From Nitrospirales bacterium (GTDB lineage Bacteria; Nitrospirota; Nitrospiria; Nitrospirales; UBA8639): a stretch of 62,707 nt of DNA. The notes under the pieces are model-generated. The model made no database searches. It had not been told where the DNA came from and saw nothing but the letters and a program-made list of their open reading frames with translations. A program made the translations under genes and the position numbers. Position 1 is the stretch's first letter; every line of letters begins with the position of its first letter. The DNA lies in the NCBI GenBank assembly GCA_021604005.1, contig BQIV01000031.1, forward strand, positions 1 through 62,707, given 5' to 3'. Shown here in pieces: positions 1-62,707 of this stretch.

Positions 1-1
1 T

Positions 2-394
2 GTCCACCGCGATGTCAAGAAGTTGGACCGGGGGATTCGCGAAGCCAAGGCCGGGAAGTTGGCCAATGCGAAAAAATACTTTGCCGAAGCCATTGCCGAT
101 ATCGAATCAGACCCCAACATGGATAGCAAAGCATTGGGGGCGGCCAAGTTTAACCTGGGAGTGATTCTGATGTATGAGCGAAAGCATGAGGAGGCGGAAA
201 AACTGTTCTCCGGAGTCGAAGACGTGGCGTTAGAGGAATTCCCGGTCCCCGTGATGAGAAGAACAAACGACTGCTTGCAACAAAAAGATGGGGAATTATT
301 ACCCGCCACCAATGGAGGGGGTTCATATTCACCACCAACATGCCCTGACCCTCCCTGTCATGAACATAACAATAGTGAACCTAAGAGGACATAA
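2..394 (+). CDS. TPR-like repeat protein, 5' end cut by window
   Basis: The reading frame is open from the first bases of the window, so the gene starts upstream; the in-frame TTG at 23 need not be the real start. The visible ~130 residues begin with helical, Ala/Lys/Glu-rich sequence (EAKAGKLANAKKYFAEAI, then GAAKFNLGVILMYERKHEEA). This has the spacing of tetratricopeptide-like helix pairs, which usually mediate protein-protein contacts. The tail is Pro/Cys/His-rich and unlike a TPR. Function cannot be assigned from this fragment. Confidence 0.55.
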   Translation, partial: VHRDVKKLDRGIREAKAGKLANAKKYFAEAIADIESDPNMDSKALGAAKFNLGVILMYERKHEEAEKLFSGVEDVALEEFPVPVMRRTNDCLQQKDGELLPATNGGGSYSPPTCPDPPCHEHNNSEPKRT

Positions 395-421
395 TCCGCA
401 ACTTTCACAAGAAACAAAATA

Positions 422-784
422 ATGGAGAACGTTTTACTTCCTAGCCTCATTAAAGCCTTTGCAACTATAGCTGCAACACTAATTGCTGGAATTACTGGCA
501 TTATGCTTAGCAGAAGTTACTTGAGCGAGAGAGATAAACAGGATAAAGAATCTCAATGGCGGCAACATGCTATTGAACTTACGAAATTAGATGTGGAACG
601 AAAGTTAAAGACACAATCCAATAACACATCGATACCCAGGCCCAGCATTTTAGACTTTCTTGCAAACTACCGATCATTGCAAGAGTTGGGTGAAATGTCA
701 CCACGAGAACTCTATGATAAAATACTTGAATCTCGAATTATTTCAAATCCTGATCAGTCGGATAAATCCGACAATGTTTCATAA
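422..784 (+). CDS. Small membrane-anchored protein of unknown function
   Basis: 120 residues, family not recognised. Residues ~8-28 form one hydrophobic segment (Ala/Ile/Leu/Gly-rich). They are followed by a charged, probably helical stretch (~32-65) and a polar tail containing a LQELGEMSPRELYDKI helix. This suggests a single-pass anchor with the C-terminal part in the cytoplasm or periplasm. It starts 27 bp after the upstream gene and no strong ribosome-binding site is seen. Base composition is more AT-rich than the iron genes further right. Confidence 0.45.
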   Translation: MENVLLPSLIKAFATIAATLIAGITGIMLSRSYLSERDKQDKESQWRQHAIELTKLDVERKLKTQSNNTSIPRPSILDFLANYRSLQELGEMSPRELYDKILESRIISNPDQSDKSDNVS

Positions 785-1098
785 AAACAATTGGCTATTT
801 GATTATGGCAAAAACATAATAATTTTGATAAAAACCTCCTCCTCGCTCGTCAACGGAATTCTACAAAGCAAATTAGCTCAAGCTCCCGGCTCAACCCCAC
901 TTTGACTGTTTCATATTTCAGACCTTTTCCTCCCGTATACCCCAGAAGAGTTATTGACCGCTTTCTTCTTCGATCCATAGGCTAACCACCAGTACGCTTA
1001 TCAATACAGAAGGCATCTCGTCATTGGGGGGAAGCTTTCTTTCTTTTCATTGGAGTCCGCAAGAGCCGACTCCGGTCTTTTCTCTATGGAGGTTTTAT
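785..1098. other. Non-coding stretch with a small leader hairpin
   Basis: No convincing gene is present. Near the right end GGAGTC (1052-1057) and GACTCC (1068-1073) can form a 6-bp stem in the leader of the ComEA-like gene, followed by the GGAGG ribosome-binding site at 1088-1092. Nothing else recognisable. Confidence 0.4.
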
Positions 1099-1404
1099 AT
1101 GTCCGCTCTATCCACACTTTCACGTACATTTATTCTGTCTCTGTTCTGTGTATCCCTGTTCTTCGGAACGACTGTCGGCTTCGCAGCCGATAGCAAGCTC
1201 AATCTCAATACCGCCACGGCCACCCAACTAGAAAGCCTAAAGGGTATTGGCCCGGAACTAGCCGAACGGATCATGGATTATAAAAAGGAAAATGGAGACT
1301 TCAAGAACATTCAAGCTTTAGCCAATGTCAAAGGCATCGGAGACAAAAAACTCGCGATGCTCAAAGATTCGGTCATGGTAAAGAAGTCTTCAAAAAAGAA
1401 GTAA
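1099..1404 (+). CDS. Secreted ComEA-like helix-hairpin-helix protein
   Basis: 101 residues. The ATG at 1099 follows GGAGG at 1088-1092; an in-frame ATG at 1024 lacks such a site. Residues 1-30 look like a signal peptide ending near GFAA. The mature part carries two helix-hairpin-helix motifs: LNLNTATATQLESLKGIG and then LANVKGIGDKKL. The tail is Lys-rich. This is the layout of ComEA-type proteins, which bind double-stranded DNA in the periplasm during natural transformation. Short stand-alone ComEA-like proteins are common and not all work in competence; no other competence gene is visible here. Confidence 0.8.
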   Translation: MSALSTLSRTFILSLFCVSLFFGTTVGFAADSKLNLNTATATQLESLKGIGPELAERIMDYKKENGDFKNIQALANVKGIGDKKLAMLKDSVMVKKSSKKK

Positions 1405-1427
1405 GGAATGGGAGAGCCCGACGTATC

Positions 1428-1472
1428 GCGTGAGACGAAGGTTCCACGAAGAGCGGGATTTTCGTCTCACGC
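1428..1472. other. 12-bp perfect inverted repeat after the ComEA-like gene
   Basis: GCGTGAGACGAA (1428-1439) and TTCGTCTCACGC (1461-1472) form a perfect 12-bp stem with a 21-nt loop, 24 nt after the stop codon. There is no T-tract, so this is not a classical intrinsic terminator. It may protect the mRNA 3' end or be a repetitive palindrome. Confidence 0.6.
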
Positions 1473-1491
1473 TCTATGCGTAACGTTTCAG

Positions 1492-1817
1492 GGGCATCTC
1501 TAAAAACCAGGATTTTTGTGTGAGGGCAAGGAAGGCGCGCGCGGAACTTGGGCTCCTGTTATCGTTCTCGTGGAAAGGAGAATCCATCCCAACAACGGAA
1601 AGATGGCAGTACCGTCTGCCCTCTGGCCCATCGTGCCCAAGGCCACTGCCCTGAGCCTTGGCTACGATAGTGGGATGCCCCTCACGATACTGGTGAACCC
1701 TCCAGTATGTCAGGGGAGCGGGCTCTTGCTATTTTGATCGTAGATAGCCAAGACATGAGGATTTGAGCACGCGACTGACGCCGCCATCGCGGAAAAGGAC
1801 GGTTTTTAGAGGTGCCC
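1492..1817. mobile_element. MITE-like element, copy 1 (326 bp)
   Basis: It is bounded by imperfect 17-bp terminal inverted repeats: GGGCATCTCTAAAAACC at 1492-1508 and, read on the minus strand, GGGCACCTCTAAAAACC at 1817-1801 (16 of 17 match). A second copy with the same ends lies at 52290-52430. The last 65 bp (1753-1817) match 52366-52430 at all but a few positions, and the left ends share the GAGGGCAAGGAA-G-CGCGCGC block. No transposase is encoded. The middle holds ~190 bp absent from copy 2. I read both as non-autonomous derivatives of one DDE-type insertion sequence, family not determined. No clear target-site duplication was seen. Confidence 0.7.
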
Positions 1818-1855
1818 TTATGATATCGGCAGTAAATGCATTCTCGATTGAGGGG

Positions 1856-2416
1856 TTAAGCGCCAAGTGCAGTATTGAATCGATTCAGTTGAGCAGGTGA
1901 CAACGTAAACTCACCCGTGGCTTCGATGCGAGAAGGCACCAGCATGACCGTATGAAAAGAAATGTCTCGAATGGCGATTTTTTGCTCAAGTTCATCAGTT
2001 GAACTAATTTCAATCGCTTCCACCGATTCCATGACTTGACCATTATCTTGCGGCCCATACGTGGCAACAACTTCTTGAAGAATTTCCAGAATTTGCTCAT
2101 GTACTTCAGACTCCTTGACGGCCTGATCAACCAGTTCCACAACCCCTTGCGCTTGGTCTGTCAGGCTAAAGTTCTCCAACCGCTCTTTTCTCCGTAAAAA
2201 CAAGAGATCGTTATCCACATCTTTACTAAATGCTCCGTAGGCAAACCGCATAAATTCAAAATGCAGGCCCTTGAGCCCTTTTCCCAACATTTGCAATTCG
2301 CTGAGAAACATGAGTTGTTGGAATTTTACATCACTCATAAATCCATGGGGTTCGGCTAGATTCAGTAAATACAGCAACAGAGCCCGGTCAACAGTAATCT
2401 CAGGAGGCTTTCGCAT
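1856..2416 (-). CDS. Panacea/YwgA-like protein
   Basis: 186 residues starting at ATG 2416. The N-terminal ~65 residues (LLLYLLNLAE, KFQQLMFLSELQ, FEFMRFAYGAFSKDVDNDL) follow the pattern of the Panacea/SocA/YwgA-like fold: a helical region, a KxQxLxFL segment and an F-x-YGP/A-F-S turn. Panacea domains are often antitoxins or proteolytic adaptors. The C-terminal half is acidic and unplaced. There is no partner toxin next to it, so an antitoxin role is only a possibility. Assignment is by motif pattern only. Confidence 0.5.
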   Translation of the reverse strand: MRKPPEITVDRALLLYLLNLAEPHGFMSDVKFQQLMFLSELQMLGKGLKGLHFEFMRFAYGAFSKDVDNDLLFLRRKERLENFSLTDQAQGVVELVDQAVKESEVHEQILEILQEVVATYGPQDNGQVMESVEAIEISSTDELEQKIAIRDISFHTVMLVPSRIEATGEFTLSPAQLNRFNTALGA

Positions 2417-2654
2417 GAAGTTCTCGATCCTTTACAACTAAACGCGTACAAAAATAATGCTGAGAATTCTTGAAGGTACGTTGGTTTCGATGCTTCACCG
2501 CAACGCCACCTTCAACCCTCGAAATATCGACGGCTATCGTCCTTTGAATTCTAATATTTCATGAGCAACAACTTGGAACACCAACGATCAATAAGTCAGT
2601 TGTACCCGTATCCCGATACGTCGATTGAATCTTACTCATGCCGGCACATTAGGA

Positions 2655-2860
2655 TTACAGGTGTTCTTGGCCACGATCGTTCTTCATTATTTCATTATTG
2701 CTGATAAATTGTTCGACTGACGCCGTACTCCCACTTAATACTCTCATGACAGGTGGCCTTGGATACGGTCGTTCTCGGCCCTGTTGCTGCTCTTGAACTA
2801 GTATTTAGCTGTAGTCAGTGCGTCGTTGCTATGTCTATTACAGGTATCCAAGTCTAGCGG
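2655..2860 (-). repeat. Degenerate ~92-bp tandem repeats (minus orientation) upstream of fur
   Basis: Three copies of a unit marked by ACAGGT on the plus strand occur at 2657, 2749 and 2840, spacings 92 and 91 bp. Read on the minus strand they contain AAGAACACCTGTAAT preceded by GAACGATCGTG, matching the unit at 6184-6556 (TAGAACACCTGTAATT preceded by GAACGTCCGTG). The copies are more diverged than those at 6.2 kb. The whole 2417-2998 interval has no other gene. A weak promoter (TTGACC at 2939-2944 with an AT-rich -10) may drive fur. Confidence 0.6.
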
Positions 2861-2998
2861 CCATCAAATGGGGGGTCAAGGATAGGGTGCCACGAGGTTT
2901 GGCATTATGAAGTCCAAGTACTGAAATGGCTTACAAACTTGACCATGTGATCATTTTGAGTTTTAATATGCCTCTTTTCAAAAAGGGTTTGACTCGTT

Positions 2999-3496
2999 AT
3001 GGCAAAGAACTCGAAAGAACTGCAGCTTCTCAAGGATCATTTATCAAAAAATAATCTCAAACTCACACGGCAGCGTGAAAACATTTTAAGTAATTTCTTA
3101 AAGATGGAGCACGTGACCGCCGAGCAAATGTATCGTCTGTTATCGAAGAAAGATCCGCATATCGGACTTGCCACCGTGTACCGGACGCTCAAACTGTTCT
3201 GCGACATGGGTGTTGCGCAAGAACAACATTTTGGCTCGCAAACTCAATTCGATAACATTGCCCATAAAGGTCATCACGACCATCTTATCTGCACGGCATG
3301 TGAAAAAATCATTGAATTTGAAAACTGCCAAATTGAAGAACTCCAGGAAGAAGTCGCCGCGAAAAACGGATTTTCCATTAAGACCCATCGTTTAGAACTC
3401 TATTGCGATCCGATCCGATTATCCAGTGGGAATTGCAAAAACTGTAGCCGCCCACTAACCACACAAGCACCCTACCAGATCGACAGTGCTCATTAA
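2999..3496 (+). CDS. fur: Fur-family ferric uptake regulator
   Basis: 165 residues, close to the usual Fur length. The N-terminal winged helix (res ~1-85) carries the recognition region GLATVYRTLKLF. The dimerisation domain has the metal-site signature HHDHLICTAC, then a second Cys pair CKNC near the C-terminus and IKTHRLELY. Fur binds AT-rich 19-bp operators as a dimer when iron is replete. An AAGGG site at 2983-2987 precedes the ATG. It is followed 21 bp later by the ferric-iron ABC operon, and Fur-box-like sites occur across this window, so an iron role is far more likely than zinc or peroxide sensing. The spacer between LELY and CKNC is longer than usual. Confidence 0.9.
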   Translation: MAKNSKELQLLKDHLSKNNLKLTRQRENILSNFLKMEHVTAEQMYRLLSKKDPHIGLATVYRTLKLFCDMGVAQEQHFGSQTQFDNIAHKGHHDHLICTACEKIIEFENCQIEELQEEVAAKNGFSIKTHRLELYCDPIRLSSGNCKNCSRPLTTQAPYQIDSAH

Positions 3497-3517
3497 AAAA
3501 GAAAAAGGATATTTACG

Positions 3518-4564
3518 ATGACCGTTCTCCCAGCGTTTCGGATTTCACAAAGCGTTCAAATGCGACGAGTGATATTTTTCTTCGTTATCATATTCGTGAT
3601 GCTTCCAGCCATAAGTATGGCCGCCGATCAACTCGTCGTCTACTCCGGACGCGCAGAGCGACTCATTAAACCTGTCCTGGACACATTTCAAGATAAAACT
3701 GGCATACAGATTCAACTATTAACGGGAAGCAGTACGCAGTTAGTCAATCGCATACAAGCTGAGGGGCCACATACACAAGCTGATGTATTCATCACCAACG
3801 ACGCGGGAACGCTTGAACGGGCCAGAGAGCTTCAATTACTCAAACCCATGAAAATTGACGGCATCGAGCACATCATTCCTTCGGCGTTCCGAGCACCAGA
3901 TAATAGCTGGATTGGTCTATCGGGAAGAATTTGGGTCATTGTCTACAATACCAAGATGATTCAGCCGGACCAGGTCACCTCAATTCTTGATGTCGCCGAT
4001 CCAAAATGGAAAGGGAAACTGGCCATTCCCACGGCAAATAGCGAGTACCTGCAAGCTGGAGTCTCCGTCATTAGCGCCGTCAAAGGAGACGAACGTACGG
4101 AAGCCTTCTTGAAGGGCATTCGCGACAATGCCGGAAATTTCATCTACGGGAAAAACCGCCAAATCGTCGATGCCGTCGCCAAAGGCAAGGTGGCGATGGG
4201 ACTCGTGAACCACTACTACATTTATCGTTATCTGGCCGAGCATGCCGATGCTCCCATTGCACCACTCCTCACGGACCAAAAAACAGGTGAGATGGGCATG
4301 ATCATGAATGCGACCGGCATTGGAGTCGTGACACATTCCAAGCATACCGCGGAAGCCAAGAAGTTGATCCAGTTCCTCATCTCACAACCCGGTCAACACA
4401 TGTTTGCCGATCGCAATAAGGAATACCCGATCCACCACGAGGTCAAGACAGATCCAGCTCTTCCCCCGCGAAAGAGTTTTCATGTCGCACAAGTTCCACT
4501 CGCTCAGCTAGCAAAGCTTCGTGAACCCACCATGTTATTGATCGAACGCTCCGGCCTTCGCTAA
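3518..4564 (+). CDS. fbpA: Periplasmic Fe(III)-binding protein of ABC importer (FbpA/FutA type)
   Basis: 348 residues. An N-terminal hydrophobic segment ends near SMAADQ, a signal-peptide cleavage pattern. The mature protein starts LVVYSGRAERLIKP, typical of the FbpA/FutA/IdiA family, and includes GLSGRIWVIVYNT, DPKWKGKL, GLVNHYYIYR (the double Tyr that usually binds Fe) and RNKEYPIHHEV. It would bind ferric iron in the periplasm and deliver it to the permease encoded 10 bp downstream. AAGGAT upstream supports ATG 3518; an internal ATG at 3560 is the alternative. An orphan paralogue is at 50126-51232. Confidence 0.9.
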   Translation: MTVLPAFRISQSVQMRRVIFFFVIIFVMLPAISMAADQLVVYSGRAERLIKPVLDTFQDKTGIQIQLLTGSSTQLVNRIQAEGPHTQADVFITNDAGTLERARELQLLKPMKIDGIEHIIPSAFRAPDNSWIGLSGRIWVIVYNTKMIQPDQVTSILDVADPKWKGKLAIPTANSEYLQAGVSVISAVKGDERTEAFLKGIRDNAGNFIYGKNRQIVDAVAKGKVAMGLVNHYYIYRYLAEHADAPIAPLLTDQKTGEMGMIMNATGIGVVTHSKHTAEAKKLIQFLISQPGQHMFADRNKEYPIHHEVKTDPALPPRKSFHVAQVPLAQLAKLREPTMLLIERSGLR

Positions 4565-4574
4565 TTGCAATGAC

Positions 4575-6164
4575 ATGACCGCGATTTCCCGGCGACAGGC
4601 AGGTTTTTCACCCCTGCCTCTCTTCGCCTTTTCCATCGCCACTATTCTGGCCCTTCCTTTACTGTATGTCACCTATTCAGCTTTTTCGGCCAAAGGGGAA
4701 GTCTGGGGACGTCTATGGGCAACTCGTATCCCCGAATTGCTATTCAATACGATCACGCTCGCGATTGGCGTTGGCATCACAACATTAGTACTTGGAGTCG
4801 CGCTTGCGTGGTTTGTCACGCGGTATGAATTTCCCGGCAAACGGATATGGGAATGGGCCTTAGTCCTTCCGCTTGCCATTCCTTCGTATGTCCTCGCCTA
4901 TATCTACACATACCTCCTTGAAACGGGAGGAAGTCTCGAACAAAGCTGGCAATGGCTCATAGGATCCGATGCACAGATTTTTTCTCCCTACAGCTATGGC
5001 GGCGCCTGGCTCGTGATGACGCTGAATACCTTTCCCTATGTCTATCTGCTCTCTCGAGCATCGTTACAAAATTTCAATCTGTCGTTCGAGGAAGCGGCAC
5101 ACGCATCAGGCGCGACGCGGTGGCAGACCATCTATCGCGTCTCGCTTCCGCTTATTCGTCCTTCGCTCGTAGCAGGACTCTTTCTTGTCACCTTGTATGT
5201 AGTCTCCGATTTTGGAGCGGTCTCGCTCCTGCGTTTTCAAACCTTTACCTATGCCATCTACCAACAAATGACGGGACGCTATGACTATGGGGCCGCATCC
5301 ATTCTCAGTCTGCTTCTTGTGCTGTTTGCCTTTCTGTTTCTGATAGCCGAACGATGGTTTCGTCAACAAAGCCGGTTCTTTCAAACTGGTGGACATATCC
5401 GAACCCGTGCAGCCACGCCATGCGGAACTCTCCACGCATTGGGCATTACAGCCTTTATGAGTTGCATCTTTGCTGCAGCGTTCGGCGTTCCCGTTCTCTT
5501 ACTGATGCAATGGACCTGGGATGCATGGGTTGACGGAAATATGGCCAGCGGGTTTCTGAGTCATATCTGGAACAGCACGATGCTCTCAGGCATGGCCGCA
5601 ACAATTGCCGTCGTAATCGGAACGCCCCTTGCGTACTTGGCCTGCCGAAAGCCAACACGATTCAATCTTCTCTACCTTCAGGGTGCGTATACAGGATATG
5701 TCTTGCCAGGCCCTGTCGCAGCGCTTGCCCTTCTCACGCTGTTTACTCAACACCTTCCGTTTCTCTATGGAACCGCCGTCATCTTGCTCCTTGCCTACCT
5801 TGTCCACTTTCTTCCTGCTGGATTGCAAGCCATGGAATCAGCCATCCAACAAGTCAATCCGAACATCGAAGAAGCCTCAAGAAGTTTGGGAAGAAAAGCC
5901 TTGAATACCTTTCGATATGTCACATTTCCATTGGTCCGCGGAGGCTTTACCGTGGCGTGGATTTTGATGTTTCTTCAAGCCATGAAGGAACTTCCCGCCA
6001 CGTTGCTATTGAGACCAGTGGGATTTGATACCTTAGCGGTCAGAATATGGTTAGAAGCCAGTGAAGAACTCTATCAACTCGCCGCCCCCCCAGCCCTCCT
6101 CATCGTGATGATTTCGATCCCGGTGGCATTACTCCTCATGAAGAAGAACTGGCAGACTCCCTAA
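4575..6164 (+). CDS. fbpB: Fe(III) ABC transporter permease, fused double domain (FbpB type)
   Basis: 529 residues with about a dozen hydrophobic segments in two homologous halves. Each half carries an EAA cytoplasmic loop that contacts the ATPase: FEEAAHASGATRWQTIYRVS in the first and IEEASRSLGRKALNTFRYVT in the second. This duplicated form is usual for FbpB/SfuB iron permeases. It follows fbpA by 10 bp. The ATPase gene is not directly next: 410 bp of tandem repeats separate them, so the operon may be split or the repeats transcribed. Confidence 0.9.
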   Translation: MTAISRRQAGFSPLPLFAFSIATILALPLLYVTYSAFSAKGEVWGRLWATRIPELLFNTITLAIGVGITTLVLGVALAWFVTRYEFPGKRIWEWALVLPLAIPSYVLAYIYTYLLETGGSLEQSWQWLIGSDAQIFSPYSYGGAWLVMTLNTFPYVYLLSRASLQNFNLSFEEAAHASGATRWQTIYRVSLPLIRPSLVAGLFLVTLYVVSDFGAVSLLRFQTFTYAIYQQMTGRYDYGAASILSLLLVLFAFLFLIAERWFRQQSRFFQTGGHIRTRAATPCGTLHALGITAFMSCIFAAAFGVPVLLLMQWTWDAWVDGNMASGFLSHIWNSTMLSGMAATIAVVIGTPLAYLACRKPTRFNLLYLQGAYTGYVLPGPVAALALLTLFTQHLPFLYGTAVILLLAYLVHFLPAGLQAMESAIQQVNPNIEEASRSLGRKALNTFRYVTFPLVRGGFTVAWILMFLQAMKELPATLLLRPVGFDTLAVRIWLEASEELYQLAAPPALLIVMISIPVALLLMKKNWQTP

Positions 6165-6183
6165 AACCAGTGTAGAATCTAGA

Positions 6184-6556
6184 CTAGAACACCTGTAATT
6201 GAAACATAGTCAAGGTAAAAGACTTTCAATCAAACAAGAAGTACCATTGGCAAGTAGGACACAGAACGTCCGTGTTCTAGAACACCTGTAATTGAGGCAT
6301 AGCAGAAGTAAAAGACTTTCGATCAAACAAGAAGCGCCATTGGCAAGCAAAGCTCAGAACTGTCGTGTTCTAGAGTACCTCTTATAGCGCCTTAGGCCCA
6401 CTCTGTAATAATGATCAAACAGCTTGCATAACTTCCAGAACCGCCGTATTCTAGAATACCTGCAATACACGTATATGCCAGCAAACAGAATAACCCGATA
6501 TGGATACCCAACAGTAGCTAACAAAACACCGAGCTACCGTATTCTAGAGTCCCAAT
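6184..6556 (+). repeat. Imperfect ~93-bp tandem repeats with a conserved palindrome, between fbpB and fbpC
   Basis: Units start at CTAG at 6184, 6277, 6370, 6451 and 6544, giving periods of 93, 93, 81 and 93 bp, the last unit being partial. Units 1 and 2 share long blocks (AACACCTGTAATTGA, AAAAGACTTTC, ATCAAACAAGAAG, CCATTGGCAAG). At unit joints lies a palindrome: GTGTTCTAGAACAC (around 6277) is perfect, and GTATTCTAGAATAC (around 6451) is also perfect although it differs at symmetric positions. The array fills the whole gap between fbpB and fbpC. Its role is unknown; it could be a regulatory array, an RNA element or a decaying repeat family also seen upstream of fur. Confidence 0.85.
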
Positions 6557-6574
6557 AGACGTATTTCCCTTACG

Positions 6575-7663
6575 ATGACAACATCACCTACACACCCTGC
6601 TGATGAACGCACCACGGTCCTCGACCTGCGCTACGTCACCTGCGCTTATCAACCAGAAAAGCCGGCGGTTCAACATGTATCTATTACAGCACAAGAAGGC
6701 GAAATCATTTGCCTGTTGGGGCCATCGGGATGTGGAAAGACCACGACACTTCGAGCAATTGCCGGGTTTGAAAAAGTAACGGCAGGCGAAATCTACTTAA
6801 ACGAAGAGCTCGTCTCGTCACCGAATACACATGTTCCAACCGAACGTCGACGAGTGGGGATGGTATTTCAAGACTATGCCCTTTTTCCCCATTTACGTGT
6901 GTACGGTAATGTGTCATTTGGATTGCAGACATGGTCGAAAGTCACACGTGTCGAACGTACAAAAACAATGTTGGAACTCGTTGGACTTACAGGATTTGAA
7001 CATCGGTATCCACATGAATTATCAGGAGGACAGCAACAACGGGTGGCATTAGCCAGAGCCTTGGCACCAAACCCGGTCATCTTGCTCTTAGATGAACCCT
7101 TCAGCAATTTAGACCCTGACATGACGATCAAAATGCGAAAAGAACTGTACCGCCTACTCCGGCAAACCAACACCACGGCGGTTCTTGTCACGCATGATCA
7201 TCAAGAAGCGTTTGCCATGGCCGATCGCGTTGCGGTACTCCAAAATGGCATCCTTGTCCAATATGATTCCCCGGAGGCTATCTACCATCTTCCCACAACA
7301 CAATTCGTCGCTGAATTCGTTGGAAAAGCGGATTTCATTCCTGGTATCGTAACTGAGGGTCGGGTTGAGACGGAGATTGGGGATTTTCCGAATCAACCTC
7401 ATTATCAAGGCAATCCGAAAGTGTTTGTCATGATTCGGCCCGACGATGTGAAAATCACGCCCTCTCCCTCAGGCCATGCTCGAATTATCAATCGTCAATT
7501 TCGAGGCTCCCAGCACCTCTACACCGTCCAATTAGCCTCAGGCCATATCGTACACAGCGTACAGCCCTCTGATCATGCACACCCCATTGATATGGCAGTC
7601 TCATTGGAAGTCATCGCGACCCATACGGTATTATTTGAACATCCAGTTGAATTAACAAGCTAA
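6575..7663 (+). CDS. fbpC: Fe(III) ABC transporter ATP-binding protein (FbpC type)
   Basis: 362 residues. Walker A GPSGCGKTT (res 49-57), Q-loop MVFQDYALFPH, signature LSGGQQQRVALARALA, Walker B VILLLDEPFSNLD and the switch His in LVTHDHQEAF are all present. The C-terminal ~120 residues (VFVMIRPDDVKI and after) form a TOBE-like regulatory domain as in FbpC/PotA proteins. It would power the FbpB permease for ferric iron uptake. It lies after the tandem repeats and 13 bp before a His-rich protein with a strong ribosome-binding site, so those two are co-transcribed. Confidence 0.9.
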   Translation: MTTSPTHPADERTTVLDLRYVTCAYQPEKPAVQHVSITAQEGEIICLLGPSGCGKTTTLRAIAGFEKVTAGEIYLNEELVSSPNTHVPTERRRVGMVFQDYALFPHLRVYGNVSFGLQTWSKVTRVERTKTMLELVGLTGFEHRYPHELSGGQQQRVALARALAPNPVILLLDEPFSNLDPDMTIKMRKELYRLLRQTNTTAVLVTHDHQEAFAMADRVAVLQNGILVQYDSPEAIYHLPTTQFVAEFVGKADFIPGIVTEGRVETEIGDFPNQPHYQGNPKVFVMIRPDDVKITPSPSGHARIINRQFRGSQHLYTVQLASGHIVHSVQPSDHAHPIDMAVSLEVIATHTVLFEHPVELTS

Positions 7664-7676
7664 AGGAGGAACAGGC

Positions 7677-8426
7677 ATGACACATTTACCCATCAAACGT
7701 GCGCTACTCTTATCCGTTATCTGGCCGGGGTGCCTCACACTCATACTATTGAGTTCGTCAGTATTTGCCAGCGGAAAAGGTTACGACGGCCACCATAAAG
7801 GCCATGGCAGTTCTCATGCCAGTATGGACAAGGCACACCATGGCTCCTCTCACCACAATGCCAACTATTCAGGACATGGGAGTGGGCATCATGGAAGTTC
7901 CGGCAAGGATTACGGGATGGGCCGAGGACATGGATCCTATGGAAAAAGATACGGCGATGGACATGGGAAACACGGCTATGGCAAGCATGGCGCTCACCAA
8001 AGTGCGAGCGACTTCATCAAGCATGTGCTGAAATATAAAGATGGCATGGCCATTACCGATGAGCAAGAAGCTCAATTACACGAGATTAAAACAACCTACA
8101 AAAGAAATCGCATTAAACTGAAAGCCGAAGTCGAGCTTGCGAACTTGGACTTGCACGAGCTGCTGAAGAAAGAGGATGCAAGCTTGTCTGACATCGAAGC
8201 AAAACTCAAAAACATGCACAACATCAAAGCTGATCTGTACATGGCTTCAATTAAAGCTCGCCGTGATGCAAAAGCCGTATTGACCGACGAACAACGGAGT
8301 CGCATGAAGGCTGTACACGACCGGATCCAAGCCTACTCCTCAGGCGGAATAGCCAAAAAAGGGCATCATCCCGGCGGGTATAAACACCATGGGAAGGGGA
8401 AGGGTAAAGATAAAGAAAGCTACTGA
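7677..8426 (+). CDS. His-rich periplasmic protein with CpxP/Spy-like helical domain
   Basis: 249 residues with a signal peptide (~1-32) ending near SVFASG. Residues ~35-105 are extremely rich in His, Gly, Ser, Lys and Tyr (HHGSSHHNANYSGHGSGHHG). Residues ~115-215 are helical, with the LTDEQ-like motifs of CpxP/Spy/CnrX-type periplasmic sensors (ITDEQEAQLHEI, VLTDEQRSRM). A His-rich basic tail ends the protein. AAAGGAGG precedes the ATG and the gene follows fbpC by 13 bp. The His tract suggests binding of metal ions, perhaps iron buffering for the importer; that is inference. A terminator follows at 8461-8485. Confidence 0.75.
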   Translation: MTHLPIKRALLLSVIWPGCLTLILLSSSVFASGKGYDGHHKGHGSSHASMDKAHHGSSHHNANYSGHGSGHHGSSGKDYGMGRGHGSYGKRYGDGHGKHGYGKHGAHQSASDFIKHVLKYKDGMAITDEQEAQLHEIKTTYKRNRIKLKAEVELANLDLHELLKKEDASLSDIEAKLKNMHNIKADLYMASIKARRDAKAVLTDEQRSRMKAVHDRIQAYSSGGIAKKGHHPGGYKHHGKGKGKDKESY

Positions 8427-8460
8427 GTTAGACATGAACCCAAATATTCGTGTGCATAAG

Positions 8461-8485
8461 AAAGGGCCTCAGGTGAGGCCCTTTT
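8461..8485 (+). terminator. Rho-independent terminator of the fbp operon
   Basis: AAAGGGCCTC and GAGGCCCTTTT form a 10-bp stem with a 4-nt loop (AGGT), ending in a T-tract, 34 bp after the stop of the His-rich gene. Confidence 0.9.
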
Positions 8486-8792
8486 CATTTTCGCAAAGCT
8501 CTGGTCGTCTTTTTACTTGCATTCGCTGCCTCAACTACATGAAGCTGCAATCGCAACATTCCGGAATCAGACATTATAGCGAATCCAAATACGTTCCAAA
8601 CGGAAAAATACAACGAACTCCGCGCGGTACAACGTGAACATGAGGAAAGTTATGCCCGTCTGGATGCCCTGCAGACGATTGACGGTTCACGAACGAAGGG
8701 TCAATCAACATTCAGTTGGTCGACGTGTCACTGATTCGGCATAACTGAAACGGCTATAACCAAACTCGGGCAATTCAACCATTCGAGACAAT

Positions 8793-8974
8793 GATTGTGA
8801 ATGTTACATTGAAGCCATCGACGAAGCACTCAACAACTCAAAGGGATCACAGCGGTCGATCTATCCACCCGAAAAAACTATGCCAGCGTCAAAACGGATG
8901 CACGGAAACCCAATCAAGTTGTCGACACCGTCGATGCGCTCTCAAGAGACGGTCGGATGTGTGAGGTAGAGTAA
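8793..8974 (+). pseudogene. Frameshifted heavy-metal-associated (HMA) domain remnant
   Basis: Two adjacent frames read as one HMA-like domain. Frame A (8793-8842) gives DCECYIEAIDEALNNSK, where CECY sits in the place of the metal-binding CxxC. After a shift near 8843, frame B gives GITAVDLSTRKNYASV, then KTDARKPNQVVDTVDAL and CEVE, ending at TAA 8972-8974. That order (Cys motif, amphipathic helix, GI-x-AVD strand, KTD, V-x-D-x-V-x-AL helix, CEVE) is the HMA/copper-chaperone fold. There is no start codon and the frame is broken, so this is a decayed gene. Fragments further left (8590-8731) also look degraded. Confidence 0.5.
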
Positions 8975-9086
8975 CAGAACGAAAACAAACGCTTGGGGGT
9001 TGGCCAATGATACATCCAATGAACACTGCGCCAGAAGAATACACAACCCCTTGTACTTGACAACAATATGTAGTACGCTGTCTTAC

Positions 9087-9320
9087 ATGACGACGACAAT
9101 TACTATTCGAGCCGACGATGCCCTACGGACAGCACTTGCTAAACGTGCAAAAATCCAAGGGAAAAACGTCTCTGAAGTCATCAGAGAGATTCTTCAATCA
9201 GCAGTTGAAGAACGACCATTGGGAACCAGAGTGGGACACTTAAAAGGTCGACTTCACTTGGGGAAAAAATCTGTTGACCCATGGCGAGCCAGACTTCAAA
9301 ATCAGAACTGGCGTTCGTGA
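9087..9320 (+). CDS. Ribbon-helix-helix antitoxin of a PIN toxin pair
   Basis: 77 residues. The ATG at 9087 starts a typical RHH antitoxin sequence: TITIRADDALRTALAKRA (strand plus helix), then GKNVSEVIREILQSAVEE. The C-terminal part (GHLKGRLHLGKKSVDPWRA) would wrap the toxin. TTGACA at 9057-9062 and the GTAC half-sites at 9053 and 9072 fit an autoregulated promoter. The stop overlaps the GTG start of the toxin gene, which implies translational coupling. Confidence 0.8.
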   Translation: MTTTITIRADDALRTALAKRAKIQGKNVSEVIREILQSAVEERPLGTRVGHLKGRLHLGKKSVDPWRARLQNQNWRS

Positions 9321-9733
9321 AAACCTGGTTGCTCGATACCGGACCACTCGTCGCCTATCTAGATCAAAGCGATCCCGCCCACGACGAAGTTACCCCGCAG
9401 CTTGACAATTTCAGAGGGCAACTCGTCACGACGAGTGCCGTCATTACCGAAACAATGCACTTTGTCGCAGAGAGCCAATCAGGTCCTCGTCTTCTGGCTG
9501 ACTTCGTGAATGAGAGCGGTATGCAGGTCTACGACTTCAGCCAACCATCTGAGTTGTATGAAGCCTCATTGTTGATGGAGAAGTATGCAGATACTCCTAT
9601 GGATTACGCGGACGCCACGTTGATAATTCTGGCGCAAGGGCTGGGAGTAACTGATATTGTCACCCTCGACCGTCGTGGCTTTTCTACTTACCGAACCCAA
9701 CGGCGACGATCCTTGCATCTTGTTCTTGGATAA
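9317..9733 (+). CDS. PIN-domain toxin (VapC-like)
   Basis: 138 residues. The start is taken as GTG 9317, which overlaps the antitoxin stop as GTGA; an ATG at 9281 is possible but would overlap the antitoxin by 40 nt. The PIN motifs are present: LLDTGPLVAYLD at the N-terminus, an ITETMHF acidic helix, and MDYADATLIILA near the C-terminus. PIN toxins are Mg-dependent ribonucleases, often acting on tRNA or rRNA. It forms a pair with the RHH protein just upstream. Confidence 0.8.
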   Translation: MKTWLLDTGPLVAYLDQSDPAHDEVTPQLDNFRGQLVTTSAVITETMHFVAESQSGPRLLADFVNESGMQVYDFSQPSELYEASLLMEKYADTPMDYADATLIILAQGLGVTDIVTLDRRGFSTYRTQRRRSLHLVLG

Positions 9734-9999
9734 CCATCCATTCTCCTATAGTTTTGTAAGAGCGCAGATTCATAGAATTTACTATTACCCCCTGCAGTCG
9801 AGTGCGCACAAATGGGTGCAGGAATTTCATCTTTTACAGTGAACAGAACCCACACATCCGGCTCATGGATATCAAAAACCCATTGAAATCCATCATCGCA
9901 CACGAGGAAAGATCTTTAGGTGCATGCCGTCTTATTTCTATTCATTTTCTGTCTTGACAATGGGGACCACTATAAGTTCGTCCGATAGCCATGAAACGA

Positions 10000-10422
10000 C
10001 TAAACAACCAGGAACCCTCTCGCCTTCGCGGCACGATTGAGACGACTGTCAAAGCACACAAAGGAAACGGGTTCCTCAACCGAAGCGTGCAGATGAAGGG
10101 CCGAGGCCAAATGCACTGCATCGTATGCCCTCAAACGATACTCTTCAGCTAACTCACCTGCTTGTCGAACAACTTCCCAACGCACTTCAAGAGCAAAGTA
10201 CCGTTCCCAGTCATCGTGAAAGTCTTCGAGGATCGCACGATGGACTGCTTTGCTTAGACGTTTATCCTGATAGGCTCTTGCAAATGCCGCTCGAGTTTCC
10301 GTATAGGCGAGCATTGAGGTACAAATAGTTGAACTATTGGTACAGACATCCTGAACCGTTTTAGAGCCGGATTCCTCAACATACAATTTCACAAGAGCGC
10401 TTGTGTTCAAGTACGCAATCAT
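10000..10422 (-). CDS. PIN-domain toxin (VapC-like)
   Basis: 140 residues from ATG 10422, with an in-frame TTG one codon earlier. It begins MIAYLNTSALVKLYVEE, where the usual first Asp is Asn (YLNTSALVK rather than YLDTSALVK). Later acidic positions are kept: ETRAAF, and RAYDAVHLASAL. The gene directly follows its antitoxin with almost no gap. The Asn for Asp change at a metal-coordinating position could weaken catalysis, though some active PIN proteins vary here. Confidence 0.75.
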   Translation of the reverse strand: MIAYLNTSALVKLYVEESGSKTVQDVCTNSSTICTSMLAYTETRAAFARAYQDKRLSKAVHRAILEDFHDDWERYFALEVRWEVVRQAGELAEEYRLRAYDAVHLASALHLHASVEEPVSFVCFDSRLNRAAKARGFLVV

Positions 10423-10425
10423 CAA

Positions 10426-10692
10426 TCACCGATCGTCAAGCACTGTTTGGCTAAGAGACTTGCTGCGAAGCCGGTGAGGACGACGAGCACCTTGAGGCTT
10501 GCCTCCCGCCCAACGAGCCTCACCTGCCCCTAACAACTTTGTTAACGACTCCCGAAGGCCGTCCTTTTCTGCTGGGGTTAAAAGAACAAAGGGATGCCCT
10601 CGTTCGGTGACGAGAATTCGCTCACCCGTAGCAGCGCGATGTAGATATTGACTGAGTCGACTTTTTAGTTCACGGACACCAACTTCCTTCAT
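10426..10692 (-). CDS. Phd/YefM-type antitoxin
   Basis: 88 residues starting MKEVGVRELKSRLSQYLHRAATGERILVTERGHP (shown in parts: VGVRELKSRLSQYL, then ERILVTERGHPFVLLTP), the usual Phd/YefM DNA-binding fold. The C-terminal region is Arg/Gly-rich and would bind the PIN toxin encoded immediately downstream on the same strand. Confidence 0.8.
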   Translation of the reverse strand: MKEVGVRELKSRLSQYLHRAATGERILVTERGHPFVLLTPAEKDGLRESLTKLLGAGEARWAGGKPQGARRPHRLRSKSLSQTVLDDR

Positions 10693-10817
10693 AGGCCTGA
10701 TCTCCTTGTGTCCACATTTTACACTACAATGTAGGCACAGTCCAGAAACGAGTTACAGAAAACAGCATTGGGGAAAACTCGAAAAAGAGGGAAGTCAAAT
10801 ATCCATATAGATTCTTC

Positions 10818-11219
10818 TTATCGAGCCGCATTGACTCGCTTGATATTTCCGGGCCATTGAAGAATCTGTTTATCCGCTGTCACCAATGACGCCCTAGAAA
10901 GAATGGCCGTTGCGGTGATAAACCTATCAGTTGGATCTGGATGAAAATTAGACATGGTTGTCGCCTTGATTCCTACTTCTCCATCTATCGGAACTTCATG
11001 TAATCCCATTTCTAATAGTTGAGCTCGCCAAACATCGACAGGCTGTCCAAGAATAAGACGCCCTCGCTGGTGAAGCAGTGCAATCTCCCAAAACGAAATG
11101 GCTGAAACGGAAAGTTCATCATTTGCTAGTGCACGATCGGCAATCTTTTTGGCTTGTTTCCCGATGGCAGGAAGTCCCTCGACCAACCAGACAAGCACAT
11201 GAGTATCGAGAAGAGTCAC
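10818..11219 (-). CDS. PIN-domain toxin (VapC-like)
   Basis: 133 residues from GTG 11219, which overlaps the antitoxin stop as GTGA. Motifs: LLDTHVLVWLVEG (first acidic site), SAISFWEIALLHQRGRL (second) and DPTDRFITATAIL followed by LVTADKQIL. This is the subgroup of PIN toxins that pairs with Phd-type antitoxins. It is the third PIN toxin within 2 kb. Confidence 0.82.
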   Translation of the reverse strand: MTLLDTHVLVWLVEGLPAIGKQAKKIADRALANDELSVSAISFWEIALLHQRGRLILGQPVDVWRAQLLEMGLHEVPIDGEVGIKATTMSNFHPDPTDRFITATAILSRASLVTADKQILQWPGNIKRVNAAR

Positions 11220-11476
11220 TGGAGAGCATCCCACGCTTCATTCAGAGATGATACGATATCTCCCTGAATTGTTACGCTCCCCTGCAAAGCGCCATACAAC
11301 GTAGAAGGCCGACGACGATACGGGACAAGCTGACTCACTGGATTATCATTCTTCGTGATGACCAAAGGTTCACCAGTTTCGGCGACTTCATCCATCAACT
11401 GTAAACACCGTGCTTTAAATTCCGATGCTTTTATTGTTTTTATGAAAATGGAAACCCGGCTGGGCCAGAAGTTCAA
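11216..11476 (-). CDS. Phd/YefM-type antitoxin
   Basis: Up to 86 residues; the core TIKASEFKARCLQLMDEV followed by GEPLVITKNDNPVSQLVPY is the Phd/YefM fold. The start is uncertain: the only conventional codon is TTG at 11476, and the family usually begins just before KTIKASEFK, where no ATG or GTG exists. The C-terminal part would neutralise the overlapping PIN toxin. Confidence 0.78.
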   Translation of the reverse strand: MNFWPSRVSIFIKTIKASEFKARCLQLMDEVAETGEPLVITKNDNPVSQLVPYRRRPSTLYGALQGSVTIQGDIVSSLNEAWDALQ

Positions 11477-11515
11477 AAATTTAGTGGATCACCATCCGTT
11501 TTTTGGAGAATGCAG

Positions 11516-12535
11516 CTATTGGAACTGCAATCGGCCCTTCACCCCAGAGGAAACGAATACGTTCCCTTGTGCATCCACGATCACACCCTCCACTTCCGGT
11601 AGCCGCTCAATCAAAGCCATGCCTTTTTTCGGGCCCATGACAAAAATTCCCGTATCGAGTCCATCGGCTATCACACCTCGAGATGCAATGACGGTGACAC
11701 TTTGCGCTAATCGTGCAGGATGAAGCGTCTTGGGATCTAAAATATGATGATAGCGGATTCCATCCTGTTCGAAGTACCGTTGATAATCTCCGGCCGTTGA
11801 CACAGCCTCGTTTTCTAACTCGATCGTCGCGAGCACATGGCCCTGCTCTTTTCGTGGATGTTGAATACCGAATACAAACTTCTGACCATCCGGCATGCGG
11901 CCAAATGTTTTAATATCCCCGGATATGGCAATCACTCCGGCTGTCGCCCCCGACGTTTCCATCACCTCTGCCGCAAGATCCGCCGCAAAGCCTTTCCCGA
12001 TTCCGCCAACATCAATCTGCATACCGGGACGCGCAAGGGACACCGTTCTCGTGTGTCGATCTAACTGCAATTGAGATAAGTCTATCAGTGAATACACCGC
12101 ATCCAATTCTCGTTGAGTCGGCACTCTCCCCTTCTCACTCACATTCCAGGCAACCACGGCAGGTCCCAGGGCAATATTGAAACTCCCGCCGGTTAACCGG
12201 TCCATTTCCAATGAATGGTCAAGCAGATTCAGCGTCTCAGCACTCACCTTCACGGCATGTTGACCAGCCGCTGCATTCACTCGAGACAATTCACTTTCGG
12301 GAATCCACGTACTCAACAGCTCTTCCAACCGGCGTATTTCTTTCAACCCTGCATCCACAGCCTGTCGCGCTGTCGCATCATCCGGAGCAATCCCGGTGAC
12401 AAACACAAGGGTCCCCATCAAATATTGACTCCGCTTGATCATGGCGTCCTTTGCAACACCCACCTCACACAAGACCAGGGAGAAGATGAGCAAGATGAAC
12501 AGAAAGACGAACCGTTGAAATAGGGACTCAATCAT
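11516..12535 (-). CDS. apbE: ApbE-family FAD:protein FMN transferase
   Basis: 339 residues, usual for ApbE. A hydrophobic N-terminus (~6-26) should target it to the periplasm. Motifs: YLMGTLVFVTG, LSTWIPESELSRVNAAAG, DVGGIGKGFAADLA (FAD site), GVIAISGDIKTFG, AVSTAGDYQRYFEQDG, HHILDPKT and VIADGLDTGIFVMG. ApbE attaches FMN to a threonine in target proteins. A good target is the FMN-binding protein at 15880-16599, which carries the SGAT acceptor. The lipoprotein gene at 12591-13172 lies 55 bp upstream on the same strand, so the two probably share a transcript. Confidence 0.92.
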   Translation of the reverse strand: MIESLFQRFVFLFILLIFSLVLCEVGVAKDAMIKRSQYLMGTLVFVTGIAPDDATARQAVDAGLKEIRRLEELLSTWIPESELSRVNAAAGQHAVKVSAETLNLLDHSLEMDRLTGGSFNIALGPAVVAWNVSEKGRVPTQRELDAVYSLIDLSQLQLDRHTRTVSLARPGMQIDVGGIGKGFAADLAAEVMETSGATAGVIAISGDIKTFGRMPDGQKFVFGIQHPRKEQGHVLATIELENEAVSTAGDYQRYFEQDGIRYHHILDPKTLHPARLAQSVTVIASRGVIADGLDTGIFVMGPKKGMALIERLPEVEGVIVDAQGNVFVSSGVKGRLQFQ

Positions 12536-12590
12536 TGCGCAAGCTACCTCACAACACTCTCGTCAGAAAACTCAAGAAACTATCCATTGA

Positions 12591-13172
12591 CTATTGGCGA
12601 TAAAAATATTTCAACTTAGGATTTGGCGCTACGGCGTACAGTCTATCTCGACTATCCATCAACTGCGGAAATGAATTGATGATCACCTTGCCCTCCATAC
12701 CCGGATTATGTTCTAACACCTCATCCCAATTCCAATTTTCTTCGGATATCGTCAAGGACACCATGCGTTGCGTGCGCGGCGTCTCAACGGCAAACTGCCA
12801 CCGTCCTAAATGCGTCACCATGCCTGCCGGAATATCAAACCTTGCATGCAGATAGGACTCCGCCATAAAGGGACCTTCATTAATCTGTACCCGAACCATT
12901 TCATATGTACCCGGACGAAGCGATACGAAAAACGTCTGCAGTCGTGGGTTGACCTTGATACGAATTTGCTGCTGCGTGGCTACGTGTACAACATCCACAA
13001 AACGGACTCGTGCAGGAAATTGCCGAGGATTAGGACCGACCTCTGTGACGTCAATACTCCCGAAGGCCATGGATGCCTCACGCTCCTGCCCTTCCAGAGC
13101 ATCAGGACTGGATGCCAGACAGGCCGAAAAGATACAGCCACATACCGCGATTAATAAAGAAACAACCTTCAT
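12591..13172 (-). CDS. Outer-membrane-type lipoprotein of unknown function
   Basis: 193 residues from ATG 13172. The signal peptide ends in IFSAC, a lipobox, so it should be lipid-anchored. The mature domain is mostly beta-type sequence (FGSIDVTEVGPNPRQFPARV, TFFVSLRPGTYEMVRVQI), resembling carboxypeptidase-regulatory or Ig-like domains. Family not recognised. It precedes apbE on the same strand, so it may serve the same redox or flavin process. Confidence 0.6.
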   Translation of the reverse strand: MKVVSLLIAVCGCIFSACLASSPDALEGQEREASMAFGSIDVTEVGPNPRQFPARVRFVDVVHVATQQQIRIKVNPRLQTFFVSLRPGTYEMVRVQINEGPFMAESYLHARFDIPAGMVTHLGRWQFAVETPRTQRMVSLTISEENWNWDEVLEHNPGMEGKVIINSFPQLMDSRDRLYAVAPNPKLKYFYRQ

Positions 13173-13351
13173 TGTCACCCCCCATCGACGCACTGTCGTA
13201 CAACCTGGAACCAGCGTTCCAGTCTCAAGCAACTTGCAGACCAGCTTAACGACTCTGTATGACTGCTGCAATCATGAAATGAACCTAATCAGTGAAGATA
13301 CACATGATTTCCATCAGAATAAACAATAGGGTAAAGATATGAATGTAAGGG

Positions 13352-13393
13352 TTGACAAACACTCAACCACTTAGATATTAATAATGGTTATCA
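13352..13393 (+). promoter_or_regulatory. Promoter with overlapping Fur-box-like site
   Basis: TTGACA (13352-13357) and an AT-rich -10 (TATTAA, 13376-13381) frame a promoter. TAATAATGGTTATCA at 13379-13393 matches the 7-1-7 Fur operator TGATAATNATTATCA at 12 of 14 positions and covers the -10. The next gene is the Com-like zinc ribbon at 13457, so that gene is probably Fur-repressed. Confidence 0.65.
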
Positions 13394-13456
13394 ATTTCAA
13401 ATTATACGACTTCATTATTCATTTTCAAAATTCATTAGAATTACAACGCATTATTC

Positions 13457-13681
13457 ATGAAGGTACGTTCAACGCAGCCGGAGCAAGAGGATGGGATTCA
13501 CGAGTTTTCCGAAGCTCGCTGCGAATGTGGTCAATTGGTGGCCAAGCTTGGCAATCAGGGTGTTGAACTGAAGTGCAAACGGTGCAAACGTCTTGTTTCT
13601 ATATCTTTTTCCGACCTGGCTCACTCTGAAGTCACCGTTCAGCTCTGCTCAAACCCACCAACGCTCAGGCCCCCATCGTAA
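13457..13681 (+). CDS. Com-like zinc-ribbon protein, Fur-box-associated
   Basis: 74 residues. The centre is a compact zinc ribbon: CECGQLVAKLG followed by VELKCKRCKRLVSI, four Cys as CxC then CxxC. It resembles phage Mu Com, which binds mRNA and activates translation of mom; host-encoded relatives are often annotated as Com-family regulators. A paralogue sits at 58954-59166 with the same CxCG-L-A-L and CxRCKR pattern, also behind a Fur-like box. Whether it binds RNA, DNA or a metal in this organism is unknown. The link to iron starvation is inferred from the operators. Confidence 0.7.
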   Translation: MKVRSTQPEQEDGIHEFSEARCECGQLVAKLGNQGVELKCKRCKRLVSISFSDLAHSEVTVQLCSNPPTLRPPS

Positions 13682-13977
13682 ACGGCCACTCGAACAATCA
13701 TAGTGAATGCAAATGAGTTTCTGCTGAACCATGAAAGCATTCAACGCGGTATCCCACGTGTCAAGAATACAGAAGTTCATGGAATCGGCTATACCTGACA
13801 ATGATTGACGTTGGATATCACGTAGTAGATATCAAACGTGTGCAAGATGGCGCGTTATCGTTTCGGTAGAACTGAAGCGGCTAGAACAAACCACAACCTG
13901 CGGACCCTTGAGTCCCATCACATACTAACCTAAGAGGACCCGGTGAGTCCCCAGCTATTTACATCGGAGGACGTGCA

Positions 13978-15408
13978 ATGAAGTCAACGTTGACGTTGGG
14001 GGCACTCGGAGTCGCCGTCATGCTGTCGGGACCGTTTGGATTTATGGACAGGGCCAATGCGGCCGACCGGATGGAAGCAACATCTTCAACCCCCGTGAGC
14101 ACTTTATCGGCCGAAGATATTAATCACATCGTCGATCAGCGCGTGCAAGACATTTTGAACAACCGCATGCAACCCCCGCCACCAAAGGATTTCAGTCAAA
14201 CGCCGGGACTTGGGGAAACCACGCAAACACCGCAAAGGTCCAAATCCCAAATTCAGCAACAAGGCGTGGATTGGGTGACCGGTGGTTCCGTCCTTCAAGG
14301 TGGCCGGACGATTTATGCCAAACCCTTTATCCGTGCACCAAAAACAATCGTCGGTGGATACATGGACTTTACTATTTCCGACTGTAACCACGCCGGCTCT
14401 CGTGATTGTTCGGAAGGTCTTGAATTCGACCAAGAACGCTTTGTGCCGTTCTTTTATTCGCAAATTACCGATCGGTTGAGCATGGGTGCTGAAGTCGAGA
14501 TTGAACATGGCGGACCGCAAGGCAATCAAGGCGACGGAGACGTCAAAATCGAATTTGCCACGATGGACTATCGCTTTACCGATTGGCTCAACTTTCGCGG
14601 CGGTATCCTGTTGATCCCACTCGGACGATTCAACCTGGTTCATGATTCACCGTTGAACGATCTCCCATTACGGCCGATGGTGAGTCGACTGATCATTCCA
14701 TCCACCTTTGCCGAGTCCGGCATCGGAATTTTCGGAACGGTGTACCCGACTCAGTTGGCCAAGGTCGACTACGAATTTTACGTCACGCAAGGGTTTGACG
14801 GCGGAAGCAGCCAAGCCAACATCGGTGGCACCTTTGATGAAGGGGGATACCGAGGCAACCGAGGGAGTTTCAAGACCGACAACAATCAGAACAAAGCTAT
14901 TGTCAGCCGCATTTCAGTCAGCCCGATCCTCGGCATCGAAGTCGCCGGATCCGTGCACCATGGCAAATGGGACGATGAAGGCCGACATGATATGACCATT
15001 GTGGCCGTCGACGGTCTACTCCAACGCGGACCCTTTGAAGTGCTTGGGGAAGCGGCATGGACACATGTTGAAGGCGGCAATCGCACACCTGTAGCGGGCA
15101 CCCCGCCGCAAAAAATGTCAGGCTACTATGTCCAGGGCAACTACCACTTCATGCCTGACGCGTTAAAGCAGGCCGCGCCGTCTTTCTTTTCCGATGCCTC
15201 AACCTTCACAGGGGTCATCCGGTGGGGGCAGGTCGATACGAATACGCAAAATAGCAACAATGTGAATGATATCAGCCGATTGACCTTCGGCGTAAACTTC
15301 CGTCCTGTGGAAGACGCCGTCTTTAAATTTGCCTACACCCTCAATGATCATGAGGATGATCCAGGGCAGCGAAATGGATGGCAATTTAGCATGGCCACCT
15401 ATTTCTAA
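13978..15408 (+). CDS. Outer-membrane porin-like beta-barrel protein
   Basis: 476 residues. The signal peptide ends near ANAAD. Residues ~40-100 hold a helical/coiled segment (SAEDINHIVDQRVQDILNN) and a Pro/Gln linker. From ~115 to the end the sequence alternates as expected for a beta-barrel (IVGGYMDFTI, MGAEVEIEH, LNFRGGILLIPLGRFN), with a terminal aromatic residue (MATYF). It resembles phosphate-selective/OprO-like or DcaP-type porins. GGAGG precedes the ATG. It heads a run with a lipoprotein, an FMN-binding protein and a membrane protein, which suggests a trans-envelope redox or uptake role. Confidence 0.78.
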   Translation: MKSTLTLGALGVAVMLSGPFGFMDRANAADRMEATSSTPVSTLSAEDINHIVDQRVQDILNNRMQPPPPKDFSQTPGLGETTQTPQRSKSQIQQQGVDWVTGGSVLQGGRTIYAKPFIRAPKTIVGGYMDFTISDCNHAGSRDCSEGLEFDQERFVPFFYSQITDRLSMGAEVEIEHGGPQGNQGDGDVKIEFATMDYRFTDWLNFRGGILLIPLGRFNLVHDSPLNDLPLRPMVSRLIIPSTFAESGIGIFGTVYPTQLAKVDYEFYVTQGFDGGSSQANIGGTFDEGGYRGNRGSFKTDNNQNKAIVSRISVSPILGIEVAGSVHHGKWDDEGRHDMTIVAVDGLLQRGPFEVLGEAAWTHVEGGNRTPVAGTPPQKMSGYYVQGNYHFMPDALKQAAPSFFSDASTFTGVIRWGQVDTNTQNSNNVNDISRLTFGVNFRPVEDAVFKFAYTLNDHEDDPGQRNGWQFSMATYF

Positions 15409-15448
15409 GAGAATGCGGATCACGCTCACGCGTGAGAAGACACACGAT

Positions 15449-15886
15449 ATGTATAAACCGTTTTTTGTCCTCTCTGTGTTTCTCTCGCTCTCGTTCGGGT
15501 GTGTTGGCTGGTCCAACGCACCCAGCGTGGCAACCCACTGTTCACTTGAACAGACATGGAGTGTGGCCCTCGCCAGCTTACAAGAATTCGAACTTCGCAA
15601 AATCGATCAAGAACACCGGATTATCGAAACGGACTGGATCGCTGTGCAACCAAGCCGGCTCAGCGGAGTCATGAACCGGAATATCAATGAAGAGCGTGCT
15701 CGATTTGTTTTGGAGATCAAACCCGATGAGGGAGGTCAAAGCACAATCAGAGTCAAACAAATCCGAGAATTTTGGTCACCGCAAGGCGTGCAATCACGAT
15801 CGTGGAGACAGATCCCGGGCAACGAAGAGCAAGAGCGGCAACTTGCCGCACGAATTCAAGCTAAACTGAAGAGGGTGTCATGTTAA
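15449..15886 (+). CDS. BamC-like small lipoprotein
   Basis: 145 residues from ATG 15449; an earlier ATG at 15413 is possible. The signal peptide ends in LSFGC, a lipobox-like sequence. The mature part (LQEFELRKIDQEHRIIETDW, FVLEIKPDEGG) resembles the repeated domain of BamC/NlpB-type lipoproteins, though no pathway can be assigned. Its last 7 nt overlap the next gene (ATG 15880), so translation is probably coupled to the FMN-binding protein. Confidence 0.55.
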   Translation: MYKPFFVLSVFLSLSFGCVGWSNAPSVATHCSLEQTWSVALASLQEFELRKIDQEHRIIETDWIAVQPSRLSGVMNRNINEERARFVLEIKPDEGGQSTIRVKQIREFWSPQGVQSRSWRQIPGNEEQERQLAARIQAKLKRVSC

Positions 15887-16599
15887 CTATTTATCATCGA
15901 GCCACTATCATTTCTACTGTGATGTTCGGACTGCTCCCGTGTCTCCTCAGTGGTTTGTTTCTTACTCCCACATACGCACAGCAACAGCTTGAACGCATTT
16001 GGGACCATGAATTGAATCGTTGGCTGAACGCCGAAGAGCTCGGTCATTTAGAAGTATATTTCACAGAGGATGAAGCGGCCAAAGTCATGTTCCCCGACTC
16101 TGATCATATTCGAAAAACCACTCTTTCGCTGAGCCCAAAACAAAAAAAATTAGTGGAAGAACAGATTGGCTGGAAATTTCCTGAAGACTCGTTTACTACC
16201 TATATTGGTGAAACCGGTGGAAAGGCCGATGGCTATGCGATTGTCCAAAATACCATCGGGAAACATCGTCCGATCACCTATATGGTCGGAGTCGACACCG
16301 AAGGCGAAGTCAGCAACTTTGAAGTGCTGGTCTATCGCGAAGCTCGAGGAAACGAAATTGCCACGAAGCGGTTCAACTATCAATTCCAGGGCAAAGACGT
16401 ACGCGACCCCATTCGCATCAATCGCGACATTATCAATATTTCCGGAGCCACAATGTCGGTCCGTTCGGCCAGTGCGGGCGTCAAACGCGTTCTCGTACTT
16501 GTCAATGAATTTTACTTAAAACCATTAGGCCTGGGGACGAACACACTGGTCGCCGGAAGTGCGGAAAAAGGATTTCTTGAATCCATTTTAGGGTTTTAA
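15880..16599 (+). CDS. FMN-binding domain protein, likely ApbE substrate
   Basis: 239 residues with a signal peptide (~1-34, ending near PTYAQ). The C-terminal half is an FMN_bind domain: GYAIVQNTIGKHRPITYMVG, then INISGATMSVRS. SGAT at res 188-191 is the acceptor motif in which ApbE links FMN to threonine (Thr191 here). Such periplasmic flavoproteins carry electrons in Nqr/Rnf-like and extracellular electron-transfer chains. ApbE is encoded 3.3 kb upstream on the other strand. Overlap with the lipoprotein and the 17-bp gap to the next membrane gene suggest one operon. The electron acceptor is unknown; ferric iron is a reasonable guess. Confidence 0.85.
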   Translation: MLTIYHRATIISTVMFGLLPCLLSGLFLTPTYAQQQLERIWDHELNRWLNAEELGHLEVYFTEDEAAKVMFPDSDHIRKTTLSLSPKQKKLVEEQIGWKFPEDSFTTYIGETGGKADGYAIVQNTIGKHRPITYMVGVDTEGEVSNFEVLVYREARGNEIATKRFNYQFQGKDVRDPIRINRDIINISGATMSVRSASAGVKRVLVLVNEFYLKPLGLGTNTLVAGSAEKGFLESILGF

Positions 16600-16616
16600 A
16601 TGTTAAGTGATGCAGC

Positions 16617-17129
16617 ATGCGGAATTTTAATACACGGTTTCGACTACGCGATACCGACCGACAAATCCGGCTGGTCTACACCTGGTTCCTTCTCATGATG
16701 TTAGGGGGATTTATTTTTACGTTCGTGTGGGCTCATAGCATGACGGATCTCTCCCCAAAGGGCATAGCCCAACATTACCGAGGCTCCGACGCCAACTTCG
16801 GCGAACCCATGTCTTTTGGTCAGTTGGCAGAAACCACACATTTTCACCTCTTCACCATGCCGGTCGTCTTCTTGATTATGGTGCATGTTCTCTACCTCAC
16901 CATGGCGAGCACCATGACTAAGGTCGCCACAACATGGCTCTCATTCCTCGGTGTTACCTTGGATTTGGTTTCGCCATGGCTAATCACATACGTCTCGCCG
17001 GTGTATGTCCTGACGATGCTGGCAGGGGACATCATGATGACGCTGGGGTTTCTCGTGATGTTTATTATTCCCATGCGTGAAATGTGGTTCAATAAACAGC
17101 CATTCATTCATCGTGAGTCGCAGAACTAA
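16617..17129 (+). CDS. Four-helix inner-membrane protein with conserved His, partner of FMN-binding protein
   Basis: 170 residues with four predicted membrane segments (~22-40, ~80-97, ~108-125, ~132-150). The loop LSPKGIAQHYRGSD and the helix AETTHFHLFTMPVVFLIMVH carry several His that could bind haem. I recall this family being mis-annotated in databases as an elongation factor; it commonly occurs beside FMN-binding proteins. A plausible job is passing electrons from the quinone pool to the periplasmic flavoprotein, but haem binding is only inferred. A terminator follows at 17274-17309. Confidence 0.65.
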   Translation: MRNFNTRFRLRDTDRQIRLVYTWFLLMMLGGFIFTFVWAHSMTDLSPKGIAQHYRGSDANFGEPMSFGQLAETTHFHLFTMPVVFLIMVHVLYLTMASTMTKVATTWLSFLGVTLDLVSPWLITYVSPVYVLTMLAGDIMMTLGFLVMFIIPMREMWFNKQPFIHRESQN

Positions 17130-17273
17130 TGCGTATGGCGAAACCCAATGACTTCTAGGCGAATTCATATCATGAAGACTGCGCGATAGTACACGTCGAT
17201 AAGAACATGCATTGAAACAGCTATAAACATTTGCTGTAACAAAACTTCTATTGGCCAGAGACCATGAGTCCAG

Positions 17274-17309
17274 AGCCCATGAGAGCCCTTCGCTCTCATG
17301 GGCTTTTTT
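17274..17309 (+). terminator. Rho-independent terminator after the porin/FMN operon
   Basis: AGCCCATGAGAGC and GCTCTCATGGGCT form a 13-bp stem with a 5-nt loop and a run of T. It is preceded by TGGCCAGAG-N9-CCAGAGCCCA, the same lead-in as the terminator at 20136. Confidence 0.92.
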
Positions 17310-17508
17310 ATTCATGCGAGGGGACGAACCCATCATTCGCTTCTCGTTGCGGGGGATCTCCTCCTGGGTCCCCCGCTCTTCAGTCTAGACAAGAGTCAAG
17401 AACATGCATATAAGAATGCGTTCTTAGAAAATTTTATATTCCCGACAGTAGATTATTTCCACATTATATACCGAGTCTTTCTTATTTCATAATGACGGAG
17501 GCATAGTA

Positions 17509-19281
17509 ATGCAATCACAATCCAAACAACACCAATCGTTGCAATACGCATTTATGATGTGGTCTCTGACGCTGAGTATCGTTCTTATCACGATCGTACC
17601 CAATACATTTGCCCAAGAAACCGAAGAAGCTGACCCGCCAGAAATTACCGCCGGCGAACGCTTGTTTTTAGAAACACGGTTTGCACAGTTTTTCAAGACA
17701 TTTCTCAATGATGGGGGCGATACGAATGATCCTCTGCCAACGGGAGATCCCACCCTCGATAAAATCGTGAACGCACGTTTGTCATCGGAACAATTGGCAA
17801 ACGGTCCATTCGCTGGGAAATCCATGAATTGCCGAAACTGCCACTTTGTCGATGAACTTGGGGTCGAAGAACCCTTAGAAGGCTATTCGATGCGTACATA
17901 CTCTGACTTCGCTCGGCGAAGCCCCATTCCCGCACGAGAAGATGGGAAGACGACAGCTCCTCGCAATGCACCGGCCCTCGTCAATGCGTCATTAACTCGC
18001 AAAAATTTTCTCCTGCACTTTGATGGTGAATTCCCAACCGTGGTTGACCTGGTGAAAGGTACGCTGACCGGTCGTAACTATGGCTGGCTACCTGGTGAAA
18101 AAGCCGAAGCCATCGGCCATGTTGCCAGAATCATACGTGAAGATAAGGGAACAGGTGACTTAGCTCAAGAATTCGGAGGACTCTCCTATGCAGTGCTTCT
18201 CAAAGGCACCGATCCGGCCATTCCAAAAGAATTCATACTCCCTGGCGAATTTCGGGCAGACGTGGTGAATGCCACTGATGAAGAAATCTTTCAAGCTGTT
18301 GCAACACTCATTGCCGCCTACACCGAAGATTTACGTTTTTCTCAAGACGAGGACGGTAATTTCAACCTCTCGCCATACGATGTGTTTCTCAAAACCAATG
18401 GGTTACCACGACAACCCAAGAAATGGGAATCGGATCGCAGGTACAGCACACGGTTGCTTCGAAAGATATTGCGATTAGAAAAGAAAGGGCAGTTACAGTT
18501 TATCACGGCAAACCCCCATACACCCGATGGTGGATTCGAATTTCACGACCAATCGTTTGTTTTTGGCGAACAAGAGTTACAAGGGCTCAAGATTTTTTTC
18601 ACGCAGAAACATCGTCGGTTTCAACCGAGCGACCAAGCTCAAGGCAAAATCGGTAATTGCATCGCCTGTCATGCGGCGCCAAACTTTACGGATTTTCAAT
18701 TTCACAATACGGGAATTGCACAAGCTGAGTATGACGGAATTCATGGCACGGGAGCCTTTGCCCAACTCAACATCCCCAACCTGTGGCGACGGTATCGTCA
18801 ACATAACGAGTACTTGCCCGCGACCGAACTACACCCGCAAGCCAAGGAACCCTTTCGCTCAATTCCGACGACAGAAAATACGCAGCACACGGATTTGGGA
18901 GTCTGGAATATTTTCATGAATCCCGACTTTCCTAAATCTCAGAAACGAATCTGGGTTATGCTTTGCAAAGAATCGCTTAGGGCGAGTTTTCGAGTGAGAA
19001 ACGTTATTCGATTCTGTCGACCGAGTCGACTTCTGCCAACCGCAATCGCCCGGTTCAAAACGCCTGGCCTCCGCGACCTAGGTCATTCAGCACCGTATAG
19101 TCATACCGGTCAAGTTGACACGCTGGAGGGGGTAATACGCGGATACATCACGAATTCTGAAATGAGACGGCAGGGAACCCTTCGAAATGGTGACCAGCGA
19201 CTAAAGAATATTGTACTGACGGAACAAGATATTACGCCATTGGTCTTGTTTCTAAAATCACTCAATGAAGATTACAGCTAA
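17509..19281 (+). CDS. Di-haem cytochrome c peroxidase/MauG-like protein
   Basis: 590 residues with a signal peptide (~1-35, ending NTFAQ). Two haem c sites are visible: CRNCH at res 108-112 and CIACH at res 384-388. The second is followed by GAFAQLNIPNLWRR, and near the C-terminus FKTPGLRDLGHSAPYSHTG supplies the conserved loop of the bacterial cytochrome c peroxidase/MauG superfamily. The protein is longer than classical CcpA (~330), with extra insertions. It would reduce peroxide or oxidise a partner in the periplasm. GGAGG precedes the ATG. The region before it (17310-17508) holds only an AT-rich probable promoter. Confidence 0.85.
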   Translation: MQSQSKQHQSLQYAFMMWSLTLSIVLITIVPNTFAQETEEADPPEITAGERLFLETRFAQFFKTFLNDGGDTNDPLPTGDPTLDKIVNARLSSEQLANGPFAGKSMNCRNCHFVDELGVEEPLEGYSMRTYSDFARRSPIPAREDGKTTAPRNAPALVNASLTRKNFLLHFDGEFPTVVDLVKGTLTGRNYGWLPGEKAEAIGHVARIIREDKGTGDLAQEFGGLSYAVLLKGTDPAIPKEFILPGEFRADVVNATDEEIFQAVATLIAAYTEDLRFSQDEDGNFNLSPYDVFLKTNGLPRQPKKWESDRRYSTRLLRKILRLEKKGQLQFITANPHTPDGGFEFHDQSFVFGEQELQGLKIFFTQKHRRFQPSDQAQGKIGNCIACHAAPNFTDFQFHNTGIAQAEYDGIHGTGAFAQLNIPNLWRRYRQHNEYLPATELHPQAKEPFRSIPTTENTQHTDLGVWNIFMNPDFPKSQKRIWVMLCKESLRASFRVRNVIRFCRPSRLLPTAIARFKTPGLRDLGHSAPYSHTGQVDTLEGVIRGYITNSEMRRQGTLRNGDQRLKNIVLTEQDITPLVLFLKSLNEDYS

Positions 19282-19318
19282 GCCAGCTGTATCGCCACAA
19301 CACCCAGGAGTTAGATTC

Positions 19319-20068
19319 ATGACGAAACAAGAGAACACAAGACGCACTCCATGGTCCCCGTGGAGTCAGGTATGCTTCATCCCACTGTTATCTGTGCTAT
19401 GCAGTCTGATAGTCGTATCAACGACTCATGCCACAGCTCTGAGTGAAGCTGATGTTCAAGCTCAGTTGACAATTGGGATGCCGGCTCACGGAATTGAATT
19501 CGGAATCATTGACTCCTTCGGAATCACAGACACCATCGAAAATAGTCAGGCATCGGCCATGGCCCACGCTCCCACTCCTCTGGATATCAATCATGGAATA
19601 CTCATGGGTGCTAAGGCAGCCGCGAATGCATCGCCTCCAGGATCGGCCATGGCAATCGGTGCGGCCTTCGGAGAGATCGAGTTGAGGAATACAACGTCGA
19701 ATCCCGTTAATATTGACCTCACGGTACTCTACGAATGGTCGCTACACGGCTCTGTTGATCATCCGAATGTTGAAGAAGCCTTTGCTGAAATTGCCTTGGA
19801 AATTTTCATCAATGATGTTTCGCAGATCTCAATATTCGAAGGCAACAGCACCTCGCCCAACTTCCGTATGGGCTCAGGAAACACGCTATCCGGAGTTTCC
19901 ATCACACAGATGCTTTCCGATGTGTCTCTCCCTTCCGGCACAACATTTATTGAAGTGGCCGTAGCTGCTCAGGCAGACGTAACCTCAACGACAGTACCAG
20001 AGCCTTCGACATTCTTCTTGCTGGGGTCGGGACTCATTGGAGTAACACTATACTATCGAAAAAAATGA
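19319..20068 (+). CDS. PEP-CTERM sorted secreted protein
   Basis: 249 residues from ATG 19319 with AGGAG upstream; it starts 38 bp after the cytochrome gene. A signal peptide (~18-42) is followed by an Ala/Ser/Thr-rich beta-type domain. The C-terminus is VPEPSTFFLLGSGLIG followed by YYRKK: a PEP-CTERM signal (VPEP, hydrophobic helix, basic end). Exosortase (EpsH) recognises this to move proteins to the cell surface or matrix. No exosortase gene is in the window. Co-transcription with the di-haem cytochrome suggests a surface-linked redox role, by inference. Confidence 0.88.
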   Translation: MTKQENTRRTPWSPWSQVCFIPLLSVLCSLIVVSTTHATALSEADVQAQLTIGMPAHGIEFGIIDSFGITDTIENSQASAMAHAPTPLDINHGILMGAKAAANASPPGSAMAIGAAFGEIELRNTTSNPVNIDLTVLYEWSLHGSVDHPNVEEAFAEIALEIFINDVSQISIFEGNSTSPNFRMGSGNTLSGVSITQMLSDVSLPSGTTFIEVAVAAQADVTSTTVPEPSTFFLLGSGLIGVTLYYRKK

Positions 20069-20135
20069 CAGGGAAATCAGCATGACAATTGGCCCATAAT
20101 TTGTTTCAGCTCATATGGCCAGAGGATACGATCCC

Positions 20136-20178
20136 AGAGCCCAAAGTGTTTCAGCAACACTTTGGGCTCTTTTTTTTC
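20136..20178 (+). terminator. Rho-independent terminator after the cytochrome/PEP-CTERM genes
   Basis: AGAGCCCAAAGTGTT and AACACTTTGGGCTCT form a 15-bp perfect stem with a 5-nt loop and eight T. The preceding TGGCCAGAG-N9-CCAGAGCCCA matches that before the 17274 terminator. Confidence 0.94.
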
Positions 20179-20273
20179 AACAATTGCACGATCAGATGAT
20201 TAAAAAAAATCGATACCGACAACATCGCCAGTCAACTCAGAAGACGTGTGCATTCACATACGGGAGAACGACC

Positions 20274-20828
20274 ATGACCAGACACCAGGTATCGATAACC
20301 CATGTCGATGAGGCTCCCGCAAGAGGCGAAAGAGACTTAATTCAAGAACTCCGGGACTATACAGAAAACTGGGTGAATCGTATGAGGTTGCTCAAACCTG
20401 CCCATGAACCGCAGGCCATTGCACGGGAAGTATTCGATGAACTGTTGCTCTACGGCCTTTCCCCGTCACATTCGACCCTCCCTCTACCAAGGCAAATTCA
20501 TGACTTTATCATGTCACACCTTCGACATGGCGTTTCACTAAAAGACCTCTCGAAGTTTCTTGGCTATTCCGAAAAGTATTGTTCCGAGCTGTTTCAAACA
20601 CAAATGGGAGAATCGTTCTCGGCGTATCTGAGACATGTAAGGATTGAAAAAGCCAAACGGCTCTTAGAAGATGAGGCCATCGGGCTCACGCATATTGCCG
20701 ACGAATTGGGATTCGGAGATCAATTTGCCTTTAGTCACTTCTTCAAGAAAACAACGGGACAATCCCCCAGACAATATCGCGTACACGTTCACAAGAAACT
20801 TAAAGTCCATTCAAAAACCATGAATTAA
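20274..20828 (+). CDS. AraC/XylS-family transcriptional regulator
   Basis: 184 residues from ATG 20274, with GGGAG upstream. A longer frame from 20115 would run across a terminator and is rejected. The C-terminal ~100 residues hold two helix-turn-helix motifs: SLKDLSKFLGYSEKYCSELF, and THIADELGFGDQFAFSHFFK followed by TGQSPRQYR, the AraC signature. The N-terminal ~75 residues are short and helical, with no cupin or siderophore-sensing domain visible. AraC proteins commonly activate from pairs of direct repeats one or two helical turns apart. Such paired sites (21-22 bp period) occur upstream of nine iron units here, starting 600 bp away before tonB, so this is the obvious candidate regulator. 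Confidence 0.88.
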   Translation: MTRHQVSITHVDEAPARGERDLIQELRDYTENWVNRMRLLKPAHEPQAIAREVFDELLLYGLSPSHSTLPLPRQIHDFIMSHLRHGVSLKDLSKFLGYSEKYCSELFQTQMGESFSAYLRHVRIEKAKRLLEDEAIGLTHIADELGFGDQFAFSHFFKKTTGQSPRQYRVHVHKKLKVHSKTMN

Positions 20829-20849
20829 ATCTCAGGAAAGAGGGAAATA

Positions 20850-21236
20850 TTATTTTCCCGGATCACTGAGTGTTCGGATATACGCCAGCACATCATGCAT
20901 CTCCTGCGTTGAGAGCGATGACTTCCACGCAGGCATACCTTTCCCTGGCATCCCATTGCTAATGATGGACAAGAGTTCCGGTTCCGGATCCGTACGCACA
21001 TCTTCACTCGTCAAATCCGCGGGAGGCGGGCTCATATAGGCTCCTGTAGGACCATCGCCTTTTCCGCTTGCCCCATGGCATGTCGCACAATTCATATCAA
21101 ACACGGTGCGTCCATTCTGGGGATCTGCCACCACGTTCTCAGCTTTCACCGTCTGTTCACCAAAAGGCAAACTCCCTAATAGCACACCAGCAAGCATGAC
21201 CCCATACAGACGTCGCATACATCTCTTCCCTTTCAA
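20850..21236 (-). CDS. Monohaem class I cytochrome c
   Basis: 128 residues with a signal peptide (~1-32, ending VKAEN). The haem site is CATCH in MNCATCHGASGKGDGP; the distal Met ligand is in GMPGKGMPAW. The C-terminal helix (MHDVLAYIRTL) is typical of small periplasmic electron-transfer cytochromes of the cbb3/PetJ type. It is convergent with the AraC gene, 21 bp apart. It could serve the di-haem peroxidase nearby, by inference. An alternative start at 21218 (MRRLYG) exists. Confidence 0.88.
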   Translation of the reverse strand: MKGKRCMRRLYGVMLAGVLLGSLPFGEQTVKAENVVADPQNGRTVFDMNCATCHGASGKGDGPTGAYMSPPPADLTSEDVRTDPEPELLSIISNGMPGKGMPAWKSSLSTQEMHDVLAYIRTLSDPGK

Positions 21237-21433
21237 TCAAGACATTTGAGTTGTGAATAATCATCTCCTTACCACACGAGAGCAAATCCAAATACACTCC
21301 ATGCAAGAACATACCACGAACTCTGCACGATACAATATTTGAATCAACGAAAGTTATGTGAAACAGCAGAACACTCAGGCCAGACTCATTATGAGTTGAT
21401 GGTGATCGTTCGGATCTACCATGAAACCATCAT

Positions 21434-21479
21434 TCTCAAAAACTGGATTCTGAACATATTTTTCTGGAATTTGAACATG
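21434..21479 (+). promoter_or_regulatory. Paired 21-bp-period operator upstream of tonB
   Basis: Two direct repeats: CTGGATTCTGAACATA (21443-21458) and CTGGAATTTGAACATG (21464-21479), period 21 bp, ending 97 bp before the tonB ATG. They match the repeat found at eight other iron loci here. A weak Fur-like stretch (TGATTTTGATTTTCG, 21513-21527) lies downstream. The rest of 21237-21576 has no gene. Confidence 0.75.
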
Positions 21480-21576
21480 TAGAACATGGCGTACACGATG
21501 GTACAGTTATGATGATTTTGATTTTCGATATCAAAAAAAGACTAGGAATTTCTTCAGGCCTTCCGGCACTACGCTT

Positions 21577-22698
21577 ATGAATTCCCATAGCACGTCTCAC
21601 AAGAAAATGTCTCAACAATCCATCTTCTCCTGGATGGCATCATTCCTGTTCCATGGACTATTGGTTTTTCTGGCCCTGGAACTCATGACCCATGTCACAC
21701 CCGCTCCTTCATCGAAACCACTTCAATGGAATGTCTCCCTCATGAACCCGCCACCCGCCCCGCATACCCCTCAAACACGGGAGACAGTCAAACACGTTAC
21801 GCCAACACATCGTGCAGCCATTTCTCGACCTCAACCAAAGAGACAGGTTGCTCAACACCGACGCCACACGCAACAGGCAGCCATACAGCCATTCGTTCAC
21901 AGGGCCAAACAGCAGCACATCACAGCAAAGGCATACACACCTCAACGATCAGTACCGCCACCCATGGAACAAACCACGGCAAAACACACGCCTTTGCGTC
22001 AGGTCACTCACGACACACAACAGACATTCCCTGCGAAAACCCGGCAGGATACAAACACGAAGATCATTGAAACAACACATAACCCCGTCCGTTTCCAGAA
22101 CAGCACACAACAACAAACAACCGTTGTCGCAACCCCCTCTCGATTACATGCACAGGTTCGCACCACATCGACCAAGTCGGTTGCCCAACCGGTCAACACG
22201 TCATCGCCCGTTGAACGCTCACTCGATAAGCACTCAGCCAGTATTTCTAGACCACAACGACAACAACTGCAGGCTGCTATCTATACCGGGACTCCTCAGG
22301 GACAGCCTGCAAGACGTGTTGCTCCGCAATCGAAACCCGTATCCAAGTCAACACGCAAAGTGGCTCAGACAAAATCTTCCAGAAACCCACGCGTCGCATC
22401 ACAGAAACTGTCCCCCGAAGTCCTTGCATTCTTAAAATTACTTCGGGAGAAAATCCAGAGACACCGTAAGTACCCACGTGTTGCAAAACGGCTTGGCTAT
22501 CATGGCGTCACCACCGTCGCATTCTCCTTATCCCAAGGTGGCGATCTTACCCTTCTCAAGGTATCTGAACCATCGGGACACGACATCTTAGATCAAGCCG
22601 CATTGAACGCCATTAAAAAAGTTCTGCCACTAAAGCCGCCTTCGATGATGGGAAATACCGCCATCGAAATTCCGGTGTCGTTTGAACTACAACGATAA
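21577..22698 (+). CDS. tonB: TonB energy-transducing protein
   Basis: 373 residues. One N-terminal membrane anchor (res ~19-38, SFLFHGLLVFLALELM) is followed by ~230 residues rich in Pro, Gln, Thr, His and Arg that would span the periplasm. The C-terminal TonB domain (LREKIQRHRKYPRVAKRLGY, VTTVAFSLSQGGDLTLLKV, DQAALNAIKKV, IEIPVSFELQR) binds receptor TonB boxes. The linker is unusual in being His/Gln/Thr-rich rather than the common Pro-Lys/Pro-Glu type. It heads the tonB-unknown-exbB-exbD operon. An internal ATG at 21607 is a possible alternative start. Confidence 0.93.
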   Translation: MNSHSTSHKKMSQQSIFSWMASFLFHGLLVFLALELMTHVTPAPSSKPLQWNVSLMNPPPAPHTPQTRETVKHVTPTHRAAISRPQPKRQVAQHRRHTQQAAIQPFVHRAKQQHITAKAYTPQRSVPPPMEQTTAKHTPLRQVTHDTQQTFPAKTRQDTNTKIIETTHNPVRFQNSTQQQTTVVATPSRLHAQVRTTSTKSVAQPVNTSSPVERSLDKHSASISRPQRQQLQAAIYTGTPQGQPARRVAPQSKPVSKSTRKVAQTKSSRNPRVASQKLSPEVLAFLKLLREKIQRHRKYPRVAKRLGYHGVTTVAFSLSQGGDLTLLKVSEPSGHDILDQAALNAIKKVLPLKPPSMMGNTAIEIPVSFELQR

Positions 22699-22801
22699 CG
22701 CCACGGGGTCATCCAATACGACGTCAAACCCGTACGCAAGGCAGACAACAGAGAGAACACGTAGACAGTATTTTTCATCCGTCAACAAAGGAGAACACAC
22801 C

Positions 22802-23272
22802 ATGTCAATACGACTGTTACTGACCTTCATGCTACTTGGATGCCCCATGTTCACCACCGCGGCACTGGCAAACCAATCTGCCTTCACGGCACAAACCACT
22901 GATGCCAGTGGCGTTGAAATGACCTTAGGCAATGCACGACTGTACTGGGAAGATCAAATTGATGAGACCACATTTGTCCCGCATGAAATCACCCATGTCC
23001 CCGTCAAGCGCGGAACCGCAACGGTGAACGTCAAGTTTGAGAACATTAAACATATCGATGTCAAACCCGGCGCCTCAGCGAAAGACACAGCCTCTCTGAC
23101 GATTGCTCTCCAAAATGGCAAAAGCGGGGAATTCCCCTTGGCAAAAAATGTCAGTCTTATTGGCGATTCTGACTTTGGCCAAATCAAAGTGCCGGTGAAA
23201 GATTTAAAAACGATTGTCTTTACGAGCAATGCAAGTATGGACAGTGTGCAGTCTCAATCAAAGTCCCAATAA
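22802..23272 (+). CDS. Secreted protein of unknown function inside the tonB operon
   Basis: 156 residues from ATG 22802 behind AAAGGAG. The signal peptide ends near AALAN. The mature protein is beta-rich (VEMTLGNARLYWED, VKFENIKHIDVKPG, VSLIGDSDFGQIKVPVKDLKTIVF), with no Cys and no known motif. Lying between tonB and exbB with short gaps, it is very likely co-expressed with the TonB motor. It may be a periplasmic accessory factor; I cannot assign a function. Confidence 0.7.
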   Translation: MSIRLLLTFMLLGCPMFTTAALANQSAFTAQTTDASGVEMTLGNARLYWEDQIDETTFVPHEITHVPVKRGTATVNVKFENIKHIDVKPGASAKDTASLTIALQNGKSGEFPLAKNVSLIGDSDFGQIKVPVKDLKTIVFTSNASMDSVQSQSKSQ

Positions 23273-23308
23273 CCTAATCGCAAGAAAGCGTATGAAGGAG
23301 CCATTCGC

Positions 23309-23734
23309 ATGAATTCATTACATGCTATCGTCGATTATGGAGTCATCGGACTGTTGCTAGCCTTAAGTGTTTGGGCACTGGCTGTCGCAACAGAACGATG
23401 GTTATTCTATCGACGACTCAATCTTTCACAATTTCCGGACCGAAAACGCCTTGAAATTTCGTTAACCAAACGACTCGTCATTATTGGAACTGTCGCGGCC
23501 AATGCGCCGTATATTGGCCTGTTAGGGACTGTCTTGGGAATTATGATGACCTTTCAAAGCATGGGGGAAGCAAAAACCATTACCGTCAGCACGATTATGG
23601 TGGGATTAAGTCTCGCCTTAAAAGCAACGGCTGTTGGGCTGCTCGTCGCCATTCCCTGTGTCGTCATGAATAATGCCTTACGTCGCCGAGTTACAGAACT
23701 CCTGACAGAACATGCGGTGGTCCATGGATCGTGA
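23309..23734 (+). CDS. exbB: Short-type ExbB proton-channel protein
   Basis: 141 residues, much shorter than E. coli ExbB (244) but close to the short TonB-system ExbB subtype. It has three hydrophobic segments: ~8-28, APYIGLLGTVLGIMMTFQSM (~65-85) and TIMVGLSLALKATAVGLLVA (~95-118). The GLLGTV and LKATAVGL motifs belong to the MotA/TolQ/ExbB channel. With ExbD it uses proton motive force to energise TonB. It overlaps exbD by 11 nt. Confidence 0.92.
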   Translation: MNSLHAIVDYGVIGLLLALSVWALAVATERWLFYRRLNLSQFPDRKRLEISLTKRLVIIGTVAANAPYIGLLGTVLGIMMTFQSMGEAKTITVSTIMVGLSLALKATAVGLLVAIPCVVMNNALRRRVTELLTEHAVVHGS

Positions 23735-24098
23735 ACTGAATGAAATCAATGTCATTCCACTTGTGGACGTGATGCTCGTGTTGTTGGTGATCGTGCTCAC
23801 CACGGCAACCTTCATCACGACCGGTCATATTCCCGTCGATTTAGCCAAGGCGTCGGAAGCCACGGCACAACCTGACGAACCCATTCGCATTACCTTGACG
23901 TCCAAGGGCATGCTCTTCCTTAACGATCAGGAAATATCGCGAGAAGGCCTTATCGCTCAACTACAAGAATATCCACGAAAAACTCTCGTGGTTGTCCGGG
24001 CCGATCGAATCATCAAACTCGAACAATTTGTCGACGTCGTCGATGAAGTAAAGAGCGAAGGATTTCAGCAAGTCAGCCTTGCCGTGGAACGAAAGTAG
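23724..24098 (+). CDS. exbD: ExbD, TonB-motor subunit
   Basis: 124 residues from ATG 23724, overlapping exbB by 11 nt. NEINVIPLVDVMLVLLVIVL contains the single membrane helix with the proton-carrying Asp (VDVML). The periplasmic domain follows (IRITLTSKGMLFLNDQEIS, TLVVVRADRIIKLEQFVDVVD). Normal ExbD/TolR size. It would complete the TonB motor for the receptors in this window. Confidence 0.93.
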   Translation: MDRELNEINVIPLVDVMLVLLVIVLTTATFITTGHIPVDLAKASEATAQPDEPIRITLTSKGMLFLNDQEISREGLIAQLQEYPRKTLVVVRADRIIKLEQFVDVVDEVKSEGFQQVSLAVERK

Positions 24099-24173
24099 AA
24101 ACCACGTAGAATGATGAACAGTCTGTTCTGTCAAGAGATAATACCTCCTCCCGATCCCTCCGTTACTTCCTTC

Positions 24174-24209
24174 GTCGAGATGGTTATGAAACTTCATAAC
24201 CATCTCGAC
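24174..24209. other. 17-bp perfect hairpin downstream of exbD
   Basis: GTCGAGATGGTTATGAA (24174-24190) and its exact complement (24193-24209) form a very strong stem with a minimal loop. No T-tract follows. It may act as a mRNA 3' stabiliser or a factor-dependent terminator. The rest of 24099-24692 has no gene; the paired operator at 24509-24554 is described separately. Confidence 0.75.
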
Positions 24210-24508
24210 TGTACGTGTTGAGCGGGAAGAACAACATTCTCACATATGGCTCCAATGCCTATCTCTTCGTGCTCATCCTTTCCACTCTCAATGGCCTTGT
24301 GTAACACCCCCCTTCTTGGGTTACGTCACCGACATCGCATTCCTCAATGAATACGGCGAATCCAATTCATCTTCAGCTCATTTTTACGATTGCCACACCG
24401 TGCAGACGACACCTCAGACATCGGAAGTTCGCTGAAAGGGCTATAGACAGCCTCACACACCAAGGAAATAGACGTAATCTGCATATCGACCAGAACAAGA
24501 TAATCCAC

Positions 24509-24554
24509 ACGCCATTTCTACGAAGTCAACATATTTTTCTGGAAGATGAACATT
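24509..24554 (+). promoter_or_regulatory. Paired 21-bp-period operator upstream of the first receptor
   Basis: The strong copy CTGGAAGATGAACATT (24539-24554) is preceded 21 bp earlier by a weaker copy CTACGAAGTCAACATA (24518-24533). It lies 138 bp before the receptor ATG at 24693. No clear Fur box was found here. Confidence 0.68.
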
Positions 24555-24692
24555 CTCTTCTATGAATTCTTCATTTACACTTGCCGTCATTTTTTAAGCT
24601 CTACAACAGAAAAAATCATCCTATCCATTTGCGGATATGTGGTTCGGTACGTCGTTTCATCGCTGCAACTCATTACCGGAGGATTCGTGCCC

Positions 24693-26993
24693 ATGCAATA
24701 TGCCCACCAAGCGTTGACAAGTATACTAATCGGCTTTCTTGCATTTTCTTCTCTCTCTTCAATGTCCCTCGCGGATGAGTTCACCACGGAACACCAAATC
24801 CCATCGACAACAGACACGAACACGGAACCGGCAACCGTCCAAAAGACGACAAGGGAAACAACAGCCCAATCTCCAAACACAAGGCCACCAGCCCCTCAGA
24901 GGATCAAGTTACAACCGATCACCGTCACGGCAACTCGAGTCGAGTCAGCCCTGTCCTCCATCCCTGGCGCCGTGACAGTCCTGTCACCGGAAACCATTAA
25001 AGAACAAAGCCTGTTAACGCGAAATCCAAGCGACTTTCTCGGAAAACTTGCTCCCGGCTTGGCCCCGGGAAATCAATCGCCGACCAACAACCCGATTGGC
25101 AGCAATGGAGGACAAACCCTCAGGGGCCGCACGGCATTAGTCCTGATCGATGGCGTTCCACAAACATCCATCCGGAATGCCGGCCGTGATTTGCGAACGA
25201 TTGACCCTTCCGCTATCGATCGGATCGAAGTCGTCCGTGGCGCGACGTCCATCTATGGCGATGGTGCCACAGGAGGCATTATCAATATCATCACCAAACG
25301 GCCGGAGTCCGACACTCCAATATTCACGACGGATGTCATGATCAATTCCGCCCCCACCAATCCATCCGCCAGCTTCGGAGGACGATTTGCGCAATCACTT
25401 TCTGGGAAAAAAGCGGGTGTCGATTACTTCGTGAGTGGGTCATACGAACATGTCGGCGGCATGTTTGACGCCGATGCCAGTCGCATCCCTCCTGACTTAT
25501 TGAGTGCGCAAGGGGGCTTATCCGACCTCCAGGTCTACAACATCATGGGGAAATTCGGGTACGACTTCTCTGAGCAGCGCATCCAACTCACGGTCAACCA
25601 TTTCCAGTCACAACAGGACACGGACTATGCATCAGATCCAATTGTCAACACGCTTCCCCTGAAATCGGCACGCGCGCAAGCACGCAAAGGGCTCAAATTA
25701 GACGACCAACCCGAGTCTCGGAATACCATGGTTAATCTGGACTATACCCATCAGAATATCATCGGAAGCCGAGTGCATTCCTTGGCCTATTATCGCAACG
25801 CGTTAACTCGGTTTCAGCCCTTTGACGGTCAAGCCATTGCCAGTCTCGGGAATAACATCACGCAATCACGCGTTGAGTCAGAGGAGGTCGGGTTTCGTCT
25901 AGAAATCAATACTCCCATCCCTCTCCCACAGGTAACCGCACCACGACTCTTATGGGGACTTGATTTCTCTCGAGAAGAAGCCTCTCAGCGTGTGGCAATT
26001 ATGGATCTCACTGCCTTCAATAATTCAGGAGGACTCGTGTTTCAAAAAGTGGATGATCGAGTGTGGGTTCCACCACTGGAACAACGCAACCTAGGCCTAT
26101 TTGGACAGTTGGAATGGAGCCTATTGGAAAACTGGATCATCCAAGGAGGCATTCGCTATGAACGCATTGATCTCAACCTTGACTCCTTTACAACTCTAGC
26201 CGGAAATACGATTGCTGGGGGAGACCTTGATTTTGACGCAACCGTCTTCAATGCAGGAACAGTCGTCTTTCTCACTGATGCCGTCAATGTTTTCTTTAAT
26301 TATTCACAAGGGTTTTCCATTCCCGACACAGGATTAATCCTCCGAAGCGCTCCCGCAAACTTTTCATTTGCGTCCTCTCAACTTGAGCCCATCGAAGTCG
26401 ACACCTATGAAATTGGGATCCGTGGAGAATGGCACACATTCCAAACGTCACTCTCCGGGTTCTACAGTGAATCGGATATGGGTGTCTCTTCAAACGGATT
26501 CGCCGCGAATGTCATTCGTGCCCCGGAACGCGTGTGGGGAATCGAAGGCACCTTTGACGTTCAACCAGATGAAACCTGGGCCTTAGGCGGCACACTCACC
26601 TGGCTAGAAGGTGAAAACGATGTAGATGGTGATGACAACTATAATGCGCTGAATGGATTCCGGATACCGCCAGTCAAATTAACCGGATACATTGAACACG
26701 ACACCGTTCCTGCCTGGAAATGGAAAAATCGTCTCCAGATCCTCTATGTCGGGAATCGGAATCCCGGCTTAAATCCCACTTCCTTTGGAGGAAGGCCCGT
26801 CGAAAGTTACGCCGTGCTCGACCTGATCAGCACGGTGCAAGCCGGACCTGGCATTCTACGATTTGGCATTGAAAATCTGCTGAACCAAGATTACTTCAAC
26901 ACCACGGCACAACTGCTCCGGACGGGAAGAAACGACAGCTACACGGCAGCTCGCGGTATGGTGCTCACCTTGGGCTATCGTGTTCAATACTAA
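24693..26993 (+). CDS. TonB-dependent outer-membrane receptor (siderophore type)
   Basis: 766 residues from ATG 24693 (GGAGG at 24678-24682); an upstream in-frame ATG at 24546 would fuse a non-signal sequence. The signal peptide ends near SLADEF. The TonB-box region ITVTATRVES is followed by the plug domain (SIPGAVTVLS, RGRTALVLIDGVPQ, DRIEVVRGATSIYGDGATGG, IINIITKRP). The barrel fills the rest and ends LGYRVQY, with a terminal aromatic. Barrel motifs (YEIGIRGEW, ENLLNQDYF) recall IutA/aerobactin-like receptors, but the ligand cannot be told from sequence. It is followed 20 bp later by hemP. Confidence 0.9.
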   Translation: MQYAHQALTSILIGFLAFSSLSSMSLADEFTTEHQIPSTTDTNTEPATVQKTTRETTAQSPNTRPPAPQRIKLQPITVTATRVESALSSIPGAVTVLSPETIKEQSLLTRNPSDFLGKLAPGLAPGNQSPTNNPIGSNGGQTLRGRTALVLIDGVPQTSIRNAGRDLRTIDPSAIDRIEVVRGATSIYGDGATGGIINIITKRPESDTPIFTTDVMINSAPTNPSASFGGRFAQSLSGKKAGVDYFVSGSYEHVGGMFDADASRIPPDLLSAQGGLSDLQVYNIMGKFGYDFSEQRIQLTVNHFQSQQDTDYASDPIVNTLPLKSARAQARKGLKLDDQPESRNTMVNLDYTHQNIIGSRVHSLAYYRNALTRFQPFDGQAIASLGNNITQSRVESEEVGFRLEINTPIPLPQVTAPRLLWGLDFSREEASQRVAIMDLTAFNNSGGLVFQKVDDRVWVPPLEQRNLGLFGQLEWSLLENWIIQGGIRYERIDLNLDSFTTLAGNTIAGGDLDFDATVFNAGTVVFLTDAVNVFFNYSQGFSIPDTGLILRSAPANFSFASSQLEPIEVDTYEIGIRGEWHTFQTSLSGFYSESDMGVSSNGFAANVIRAPERVWGIEGTFDVQPDETWALGGTLTWLEGENDVDGDDNYNALNGFRIPPVKLTGYIEHDTVPAWKWKNRLQILYVGNRNPGLNPTSFGGRPVESYAVLDLISTVQAGPGILRFGIENLLNQDYFNTTAQLLRTGRNDSYTAARGMVLTLGYRVQY

Positions 26994-27013
26994 TCCCTCG
27001 GCAAGCGCTGCGC

Positions 27014-27211
27014 ATGAACACCATGTCGAATAGCGACCTGAATTTCTGGCCTGACACGACGGAAAAACCTGTCAAAACGCCAGTCCCATCACACCGGGCT
27101 ATTGAGAGCCTCGACCTCTTTCAAGGTCATCAGAAAATTATCATCATTCACCAAGGACAAGAATATACATTACAGATTACACGTCAGGGGAAACTCCTCC
27201 TGACCAAATAG
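27014..27211 (+). CDS. hemP: HemP-family small protein
   Basis: 65 residues. The C-terminal part (SLDLFQGHQKIIIIHQGQEY, then LQITRQGKLLLTK) is the conserved HemP signature. HemP proteins are linked to haem-uptake loci; in some species HemP acts as an activator of the haem receptor gene. It lies between two TonB-dependent receptor genes and is the best hint that one of them handles haem. ATG 27014 or ATG 27023 may be the start. Confidence 0.9.
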   Translation: MNTMSNSDLNFWPDTTEKPVKTPVPSHRAIESLDLFQGHQKIIIIHQGQEYTLQITRQGKLLLTK

Positions 27212-27301
27212 CGCAAAGCCAGCCTCCCATGGATCGTTCCTGCCAGTGATTGGGTTGCCAGCCAACATCGTCTATTTTCACGATTACTGATAGGAGAATC
27301 T

Positions 27302-29563
27302 ATGGGTATCATCACCAATTGGTTGTTGGCCATTCTTATCCTCGCGATGAGTAGTCTCCCCATGGCCACTCCAAGTATTGCAGAAACAGACTCTGAGCGG
27401 AGACACGGTGCGCAGCACGATTCCTCCTCTGGCACACACACGAATCTCAGGAGTTCGACGCTCAACTCCAATACTCGTGGAGGGATTTCTGGTAAGAAAA
27501 CACCTGTGCAGGCCATCAAGTTGAAACCCGTCACTGTTTCAGCCACGCGAGTCGAGAAACCCATTACCGCCATTCCCAATACGGTGACAATTGTGGAACA
27601 GGAAACGATTACGCAACAAACCACTATTCGAGATGACGTCCAAAGCATTCTCGAACAAACCGTTCCTGGGTTCGGGCCGAGCCTGAGAAGATTGAACGGA
27701 CAAGCAGAGAGTTTTCGTGGACGCAATCCGCTCTATGTAATTGACGGCGTGCCGCAATTCAATGCCCTCCGGAATGCTTCACGCGACGGAAAAACCATTG
27801 ACCCATTCTTTCTGCAACGCATTGAAGTTATACACGGCTCTAATGCCATTCAAGGCGTCGGCGCGACCGGAGGCGTTGTCAGCATGGTGACTCGCTCGCC
27901 TCGAACCGATGGGACATGGACCAACATTCTCCGGGCCGGCGTCACCTCGTATGACAGCTTTCATAAAGACGGATTCACGTACAAAGTTGCCGGACTGACT
28001 GGGAAAAAGTTTGAACGGTTTTTTGATGTAATCGGTGGCGCCACCTTTCACCATCGAGGCCTCTATTTTGACGGCAATGGAGACCGTGTGGGCCTGTATC
28101 AATCGCAAGGCGACACGATGGACTCAAAATCTTGGGATGTGTTTTTCAAGGCCGGATTCGAGCCAGATGCCCATCAACGCCTCCAAGTCATGGTCAACCA
28201 TTTCAACCTGACATCTGATGGCGATTTTGGTCCGGTGATTGGTGATCGCACAACAGGACGCCTTACCACGACGGAACAGGGCGGTCTCTTTACCCGAGAA
28301 CTGGATCCGCCTGAAAATGACGTCACCACGCTTTCAGTCGATTATACCCATAGCGCATTATTTAACGGAAAATTGACCTCGCAATTTTTCTATCAAGACT
28401 TTGCGGCGGTCTTTGCTGGCGGGTTTAGTACATTTTATACCTTGACTCCCGGTGGTGTAGCCGAGTTTGATCAATCCACATTAAAATCCAAAAAACTTGG
28501 CGCCAAGTTTATTTATTCGTGGAACGGTCTCGAAGATTTGAATATGACGCCGAGTTTAGGATTTGATTTCATACGTGATAAAACATCACAAGTCTTGGTT
28601 CAGACGGGCCGCGGGTTTATGCCGGAAACGATTTTTGACAGTTATGCTCCATTTGCCCAATTCGACTATTCGCTCTTCGATCGGGTCCACCTGACTGCCG
28701 GCGTCCGCTATATCATTGCCGAACTGACGGTCGACGACTTCACCACACTTCCCGTCGCCAATAACACGTTTGTCTCCGGCGGCAATCCGACATTCCAGGA
28801 AGTCTTACCAAACGGAGGCATTACATTCGAAGTCACCCCGTGGATGTCAGTCTATGGCTCGTATGCCGAAGGGTTCACCATGCCCGACGTGGGACGTGTG
28901 TTACGCGCCATCAATACCCCCGGGCAAGATGTGGATGCCTTCCTCAACCTCGATCCTGTGGTGACGGAAAACATTGAAGTTGGTATCGACTTGAAATTCA
29001 CCCGAGGCAACATACATGTGTCGTATTACCGGTCTGATTCGGATCTAGCGGCCAGACTACAGGCGAATCCCGACGACAGCTTTACCGTCGAACGCGAAAA
29101 AACCCGCATTTACGGGCTTGATGTCACCGGATCGGTCGATGTCACAGATGCAATGGTCGTCGGACTGAACTATTCCTGGATTCAGGGAGAAATTGATTCA
29201 GATGACAATGGATCATTCGACACAGAGCTCGATGGGGTCAACATCTCACCGAATCGTCTGAACCTCTTTACCACCCTCTCGCTCGACAACGGACTCAGCG
29301 GTCGAGTGCAATTGTCGCATTTATTTAAACGAAGTTTCGGCGGACTCGCAGCCAGGCCTAACGCCGACTTTAACGGCATCACACTCGTGGACTTCTTGAT
29401 TGCACAGTCAACCGAATACGGACAGTTCAGCCTCGGCATAGAAAACCTTCTAGACAATCAATATGTCACCTACTTTTCCCAAGTCAATCCGTCACAAAAC
29501 AATCCGTCGTTTTTTGCCGGCAACGGACGAACACTTTCCTTGTTTTGGCAACATGAGTTTTAA
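27302..29563 (+). CDS. TonB-dependent receptor, tandem paralogue A
   Basis: 753 residues from an ATG behind AGGAGA. The signal peptide ends near SIAETD. TonB box KPVTVSATRVEK, plug (IPNTVTIVEQETI, RGRNPLYVIDGVPQFNALRN, EVIHGSNAIQGVGATGG, VVSMVTRSP) and barrel (ENIEVGIDLKF, IENLLDNQYVTYFSQVNP) end in FWQHEF. It has the same length as the receptor at 30882-33143 and is very similar along its whole length, so the pair is a tandem duplication. The two share even the leader TGGGTTGCCAGCCAACAT (27251-27268 and 30830-30847). The ligand is unknown; HemP next door hints at haem. Confidence 0.9.
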   Translation: MGIITNWLLAILILAMSSLPMATPSIAETDSERRHGAQHDSSSGTHTNLRSSTLNSNTRGGISGKKTPVQAIKLKPVTVSATRVEKPITAIPNTVTIVEQETITQQTTIRDDVQSILEQTVPGFGPSLRRLNGQAESFRGRNPLYVIDGVPQFNALRNASRDGKTIDPFFLQRIEVIHGSNAIQGVGATGGVVSMVTRSPRTDGTWTNILRAGVTSYDSFHKDGFTYKVAGLTGKKFERFFDVIGGATFHHRGLYFDGNGDRVGLYQSQGDTMDSKSWDVFFKAGFEPDAHQRLQVMVNHFNLTSDGDFGPVIGDRTTGRLTTTEQGGLFTRELDPPENDVTTLSVDYTHSALFNGKLTSQFFYQDFAAVFAGGFSTFYTLTPGGVAEFDQSTLKSKKLGAKFIYSWNGLEDLNMTPSLGFDFIRDKTSQVLVQTGRGFMPETIFDSYAPFAQFDYSLFDRVHLTAGVRYIIAELTVDDFTTLPVANNTFVSGGNPTFQEVLPNGGITFEVTPWMSVYGSYAEGFTMPDVGRVLRAINTPGQDVDAFLNLDPVVTENIEVGIDLKFTRGNIHVSYYRSDSDLAARLQANPDDSFTVEREKTRIYGLDVTGSVDVTDAMVVGLNYSWIQGEIDSDDNGSFDTELDGVNISPNRLNLFTTLSLDNGLSGRVQLSHLFKRSFGGLAARPNADFNGITLVDFLIAQSTEYGQFSLGIENLLDNQYVTYFSQVNPSQNNPSFFAGNGRTLSLFWQHEF

Positions 29564-29587
29564 TGTCTTCACCGGCTTGAGGCAAAT

Positions 29588-30694
29588 ATGACCGGACTTC
29601 GTTGGCTCCATCGGTGGCTTGGCCTGTCAGTAAGCCTCATCGCCATCGCGTTCTCCGGCGGCATCCTGATTTTTCACGATGCCGCCCTTCACTATACATG
29701 GCCGGATCTGTCCCAGCCCATTCGACCGGGCCAGGAACATGCGTATCCGACGATACTGACGGCACTGCATCACCGCATCCCAGATGCGTCAATCCGTCAG
29801 ATTCGATTTCCCGTCCAAGGGAAAAATGCCTTTCAAGTGTGGTTAAGCGACGACTCGGAAGCCTTCGTTCATCCAATCTCTGGCGACATCATTGCGCGAT
29901 GGACCTGGGATGAATCGCTGATGGATATCCTCTTTGAACTCCATGTGCATTTGTTTGGCGGAGAAGTAGGCGAGCAGATAAATGGTATTGTGGGCATATT
30001 GGTCATTGGCTTTGTCTTGTCAGGGCTCATCCTCTGGTGGCCTCGGCGCAAAAAATGGCGCCTACGATCGATTGCTCCCCAACACGCCTCTTCACTTCAT
30101 TTTATGCGATCCCATTCCGCTCTCGGCGTCCTCTTTTCCGCTTCGATTCTCGTCATTGTCGCAACCGGTATTACCATGGTCTTCAACCAACCTCTTGTCA
30201 CCGCCATCACGTCTCTGTTGGATTCCCAAGCCCCCACAGTTCCGACAGCTACGGTAGAATTCGTCGATCAACCCACACAGTCTTGGGCTACGATTCTAAA
30301 CACAGTCGCTAATGTCCTGCCGGAAGGCCAAGTGATTTCAGTCAGACTCCCGAGCAAGGACAACGCCGTCATGAGCTTTCGGAAACGTATGCCGGAAGAA
30401 TGGCACCCTAATGGCCGTTCATTTGTCCTGCTCAACCCATATACCGGAAAGGTCCTGCAAACTATTGACGCCGAGCAGCAAGAATTCGGCATGCGCATCA
30501 CACAAAAATTTTACCCGCTCCATGCGTCAAAAATTGGAGGCATCCCCTACACACTGCTCTCAGTAGGCACCTCTGGAGCTTTGGTCATCATTGGTCTATT
30601 CGGACTCATGAGTTATGGCTCTCGAACGTTTTTTCAGAGCAAGCACCAGACTTCCGTGTCCAAATCAACGCCAATTGTCGATCAGAAATATTGA
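29588..30694 (+). CDS. PepSY-TM inner-membrane protein (ferric-chelate reductase candidate)
   Basis: 368 residues, four membrane segments (~12-32, ~135-158, ~190-212, ~320-345). The pattern LRWLHRWLGLSVSLIAIAFSGGILIFHD, quoted here in parts (LRWLHRWLGL; FSGGILIFHD), plus ELHVHLFGGEVGEQINGIVG is typical of PepSY_TM proteins. Conserved His in the helices can bind haem. Relatives such as FoxB reduce ferrisiderophores at the inner membrane. It lies 24 bp after receptor A and before receptor B, so it probably handles the chelate that these two import. Confidence 0.83.
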   Translation: MTGLRWLHRWLGLSVSLIAIAFSGGILIFHDAALHYTWPDLSQPIRPGQEHAYPTILTALHHRIPDASIRQIRFPVQGKNAFQVWLSDDSEAFVHPISGDIIARWTWDESLMDILFELHVHLFGGEVGEQINGIVGILVIGFVLSGLILWWPRRKKWRLRSIAPQHASSLHFMRSHSALGVLFSASILVIVATGITMVFNQPLVTAITSLLDSQAPTVPTATVEFVDQPTQSWATILNTVANVLPEGQVISVRLPSKDNAVMSFRKRMPEEWHPNGRSFVLLNPYTGKVLQTIDAEQQEFGMRITQKFYPLHASKIGGIPYTLLSVGTSGALVIIGLFGLMSYGSRTFFQSKHQTSVSKSTPIVDQKY

Positions 30695-30881
30695 GAAAAC
30701 ATGGGCACCATTCGGAATTATCACAAGCAATATGTCTAATTCCCAGAAGAGGTCACGTACACGACATACAGCAACTGTCAAACACCACCGTTCACAGCCA
30801 GCGTCCCGTGAGTAGCTCCAATCTGCGCTTGGGTTGCCAGCCAACATTGTTTTTGTACACAAAGCGATCATAGGAGAGTCT

Positions 30882-33143
30882 ATGGGTACGTATCATCGTC
30901 GATCGTTGGTCATGGTCATCATGCTCATGAGCAGTCTGCATATAACGGGTCCAAGTATGGCCGAAATCGGTTCAGCAGAAAAATCCGTCATACAGCAAGA
31001 GATACCCTCCGGAGAACATGTCACCCCTCGTGTTTCAACACCAACACCCAACAATGCTCTTGGCTCTACTCCCGAATCCACGACGATTCAGCAAATCAAG
31101 TTGAAGCCCGTGACCATCTCTGCCACACGAGTCAAAAAACCGGTCACCGCCATCCCGAACACCGTCACCATTCTGGAACAGGAGGCCATCACCCAACAAA
31201 CCATCATTCGAGATGACGTGCAAAGTATTCTTGAAAATACCGTTCCTGGCTTTGGCCCCAGCCTCCGACGATTGACCGGACGTGCCGAAAGTTTCCGCGG
31301 ACGCAATCCGCTCTATTTAATCGATGGCGTCCCGCAATTTAATGCGCTCAGAGATGGCTCGCGAGACGGCAAAACCATCGATCCATTCTTCCTTGAGCGA
31401 ATCGAAGTCATTCACGGTTCCAACGCGCTGCAAGGCATCGGGGCAACCGGAGGAGTTGTCAGCATGATTACGCGTGCACCTCAAGCAGACGGAACGTGGA
31501 CGAACCTCGTACGAGCAGGCATCACCAGCCATGATAGTTTCAATAGCGACGGGTTGACGTATAAATTGGGGGCCTTAAGCGGAAAACGATTTGACCGGTT
31601 TTTCGACGTCATCGGCGGCGTCACGTTTCACAAACGAGGTCTCTTGTTCGACGGCAATGGAGACCGTGTAGGTCTCTATCGGACGCAAGGTGATACCATG
31701 GACTCGACATCGTACAATCTGTTTTTCAAGGCCGGATTCGAGCCTGATGACCATCAACGCCTCCAAGTCATGGTCAATCATTTTGACCTCGAACGTGACG
31801 GAGACTTTCGCCCGGAGACCGGCGACCGGTCAGTCGGGCGGCTCACCACGTCAGAGCAAGGCAATCCACGCGCCGAGGTCGGGGACCCAGCAGAAAACAT
31901 CAACACCACCGTGTCGGTCGACTACCACCACGACGCGTTATTCAATGGAGAACTGGTCACGCAATTTTTCTATCAGGATTTTTCAGCCCTATTCGAAGGA
32001 GGCACCTTTGACACGTTTCGCCTGACCCCCGCTGGACCGGACTTTCTTGACCAATCGGAAATTCAGTCGAAAAAACTCGGCACGAAACTCATCTATACCT
32101 GGAACGGTCTGAAGGGCATCGACTTTCAGCCAAGTGTAGGATTTGACTTTCTTCGCGACCGGACATCGCAAGTCCTTGCCCGCACAAACCGTGAATGGGT
32201 TCCGGAGACGATCTTTCATAGCTACGCACCTTTTGCACAATTCGACTACACGCTTCTCGATCGCGTGCATTTCACCGGCGGCTTTCGCTATGTATTTGCG
32301 GAACTTATCGTGGATGATTTTACAACGATCGCTTCGGCCAATAATTCCTTCGTCTCCGGAGGGAATCCGACGTTTCAAGAAGTGTTGCCGAATGGCGGGA
32401 TGACTATTGAACTGACCTCTTGGCTATCCATCTATGGCTCCTACGCCGAAGGCTTTACGATGCCGGACGTTGGCCGAGTGCTACGCGCAGTAAATACGCC
32501 GAACCAGGATGTGGAATCACTCGTCAATCTCGACCCCGTCGTCACGGAAAATATTGAATTTGGCATTGATCTGGAATTTAGCCGTTCCCGCATGCATGTC
32601 GCCTTTTATCGTTCAAATACCGACCTCGGGTCACGCCTCGACCCCGATATGAATGGCATCTTTCAAGTTCGACGAGAAAAGACGCGCATTTACGGCATAG
32701 ATTTTACCGGCTCAATCGATGTCACGGAACACCTTGTCGTCGGGTTGAATTATGCCTGGATTCAGGGGGACTTTGATTCTGATAACAATGGGAAGGTAGA
32801 CACGGAACTGGATGGCGTCAACATAGCCCCGAATCGACTCAACATGTTCAGCACCGTCTCACTCGACAGCGGCCTGAGCGGCAGGGTCCAGGTTTCCCAT
32901 CTGTTTGATCGTGACTTTGGCGGCCCAGGGTCCAACCCGAATGCGAACTTTACCGGCATCACACTCGTCGACCTCTTGATTGCCCAAGATACCGGGTACG
33001 GACAATTCAGTCTCGGCATCGAAAATCTTCTAGATAATCAGTATGTGACCTATTTTTCACAAGTCGATCCAGTGCAATCCAATGATACCTTTTTTGCCGG
33101 GAGTGGACGAACGCTCTCAGTATTTTGGCAACATGAATTTTAG
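30882..33143 (+). CDS. TonB-dependent receptor, tandem paralogue B
   Basis: 753 residues from ATG 30882 behind TAGGAGAG; the longer frame from 30834 lacks a signal peptide start. The signal peptide ends near SMAEIG. The domains follow paralogue A: KPVTISATRVKK TonB box, plug with RGRNPLYLIDGVPQFNALRD and EVIHGSNALQGIGATGG, and a barrel ending FWQHEF. Differences cluster in predicted extracellular loops (for example the segment after TGDRSVGRLTTSEQG), as expected if the copies have shifted ligand preference. Confidence 0.9.
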   Translation: MGTYHRRSLVMVIMLMSSLHITGPSMAEIGSAEKSVIQQEIPSGEHVTPRVSTPTPNNALGSTPESTTIQQIKLKPVTISATRVKKPVTAIPNTVTILEQEAITQQTIIRDDVQSILENTVPGFGPSLRRLTGRAESFRGRNPLYLIDGVPQFNALRDGSRDGKTIDPFFLERIEVIHGSNALQGIGATGGVVSMITRAPQADGTWTNLVRAGITSHDSFNSDGLTYKLGALSGKRFDRFFDVIGGVTFHKRGLLFDGNGDRVGLYRTQGDTMDSTSYNLFFKAGFEPDDHQRLQVMVNHFDLERDGDFRPETGDRSVGRLTTSEQGNPRAEVGDPAENINTTVSVDYHHDALFNGELVTQFFYQDFSALFEGGTFDTFRLTPAGPDFLDQSEIQSKKLGTKLIYTWNGLKGIDFQPSVGFDFLRDRTSQVLARTNREWVPETIFHSYAPFAQFDYTLLDRVHFTGGFRYVFAELIVDDFTTIASANNSFVSGGNPTFQEVLPNGGMTIELTSWLSIYGSYAEGFTMPDVGRVLRAVNTPNQDVESLVNLDPVVTENIEFGIDLEFSRSRMHVAFYRSNTDLGSRLDPDMNGIFQVRREKTRIYGIDFTGSIDVTEHLVVGLNYAWIQGDFDSDNNGKVDTELDGVNIAPNRLNMFSTVSLDSGLSGRVQVSHLFDRDFGGPGSNPNANFTGITLVDLLIAQDTGYGQFSLGIENLLDNQYVTYFSQVDPVQSNDTFFAGSGRTLSVFWQHEF

Positions 33144-33366
33144 GCATTCAGGTCACTCATGAATCAAACGGTCATGAAAATTGATGCTGAGCCTAAACTA
33201 ATCGTACTGAGGAGCACCGACACCAACGACAGTCGTCAAATTTGACAATTACACAGAGACAGATTCATAGAATGGGCATACGCTATCCGTTCTCATCGAA
33301 AAACTGCATGCTTTTGAAATATCGCGGTTGGACTTTGAAATCGGAAATTTGCCAAGGGTTCTATGT

Positions 33367-33381
33367 TGAGAATAACTATCT
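33367..33381 (+). promoter_or_regulatory. Fur-box-like site upstream of the FecI-type sigma gene
   Basis: TGAGAATAACTATCT matches TGATAATNATTATCA at 11 of 14 positions. It lies in the otherwise empty 33144-33492 interval, ~110 bp before the sigma-factor start. Iron repression of FecI-type sigma factors is usual. Confidence 0.5.
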
Positions 33382-33492
33382 ATTTTAGAAATTCATAATA
33401 TTAATGATCGGATAACATAGTTCTCGATAAAAAATCCCACGACACCGATTGACACTTGTAAGACTTTCATTGGAACGGAGTATGTGTGTGCT

Positions 33493-34002
33493 ATGAACTT
33501 AACCTATCAGGACATCGAGCAACTCTACCATCACCACAAATCGGAACTGATTCGGCGACTCCTCCGTATCGTCCGGTGTGATCAGACCGCTATTGATTTG
33601 GCACAAGAAACCTATCTGCGACTCGTGAACCTCGCGAAGACGACTACCGTTTCCTTTCCACGTGCCTTCCTCTATCGAACCGCAACCAATCTAGCCATTG
33701 ATCATCTCCGAAAACAAAGTTACCGACAACATCTTCCCCTTGAAGCTGCCGAAGATCTGCCGACGGATACGCCATCCGGCGATCAGCACCTGGCGTATAA
33801 GGAACGAATGGTTACGTATCAACATGCACTTGCAACGCTGACTCCCCGATGCCGGCAGGCCTTTCTGCTTCACCGTCTCCACCAATGTTCCTACAGAGAA
33901 ATCGGGAATCGATTGCACATCTCTCAAGGTGCGGTTGAAAAATTGATGGTCCGGGCACTGGCTCATATCCGAACCGAGCTTCATCGTCACGACACTCCAT
34001 AG
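33493..34002 (+). CDS. fecI: FecI-type ECF RNA polymerase sigma factor
   Basis: 169 residues from ATG 33493; a GTG at 33484 adds three residues. Region 2 spans IEQLYHHHKSELIRRLLRIV to FLYRTATNLAIDHLRKQ, and region 4 spans ALATLTPRCRQAFLLHRLHQ to LHISQGAVEKLMVRALAHIR. These are the FecI subfamily marks. It should direct transcription of a TonB receptor gene when FecR signals ligand arrival. The cognate genes follow: fecR (34313) and a receptor with a signalling domain (35442). Confidence 0.93.
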   Translation: MNLTYQDIEQLYHHHKSELIRRLLRIVRCDQTAIDLAQETYLRLVNLAKTTTVSFPRAFLYRTATNLAIDHLRKQSYRQHLPLEAAEDLPTDTPSGDQHLAYKERMVTYQHALATLTPRCRQAFLLHRLHQCSYREIGNRLHISQGAVEKLMVRALAHIRTELHRHDTP

Positions 34003-34312
34003 TCACAGCCACATGTATCAGCAATGTATGCGCCTTCACGATCAGGAGGGCAATAGCAAAAGGCATGTCAGTGAGTCGTAAGAGACAAATAGCTCCCGTC
34101 CTTTACATTTTGTCAATCGAGAAGCTTCCATCTTGGAAAAACCAGAAACATTGTTACGGTTAATGGTAAATAGCTGCACATGCTCTCTCTCGATTTTTCA
34201 ATAAAACTGGAGAATGACGTGACAATATGATGAGGTGGTACACTCATTCGTCAATTAGATATACTAAGACCACTCGCTCAACATCTGGAAACGGATCATA
34301 CAACAATCGAAA
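34003..34312. other. 310-bp gap between fecI and fecR
   Basis: No gene is seen. The interval is AT-rich towards its right end and may hold a separate fecR promoter; fecI and fecR are usually adjacent or overlapping, so this gap is larger than normal. Confidence 0.4.
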
Positions 34313-35332
34313 ATGATGCCACAAAAATCACAGAACCCCTCGAAATCGCCTCGTGTCTATGAACGACGACATGCCATAGAACAAGAGGCGATTGCGTGGT
34401 TTGCCAAAATACAATCCGGCTCTCTGTCTTCTCATGATCAAAAGAGCTTTGACCACTGGCGGACGCAATCTTTAGATCATGAGGAAATCTTTCATGACGT
34501 GTCGGGGATGTGGGACGATCCGGCCCTCCTCGAAGCCACACAGACCTTGTCCACAGCAACTGCTCACGCCGAGATATCACCAACACAGTGGCAAGGTGTC
34601 TGGAATTGGATGCATTTGCGCGTACCACAAGTTGGAGTCGCGGTAGCTCTGATAGGACTGGTGATGATTGGCTTCTGGCATTTTGATGTCCTGACAAGGA
34701 TGGATGCCGATTATTATACGGGCACAGGCGAGCAGCAAATCGTTCAACTGCCTGATCAGTCTGTGATCACGCTAAGTCCGCAAAGCGCAGTCGCGGTGAC
34801 ATTCACACAGGCCACTCGAGGAATCCGGCTCATCAAAGGAAAGGCCCATTTTAGCGTCGAGTCCAACCCCGACCGTCCGTTTATTGTGGAGTATGACCAT
34901 GTCCAGGCTCGGGCACTTGGCACGGAATTTATTGTCGGCGAGAAAGTAGATGGGCTGCAGGTGACCGTCGTGGAAGGATTGGTCAAACTGAGTAACGTGA
35001 AGATTCCGTGGACGCCTGTTTTGCTTCCGGCACAAACACAAATACGCGTGGACAAGAGCACGCCTGGCGCTGTGTATACCATCGATCCCACGATAGCCAC
35101 GGCATGGCTTCGAGGACGACTCGTGGTTGACACCAAAAGACTGCAAGACGTCATACATGATATCAACCCCTATCATTCGGGGACGATTCTTCTCCTCAAT
35201 GAAGAAATCGCAAACCTTAAAGTCAGTGGCACATACAATCTCTCCGATACGACTGACATCCTTTCAGCACTATCGCAGACTCTCCCGATACACACGCTAT
35301 CATTCGCCGATCGAGTCACGATTTTTTTCTGA
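34313..35332 (+). CDS. fecR: FecR-type anti-sigma/sigma regulator
   Basis: 339 residues. The N-terminal cytoplasmic part (EQEAIAWFAKIQSGSLSSHD, FDHWRTQSLDHEEIF) is the DUF4880 sigma-binding region. One membrane helix follows (~104-122, VGVAVALIGLVMIGFWHF). The periplasmic FecR domain has QQIVQLPDQSVITLSPQSAV, GIRLIKGKAHFSV, FIVEYDHVQARALGTEF and the C-terminal STN-like region (LVVDTKRLQDVIHDINPY). It would receive the signal from the receptor STN domain and activate the sigma factor. Confidence 0.93.
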   Translation: MMPQKSQNPSKSPRVYERRHAIEQEAIAWFAKIQSGSLSSHDQKSFDHWRTQSLDHEEIFHDVSGMWDDPALLEATQTLSTATAHAEISPTQWQGVWNWMHLRVPQVGVAVALIGLVMIGFWHFDVLTRMDADYYTGTGEQQIVQLPDQSVITLSPQSAVAVTFTQATRGIRLIKGKAHFSVESNPDRPFIVEYDHVQARALGTEFIVGEKVDGLQVTVVEGLVKLSNVKIPWTPVLLPAQTQIRVDKSTPGAVYTIDPTIATAWLRGRLVVDTKRLQDVIHDINPYHSGTILLLNEEIANLKVSGTYNLSDTTDILSALSQTLPIHTLSFADRVTIFF

Positions 35333-35441
35333 CCCTGACGACATAATTGTTAAAAAATTTTACCCCTCATGGGAGGTGGTCGCACCTTCATACGTCAAAT
35401 CAAAAGAGTCCTCACGTTTTTGACGTAATGGAGGTTTTCAA

Positions 35442-38012
35442 ATGTCAGATCCGTTTCTTCGCATTTTTCCATATTTGGTAGTTAGGCCGTCACGCAACAG
35501 GTATCGTCATTGGGTTCACAACTTCGTGCTACTGGCCGTATTTCTCATAGCCGACTTCGACCTCGCGAAAGTTATGGCAGCTGATTCGTCGAGTAAAAAC
35601 CGAACGACCCAATCTCTTGACTTCAACATTCCGGCTCAACCTTTGACATCGGCGTTGAATGTCTTTGCTGAAGTCACGGGTTGGCAAGTCAGTTATCCGG
35701 CAGAACTCACGACCGGCAAAACATCCACGACAGTTGTCGGCACGAATTCTCCAAAAGGCGGATTGCAGCAATTATTAATAGGAACCGGACTCACGTATCA
35801 ATTCACAGATACGCATACGTTCACACTCGTTCGAGACGTACGTCCTCACAACTCTTCATCATCACCGCATTCACCGTCCCCGCAACATTCCATGTCTGCA
35901 GAGAGACTCGACACACCACACATTATTCAAGCCCCAGAGATCGTGGTGAAAGAAATTCGTGAGCGAGACGATTCCACCACGTATGTCGCAGAAGAAGCTT
36001 CGACTGCTACGCGCACCGACATACCCATTCGCGATGTGCCGCAGTCGATTCAAGTGACGACCCGTAAGGTGATTGAGGAGCAACGCACGTTTCGTCTTCA
36101 AAACACTCTGGAAAATATTTCAGGGATCAACGCGACGGAATCTGCGGCATCACTCCACGATTCACTTATCATCCGGGGATTTACGGCGACCGATCGAAGC
36201 TATTTCCGCAACGGTTTGCTGGATCCCTTCGCTCAATTTTCGGCTTCGGATACTTACAATATACGACGTCTCGAAGTGCTGAAAGGACCGGCATCCGTGC
36301 TGTACGGACAGGGGGACCCCGGAGGCATTATCAATATCGTGACAGACAAACCGCTACCGGATCCGACGTATTCCATCAATACCACCTTTGGAAATTTTCA
36401 CTTCTATCGATCGGAACTCGATGCGACCGGACCTCTCAACGAAAACAAGACACTCCTGTATCGTCTGAATGTCGCCGGTCAAAAGGCGGACAGCTTCATC
36501 GATTTTGCCAATCGCGATCTTGTGGTAGTCGCTCCAAGCCTGACGTGGCTTATTGGTTCCCGCACCACGTTAACCATCGATGCCGACTACTTGCGTCGGT
36601 GGAGCAATGACCCGTATGGACTTCCGGCCCAAGGCACAATCATACCCAACATCAATGGACCGCTCCCACGGAATCGATCCGTAACATTGGGAGATTTCAG
36701 CACCTTTAACCGCACGTCATACCGAATTGGGTATGATCTGTCACATCAATTCAATGATCAGTGGTCCATTCGCCATTCGTTCAGGCATACGATCGTCGAA
36801 GATGACAAAAACAATTTGTACGCTTACCCTGATTCCCTGGACCCGGATGAACGGACGCTCCAGCGATTTCAGGTCCTGCAACCGGCGGTAAACAGACGAC
36901 ATGCAAACTCGATGATTACGAATATCGTGGGACATTTTAGCGTGTTCGATATGGACCACACCCTATTGGCGGGTGTCGAGTTGCGACAAGAAAAGACCGA
37001 TCAGTTCCTCTTTACCTTTGCGATGGCACCTTCGTTGGATCTCTTTGCACCCAACTATTCGGTCCAACCTGGGGCATTTAGCGGAGATCCGATTAGTTTT
37101 CTCGCCCACAATAAAACCGCCGCCTTTTATATTCAGGACCAAGTGGCGATTCTTCCAAATTTGAAGTTCATGGGCGGCTTTCGGTTTGACTATGTACACC
37201 AGTCCACTCAGTCAAGCACAGAAAGTCACTCATCCGACGAAAATGCCGTTAGCCCTCGACTGGGCCTTGTGTATCAACCGATCGAACCGTTGTCGATCTA
37301 TACATCCTGGACGAGGGGATTTCAGCCCAATTCACCTGATTCCTTTAATCCCAATGGGGCGCTATTCGATCCCGAAAGGTCCACCCAATATGAAGTGGGA
37401 ATGAAGGCGTCCCTGCTGGATAATCGCGTCTCGGCCACGCTCGCCTGGTTTCACCTGACGCGGGAAAATTTGGTCACGCCCAGCCCGGATCCGATGCTGG
37501 CTGCAACCGGGTTTTCCGTGCAAACCGGGGAGCAACGGAGTCAGGGCATCGAACTGGATGTGACAGCACAGTTGGTCCCTGGATGGAATATCATCACGAG
37601 CTACGCGTATACTGATGCCGAAGTGACGAAAGACAACGATCCGACATTACTTCACAAACGTCTGGCCAATGTGCCGTACAATAAGTTCACACTCTGGTCC
37701 ACCTATCATGTTCAAGAAGGTCCCCTCGAAGGATTCGGGATTGGTGGCGGACTCTTTGCCTACACCAGCCGTAGTTCGTCGATTTTCGGGAATCCAATCG
37801 AAATTCCAGGTTATGTGAGGGTTGATGGCGCTTTGTACTATAATCGAGAGCTAGATCGGGAGAATTGGTTGGGCGTGAAGGCGTTGAATATGGCCATTAA
37901 TATGCGAAATCTTCTCGATCAGCGGTACGTCTCGACGTCACACAATGGGTCCAACTTTTTCTTCTTCGGTGAGCCTTTCACCGTGCTGGGCACGGTAGGG
38001 CTGCAGTTCTAA
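35442..38012 (+). CDS. TonB-dependent transducer receptor with STN domain (FecA/FpvA type)
   Basis: 856 residues behind GGAGG. A hydrophobic N-terminus is followed by the STN signalling domain (res ~62-130: LDFNIPAQPLTSALNVFAEV, LLIGTGLTYQF). A TonB box region (PEIVVKEIRER), the plug (DVPQSIQVTTRKVIEEQ, EVLKGPASVLYGQGDPGG, IINIVTDKP) and a siderophore-type barrel ending TVGLQF follow. The FpvA/FoxA/FhuE-like barrel motifs (TSWTRGFQPNSPDSFN, GIELDVTAQLVPGWNI) suggest a hydroxamate-type siderophore. With FecI and FecR it forms a cell-surface signalling unit that induces its own synthesis. Confidence 0.92.
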   Translation: MSDPFLRIFPYLVVRPSRNRYRHWVHNFVLLAVFLIADFDLAKVMAADSSSKNRTTQSLDFNIPAQPLTSALNVFAEVTGWQVSYPAELTTGKTSTTVVGTNSPKGGLQQLLIGTGLTYQFTDTHTFTLVRDVRPHNSSSSPHSPSPQHSMSAERLDTPHIIQAPEIVVKEIRERDDSTTYVAEEASTATRTDIPIRDVPQSIQVTTRKVIEEQRTFRLQNTLENISGINATESAASLHDSLIIRGFTATDRSYFRNGLLDPFAQFSASDTYNIRRLEVLKGPASVLYGQGDPGGIINIVTDKPLPDPTYSINTTFGNFHFYRSELDATGPLNENKTLLYRLNVAGQKADSFIDFANRDLVVVAPSLTWLIGSRTTLTIDADYLRRWSNDPYGLPAQGTIIPNINGPLPRNRSVTLGDFSTFNRTSYRIGYDLSHQFNDQWSIRHSFRHTIVEDDKNNLYAYPDSLDPDERTLQRFQVLQPAVNRRHANSMITNIVGHFSVFDMDHTLLAGVELRQEKTDQFLFTFAMAPSLDLFAPNYSVQPGAFSGDPISFLAHNKTAAFYIQDQVAILPNLKFMGGFRFDYVHQSTQSSTESHSSDENAVSPRLGLVYQPIEPLSIYTSWTRGFQPNSPDSFNPNGALFDPERSTQYEVGMKASLLDNRVSATLAWFHLTRENLVTPSPDPMLAATGFSVQTGEQRSQGIELDVTAQLVPGWNIITSYAYTDAEVTKDNDPTLLHKRLANVPYNKFTLWSTYHVQEGPLEGFGIGGGLFAYTSRSSSIFGNPIEIPGYVRVDGALYYNRELDRENWLGVKALNMAINMRNLLDQRYVSTSHNGSNFFFFGEPFTVLGTVGLQF

Positions 38013-38156
38013 TCCGTGGAGATCGATCTGATCGGCGGGGATTGAGATACTATCCCGTAGCCACGAATATTGGTCTCCAATCACTTTCCGGCATGTCGCT
38101 GTAGACAAACGGAAAGGACAGCAAAATCTTCTCTAGCAAGGGAGGCGGTCTTTTTC

Positions 38157-38462
38157 ATGCGACTGACACATGTGACAACGAGTAGTTTAGTGTTGTTCCT
38201 GTCGATTGCAGCATGCACCGAAGGAAGATGGGTGCATCCGATCAAGACCGAACCCCAAGCCTTGGAAGATTGGAACACATGTAAAACTGAGGTCCTCGCG
38301 GGAACAGAATACGAAAAGAACGCCATGGCCGGCGGCATCAACCTCACCGGGTGCATGCGTTCGAAGGGCTACCGCTATGTCGATGAACAACAAGCCAACC
38401 CTCCCAACAATGAGCTTCACACACCTCAACAGAATGGACTTGATCGAGAAAACCGGGAATAG
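38157..38462 (+). CDS. Small lipoprotein of unknown function
   Basis: 101 residues from ATG 38157 with GGAGG at 38141-38145. The signal peptide ends in LSIAAC, a lipobox. The mature part has two Cys (WNTCKTEVLAG, GCMRSKGYRYVDEQ), a pattern shared by small outer-membrane lipoproteins with a W-x-x-C and C-M-x-x-GY disulfide. It follows the FecA-type receptor by 144 bp and may be co-transcribed. Confidence 0.6.
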   Translation: MRLTHVTTSSLVLFLSIAACTEGRWVHPIKTEPQALEDWNTCKTEVLAGTEYEKNAMAGGINLTGCMRSKGYRYVDEQQANPPNNELHTPQQNGLDRENRE

Positions 38463-38977
38463 TGAGAAAATGAATGCTTAACCTCGACTTCCGTTCCGAC
38501 TAATTTCAAAGATTCTCTCAAAGGGCCGCACATAGCACATGAAGCTTGCAATCTTTTCTCTAGGTCGCACTGTGCTTCCGACTGGGATACCGCTGTGTGC
38601 TACGTCATGCCTCTGTGTATGGACAGGGATCTATTGGCTACAACTGGCAGGTTAAACCTAGAAACAGCCGTTGGATCACGAACGTCTGCACACATGGCCA
38701 CCTGAAATCCAAATAATTGGGCCGCAACAAGACGTTCAACCAAGGCTGTTCTCTTACAAAGCATGGAACACGAAACGATCGTGCCTAGGCTTTCCTTTGC
38801 TGACCTTCATGCTACGAGAACATGTACAAATTTCTCATCACCCACAAGGTGACCATGAGATGTGAACATGTCCCCTACACACAAATAGTTTGTACAGCTT
38901 TTTCGCGCTCAATCGCCATTTCTAGGATGATACGACCCATTCATCGGGACACGAGTCTCATTAGTTGAGTTTCCACA
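38463..38977. other. Non-coding stretch between convergent units
   Basis: It separates the plus-strand lipoprotein from the minus-strand PepSY operon. Short frames (for example 38671-38865) have no supporting start signal or protein-like composition. No hairpin with T-tract is evident. Isolated GAACATG-like sequences at ~38864 are not in 21-bp pairs. Confidence 0.4.
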
Positions 38978-39157
38978 TCACAAGGTTGGTTTCAATACAT
39001 ACCAGAGCATGACGGCCATGGTGTACCCCAACGTCCCCCAAGACAGCACATCCCACCAATTATTCCCCAACAGTGCGGCCAATAAACCAACTATACTGAC
39101 GAATGCCAATATCAATGGCATACGCCAAATCTGACGATGGTTCAATGCGCCGCTCAT
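38978..39157 (-). CDS. Small membrane protein overlapping the PepSY gene
   Basis: 59 residues, from ATG 39157 overlapping the upstream PepSY stop as ATGA, ending at TGA 38980-38978. The sequence has two hydrophobic segments: MPLILAFVSIVGLLAALLG, and WGTLGYTMAVMLWYVL after NNWWDVLS. The RQIWRMPLILA start and W-D-x-L-S-W centre match a small protein family that often accompanies PepSY_TM genes. Translational coupling points to a partner or stabilising subunit of the PepSY protein. Confidence 0.75.
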   Translation of the reverse strand: MSGALNHRQIWRMPLILAFVSIVGLLAALLGNNWWDVLSWGTLGYTMAVMLWYVLKPTL

Positions 39158-40326
39158 ACAGAAGACTTCCGTGATGATGGAGACAAAACGAACGTATCTT
39201 CTTGCTCCACAGCGGCCAATGCCTGGTCTTCGATTGATACTGCGCTTTTCTTCTTCCAGAGGTACAAACCACTACCCAGCACGATGATGGTGATGATATC
39301 GAGGAAGGCCCAGATCAACTTAAGTGGCAGGCCTCCGTAATCACCAAAATGTAACGGTTGAGACAGCAACAACACGGTGACATACCAGGGCAACTCCCGT
39401 GAATCCACTACCTGCGCTGTTGTTGCTTGTATGAGGACCGGCTTGAGCAGTTTCGACGTCAAGGGCGTCTTCCCGCGCATGAACGCCGTATAATGTTGAG
39501 GTCCAGCAAAACGATTGCCGGGGAACGCCAGGAAAAACAATTCCCCATCCGGCTCCGCCGCCTTGGCGGCTTTGACCACTCCCTCGACAGTACCCGAATC
39601 GGCAGAGGATACCTGGCCTTGATAGGGAGCAAGCATCGAGGCCAGCTCCGTGGCCTGCCACTGTTGAAAAATTGGATTGGCCAGGGTATTGATTGATCCC
39701 GTTGCGCCAACCACCAATGCCCAGACCACCGTGACAATACCTAGCAAATTGTGAAGATCTAACCATCGAGTACGTCGAGACCGTTCCCAGCGGATCGAAC
39801 CAAACGGCAGCTTACGCATGAATGGGGCATAGAGGACAATACCGGAGATGATTGCCGCAAGAAACAGGAGCCCCATGGCGCCCAAAAACAAGGTGCCCAG
39901 CAACCCAGCGAACATATCCACATGCAACCGCCACAGGATCGGCATGATCCCTTCATTGACAGGATAGTCGTAGATAAATTTTCCAGTTCGTGCATCAAAC
40001 ATCGAGAGGGTCGAAGTTTCCTGCGACGTCACGGTTTCTCCGAAACGCACCCACCAGGCATGGGGCTCATCCTCATCGCTGAAGAGAAATTGTACTGCTT
40101 CATTCGGACGCCTGGCTTGAGCCACGTTCACGATGTCATCAAGATTGGCTCTTGCTGTGACACCAGGCATCTCGGGCGGGTCGACTGAATTCCCGATCAG
40201 ATGATCAATTTCGTGATAGAAGATCAGGGGTAAACCCGTCACGCAGAGCAATAGTAAGAAAGTCGTACAGATCAAACTCGTCCATTTATGAACGAGATAC
40301 CAACTCCTGATTGTCTGTGGATTCAT
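39154..40326 (-). CDS. PepSY-TM inner-membrane protein (ferric-chelate reductase candidate)
   Basis: 390 residues with four membrane segments. It begins IRSWYLVHKWTSLICTTFLL, then LPLIFYHEIDHLIG, both usual for PepSY_TM proteins. LWRLHVDMFAGLLGTLFLGA and RWLDLHNLLGIVTVVWALVV carry the conserved His that may bind haem, and LLLSQPLHFGDYGGLPLKLIW ends the core (parts: SQPLHFGDYGG). It lies 32 bp after the STN receptor at 40359-42857 on the same strand, so it probably reduces that receptor's ferric chelate. Confidence 0.85.
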   Translation of the reverse strand: MNPQTIRSWYLVHKWTSLICTTFLLLLCVTGLPLIFYHEIDHLIGNSVDPPEMPGVTARANLDDIVNVAQARRPNEAVQFLFSDEDEPHAWWVRFGETVTSQETSTLSMFDARTGKFIYDYPVNEGIMPILWRLHVDMFAGLLGTLFLGAMGLLFLAAIISGIVLYAPFMRKLPFGSIRWERSRRTRWLDLHNLLGIVTVVWALVVGATGSINTLANPIFQQWQATELASMLAPYQGQVSSADSGTVEGVVKAAKAAEPDGELFFLAFPGNRFAGPQHYTAFMRGKTPLTSKLLKPVLIQATTAQVVDSRELPWYVTVLLLSQPLHFGDYGGLPLKLIWAFLDIITIIVLGSGLYLWKKKSAVSIEDQALAAVEQEDTFVLSPSSRKSSV

Positions 40327-40358
40327 ATTTGGACCCTAACATGTAGCAGTCTTACCAA

Positions 40359-42857
40359 CTACCACCGATACGTCACACTGCCAACAACGTTCCGTCGCTC
40401 TCCAAACGTGCAGAAAAAGGTTGTTCCTCTCTCAAAGCACCCGAACTGTTCATGATCTAAGATATTGGTGACATTGAGCGCAAAGAGAAAGCGTCTCCAT
40501 TCATAATCTAGTGCGACATCGCCGACAACATAGCTCGGCACTTCAAAGGTGTTCGTGTCATTCGCAAAGGTAGATCCGGTATAGCGCACACCTCCACCTA
40601 TCCCAAGCCCCTGAGCATGACCTGACGGAACGGTATATTTCACCCACAGGGAGGCTAATTCTTTTGGAGTTTGGGACAACCGAGAGCCTTCTTCACCGGC
40701 GTCATTGCTCTGTAAAATTTCATTATCTAAATAGGTATACGACGCAATGAGATCCAACCCAATATCGAAACTGGCAATGCCTTCGAGTTCAAAGCCTCGA
40801 GAGCGCACCTCTCCCGTTTGAAGCGTGTTTCCGGGAACACCGGGATCGCTGGTACTCACATTCTGACGCGTCAGATCAAAGACTGCGGCAGTCACAGAGC
40901 TGTTCGTACCGGGAGGTTGATACTTGATGCCGAATTCAAACTGTTCTCCCGTTTCTGACTTGAATGTGTTGCCGCTCAGATCCGTTCCGATCACCGGAAG
41001 AAACGACTTAGCATAACTAAAGTATGGCGCGACTCCGATGGGTGAGTGATAAATAATTCCAGCGCGCCCTGTAAACTTGGAATCATTCTGATCCGTTTTC
41101 CCACCAGTCAGGTTATTCTTTGTGTCATTGCTCGCCCAATCGTGACGCACCCCACCTGTAATGTGCACGTCATCAAACATCGTAATCTCATCTTGAAGAT
41201 ACACCCCTGTCTGCCACTGGACCGTTTCATTGTTCGCGAAAACAGCTGGCAAAGAGATCGGTGTTCCGAAATCGCCATTGTCGAAAATATCAATAGAGGA
41301 TGCAGCACTGAAGATTTGGACGGCATTGACGTTCACACGCTGGACATCCATGCCACCCAACAATGTATGCGTCATCGATCCCGTTGCCACATCACCCTCA
41401 ACATGGGTGTCAAAGGTAATGGCCTTCACTTTTCCAGCAGTACCAAACACTTGCCGCTCAACTGTCCGTTTATCCGCTCCAAACCCTGAACTGAAGACCG
41501 TCATATCATCAACATTCGTTGAGTTGTAGCGGAGATTTTGCCGAATGGTCCATGCGCTATTGATATGATGCTCAAATTGATGGCCGATTGAAAATTCCGT
41601 TCTATCGTACTCGTCAATGCCAGGTTGACCAGTAAATCGCTTGAAAGAAATGCGCCCATTAGGATTCCCTCTTAACGTTCCCTCAGCCGGTAAAGCTTGA
41701 GAAGAACCCAAATTATCTTTCTGATACCAGCCATGAATCGTGAGCGATGTGTCCGAAGTTGGCTGCCACGTCAACGCCGGAGCAACATACACTCTATCGT
41801 TTTGGACAAAGTCTAATTGTGTATCACTCTCCCGGAATAGGCCCGTTAACCGATAAAAGACCGTCTCGCTGTTTTCCAGTGGCCCTGAAACATCAACCCG
41901 ACCTTCATAACGATCGAAGCTCCCTGCCAGAAATTGCACTTCACGAAAGGGGTCTCGTGTCGGCAGTTTCGAGACATAGTTCACCAGACCACCTGGACTT
42001 CCCTGACCATACAGCACAGACTGTGGCCCCCGTAAGATATCGAATTGCTCTGCACCATAGGGTTCAAGATTGTAGCTTATGGCAAATCCAGGGTTACGCA
42101 GTTGCAACCCGTCCCGGTACAAACCGTCAAGGTCGGCTCGAAATCCTCGAATTCTCAAAAAGGTTAAACGAGGATCGAACCCGAATGGCTCTCCTTGCAC
42201 ACCTGGGGTATACCGTACGGCATCACTGAGACTATTCACGTCTTGGGCGGCCATCACCTTACGTGTAAGAACAGAAATCGACTGAGGGGTTTCAATGAGT
42301 GGGGAGTCCGTCTTCGTGGCAGAACGCACGGTCTCCGCAACATATCCGGTCTCCCGACTTTCTCTCACAATCACTTCGGATAATTTGATCTTAGGAATAG
42401 CTGACGGCTCAACGTTCTTCCCATCTGCCGCGTGACGTTCCGAGGAGCTTTCGGATAGACCACGATCCCGCCCCTCTCGTTCCACGATTCTTATTACACC
42501 CGATGCGTCAGCTTGAGGCGAAAGACCCGTCCCGTCAAGTAATCGATTCAAAGCTTCTTTCGAAGCAAATATTCCCGCAATACCCTTTGTACGCCGCTCA
42601 TGAACGATGTCTGTATCATAATTGAGGGAGAGGTCACTCTTGCTGACAAACATCGTGAGAGCGGACTGAAGGGATTGTGGCGGGATGTGAAACGGCCATT
42701 GGATATCGTGAACGACATTGGCAACGATTCGCGATGCCGCAGGTCTCGTGCGAACGTCTGATGGTTCACCCGCTAAAACGCTTCCTGGTGCACTGACACA
42801 CAAGGCGACTCCGATCAGCACAGATAAAACTCCAGAGCCCAACAGTCGCTTCACCAT
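40359..42857 (-). CDS. TonB-dependent receptor with STN domain (siderophore type)
   Basis: 832 residues from ATG 42857; the frame is open from 42938 but the signal peptide (MVKRLLGSGVLSVLIGVALC) starts here, behind GAGGAG. The STN domain spans res ~60-125 (FHIPPQSLQSALTMFVSK, ALNRLLDGTGLSPQ). TonB-box region KLSEVIVRESRETGY is followed by the plug (ETPQSISVLTRKVMAAQDV, FDILRGPQSVLYGQGSPGG) and a FhuA/FoxA-like barrel ending VTYRW. No dedicated sigma/anti-sigma pair is adjacent, so STN signalling would need a distant partner or the FecIR pair at 33.5 kb. A paired operator lies upstream. Confidence 0.9.
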   Translation of the reverse strand: MVKRLLGSGVLSVLIGVALCVSAPGSVLAGEPSDVRTRPAASRIVANVVHDIQWPFHIPPQSLQSALTMFVSKSDLSLNYDTDIVHERRTKGIAGIFASKEALNRLLDGTGLSPQADASGVIRIVEREGRDRGLSESSSERHAADGKNVEPSAIPKIKLSEVIVRESRETGYVAETVRSATKTDSPLIETPQSISVLTRKVMAAQDVNSLSDAVRYTPGVQGEPFGFDPRLTFLRIRGFRADLDGLYRDGLQLRNPGFAISYNLEPYGAEQFDILRGPQSVLYGQGSPGGLVNYVSKLPTRDPFREVQFLAGSFDRYEGRVDVSGPLENSETVFYRLTGLFRESDTQLDFVQNDRVYVAPALTWQPTSDTSLTIHGWYQKDNLGSSQALPAEGTLRGNPNGRISFKRFTGQPGIDEYDRTEFSIGHQFEHHINSAWTIRQNLRYNSTNVDDMTVFSSGFGADKRTVERQVFGTAGKVKAITFDTHVEGDVATGSMTHTLLGGMDVQRVNVNAVQIFSAASSIDIFDNGDFGTPISLPAVFANNETVQWQTGVYLQDEITMFDDVHITGGVRHDWASNDTKNNLTGGKTDQNDSKFTGRAGIIYHSPIGVAPYFSYAKSFLPVIGTDLSGNTFKSETGEQFEFGIKYQPPGTNSSVTAAVFDLTRQNVSTSDPGVPGNTLQTGEVRSRGFELEGIASFDIGLDLIASYTYLDNEILQSNDAGEEGSRLSQTPKELASLWVKYTVPSGHAQGLGIGGGVRYTGSTFANDTNTFEVPSYVVGDVALDYEWRRFLFALNVTNILDHEQFGCFERGTTFFCTFGERRNVVGSVTYRW

Positions 42858-42991
42858 ATATAATGATGACTCCTCTAATACATAGGGTGGGTGATGAAGG
42901 AAATGTGTACGAGGCGAACGGCTAGACACATGGCGCATTCGAATCCGTTCGAAGCAAGAAGTGATCTTAGGAAATCTTGTTCAGTGGAGGG

Positions 42992-43038
42992 AATGTTAAA
43001 GTAACGGGAAAAACATGTTTATTGACCGGATGAACACG
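42992..43038 (-). promoter_or_regulatory. Paired ~21-bp-period operator upstream of the STN receptor
   Basis: Read on the minus strand, CCGGTCAATAAACATG (43029-43014) is followed by CCCGTTACTTTAACATT (43008-42992), a period of ~21-22 bp. It ends ~135 bp before the ATG at 42857 and is in the 43130-42938 gap. Same family as the tonB operator. Confidence 0.65.
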
Positions 43039-43129
43039 AACAGATGGGGCATACCGTCGATGTGATGGAGAGCCATGCAAAAACGGTATGGCGGCAAGAC
43101 CATGTCCTATTGCAGACTGCATCAAGAAC

Positions 43130-44815
43130 TCACCAACGCATATACCGGAGCCAGAGCGCTGACGGAACCAAAAGCATTGCACAGAACACGACAATGCTCC
43201 CATACACCGCCATCGGCACTTCAGGCCGCGGCGGAACCTTTACCGCGCCTTCTCGGTGTAAATCAATCGCCTCTACCTTGAGTACGTGTTCCATTCCATT
43301 TTTAGCGATAAGTCGGAGATGAAATGGTTCAGGGATAAAGCTCCTCCCCTTTGGTAAGGTCACCTGCCCCCGCACACGATCAGATAACACTTGTAATGAA
43401 CCGGCGTGGGCTTCCGCACCCCGGCCATATTCATAGAATGCGTTCTGAATGTTGAAATGCAATTCCGAATCGAAATGTATACTGATAGTCTGAGTTCCGG
43501 CCTGCGGTTCGTCCTCCCGATAGACCGTGCCCGCCCAATCCTGGAGCGTCAGCGAACCGGCTGGGACGGGCGTGCTCCTCTGCAGTCCAGTAGATACCTG
43601 GCCCCCTGTGATAAACACGACGGCAGACCAGGCACTGGCGATCAGAATCAGCGTAGTTGCAATGCCGGAAATCATCCAACGATAGCGACGCCGCCGAGAA
43701 TGATTCTCGGTTCGCGTAACCCGTACCCAATGAATCGTCGCTCCGGAGAGAATACCAATCGTGAGGGCAAGACCAGACGCAAACCACAAAACTTTCGTGG
43801 CCGTTCCTCCGAACGTGCCAAAGTGCAAGGGATCTGCGGTGTGCATCAGACGTTCGCCAAGCGGCAACTCGATTCCTCTTTGAAGATCGAAGATTTCCCC
43901 GGTATAAGGATCCAGCGAAACGGAGTTGGCCTGGCTTCGCACGACAGAAGCTCCCCCCTGGCCATATACAGTGACAATGTGCTGCGGTTGGGTTGGAAGT
44001 GAGATTGTGTCAATCGTGAGCTCGGGATACGCCGTCTTAACCCGTTGAACAATTTCGTCCAACGGGAGCGGGCGTAAGACGACTGAATGAGCATTGGCAG
44101 CCTTGTCGCGCACGCTCGCAAGCGAAACTTCCCGATTGAGAACACCAGCTTCTGCCAGGATGATTTCCGTCAAATACCACACGCCTGTCAGGGAGAGGAG
44201 TATCGCCACAAGCAATGACCACACGCCACAACAACGATGCATGTCGGACCACATGATGCGCCAGCCACGCCCAAGACGAATCGTGTACAATGCCCGCCAC
44301 CAGTGTTTGAACACACACAAGCCAGTAATGGCTGACCCGAGCGCAATGAATGAAAACATTCCAACCAGGAATGTGCCATGAACACCAATCGTGTCCGGCA
44401 CTAAGTAGAATTGCTTGTGAAAGATGCGGATGAAACTCTTGATATCCAGGAACGTCCGCTGGCCAGTCACTTCGTGTGTATAGGGATTAATAAACACTAC
44501 TCGAGTGTCGCGAGGGGGATACTGCACGACAGCCGCGGCGGCACTGTTCGAATCCGGCGGTGCGAAAACCCTGGAAACCATGGCATGTGGATGCATGGCC
44601 TTAACAGCCTCGTACAGTTTGCTCCACGAGATAGGCCGTTCGGTGACATCGGCTGGAGGAGAGACTTGCCGAATCGGGTCAAGCCACCAATCCAGCTCAG
44701 GCGTGAACACAGCAATCGTTCCCGACAGGCAAATGGCAAATAATAGAATCCCAAGATTCAGCCCAAGCCATCCATGAAGGTGAAACAGTCGCCTATTAGA
44801 TACCCAGGAATTCAT
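43130..44815 (-). CDS. Large PepSY-TM inner-membrane protein
   Basis: 561 residues from ATG 44815. It starts NRRLFHLHGWLGLNLGILLF and has about seven membrane segments, PepSY-type periplasmic repeats (VVFINPYTHEVTGQRTF, VSLDPYTGEIFDLQRG), and the His-rich motifs RIFHKQFYLV and WSDMHRCCGVWSLLV. The extra C-terminal ~130 residues hold two more membrane helices and a beta-rich region (TISIHFDSELHFNIQNAFYE). It lies 122 bp after the frameshifted receptor on the same strand and probably serves that receptor's substrate as reductase. Confidence 0.82.
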   Translation of the reverse strand: MNSWVSNRRLFHLHGWLGLNLGILLFAICLSGTIAVFTPELDWWLDPIRQVSPPADVTERPISWSKLYEAVKAMHPHAMVSRVFAPPDSNSAAAAVVQYPPRDTRVVFINPYTHEVTGQRTFLDIKSFIRIFHKQFYLVPDTIGVHGTFLVGMFSFIALGSAITGLCVFKHWWRALYTIRLGRGWRIMWSDMHRCCGVWSLLVAILLSLTGVWYLTEIILAEAGVLNREVSLASVRDKAANAHSVVLRPLPLDEIVQRVKTAYPELTIDTISLPTQPQHIVTVYGQGGASVVRSQANSVSLDPYTGEIFDLQRGIELPLGERLMHTADPLHFGTFGGTATKVLWFASGLALTIGILSGATIHWVRVTRTENHSRRRRYRWMISGIATTLILIASAWSAVVFITGGQVSTGLQRSTPVPAGSLTLQDWAGTVYREDEPQAGTQTISIHFDSELHFNIQNAFYEYGRGAEAHAGSLQVLSDRVRGQVTLPKGRSFIPEPFHLRLIAKNGMEHVLKVEAIDLHREGAVKVPPRPEVPMAVYGSIVVFCAMLLVPSALWLRYMRW

Positions 44816-44937
44816 GGGAGACTGCGAGAGGAGGAAGAGCACAGAGAATGTTGAATTTCTCTATCTCAAAATCCGGCATAGGCAAAACACCATATCTCAC
44901 TAGACACATTTTATCACCGAAGCTTTGATACATCTGA

Positions 44938-47476
44938 CTAAAATTCAATGCCGATCGATCCGATAGCGGAGAATGGCGTGCCTGCATGGGCGATCCCCTG
45001 ATCGCTCGCTCGAACGATATAACCTTTATCCAAGAGATTTTGCAGGTTGAGTTGGGCCTTCACGATTTGTCCACCAGATAAGGTGTACCGGTACCAGGCC
45101 GCCGCATCGAACACTGTAAAGTCATCCAATATAATCGCATTATCGAATTGTGCACGACGCTGGCTTTCGTACCGGAGTCCTCCACCAACCCCAAAGTTTT
45201 CCAGAACCGTATTCGGCCCGAAATTGTACGCGAACCACAGTCTCGCGATATGCAATGGCACATTGCCCAATGCTTGTCCAACGGTCGTGGGCTCCGTCTC
45301 GTTCTTGAGCACTTTCGTGTCGGTATACGCATAGTTGCCAATGACACTGAATTCGTCCGTGATTTGTCCCGTCAGATCCAATTCAATTCCCTGGCTGCGT
45401 TGATTCACTCCAGGAAGCGAAGCATTCCCACCGGTGTCGATAAAAAATTGATTATCGAAAACCGCCACATCTTCCTTCTGAATTTGGTACACCGCCAGCG
45501 TCGCGAGCAGTCGTTCATCAAAAAAGTTTAATTTGATTCCTGCCTCATACTGAATGCCGGTCTCTGGATCAAGCGGATTGCCATTACGGTCTAGCGCGGT
45601 CGCACCTGCAGGACGAAATGATTGAGTCACGCTGGCATAGGGCGAGAGCCAGTCTGTCAGTTCATACAAGATCCCTGCGCGTCCAGTAAATTCATGGTCG
45701 GTGACTCGGTTTGACCCGATATGGTCCGATTGTCTGACCCAGTCGAATCGGCCACCCAGAAGAAGCTTGAGTCGTCCATCTTCGAGCATGGAGATTTGAT
45801 CTTGAGCGTACAGCGCTAACCACTTCGTGCTTCTAGACCAGTCTAGTACGCGTTGGAGATTTGCGGGAGGGTCAAAGTTCACGTTCGGATTTGACGAGAT
45901 GACCACGTTGGGTAAATTCTGTCGAAAGCGCTCAAAATCCGTATCCTGCCGGATCAAATCAACACCCACCAATGCCTTGTGATCCACCCCGCCTGTTGAA
46001 AAATTTGCCAGCAGATCGGTCACGAGTTGATATTCAACATCCTCGCGCTCTTCATTTTGGTATCGCTGACGAAGCGTTTCTGCCCCCGGCAATCCTCTGA
46101 CCCCACGATGACGGATGGTTTCGTTTCGAGGATTGGCGCGGTGATATTGAAACCGGTTACGAACTGAAAACACCTCGTTGAATCGGTGCTGGAACAAATA
46201 CCCCGCAAACAGATCCTCTAACGTACGACCCGCCAGATCGGGGTCACCGAAAAATGTGTCGATCGAAGCCAGTGGATCTCCATTGGCATCCAGCGGAATC
46301 CCACTGTCGTACGGCACGGTCTCTCGCGTGTAAGAGACATCAAAGGTCACGTCTGTCTGATCACCAATCCGCCACGTGAGAGAAGGGGCAATCGCGTAAC
46401 GTTCGGTTTCGATCTTATCGCGAAACGACCCTCGGTTCGTGTAAGCGGCATTCATGCGATACAGCCACCGATGATCGTTATCCAGAGGGCCAGTCGCATC
46501 GAAGGTCGTACGAAGATGGGAGAAACTGCCAAACTGCTGATTGAAATTGAAATAGGGTTCATCAAGTGGTAGTTTCGTCGTATAATTCAACACCCCCCCA
46601 AGGTTCCAAGGCACCGAACAAAATCGAAGCCGGGCCTTTTAGAACTTCGACGCTCTGGATATTGACTAAATCCACAGATCCAACAAGTGTAGCTCGCAAG
46701 CCATTGCGAAGGACGGTCGGGGCCTCAAAGCCCCGAATAAACGGTAACACTTCTGACTGGGCATTGAGCGTATTACCGGACTCGACGACCCCACTGACAT
46801 TTTTATAGACATCCTGAAGCCGCTGCGCCGCTTGATCTTCAATGACTTGCCTTGGGACAACTTGAATCGACACCGGAGTCTCTTTGATCGGTGTGTCGGT
46901 TTTTGTCGCAGTGCTCGCAGCCACTGCTCCATAGCCAGTTTCTCGGCTCTCTCGCACGACCACTTCGGATAATTTGATCCGTGGAGGAGATGCCGTCTTA
47001 TCAAAATTTTGTGCATCTACCATGTCCCGCTCCAGGTTGTCGCGTTCATCAGGCATTGCAACTTCCAATCTTTCCACCACACGTATGATTCCGGTCTGAT
47101 TCGGATGATGCGAGAGTCCAGTCCCATCTAATAATTGCGTCAAGGCGTCGTCGAGCAGGAGTCTGCCTGAAACGCCTTGGGAGTCCCGCCCCTCGATTAT
47201 CGTGGAATCATAGGCAAGATGAATCCCGCCCTCTCGGGCAAAGCTGGTAAGCGCGACATCAAGTGGGCCAGGAGAAATCTGAAACGTCTTGAGCTTGGGA
47301 TTAGCGGGGGAATCCACCGTTGATGATCCTTGTGACTGAGAAAGAGACACGATTGACTCGTGTGCACTTGCCACTCCAAGCATCATGCAACTCAAGATAA
47401 ACCCATGAACGAAATATCGGGAAACAGCTTGTAGAAACCGTAGTGCCTTAAGGTTTTTCATATATCGCAACGACAT
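44938..47476 (-). pseudogene. TonB-dependent receptor with STN domain, frameshifted at a G7 tract
   Basis: Two overlapping frames make one receptor of ~840 residues. The first (47476-46562) has a signal peptide, STN (FQISPGPLDVALTSFAREGG, LTQLLDGTGLSHH), TonB box KLSEVVVRESRETGY and a plug up to EVLKGPASILFGALEP. The second (46614-44938) continues LGGVLNYTTKLPLDEPYF and the entire barrel, ending IGSIGIEF. The break is at the CCTT-G7 run (C-tract at 46593-46599 on the plus strand): removing one base restores the family motif EPGGVLNY. It is either a true disruption, an assembly/sequencing error, or slippage-based on/off switching. All other parts look intact. AAAGGA precedes the ATG at 47476. 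Confidence 0.85.
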
Positions 47477-47610
47477 TCTTGATTCCTTTTCAGTGGAACT
47501 CCTGCATAAGCAGGATCATTTATGAACACATGAAATGGTTCGTCACCAGTGCACGCAGAATGAACATTTCAGAAGAGCGATGATCCTAGATCAACATTTC
47601 CTTGCAAAGG

Positions 47611-47656
47611 AATGTTCGCAATCCCTTTTAATATGTTAATTTTCCTGAATCTACGA
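47611..47656 (-). promoter_or_regulatory. Paired 21-bp-period operator upstream of the frameshifted receptor
   Basis: Read on the minus strand, CAGGAAAATTAACATA (47647-47632) is followed by AGGGATTGCGAACATT (47626-47611), period 21 bp, ending 134 bp before the ATG at 47476. Just downstream a near-palindrome (ACATTTCCTTGC-AAAGGAATGT, 47593-47615) overlaps it. The rest of 47477-47816 has no gene. Confidence 0.65.
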
Positions 47657-47816
47657 ATATTGGGATACGGATTTGAGGAGAGCTAGAAATTCCGGCATGC
47701 GTTACTACAGAAATTAAGATATTTTTCAAGAAAACCAAATCTCTTCTCCTTAGAACACGTGTAAATTTTGGTAGACAATCGATACGATTTCAAAGATACT
47801 CTATTGGGAGAGAACA

Positions 47817-48440
47817 GTGCGCTTTGCGCGAGACAACACTGAACCGGTGCTGTATTACACTCCATCTTCTTACATGACCTTGCCTTCACACCAATCCTCT
47901 GAATTGCGAACCCGCTACGAGGCGGGATTAGCGCACATACGTCAAGCACCACAAGATACAGGACTTGTGCATATGATCGTGGGACGCCCGGAGAAGGGTA
48001 AGCGGGAGATTGTCGACGTTGGGAAGTTAGATGTCACCAAAGGGCTCGTAGGCGATAATTGGAAAATCCGTGGGAGCTCCAGAACCACAGACGGGTTGGC
48101 ACATCCCCACACCCAGCTCACGATCATGAACTCCAGGGTGATCGCACTCATCGCCGGGGACAAAGATCGTTGGCCGCTCGCGGGAAATCAAGTCTATGTC
48201 GACCTTGATTTACACAAAGACAATGTTCCTCCTGGCACGCAATTAGCGCTGGGGACTGCGGTCATCGAGGTCACCGATCAACCCCTGACAGGATGTAAAA
48301 AGTTTTCGGCACGATTTGGAGTGGAAGCCGTGAAATTCGTCAACTCTGCAATTGGGAAAACCCTTCAGCTACGCGGTATCAATACCAAAGTCATCCGCTC
48401 CGGCAGGTTTCAAACTGGCGGCGTCATAAAGAAAATCTAA
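47817..48440 (+). CDS. MOSC-domain protein
   Basis: 207 residues from GTG 47817 (GGGAGAG just upstream); ATG 47874 is an alternative giving 188. The sequence GLVHMIVGRPEKGKREIVDV, DVTKGLVGDNW, TIMNSRVIALIAG, LGTAVIEVTDQPLTGCKKFS follows the MOSC fold. The conserved Cys in LTGCKKF is the usual molybdenum-cofactor sulfur-carrying or ligand position. MOSC proteins move sulfur or bind molybdopterin in reductases for N-hydroxylated compounds. Its place among siderophore genes is unexplained. Confidence 0.82.
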   Translation: MRFARDNTEPVLYYTPSSYMTLPSHQSSELRTRYEAGLAHIRQAPQDTGLVHMIVGRPEKGKREIVDVGKLDVTKGLVGDNWKIRGSSRTTDGLAHPHTQLTIMNSRVIALIAGDKDRWPLAGNQVYVDLDLHKDNVPPGTQLALGTAVIEVTDQPLTGCKKFSARFGVEAVKFVNSAIGKTLQLRGINTKVIRSGRFQTGGVIKKI

Positions 48441-49233
48441 AATCGAAACACGTTGCATCAGAAATCGTTCATCTCTGCTATAGTTTTTCAACTTTTCATT
48501 AAGACGTATAGCCGTGCTATGCCCTTCCGTCTGGACGAAGTATGTCCTCGCGTTGTGTGAGTGGTGATGATTCGGCTGGAAGCTCTGTGATTCCGCGATA
48601 GTCTTTGGGGATGCGATTGCGTTAGAGGATATGTGGCTCGAACCCACGGCTCACTCCATCGTTCGTTGCCTATGTTCTTTGTCGTCTCAGTTTTGACTCC
48701 CTGCCGGATTTCGTCCCGGCGACCGAGGCCCTTTTGTTTCGGCAAAAAGACCCAAAACCATTCACGCCCAGGCCAGGTTCATCGGATGAGCTAAACCCCG
48801 GTTGTGGGGTGGGCTAACTCGCTACGCTCAAACAAGCCCGCCCAGCATAAGAAGCGTTCACTCAACGGACTCTAGCGAAACCTCATCCGTTCTCAGGGAA
48901 TACACATGCCCAATCGAACGCAAGAACACACGTCAACCATATGAAAGAGTCTGAGCACGGCTAGAGCCTGCAGGCGTCAGATCATAGCTATACTGAAAAA
49001 AAGTTAAAAAACTATATGAGCCATCTGAGATCTTCTGTAAGAAGAAACCTGTTACTGAAAACTTCGTCTCAGCTTATGTTTTGAACAACATACCGAGTTG
49101 CTCTGAGAGGAAACATTTTCTGGGAACTGGAACGTCTGGGCTTGCTTAATAGCCTTTGTCACCACATGCTACTCTGTACGGCTCTGTGACTTCAGTTATA
49201 GAAAATCCATACATTAATTGGTCAGCAAGAAGA
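48441..49233. other. 793-bp interval with no gene
   Basis: No frame here has a convincing start and protein-like sequence. A stretch at ~48690-48770 (CCCTTTTGTTTCGGCAAAA and following) has the look of an intergenic repeat and can fold a small TTTTG/CAAAA hairpin. ~48635-48655 (CTCGAACCCACGGCTCAC) only superficially resembles a tRNA 3' half. A run of AT-rich sequence precedes the convergent Slp gene. Confidence 0.4.
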
Positions 49234-49818
49234 CTACCACCAATACCCATACCGATAAGGCCGGAACGCGTAAAATCGACCAAAACCTCGATAGGGTCGC
49301 GCATACCACCAATACGGATACCCATAGTAGGGTCTGCCATATCGCCTGTCCCAATAGGGTGGAAGCATGGCTTCAGGCCAAATTTTCAGATGTTTGATCG
49401 TGAGCGTGGGATACGTATACTTCATTTCATCGAGTAACTCCGTATTCGCCCCCGACACTTCCCCAACAATAGTCACTCGCGAGCCAGTCGGCACAGTCGC
49501 CGGATCTAAAAATTCCGTTTGAAAGGCCATGAACCGTCCTTCGGACTTGAGACGGTCGGTCGTGGGTTCATAGTTTTTCATGAACGGAAGCTGCAGCATG
49601 GTCATCCGCGTCCGATCGACCAATCGTGTGGCCGACAAGACTTCTCCAGCCACGACAACGACCTTTCCACGGTGAGTCATGGGGGACTCGTGAAGCTGTG
49701 CAAAGGAGAGAGTGTCATCGACTTGCGCTTCCATCTCCGGGGGAATGATAGAAGAATATTTTGAAGAGCAAGCCGGGAGTAACAGCAGCCAGGTGAGGAG
49801 CATGACAATGGGTAACAT
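49234..49818 (-). CDS. Slp-family outer-membrane lipoprotein
   Basis: 194 residues from ATG 49818, behind AGGAGGA; the longer frame to 49932 lacks a signal. The signal peptide ends in LLPAC, a lipobox. VDDTLSFAQLHESPMTHRGK, VVVVAGEVLSATRLVDRTRM and TVPTGSRVTIVGEVSGANT give the OB-like Slp/YeaY fold. The C-terminus is very rich in Tyr, Arg, Trp and Gly (RPYYGYPYWWYARPYRGFGR). Slp proteins are stress- or starvation-induced lipoproteins of uncertain function. Confidence 0.85.
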   Translation of the reverse strand: MLPIVMLLTWLLLLPACSSKYSSIIPPEMEAQVDDTLSFAQLHESPMTHRGKVVVVAGEVLSATRLVDRTRMTMLQLPFMKNYEPTTDRLKSEGRFMAFQTEFLDPATVPTGSRVTIVGEVSGANTELLDEMKYTYPTLTIKHLKIWPEAMLPPYWDRRYGRPYYGYPYWWYARPYRGFGRFYAFRPYRYGYWW

Positions 49819-50012
49819 GACTGTCCTCCTATGTCCGAAACCTGAACGGTCACAACGCTCTTCACTATTATACTCCTCAACGTACGTCCGCTGCATCTTC
49901 GACTCAAGATCGAACAGTACATACCTGTCCAAACGTCACGTCTCGCACAACCCTTCTCCTTGGAATCTCACGACTCCCGGACATTGTTCGGATGTCATTT
50001 CAAAACAATTCG

Positions 50013-50059
50013 CATATATATCCGGAAATTTCACATTTTTATTCAGGACATTGAACATG
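50013..50059 (+). promoter_or_regulatory. Paired 22-bp-period operator upstream of the orphan fbpA
   Basis: CCGGAAATTTCACATT (50022-50037) and CAGGACATTGAACATG (50044-50059), period 22 bp, end 66 bp before the ATG at 50126. TGAACATGTTCA (50052-50063) is a perfect 12-bp palindrome within the second copy. No clear Fur box is seen in the short remaining leader. Confidence 0.75.
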
Positions 50060-50125
50060 TTCATTCAGCATGAAGATGTCGTAATCTCTATTGAAATCCG
50101 TTACCTATCCCGAAAGGAATATCTC

Positions 50126-51232
50126 ATGAAAATTTTCCACACAATACAGTTCCGCCCCACAGTCCATCGGATGCTATTTGTCGCTCTCATGCTCTCATCC
50201 CTGCTGATTCCCGGGGTTGCACAGTCAGCCGACTCGCTTGTGGTGTACTCCGGACGAGCCGAACGACTCATCAAACCTGTCTTAGATCGTTTTGAAAAAG
50301 AAACGGGAATCAAGGTCCAGCTTCTGACATCGAAAACGGCGGAACTCGTCAACCGGCTTAGGGCAGAAGGTGAGAACACACCAGCAGATATACTCATCAC
50401 CAACGACGCAGCAGGGCTCGAACGGGCTCGACAACTTGGCCTGCTGCAGCCCCTGAGTTCGCAAGACAATATTCAAGCACATTCCTCGACCAAAGGCTCA
50501 GAGTCTCTTCCTCCATCAGATCTCAAAAATATTTTGAGCAATATTCCAGAACCGTATCGTGCTGATGACAATAGTTGGGTCGGATTGTCTGGTAGATTTT
50601 ACGTCGTGGTCTATAACACCACGAAGGTGAAGCCTGATGAGATAGAATCCATTCTCGATCTGGCTGACCCAAAATGGAAAGGGAAAATTGCCATAGAGAA
50701 TGCCGGGAGCGAATACCTGCAATCTGGAGTGTCGGTGATTAAAGCCGCACATGGGGAAGATGCGACTCGAAAGTTTTTGCAAGGCCTCAAAGACAATGCC
50801 GAGAACCGGGTATATGGAAAAAGTTCACAACTCGTCAAAGCCGTCGCACGAGGCGAAGTCTCGATGGGGCTCGTGAATCATTACTATGTGTTTCGACAGT
50901 TAGCGAAAGAGCCGAAAGCTCCGATTGCGACGCTCATGCCTGACCAACAACAAGGAGGCATGGGAGCCATTTTGAATGTTGCCGGGGTAGCCGTTACGAA
51001 ACCAACGAAACATGTCCGAGAAGCGCATCAGCTCGTCGCGTTTCTGGCCTCCTCCGAGGGACAAGAAATGTTTGCAGATATGAATAAAGAATATCCACTG
51101 AACCCTGAAGTAAAAAGTAATGACGTCCTTCCCAAACGGGCAAGCTTTCGAGCCGCAACGGTTCCGCTTGGCCAACTTAGTGACCTGCACGAACCGGCTA
51201 TGACGCTCATCGAAGAAGTCGGGATGCGATAA
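50126..51232 (+). CDS. Orphan periplasmic Fe(III)-binding protein (FbpA/FutA type)
   Basis: 368 residues from ATG 50126 (GAAAGGAAT upstream); the frame is open from 49712 but that part overlaps the divergent Slp gene. The signal peptide ends near AQSADS. VVYSGRAERLIKPVLDRF, GLSGRFYVVVYNT, DPKWKGKIAIENAGSEYLQS, GLVNHYYVFRQ and DMNKEYPLNPEV are shared with FbpA at 3518. An extra ~25-residue insert (QAHSSTKGSESLPPSDLKN) is present. No permease or ATPase follows, so it probably uses FbpBC at 4.6-7.7 kb or acts as an iron carrier. Unlike fbpA at 3.5 kb it carries the paired operator. Confidence 0.9.
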   Translation: MKIFHTIQFRPTVHRMLFVALMLSSLLIPGVAQSADSLVVYSGRAERLIKPVLDRFEKETGIKVQLLTSKTAELVNRLRAEGENTPADILITNDAAGLERARQLGLLQPLSSQDNIQAHSSTKGSESLPPSDLKNILSNIPEPYRADDNSWVGLSGRFYVVVYNTTKVKPDEIESILDLADPKWKGKIAIENAGSEYLQSGVSVIKAAHGEDATRKFLQGLKDNAENRVYGKSSQLVKAVARGEVSMGLVNHYYVFRQLAKEPKAPIATLMPDQQQGGMGAILNVAGVAVTKPTKHVREAHQLVAFLASSEGQEMFADMNKEYPLNPEVKSNDVLPKRASFRAATVPLGQLSDLHEPAMTLIEEVGMR

Positions 51233-51505
51233 TCATACATACTGACAAGGCACATTACCGTGCATTCCGCTCATGACGGCATATGAAATAGGCTCAACCC
51301 CGGTTCCAGACCTTGTCAAAGCACAAGACCGAATTCTACTGCGCCCATAACACGTCAAATGAACGTGCAAGATGTGCGCACCGGTCGCACACGGCATACA
51401 TGGCGGTGAGAAGCAGGCCGCCCTTCACCTGTCATTGTCTGAGAACTTCATAGAAGCACCGAAGAATTCGCCTCCTGTAAATCTGTTGCTTTCATACTGA
51501 CCTCA

Positions 51506-51601
51506 CTCGGTGCCCCTCCCAATTTGCATAATTTTCCGGAAAATGAACATTCCCTCAGACATCTGCTAATGATATTTTTATTGAAAATGATAATTGAATT
51601 C
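51506..51601 (+). promoter_or_regulatory. Operator copy and Fur-like box before a candidate small RNA
   Basis: CCGGAAAATGAACATT (51536-51551) is a strong copy of the iron operator; a copy 21 bp earlier is poor. TGAAAATGATAATTG (51582-51596) matches the 7-1-7 Fur operator at 10 of 14 positions. The next gene in this direction is >340 bp away, past a terminator, so the likely target is the RNA at 51600-51782. Confidence 0.6.
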
Positions 51602-51782
51602 AAATTCATAAAAAACCTCAAACCCGTTTTTCCTCCGTCATTGTCCTCTGTATCGCCCAATGAGAATCTCCAGAAGTTTATCGAGGATAACACATCCAGT
51701 TGCACGCGAGGACAAGCCCGCACCACTTGTCCTCACTCCTGGCCAGAGCACCTCTCCTCCGGGGTGCTCTGGCACTTTTTTC
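51600..51782 (+). ncRNA. Candidate iron-regulated small RNA with C-rich loops
   Basis: The stretch lies between a Fur-like box and a strong terminator and has no convincing protein. Two adjacent hairpins are seen: GAGGACAAG/CTTGTCCTC (51708-51734, 9-bp perfect stem) and GCCAGAGCACC/GGTGCTCTGGC (51742-51773, 11-bp stem) followed by six T. The terminator loop is TCTCCTCCGG, complementary to Shine-Dalgarno sequences, and TTTTTCCTCC occurs earlier (~51630). C-rich unpaired loops are the targeting parts of iron-sparing sRNAs such as IsrR. This is a prediction from sequence only. Confidence 0.55.
51742..51782 (+). terminator. Rho-independent terminator of the candidate sRNA
   Basis: 11-bp perfect stem GCCAGAGCACC/GGTGCTCTGGC, 10-nt loop TCTCCTCCGG, then CAC and six T. 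Confidence 0.93.
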
Positions 51783-51943
51783 TACTCCCTTATCCGAGTT
51801 TAGTAAGGCATGCGGCATCAATTCTTTGCGATGAACCACACCCGACTTGTAATTATCGACAGCAATCTCTGGGCTAGAGGAAAATTCTTCACCTCTTGGA
51901 AGTTTCCATCAAAACTACTATGCCTGTTCAATGAAACACTGAC

Positions 51944-52063
51944 ATGAAAGACCAGATCATCATCCAAGGAGAGAAGGCCTCGCTCGTCAGCCTCACGGTA
52001 TCACTCTTACTGATTGCACTCTATGTCTTAGGAATTTTGATCTGTCCGGCGTTGCCTGTATAA
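51944..52063 (+). CDS. Possible 39-residue single-pass membrane protein
   Basis: ATG 51944 to TAA 52061-52063. The sequence has a charged start (MKDQIIIQGEKASL) and one clear hydrophobic helix (VSLTVSLLLIALYVLGILI) ending CPALPV. No good ribosome-binding site is seen. It resembles other small membrane proteins of iron loci, but conservation is unknown. Confidence 0.35.
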   Translation: MKDQIIIQGEKASLVSLTVSLLLIALYVLGILICPALPV

Positions 52064-52160
52064 AGACTGATCTACGCTTTCGAAAAAACAGACAACTGCA
52101 TCTCGACAATGCAGAACATCAAACGCTCGCGTCCATTTATCAATATTCATGCCAGGTAAC

Positions 52161-52206
52161 ATACTGTTTCCAGCAATTTCGCATGTATTTCCGGTGAGCG
52201 AACACT
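52161..52206 (+). promoter_or_regulatory. Paired 21-bp-period operator, separated from its receptor gene by a MITE
   Basis: CCAGCAATTTCGCATG (52170-52185) and CCGGTGAGCGAACACT (52191-52206), period 21 bp. The gene it should control starts at 52502, 296 bp away; without the 141-bp element inserted at 52290-52430 the distance would be ~155 bp, like the other loci. Confidence 0.6.
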
Positions 52207-52289
52207 CCCACGCTCCACGCACTATAGGTAGATTAGCTCTCTTTTTGAACAAATTTCATTTTTTAGACAGACAACACTCCCAGTCTGAA

Positions 52290-52430
52290 GGGTACCTCTA
52301 AAAACTAGGATTTTTTCGTGAGGGCAAGGAAGCCGCGCGCGCAAAACCGCAGTGTATGGGCAAATACATGAGGATTTGAGCACGCGGCTGACGCCGCCAT
52401 CGCGGAAAAGGACGGGTTTTAGAGGCGCCC
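52290..52430. mobile_element. MITE-like element, copy 2 (141 bp)
   Basis: The ends GGGTACCTCTAAAAACT (52290-52306) and, on the minus strand, GGGCGCCTCTAAAACCC (52430-52414) are imperfect inverted repeats, also matching copy 1 at 1492-1817. The right 65 bp are almost identical to copy 1. It lacks the ~190-bp middle of copy 1 and any transposase. It lies between an operator pair and the receptor gene. Confidence 0.72.
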
Positions 52431-52501
52431 TCGACTCAGACACGAACATTGATATAGCCCTGAGTCCTCAACTTCCCGTTTCTTTCATGAAAGGATTTCA
52501 C

Positions 52502-54610
52502 ATGTCCCAACGAATGCTCACGTTCCCGTTTCATCTTGCGATTCCAACGTCTATGGGTATCATTCTCGCTTTCTGGTTGTTCACCTGGCCGGCAAAAGCC
52601 AGTGCCGCCCCTGAGCTAGCGAATACAGCGCAGACAGTTGATTCGGACAGCGATATTCCAAAACTAAAATTAAAAGAAATTACCGTCCAAAGCAAACCAT
52701 ATGAATTGAAAGATCATCCCGGGGCCACGTCAGTTATCACTCAAGAAACGATTGAAGTGTTCAAGCCTATCAGCACAATCGATGTGCTCCGCCGTGTTCC
52801 CGGCATCCATGCGCCCGATGAGTACGGACGGGGGCTTCGGCCTAATATCGGAATCCGTGGACTAAATCCCAATCGAAGCCAAAATGTCCTGCTCTTGTTC
52901 GATGGCGTGTCTATTCAACCAGCCGTGTACGGTGCACCCTTTGCCTATTTCAATGTGCCGGTTGAACAGGTTGAACGGATTGAAATTCTCCGGGGGGGCG
53001 CCTCGGCCTTATACGGACCCAATACGGTAGCCGGCGTAATCAATTACATTTCCTACCGCCCTCCACGCGAACAACAGATCAACATACGCGAAACGATACG
53101 AGCCGGTGAATTCTTTTCTTCGACCGTATCGTACGGCAACACCTTTAACGAAACGGGGGTCCAATTTCTCTATACCAATAAAACCGGCAGCCTTGTCCGT
53201 GACCAAACCGGCACACAGCTGAATGACGTCTCGCTGCGTTTCACGTTTCCTATCGGGCATGAGGGCGAAGGCGATCTTCGTTTAACTGGATTCGTCGAGG
53301 AGTCCGAAACGCCGGGAGGGCTGACAGTCGCCCAGTTCGACAAGGACCCGAACCAAAGCCAGCGTTCTCACGATGATTTTTTTGGCCGTCGATGGTCCGC
53401 GACATTTCGGTATACTCAGCCAATCTCGAACAGCTTGAAATTCGACGGCACGACGTATGCCAATTCCTTTCAACGGGATTGGTTTATCGCGAATGGCCCC
53501 GATGCCACCGCAACGGGCAATACCCAATTTCTGCGCGACTTCTTTGTCGCAGGAGTCAGGCCCACACTCGACTGGTCGCCCAATAGTCGCATGAACATTA
53601 TTGGCGGTGGAAAAATACACTTTGAAGAACAAGAAGATATCGTTCGTCTTGGCAATTCAGCGAATGCGAGAAATGGCACGATCGATCAGGAAGCAGAATT
53701 AACCTCCCTCGCAGGCGCAGTCTTTACCAGCGCGAAAATCGAACCAATCGAAGGGCTCATTATTTCACCAGGAATCCGCTATGAACGGGTCACGCAAGAA
53801 CGCGAAGTCGGATTACGAGCAGGGACAGGAGGAGTCGGCGGGAGCTTGACAACCGAAGAGGTTGTAGGAGGCGTCGGCCTCTTGTATCACTTACCCATGA
53901 ACAGCGAGCTATTCGGAAATTACTCCCGAAATTTTCAGCCGCCAACGTTCGGAGAGGCCACCGACCCGTTATCCGGCACGACGAATGATCTCAATGTCGA
54001 AACCAGCAATAGCTACGAAGTCGGATTCCGATCGACAATTAGTAAATTGGTGTACCTGGAAGCTACGGGATTTTGGATCGATTTTGACAATCAAATCATC
54101 GCGGAAGCAGGTGTTCTCCGAAACGCGCAAAAGACCAGACACCGGGGCATCGAAGGAACGATCAACGCCGGCCCCTGGCATGGGCTCAGCGCCAACGTGA
54201 ATACCACGATCCTTGAAACAGAATTTCTGAAGGGAGCGAACAAAGGCAACGATTTACCAAGCGCACCCGAATTGCTGTTTAACTGGGCCGTTTCTTACGA
54301 AGTCGAAACCTCACTCGGCTTGGCCAGAATTCAACTGGATGGCCGCTTCGTGGATGAGCAATTTACCGATGCCGCGAATACAGTCGCAGAAAGTCCGGAC
54401 GGCACCAACGGACAACTTCCGTCTTATCACGTCACCAACCTGCGTTTAGATTTTGGCATTCCCAATACATTCGGCGGAGACATGAATCTTTTTGCCGGCG
54501 TCACGAATCTCACCAATGTTGAATATCGTGTCCGCCGTCAAGCGTTCGTGAATGGGATTATCCCGGGATTGACGCGAATCTTTTACGGCGGTGTCTCTCT
54601 AGAATTTTAA
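52502..54610 (+). CDS. TonB-dependent receptor (FecA/ferric-citrate-like family, no STN)
   Basis: 702 residues from ATG 52502 (AAAGGA upstream); the open frame to 52352 runs through the MITE and is not real. The signal peptide ends near ASAAPE. TonB box KLKEITVQSK, plug (DVLRRVPGIHAPDEYGRGLR, NVLLLFDGVSIQPAVYGAPF, ERIEILRGGASALYGPNTVAG, VINYISYRPP) and barrel ending GGVSLEF. The plug motifs match the FecA/ferric-dicitrate and related group. It heads an operon with a DUF4198 protein (27 bp) and a PepSY protein. Confidence 0.9.
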   Translation: MSQRMLTFPFHLAIPTSMGIILAFWLFTWPAKASAAPELANTAQTVDSDSDIPKLKLKEITVQSKPYELKDHPGATSVITQETIEVFKPISTIDVLRRVPGIHAPDEYGRGLRPNIGIRGLNPNRSQNVLLLFDGVSIQPAVYGAPFAYFNVPVEQVERIEILRGGASALYGPNTVAGVINYISYRPPREQQINIRETIRAGEFFSSTVSYGNTFNETGVQFLYTNKTGSLVRDQTGTQLNDVSLRFTFPIGHEGEGDLRLTGFVEESETPGGLTVAQFDKDPNQSQRSHDDFFGRRWSATFRYTQPISNSLKFDGTTYANSFQRDWFIANGPDATATGNTQFLRDFFVAGVRPTLDWSPNSRMNIIGGGKIHFEEQEDIVRLGNSANARNGTIDQEAELTSLAGAVFTSAKIEPIEGLIISPGIRYERVTQEREVGLRAGTGGVGGSLTTEEVVGGVGLLYHLPMNSELFGNYSRNFQPPTFGEATDPLSGTTNDLNVETSNSYEVGFRSTISKLVYLEATGFWIDFDNQIIAEAGVLRNAQKTRHRGIEGTINAGPWHGLSANVNTTILETEFLKGANKGNDLPSAPELLFNWAVSYEVETSLGLARIQLDGRFVDEQFTDAANTVAESPDGTNGQLPSYHVTNLRLDFGIPNTFGGDMNLFAGVTNLTNVEYRVRRQAFVNGIIPGLTRIFYGGVSLEF

Positions 54611-54637
54611 CCCACACTGACTCACAAGGAGATGATC

Positions 54638-55435
54638 ATGACACATACATGTAAAATCGTCATTGGCTTAACCACGTTGCTCTTAGGACTTCTGAGCTAT
54701 ACGGCTAACACGTCCGCACATTTCGTCTGGATTGAAAGCCCATCAGCACTTTCCACCAATCAATTCACGATCGTCAAAGCCTACTTTGGAGAATACAATG
54801 AGCAACTCAAAGAACAGACCGGAGGACGGTTGGACGAACGCGCCGGATTGACCTCATGGCTTATTGAACCAAACGGGACCAAACGTGCCCTCGACATGAC
54901 AAAAGAATCAAATCACTTTCAGATACCCATTACACTACGCAACCCTGGCATCTACAATCTTCTCGCGATTAATCAAGACGAACCCGTGCGCGACGGAACA
55001 CCCTATCCAAGTATCGGCATGCTCTATAAACCGATGTTTTATGCTCGCACACAATTTTCAATCGTGGACACACAGGCCGTGTCTGCACAAACCGGAACGA
55101 CAACTGAAACATTGCCATTAGATATTATCCCGCGTCAGACATCTTCATCCAAGACGTCTGCCCATCCAACGGTGAATGAGGAACTTGCAGTGCAAGTCAT
55201 TTTTCAAGGTCGGCCACTCAGCAAGGCAACCCCGGTGGCCCATGCACCCAATGGATGGAGCAAAGAATTGCAGACCAACGATTCAGGAGTCACACAGTTT
55301 ACGCCACTCTGGCCAGGGACATATGTCATCGACTATATCAACCTAGAAACAACACCAGGACATTTCAACGATCAGCCGTATGAGGCCATCCGTCATCGAG
55401 CCACCCTCACCATCCAGGTGACTGGCGATCAATAA
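54638..55435 (+). CDS. DUF4198-type periplasmic protein of a metal-uptake operon
   Basis: 265 residues from ATG 54638, 7 nt after AAGGA; an ATG at 54632 is too close to it. The signal peptide ends near TSAHF. AHFVWIESPSAL, VKAYFGEYNEQL and a C-terminal carboxypeptidase-regulatory-like part (AVQVIFQGRPLSKATPVAHA, TQFTPLWPGTYVIDYINLE) are typical of DUF4198. Members sit beside TonB receptors and metal (Ni, Co, Fe) transporters and often begin the mature protein with His. It is between a receptor and a PepSY protein, so it may hand over or bind the substrate. Confidence 0.8.
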   Translation: MTHTCKIVIGLTTLLLGLLSYTANTSAHFVWIESPSALSTNQFTIVKAYFGEYNEQLKEQTGGRLDERAGLTSWLIEPNGTKRALDMTKESNHFQIPITLRNPGIYNLLAINQDEPVRDGTPYPSIGMLYKPMFYARTQFSIVDTQAVSAQTGTTTETLPLDIIPRQTSSSKTSAHPTVNEELAVQVIFQGRPLSKATPVAHAPNGWSKELQTNDSGVTQFTPLWPGTYVIDYINLETTPGHFNDQPYEAIRHRATLTIQVTGDQ

Positions 55436-55450
55436 GGAGAGCGCCGGCCA

Positions 55451-56227
55451 ATGCCATGGGGAAATGAACGCTGGTCCCGGAGAATGCACCGGACTATCGG
55501 AGCTTCATCTGTTGGAATTCTATTCTTTATGGTCGTCACCGGACTGCTCTGGGCTAATGCGCAACATACGTATTGGGATGCCGGATATAAAGAACGGGTG
55601 GGACGAATACCACCAGTCCCGCCCGTTAACTCCGCGCATGTCTTACTTAAGGATGTGTTCAACTATGTACAGGAGAAAACCCTACATTCGGAGAAAGAGA
55701 TTGAGGAAATCATTCTCCGGCAGGATTTCGGCCACTTGTTGTACGCGGTCAAGCTTTCCGATCCAAGCACACCTTCCACACTGTTGATCGATGCCATGAC
55801 TGCCGAACCGCTCTCCCTTATTTCGCCAAACCTCGCTCGAATCATTGCCCAACAATACGTGAGCGAAGAATCTCCCATCACTTCCGTCACGATGGAATCG
55901 TATACCCCGAGGAAAACCAACATTGCAAAAGAAGCCGTCTGCGTCGATTTCGGCGAGCCCAAACCCGCCACCATCATACTCGACCGACACTCAGGAAGAA
56001 TTCTAGAAGATGAAAGCCCGTGGCGACGGGTACATTTCCTAGTCGCGCAATTACATCAATTAAATTTCTTTGGCTTCAACAAAACGCTCTTGAATATCCC
56101 AGGCACGCTCCTCTTGATTATGAGCCTCAGCGGCCTTTGGCTTTGGCGATTGCAGGTCATTCGAGAGCATCGAGCCCAACAAAAAACCTCACATTCGGAA
56201 TACCGGTATAACCGACCCACTCGTTAA
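55451..56227 (+). CDS. PepSY-domain inner-membrane protein
   Basis: 258 residues from an ATG behind AAGGAGAG. It has one N-terminal helix (WSRRMHRTIGASSVGILFFM, ~17-35) and one C-terminal helix (~215-238, LNIPGTLLLIMSLSGLWLW), with a PepSY-like periplasmic region between (LKDVFNYVQEKTLHSEKEIEE, TIILDRHSGRILEDESPW). Conserved His in RRMHRT and FLVAQLHQLNFFG could bind haem. It is the smallest of the four PepSY membrane proteins here and ends the receptor-DUF4198 operon. Confidence 0.8.
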   Translation: MPWGNERWSRRMHRTIGASSVGILFFMVVTGLLWANAQHTYWDAGYKERVGRIPPVPPVNSAHVLLKDVFNYVQEKTLHSEKEIEEIILRQDFGHLLYAVKLSDPSTPSTLLIDAMTAEPLSLISPNLARIIAQQYVSEESPITSVTMESYTPRKTNIAKEAVCVDFGEPKPATIILDRHSGRILEDESPWRRVHFLVAQLHQLNFFGFNKTLLNIPGTLLLIMSLSGLWLWRLQVIREHRAQQKTSHSEYRYNRPTR

Positions 56228-56310
56228 TCATCAGCCGACTCTGACACAAGGACTCAACCCTGTTTCTCGTCAGAACCACTTAGCTCCACTCCGTTTCCAC
56301 AATTTCCTAT

Positions 56311-56432
56311 ATACCATTTCCTTCTATTTCATATGTGTATATGGAATTTGAACATGTTTTTCCTCTGACAGGACATGGCCATAGACATGACAGATGGCTA
56401 CAATTGATATTGACAATGATAATCTGTATCAT
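56311..56432 (+). promoter_or_regulatory. Operator copy, promoter and Fur box for the gene at 56446
   Basis: ATGGAATTTGAACATG (56341-56356) is a strong operator copy; a weaker one, CCTTCTATTTCATATG (56320-56335), lies 21 bp before. TTGATA (56404-56409) with a 17-bp spacer and TATCAT (56427-56432) is a good promoter. GACAATGATAATCTGTATC (56412-56430) matches the 19-bp Fur consensus at 16 of 19 and fills the spacer and -10. Confidence 0.75.
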
Positions 56433-56445
56433 AAAAGGAAATACC

Positions 56446-56910
56446 ATGAGCCATCTATCTCCAATAAGAAAACGAGCAAGTAGTCATACAGGGAATGTGG
56501 CGTCCATACTCCTCAGCATGCTGTTGCTGTGCAGTTTCACTAGCTTCGTTCATGCGTCCCCGCCGATCGAACCGGAAGAAACCCATCTCGTTCATGAAGA
56601 CGTCAATATTATTGCGGGGCTGTACTTTCGGGAATATTCACTCAAGGACAATGGCGTGATCGACTATAAAACGGCACGGCAAATTATTGTCTCGGAATAT
56701 AACGAATACTGGAATACGGTTGTGTATACCAAAGAACACCCCTTGTTCTATTGGTATGACAGCGACCAAGACGGTCGGATGGACATGTGGGTCGATCGAA
56801 ACGTCGAGGGATGCGCATGTGACATTGTCCCCTATGAGCCGACCGTTTCAGAAAATGTCCACCCGAATCAACAGAACACCATATCGATTCAGAATACACA
56901 GCAGCCATAG
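56446..56910 (+). CDS. Small secreted protein with an EF-hand-like Asp loop, iron-regulated
   Basis: 154 residues from ATG 56446 (AAAGGAA upstream). The signal peptide ends near VHASPP. The mature part has no known domain except DSDQDGRMDMWVD, which resembles a calcium-binding EF-hand/dockerin-type loop, and a Cys pair (EGCACDIV). A YFREYSLKDNGVIDYKTARQ segment looks like a second Asp-turn. It carries both the repeated operator and a strong Fur box, so it is probably induced by iron lack. Function unknown. Confidence 0.65.
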   Translation: MSHLSPIRKRASSHTGNVASILLSMLLLCSFTSFVHASPPIEPEETHLVHEDVNIIAGLYFREYSLKDNGVIDYKTARQIIVSEYNEYWNTVVYTKEHPLFYWYDSDQDGRMDMWVDRNVEGCACDIVPYEPTVSENVHPNQQNTISIQNTQQP

Positions 56911-57028
56911 TTCGATAAAGAAATTGGGAAAGAAGCGCCTTCAGGGAAGAGCATGCTTCACAAGGCACCTCTGAAATCACATGATGATTTTCGGCCACAC
57001 AACCTATTACCAACAAGGAGAACATTTT

Positions 57029-57484
57029 ATGAATACCATACGTCACTTCAAGCAACGACGATTTGGACTCTCGTTACTCGTAGGCCTGGGAATCATCATC
57101 CTCACTTCCGGGACTGCGCCAGCAGCACAAAGTCATGAGCAAGTGAAGACCAACATGGCTCAATCGGCACGTATCACCATAGACCAAGCCATTCAGACCG
57201 CAACACAGAAAGTCCCAGGCACCGTGATTAAAGCCGAACTTGAACAAGAACATGGTCCCCTCATGTGGGAAATTGAAATCGTAGGATCAGATGGCAAAAT
57301 CCAAGAAGTCCACATTGACGGCACAAATGGAAAACGCTTAGCCCTGGACAGCAGCCATGAGACTCATCAAGCATCAGAGGAAGGCATTCATGCCGGTTCG
57401 GTCGACAGGGGTAGCTCAACCATGCCTGAACAAAACATGAAGCCAGCCACGACTGAAGAGAAGACACCGAAGATGCAACCATAA
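57029..57484 (+). CDS. Periplasmic PepSY-domain protein
   Basis: 151 residues from ATG 57029 (AAGGAG upstream). The signal peptide ends near APAAQS. ITIDQAIQTATQKVPGTVIKA, EHGPLMWEIEIVGSDGKIQE and VHIDGTNGKRLAL form one PepSY domain. PepSY domains bind or inhibit partner proteins in the envelope. The tail is polar and low-complexity. It lies 118 bp after the EF-hand-like gene and may share its iron control. Confidence 0.8.
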   Translation: MNTIRHFKQRRFGLSLLVGLGIIILTSGTAPAAQSHEQVKTNMAQSARITIDQAIQTATQKVPGTVIKAELEQEHGPLMWEIEIVGSDGKIQEVHIDGTNGKRLALDSSHETHQASEEGIHAGSVDRGSSTMPEQNMKPATTEEKTPKMQP

Positions 57485-57489
57485 GAACC

Positions 57490-57526
57490 GCTCGCCCTCA
57501 AGTCTCACAATCTCTTGAGGGCGAGC
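57490..57526 (+). terminator. 13-bp perfect hairpin after the PepSY-domain gene
   Basis: GCTCGCCCTCAAG (57490-57502) and CTTGAGGGCGAGC (57514-57526) form a strong stem with an 11-nt loop, 5 bp after the stop codon. No T-tract follows, so termination may be partial or it may stabilise the 3' end. Confidence 0.65.
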
Positions 57527-57604
57527 AAACGACGACCATCACATAACTCGATACGGCACCAGTAACCATGGCCTAGAGGAGATCCACCACGAAAGGGAAT
57601 TCAT

Positions 57605-57940
57605 ATGATTTCTGAACGCTTAGAACACACCACCGATACGATCAGCATTCATGGAGAGTTTGACTCTAAAGCTGCACTAGAGTTTTCCATTACGGCACAA
57701 CGCGCCTATCACATGGGCTTTCGAAACTTCCACGTGAGTCTCAAATCCGTCACGATTATTGATAAAGCGGGACTGATGCTCCTCTCCACGATCATGCAGG
57801 AGCTTCAGCAAAAAGGCTGCACCGGAAACATTATTCATTCACCAGCCTCCCTTCAAGCTGAACTACTGACATATCAAGAAGGAAAGATGCGTCCTACACT
57901 CCCCAGGAGACAAGCAAAAGCTGTTGCACTTACTCATTGA
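57605..57940 (+). CDS. STAS-domain protein (anti-anti-sigma-like)
   Basis: 111 residues behind AAAGGGAATTC. The STAS fold is visible: TISIHGEFDSKAALEFSITA, NFHVSLKSVTIIDKAGLMLL, IMQELQQKGC. The usual phosphorylated Ser/Thr (D-S-S-G or D-T-x-G) is replaced (IDKAG), so switching by phosphorylation is unlikely. The C-terminal ~25 residues are basic. Function and partner are unknown; no anti-sigma kinase is seen. Confidence 0.72.
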   Translation: MISERLEHTTDTISIHGEFDSKAALEFSITAQRAYHMGFRNFHVSLKSVTIIDKAGLMLLSTIMQELQQKGCTGNIIHSPASLQAELLTYQEGKMRPTLPRRQAKAVALTH

Positions 57941-57964
57941 TCTATCCACAACGGTAGGAGCTTT

Positions 57965-58381
57965 GTGACCATGAAACCTCTTCTCGAAGATATTTCTTCT
58001 TACTGGCCACCATCCCCCCATGACCCGCGTGAACGAACGCGCGTGGGACAAATTGATCAGTGGGAGGTTAGGATGTTTTCACGACACGACGCCTCTCACG
58101 CATACGCCACACACAACGAGTGTATGCACTTACAACTATGGCATTCAGCTTGGAAGGTATCGATCTTAACGCCTTCTCGCTTGACTGGAAATTTCTATGA
58201 ACTCTTTCCGTTTCGAGGCGCGAAACTCCCAATCTGTTGCCTCACGACCGTGAATAATGTCCTACAACAACATCTTGAGGTGCCTGGCATTGATCCTGTG
58301 ATTGTACAATTCATGGAACACTACTTCTTCCTACCCGCTTACTCACCAGTCGAATCTGTGCCGTGTAAAAACAAAGACTAA
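57965..58381 (+). CDS. Protein of unknown function downstream of the STAS gene
   Basis: 138 residues from GTG 57965, or 136 from ATG 57971; TAGGAG precedes both. No family recognised. The sequence is rich in His, Trp and Pro (SSYWPPSPHDPRERTRVGQ, MHLQLWHSAWKVSILTPSRL, CCLTTVNNVLQQHL). No signal peptide or membrane segment. It follows the STAS gene by 24 bp and may be co-transcribed. Confidence 0.5.
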   Translation: MTMKPLLEDISSYWPPSPHDPRERTRVGQIDQWEVRMFSRHDASHAYATHNECMHLQLWHSAWKVSILTPSRLTGNFYELFPFRGAKLPICCLTTVNNVLQQHLEVPGIDPVIVQFMEHYFFLPAYSPVESVPCKNKD

Positions 58382-58420
58382 TACAGTTAGGACAGAGTTT
58401 AATACACTAATCCTGCCGTC

Positions 58421-58880
58421 ATGACTCAACGAAATACGTCTCATGTTTTTAGCTCTAGCGTCGTTCAACGATTAGCAAAAAAATTAGACCTCCGCAAGAA
58501 TTTGAACACAATCACCTCGACCTGGCTATTCAAAAAGCTCTGGGAGTCGGGGCAACCGCTCCACATCTTCACGACGGTCAAGCCACAACACTGATCGAAG
58601 CCATATTGAACCATGCAGGCAGGCCGATATGTCTCGACAGAAATTTATCGCTCTTTCGCTTCAAAATCCAAATAATCTGCTTGCATTTTCCGAAAACTTG
58701 TTTCTGTTTAAACGTGAGGAGGAAGGGTACTATCAGACATTGCCTAATTCTATTGAAACCGTATATGACGCCCAACACCTTTTCACGCGCCTCCAGCATA
58801 GCCGTCTTTCATCTATTTCATTTCTTACAACCTGGCGATCTGACATATTTTTCCGGAAATTGAACATGTCAATTCATTGA
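58421..58880 (+). pseudogene. Possible degraded coding region before the Com-like gene
   Basis: Several overlapping short frames show protein-like pieces but none spans the region: ATG 58421-58594 (RLAKKLDLRKNLNTITSTWL), a second frame without a start (HNHLDLAIQKALGVGATAPH, TTLIEAILNHAGRPICLD) and a third from 58629 (SLQNPNNLLAFSENLFLFK). This pattern suggests a frameshifted relic. The 57-residue frame at 58421 could also be a real small gene. The right end overlaps the iron operator pair at 58823-58868. Confidence 0.3.
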
Positions 58881-58915
58881 CCTACGCCGTAATATTGATA
58901 ATGATAATAATATTC
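58823..58915 (+). promoter_or_regulatory. Operator pair, promoter and Fur box for the Com-like gene at 58954
   Basis: CTGGCGATCTGACATA (58832-58847) and CCGGAAATTGAACATG (58853-58868) have a 21-bp period; the second is the best match to the consensus in this window. TTGACC (58878-58883) is a likely -35. GATAATGATAATAATATTC (58897-58915) matches the 19-bp Fur consensus at 16 of 19 and overlaps the expected -10. It ends 38 bp before the ATG. Confidence 0.8.
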
Positions 58916-58953
58916 AAAAATATAAATAATCGGCTCCATAACGGGTGACATTC

Positions 58954-59166
58954 ATGAAACAGGATAATCCTCCAAATCTCTCCCGTCTATCAAAGCTAGA
59001 TCAGCCCCAAGACCATGAAGCCAACACCGATGTTCGATGTACATGCGGCCGCTTACTTGCCCGGCTCACGGCCAATGAGACCGTCCTTGAAGTCCGATGT
59101 CCCCGATGTAAACGACTATGGTCATTCCCATTGAAACCAGCATCATTGAATCCTATGGAACGCTAA
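58954..59166 (+). CDS. Com-like zinc-ribbon protein with Fur box and iron operator
   Basis: 70 residues from ATG 58954 (GGGTGA upstream); GTG 58945 is in frame but less likely. RCTCGRLLARLTANE and LEVRCPRCKRLWSFP give the CxCG-CxxC zinc ribbon of phage Mu Com, an mRNA-binding translational activator. The paralogue at 13457 is similar in size and motif order. The upstream region combines the repeated operator and a strong Fur-like box, so this small protein is likely made in iron starvation, perhaps acting on RNA or as a metal sensor. That role is inference. Confidence 0.75.
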   Translation: MKQDNPPNLSRLSKLDQPQDHEANTDVRCTCGRLLARLTANETVLEVRCPRCKRLWSFPLKPASLNPMER

Positions 59167-59229
59167 AAACCTCATTCCCATTCACCCTTCCAGACCACGA
59201 ACGACCGTCCAGCAGAGAGGACCAAAGCC

Positions 59230-60489
59230 ATGAATAAATCGCCCCTTCATACAACGCCACAAACCGCCAAGCCTTCGACTTCGTCCTCTTCCAATTTTCA
59301 TGACCACCTCATAAATACGACAGCATCTGAACCTGCTAGCACACATCAGTCACTTCGGATATTTCACTGGCAGACCACCTACCTTCGTCTGTCTTTCGTC
59401 GTACTCGGGTTTTTACTGGGAAGCGCTGTAGGTTGGCAAAGCCATCCTCATAATTGGTCAATGGCCTTGGAGTGGGGGCTTGGGGGACTTATGCTTGGAT
59501 TGAGCATTCTCGCGATTGAATCCATCATGTTTCGCTATCCCGCCTCTCGCATTATACAGGTGGCGCAAAGCGCCGGAATTGGAATATTACTCGCGTCACT
59601 ATTTGTATGGTTGGTCACCATATTCTTCCCAGCATCATCGACCCTTGTGTCAATCGCGACCCTCGCGAGCCTGCTCGCCTTTCCCTACCTTACCCTCTCC
59701 ATCAGAAGTCGAACGCCAGAAGACGCACCACAGCCTACGCCTGAATGCTGGCCATGGCCCCTTGCAGAACACACCTCACCTTCCATCAAAATACTCGATA
59801 CGAGCACGATTATCGACGGACGAATTTTAGATCTCTCTGAGACTGGGTTTCTAGAAGGTCCTGTTATCATCCCACGCTTTGTTCTGCTTGAACTCCATTC
59901 TGTCGCAGACTCTTCACAAGCGTGGAAACGTGCGCGCGGCAAGCGAGGTTTGGACATCTTACATCGCCTTCAAACTCTTGCCGACATTGACGTCCACGTG
60001 TCGGAACAAGACTTTGCCGATATTCCCGAAGTCGACCATAAGCTGATCAAACTTGCGCAACAGGTAGAGGGAAAAATCGTCACGAATGACTGGAATCTCT
60101 CCAAAGTGGCTGCGCTTCAAGGGGTCCAGACTCTCAACGTCAATCGCCTCTCCTACCAACTCAAGCCTCCCGTCTTACCTGGCGACACGATTCGTGTGTT
60201 CATCAATAAGGAGGGAGACTTGGACGGGCAAGGCGTGGCGCATCTCGATGATGGGACCATGATCGTGGTTGATCAAGCACGAGCCTACGTACAGAAGACC
60301 GTCGACATTGTCATCACCAAGTTTATGCAGACGCATACCGGGCGTATTCTCTTTGCGGCACGCCTTGAGCATGAACCGGACAATCAATTATCCGCGAATC
60401 ATACATCAGCATTCACGCCTGAATCGGGCGCCTATTCACACCATGCACTCGCAAGTGCAGGAGGAACACGAAAGGAATCTTATAAATGA
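59230..60489 (+). CDS. YacL-like membrane PIN-TRAM protein
   Basis: 419 residues. The N-terminal ~175 residues contain four membrane segments (~55-72, ~78-98, ~108-135, ~140-157). Then a PIN domain (IKILDTSTIIDGRILDL, PRFVLLELHSVADSS, VDHKLIKLAQQVEGKIVTND) and a TRAM domain (LPGDTIRVFINKEGDLDGQG, VQKTVDIVITKFMQTHTGRI) follow. This is the YacL architecture; PIN is a likely nuclease and TRAM binds RNA. A 53-residue zinc-ribbon gene overlaps its stop as ATGA. The start lies after GGACC, with no strong ribosome-binding site. Confidence 0.88.
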   Translation: MNKSPLHTTPQTAKPSTSSSSNFHDHLINTTASEPASTHQSLRIFHWQTTYLRLSFVVLGFLLGSAVGWQSHPHNWSMALEWGLGGLMLGLSILAIESIMFRYPASRIIQVAQSAGIGILLASLFVWLVTIFFPASSTLVSIATLASLLAFPYLTLSIRSRTPEDAPQPTPECWPWPLAEHTSPSIKILDTSTIIDGRILDLSETGFLEGPVIIPRFVLLELHSVADSSQAWKRARGKRGLDILHRLQTLADIDVHVSEQDFADIPEVDHKLIKLAQQVEGKIVTNDWNLSKVAALQGVQTLNVNRLSYQLKPPVLPGDTIRVFINKEGDLDGQGVAHLDDGTMIVVDQARAYVQKTVDIVITKFMQTHTGRILFAARLEHEPDNQLSANHTSAFTPESGAYSHHALASAGGTRKESYK

Positions 60490-60647
60490 TCATTCAACAT
60501 TGTCCCCGCTGTGGAAAAGAAAGCCTCGCACCGACTGGAGCCTACTGGACATGTACTGCCTGCCGCATGGCCATTACGTCTCAAGCATGGTCCCGAGATA
60601 CCAGACATCAAACCTTCTCACGTCGACCATTGACTCAAACCAAGTAG
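60486..60647 (+). CDS. 53-residue zinc-ribbon protein coupled to the YacL-like gene
   Basis: ATG 60486 overlaps the stop of the PIN-TRAM gene as ATGA; it ends at TAG 60645-60647. HCPRCGKES and TCTACRMAI supply two CxxC pairs of a small zinc ribbon; the tail is Arg/Thr-rich. The overlap implies translational coupling and shared function with the membrane nuclease. A terminator follows. Confidence 0.65.
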   Translation: MIIQHCPRCGKESLAPTGAYWTCTACRMAITSQAWSRDTRHQTFSRRPLTQTK

Positions 60648-60691
60648 ATGTTCTGGCTTCAGTGAAATTCGTATGGCATGCAGTGCGCAAA

Positions 60692-60723
60692 AAAAAAGGA
60701 AGCGCAGTAGCGCTTCCTTTTTG
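60692..60723. terminator. Bidirectional Rho-independent terminator
   Basis: AAAAAAGGAAGCGC and GCGCTTCCTTTTT form a 13-bp stem with an AGTA loop, A-run on the left and T-run on the right. It can end both the zinc-ribbon transcript and the minus-strand bacterioferritin gene. Confidence 0.93.
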
Positions 60724-60773
60724 ACTAACAGTCATCTTGCCAAACAGGTAATCTGGTTGCAGCAGATCCGCAC

Positions 60774-61250
60774 TCAATCCTGTTTCTTCATTTGTTCGCT
60801 TAAGTAGTTTTCAAGCCCAACCTGCTTAATCGTCTCGAGCTGCGTTTCAATCCAGTCAATGTGTTCTTCCTCATCTTCAACCATGTCCTCAAGCTTCTGA
60901 CGTGTGTTGTAATCTCCAACTTTTACGCAATGTTCAATCCCTTCCGTCAACAACTTCACCATCTCTTTTTCCTTTTGAAGGTCAAGTTTGAGTTGCTCGG
61001 GAACCGTCTCTCCAATCGTCACTTTTCCGAGACGCTGAACATTCGGCAACCCTTCTAAAAAGAGAATGTGCCGAATGATTTCATCGGCATCTTTCATTTC
61101 ACCGAAACTTCGCTCTTTCACTTTATGCTCAAGACGTTCAAACCCCCAATTTTCACACATGCGCGCATGCAGAAAATACTGATTGATAACGGTTAATTCT
61201 TCCGTCAAAATCTTGTTCAATAAATCGACTACGCCTTTTTTACCTTTCAT
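60774..61250 (-). CDS. bfr: Bacterioferritin
   Basis: 158 residues, normal Bfr length. The ferroxidase ligands Glu18, Glu51, Glu94, Glu127 and His130 are present (LNKILTEELT, FGEMKDADE, DEEEHIDWIETQL), and Met52 supplies the haem ligand. Position 54, usually His, is Asp here, so the di-iron site may be altered. Bfr forms a 24-mer shell that oxidises and stores iron. A Fur-like box (61405-61419) lies 155 bp upstream. No bacterioferritin-associated ferredoxin is nearby. Confidence 0.93.
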   Translation of the reverse strand: MKGKKGVVDLLNKILTEELTVINQYFLHARMCENWGFERLEHKVKERSFGEMKDADEIIRHILFLEGLPNVQRLGKVTIGETVPEQLKLDLQKEKEMVKLLTEGIEHCVKVGDYNTRQKLEDMVEDEEEHIDWIETQLETIKQVGLENYLSEQMKKQD

Positions 61251-61404
61251 GACCGGCCTCCCTTACTTCATACAACGTGAATAATACATCTGTTAAAATT
61301 TTATATTTTTTATTCTCCCTATATGATAATTTCGCACATACTGGCATTATCGGAGAAATACACAAAGAAGTCAATATAAAATCCTAGGTGTAAATAACTA
61401 AAAT

Positions 61405-61419
61405 TGAATCTCATTATCA
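61405..61419 (-). promoter_or_regulatory. Fur-like box upstream of bacterioferritin
   Basis: Read on the minus strand, TGATAATGAGATTCA matches TGATAATNATTATCA at 11 of 14 positions. It lies in the shared leader between divergent bfr and the redoxin gene. Because stores are needed in plenty, Fur might activate rather than repress bfr, as in some species. Confidence 0.45.
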
Positions 61420-61516
61420 TCTTCGATGAAACAACTTCTCACAATCATTTCATATATTTAGGTAATATCACCCATGTTTTTGAAAAAGTAATAAATCCTG
61501 TTCAAACAGCATACTC

Positions 61517-61562
61517 TTGACAGACCTATTAATTTCAATTATGATATTGATAATAGTTATCA
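61517..61562 (+). promoter_or_regulatory. Perfect promoter with overlapping Fur box
   Basis: TTGACA (61517-61522), 17-bp spacer, TATGAT (61540-61545), close to the ideal sigma-70 promoter. TGATAATAGTTATCA (61548-61562) matches the Fur operator at 13 of 14, the best in the window, and sits at the start site. Transcription would begin near 61552 and run into the hairpin at 61645-61692 and the redoxin gene. Confidence 0.82.
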
Positions 61563-61700
61563 TAGTCATGTAGACATTGAAAATGCAGCTCGTTTCATTA
61601 AATATCGCAACCCTCCTTCAGGGGACCGGAAAAGCCCACTTCCTGGCCAAGAGGCGTTCCCAAGCGCCCACCCTCCTCTTCGCCTCTTGGCCTTCCCCTA
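61552..61700 (+). ncRNA. Candidate Fur-controlled leader RNA or small RNA
   Basis: Downstream of the perfect Fur-controlled promoter lies GGCCAAGAGGCG (61645-61656), whose exact complement is at 61681-61692. The 24-nt loop contains CCCACCCTCCTCTT, complementary to Shine-Dalgarno sequences. Only TATTTT follows, so this may be a riboregulatory leader of the redoxin gene (start 61826), a processed sRNA, or both. No known riboswitch was recognised. Confidence 0.5.
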
Positions 61701-61825
61701 TTTTGACGTATCCGACTCAGGCGCAACCATGATATTCACGAAACACGGACATGCTCATGTCATTCAGCACACGACAGATACGTGGTTTCATTTTCAAGCA
61801 CTTTGAAAATTGGAGGATAAGTAAC

Positions 61826-62368
61826 ATGAACATTGGATCACCTATTCCCCCTTGGCGTGTTCCTACTTTTATCAAAGGCACACTCACCTTTTCCTCCCTC
61901 TCTCACCTTTCCACTCAACCATTGGTTCTCTGCTGTACACCATCACTCACTGCATCTCAAGCCTGGCTGCTCGAATCCCACATCAATGACTTCCACATAC
62001 ATCATACATTTCTCGCCACACTCGTTTCGCGGTATATGGGCTATGATGTGCCATGGGCTCTCCCCTCATCGAATTTTCGCCTGCCGCTCCTGACCGATCC
62101 ATTGAAGCGGGTGAGCCGTTCCCTTGGTCTTTCACGTAATCTGCCTCCTCAACGATGTGAAACGCTGTTCTTTGGCCAAAACGGTCGGCTAGCATTTCGA
62201 CTCATCCATGATTTGGATCTTCGTGGCATCATCCGAGTGCTGGAAATCACCAATCGTCATTTTTCCAGATCCCTTCCAACACCACTTGATTCGACACACC
62301 CTCCGGCGCTCAAGCCGTCCACATTCGAAGAAGTTGAGGCTCACACAGCGACGCACGTTCCAACATGA
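61826..62368 (+). CDS. Redoxin/peroxiredoxin-like thioredoxin-fold protein
   Basis: 180 residues from ATG 61826, behind GGAGGA; the frame to 61751 has no such site. IGSPIPPWRVPTFIKGTLTF and PLVLCCTPSLTASQAWLLES resemble the N-terminal part of AhpC/TSA proteins. The CC pair (res ~35-36) sits near the usual peroxidatic Cys position but the P-x-x-x-T/S-x-x-C motif is not intact. The later PSSNFRLPLLTDPLKRVSRSLGL follows the family pattern (short parts: LPLLTDPLKRVSRSLG). It is followed by a thioredoxin and preceded by a Fur-controlled promoter, so a role in iron-linked oxidative stress is likely. Confidence 0.65.
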   Translation: MNIGSPIPPWRVPTFIKGTLTFSSLSHLSTQPLVLCCTPSLTASQAWLLESHINDFHIHHTFLATLVSRYMGYDVPWALPSSNFRLPLLTDPLKRVSRSLGLSRNLPPQRCETLFFGQNGRLAFRLIHDLDLRGIIRVLEITNRHFSRSLPTPLDSTHPPALKPSTFEEVEAHTATHVPT

Positions 62369-62395
62369 GCTCCAGTCAGTCTGTTATAGTCGAAC

Positions 62396-62707
62396 ATGAT
62401 GATTGCCGAACTCGAAGACCGGAACTTCGATCAGTTTGTGCAAGCAGCCACTGCACCTGTGCTAATTGAATTTTGGCAGCCTGCATGCAGTCATTGTCAT
62501 GCACTCCTCCATGAACTGGAGCTTGTGCAAACTGAACTCGGCAACCGCATGCTCATTCGAAAAATGAACGTGCAGGAAAACCATCTCATTCCTGCCGACC
62601 TTGAGATTCAGTCCCTGCCGGCCCTTGCCCTCTTTGTCAATGGTGAATTTCAAACCTTCATCGGCGGGATTGGAAAGAAGAAGGAACTGTTGCAGCAGTT
62701 GGAACCT
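62396..62707 (+). CDS. Thioredoxin-like protein, 3' end cut by window
   Basis: 104 residues visible from ATG 62396; the frame runs off the window. VLIEFWQPACSHCHALLHEL contains the redox pair Cys-Ser-His-Cys, and IQSLPALALFVNGEFQTFIG carries the conserved cis-Pro of the thioredoxin fold. It lies 27 bp after the redoxin gene and would reduce disulfides, probably recycling that neighbour. No signal peptide, so it is cytoplasmic. Confidence 0.9.
   Translation, partial: MMIAELEDRNFDQFVQAATAPVLIEFWQPACSHCHALLHELELVQTELGNRMLIRKMNVQENHLIPADLEIQSLPALALFVNGEFQTFIGGIGKKKELLQQLEP

Follow-up and report, generated by a model that had tools for sequence, protein, structure and literature searches.

The locus examined here raises the question of whether a short stretch in an iron-uptake region encodes a regulatory RNA that acts on other transcripts when iron is scarce, or whether it belongs to the gene downstream. 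The window, that is, the whole 62,707-nt stretch of DNA that was analyzed, is contig 31 of a 4.7-Mb Nitrospirales genome and constitutes an iron-uptake island, encoding Fur, TonB, several TonB-dependent receptors, an extracellular solute-binding protein and a PepSY protein. A bacterioferritin-like gene, identified by reading of the sequence, lies at about 60.8 to 61.25 kb. The locus itself occupies a 1.26-kb gap between the gene of the extracellular solute-binding protein (fbpA-like; stop at 51232) and a TonB receptor gene (ORF to 54610). An earlier note on this DNA had proposed that positions 51600 to 51782 form a gene-less stretch encoding an iron-regulated small RNA with anti-Shine-Dalgarno loops. 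Our analysis suggests that this short RNA gene probably encodes a regulator of iron starvation not described before, in relatives of nitrite-oxidizing Nitrospira, a group from which hardly any such RNAs are known. Comparative evidence lends good support to the prediction of a small RNA under iron control that carries an anti-Shine-Dalgarno loop, by way of the conserved structure, the invariant CUCUCCUCC loop, the Fur layout kept in congeners and the related RNAs in other genera.

A DNA search of relatives, several of which are represented by incomplete metagenome assemblies, returned homologues from the congeners G004, G002 and G003. Using a covariance model built from the window, G004 and G002 sequences (R1), we found a fourth copy in another genus (G042, E = 5.5e-14), where the operator element, a downstream small membrane-protein ORF and the TonB receptor are also present. 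The features of the locus are as follows.

3047 to 3403, plus strand: fur gene (PF01475, E = 1.6e-35), on the same contig as the RNA locus
51523 to 51551, plus strand: conserved 29-nt operator-like element TTTGCATAATTTTCCGGAAAATGAACATT; G003 and G004 share it letter for letter, G002 nearly so, and in G042 it can still be recognized
51564 to 51573, plus strand: putative extended -10 element TGCTAATGAT of a promoter predicted from the homologue alignment (TGCTAAAAT in G002)
51580 to 51781, plus strand: proposed small RNA of about 200 nt, with a predicted 5′ end and a 3′ end at the terminator T-run (51776 to 51781)
51582 to 51602, plus strand: predicted Fur box TGAAAATGATAATTGAATTCA, 24.5 bits
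51632 to 51636, plus strand: CCTCC run, not conserved in the alignment of four homologues
51698 to 51705, plus strand: conserved unpaired stretch AGTTGCAC directly before hairpin A, from homologue alignments
51708 to 51734, plus strand: hairpin A of 9 bp (9/9 pairs), arms GAGGACAAG and CTTGTCCTC, loop CCCGCACCA
51742 to 51773, plus strand: terminator hairpin B (11/11 pairs), arms GCCAGAGCACC and GGTGCTCTGGC, loop UCUCCUCCGG, followed by T6
51944 to 52063, plus strand: ORF of a 39-aa single-TM small protein (MKDQIIIQGEKASLVSLTVSLLLIALYVLGILICPALPV) that follows the terminator and has conserved counterparts in G002, G004 and G042
52181 to 52206, plus strand: second occurrence of the operator-like element, ahead of the TonB receptor gene

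Read from 5′ to 3′, the locus thus consists of the 29-nt element, the putative extended -10, the Fur box, the 5′ half of the RNA, AGTTGCAC, hairpin A, terminator hairpin B and T6. The Fur-like box proposed earlier held up well: when 25 Fur sites from other genomes were used to build the scoring matrix, the best score in any of 15 random windows was 20.9 bits, compared to 24.5 bits here. Among the homologues, G003 and G004 also have a strong box, that of G002 is weaker, and the G042 site scores poorly. Given that fur is present and that a Fur site marks the locus, repression by iron-loaded Fur is a reasonable expectation. The "iron operator copy" that was said to frame the stretch is real in the sense of the conserved 29-nt element and its second copy, although it sits upstream of the interval originally proposed. 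Likewise, the start at 51600 had to be given up, with the RNA unit beginning about 20 to 80 nt further upstream. The presence of a further operator copy before the TonB receptor gene suggests that the RNA forms a transcription unit of its own. As a side observation, the operator-like consensus GCATnnnTTTCYGGannnTGAACATT precedes the RNA and, in several genomes, TonB receptors; its regulator is perhaps of the AraC type.

The stretch is intergenic, as had been claimed. Window ORFs do cross it, but in the homologues every frame is interrupted and none is conserved across the RNA, and a protein-coding reading was therefore rejected. The 39-aa protein encoded further downstream has a conserved CP motif near its C-terminus and gave no Pfam match.

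What is conserved instead is RNA structure. The segment from 51600 to 51782 folds with −53.3 kcal/mol (z = −4.4, 0/200 shuffles as good), and both of the adjacent perfect hairpins described earlier were recovered, as was the strong terminator. With 13 pairs, the latter is the longest of the five terminator-like sites found in the region, compared to 1.1 such sites in shuffled sequence. Leaving out the terminator hairpin reduces the excess to a modest z = −2.0 (5/200 shuffles as good), so that the terminator supplies most of the folding signal. In a comparison of the window, G004 and G002, all 20 pairs are formed in every sequence, both stems being 100% paired, and sliding the partners out of register drops pairing to 38 to 47%. 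Five of the 20 pairs show double-sided compensatory changes, two in hairpin A and three in terminator hairpin B; with three sequences, these counts are small. Through these changes the terminator loop CCUCUCCUCCG stayed identical in 3/3 congeners, including the anti-Shine-Dalgarno-like CTCCTCC (CUCCUCC in the RNA) at 51754 to 51760. Both the covariation (n = 3), a check proposed in the earlier note, and the invariance of this C-rich run speak for a small RNA with an anti-Shine-Dalgarno loop; the second such run, the CCTCC near 51630, is present in the window and lacks conservation.

The surroundings of the RNA vary among the congeners. In G004, the order of solute-binding protein, RNA and TonB receptor is retained, while the G002 homologue lies upstream of a TonB receptor with different genes on its 5′ side. 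G003 retains the operator and Fur box, while a deletion has removed the 3′ half, including both hairpins, along with the small ORF.

Weak R1 matches led to a second genomic context, upstream of a peroxiredoxin-like gene that occurs in 26 of the 49 genomes of the family. In many of these genomes, a Fur box is followed by two hairpins that have a loop rich in pyrimidines, by a terminator and, 45 to 60 nt further on, by the start codon; two-hairpin RNAs behind Fur boxes precede this gene in four genera. A second covariance model (R2), built from nine of these peroxiredoxin-upstream RNAs only, picked out positions 51686 to 51784 of the window as its only match in the window genome (E = 4.0e-5, or 5.3e-7 when searching the window alone). 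Because R2 was trained without the window locus and yet finds it, both sets look like one family. The window RNA therefore likely belongs to an RNA type that recurs, rather than being peculiar to this locus, with the R2 match as the strongest single argument. Homology is likely rather than proven, as models of this kind can also be drawn to short, GC-rich terminators that have two hairpins and pyrimidine loops; R2 misses G004, and where it aligns to the window, hairpin A is only loosely spanned. Among the best R2 matches, a Fur consensus within 400 nt upstream was found in 12/19 cases in family f1 versus 0/11 in family f3, a contrast that is partly circular since most of these f1 loci trained R2 or were noticed beside Fur boxes. 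The f3 matches, at first accepted as relatives of the window RNA, were dropped for their lack of Fur boxes (0/11).

Two further structures came up in these searches. Seven f3 loci (L092, L095, L100, L102, L105, L107 and L108) share a conserved three-hairpin RNA without a Fur box, most with a loop like CCCTCTCTTCCTCCTGAGG; it follows the end of a response-regulator-like gene and is apparently convergent with a bacterioferritin-like gene, both names being taken from translated fragments. In the window, a hairpin at 17303 to 17387 (GCGGGGGATCTCCTCCTGGGTCCCCCGC) with a CTCCTCC loop, which follows a terminator-like hairpin and precedes a gene with weak resemblance to diheme peroxidases (17509), is a weak match of both R1 and R2.

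The window also carries a second C-rich RNA candidate, whose features are the following.

61542 to 61562, plus strand: predicted Fur box of the second candidate RNA, the best Fur site of the window at 30.8 bits
61621 to 61698, plus strand: second C-rich RNA, conserved, three-way-junction-like, with CCCTCCTCT in a loop, upstream of the peroxiredoxin-like gene
61826 to 62344, plus strand: peroxiredoxin-like gene, named from the weak AhpC/TSA_2 similarity of a relative; its relatives follow the two-hairpin RNA type in other genera

In an alignment of five congeners, 95% of cells of this second RNA are paired and three double-sided changes occur, a covariation that is not clearly above shuffles (3 pairs, 87/500). 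Its shape differs from that of the two-hairpin RNAs.

The proximity of the related RNAs to a start codon is where the main rival to a trans-acting RNA has its footing, namely a 5′ leader under Fur control whose terminator is conditional, akin to an attenuator or riboswitch, and which would act in cis on the next gene: here that of the 39-aa membrane protein, elsewhere the peroxiredoxin-like one. Indeed, at each f1 locus read, the RNA lies upstream of a gene on the same strand, the terminator in other genera ends only 45 to 60 nt before the start codon, and the small ORF past the terminator is conserved. In addition, GAGGACAA (51708) could alternatively pair with TTGTCCTC at 51641 in the window. 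However, neither G002 nor G004 preserves this alternative pairing, the homologue alignment reveals no conserved sensor-like domain before the terminator, and the terminator is strong, with the small ORF beginning about 165 nt beyond it. Moreover, the downstream gene varies between loci while the RNA type and its C-rich loop are kept, and an RNA type that occurs beside different genes is what one would expect of a trans-acting RNA. We thus regard a leader as unlikely.

An ordinary intrinsic terminator attached to a short untranslated remnant of a promoter region, its C-rich loop being functionless, would account for the dominance of the terminator in the folding z-score and for the 5′ half of the RNA, which is poorly conserved in the homologue alignment. 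It sits badly with a loop that stays invariant while the stems change with compensation, with the similarly compensated hairpin A, and with a layout that recurs behind Fur boxes in several genera, making this explanation improbable.

How might such an RNA act, and on what? Hfq was not detected in six genomes by a search that did recover it from control genomes. For potential targets, we searched four genomes for the exact 8-nt loop complement GGAGGAGA at 2 to 11 nt before an ATG. The iron-enzyme start sites that the earlier note had expected did not stand out: the sites in G000 and G004 showed no iron-enzyme enrichment or theme, only three were shared by these two genomes, and the full loop complement was absent from aconitase start regions. 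Across 25 start regions of the window, the duplex energy with the loop tracks general Shine-Dalgarno strength, the loop pairing with any strong Shine-Dalgarno sequence, so that these energies do not discriminate targets. Given both results, it is from the promoter and the neighboring genes that we infer a role in iron sparing. Among the 25 window genes, the best loop complement is the start region of a 476-aa ORF without Pfam match (13978 to 15408), with a Fur-like site at 13373. That the RNA binds a protein or the ribosome, or titrates another RNA as a sponge, instead of silencing mRNAs is very improbable, for while the exposed CUCUCCUCC loop is generic, the search gave no target set and some anti-Shine-Dalgarno-loop RNAs (CcsR) are tied to a partner RNA-binding protein (PMC10253847), no partner gene was recognized adjoining the RNA and the downstream small ORF lacks a Pfam match.

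We therefore favor, with a probability of roughly 0.58, a Fur-repressed, Hfq-independent small RNA that acts in trans through an anti-Shine-Dalgarno loop. From the features above we infer its transcription and iron response, its action in trans and a block of translation at putative targets, along the following lines. When iron is scarce, Fur would leave its site at 51582 to 51602 and an RNA of about 200 nt would be made, ending at the terminator (51773 to 51781). The terminator hairpin would then present the loop CUCUCCUCC, imitating the anti-Shine-Dalgarno sequence of 16S rRNA, and this loop may pair with purine-rich ribosome-binding sites of selected mRNAs and block their translation without Hfq, with the outcome that iron is presumably spared or re-routed. 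Speaking against this model, besides the results of the target search and the loop's pairing with any strong Shine-Dalgarno sequence, are the position of related RNAs 45 to 60 nt upstream of the peroxiredoxin-like start, which also fits a leader, the poor Fur box of G042 and the hairpin deletion in G003.

More tentatively, and at somewhat less than even odds, we envisage that Nitrospirales have a whole family of such small RNAs, repressed by Fur and bearing anti-Shine-Dalgarno loops, and that some species carry two or more of these loci per genome. The family would spare iron independently of Hfq and would have evolved independently of RyhB, PrrF, FsrA and IsrR. In these bacteria, both nitrite oxidation and carbon metabolism rely strongly on iron enzymes, and a Fur-controlled small RNA would thus, if confirmed, show how relatives of nitrite oxidizers ration iron. 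It would also represent another independent invention of the anti-Shine-Dalgarno solution, in a setting where Hfq was not detected. Only three annotated small RNAs in Nitrospirae are listed in a review (PMC9029176), and our literature search found no paper on an iron-responsive one in this phylum. With relatives in other genera, the 200-nt locus offers a concrete object that is open to testing.

Comparison with known systems places the window RNA among RNAs of similar shape rather than in an existing family. No Rfam family reached threshold in the window or in ten homologue loci. The nearest, CcsR1 (RF02791), matched over its full length with 22.4 bits compared to a gathering score of 65.3, and no match at E 0.5 was seen in five homologue loci. 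We therefore rejected membership in the CcsR1/cuckoo RNAs, and the match fits a shared shape and motif instead. Like the alphaproteobacterial CcsR1, cuckoo and alpha-r14 NfeR1 RNAs, the window RNA has adjacent hairpins and a C-rich anti-Shine-Dalgarno loop that is kept while the stems diverge. In contrast, the CcsR1/cuckoo motif CCUCCUCCC is absent from its loops, which read CUCUCCUCCGG in the terminator and CCCGCACCA in hairpin A. For NfeR1, experiments are reported in which anti-Shine-Dalgarno loops silence mRNAs at the start region independently of Hfq (PMC10746234). CcsR is transcribed from an RpoHI/RpoHII promoter and adjoins a DUF1127 gene (PMC10253847), whereas the window RNA has a Fur site and no recognized DUF1127 gene, judging from the 39-aa ORF and the scanned neighbors.

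Among iron-responsive small RNAs, FsrA of Bacillus subtilis is Fur-repressed and has a C-rich motif with which it base-pairs to Shine-Dalgarno sequences (PMC9410917); it uses the FbpA/B/C chaperones, and the window RNA gave no FsrA match in Rfam. RyhB and PrrF depend on Hfq, and some species carry duplicates of ryhB and prrF (PMC9410917). The window RNA resembles both in its Fur box at the promoter, as read from sequence, and in the second C-rich RNA behind a Fur box in the same genome, and differs from them in lacking a RyhB or PrrF match in Rfam and in that Hfq was not found in six genomes. The RyhB/IsrR-type analogy drawn earlier can consequently stand, as it was worded there, as that of a putative functional analogue only. 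IsrR of staphylococci is Fur-repressed, has C-rich single-stranded regions and acts independently of Hfq (PMC9410917). At the level of sequence alone, the window RNA is IsrR-like in being intergenic, in its predicted Fur control, in its intrinsic terminator and in its C-rich loop, all in a different phylum; compared by description, IsrR comprises three stem-loops plus a terminator with three C-rich regions, while the window RNA comprises two hairpins with one conserved C-rich loop, that of the terminator.
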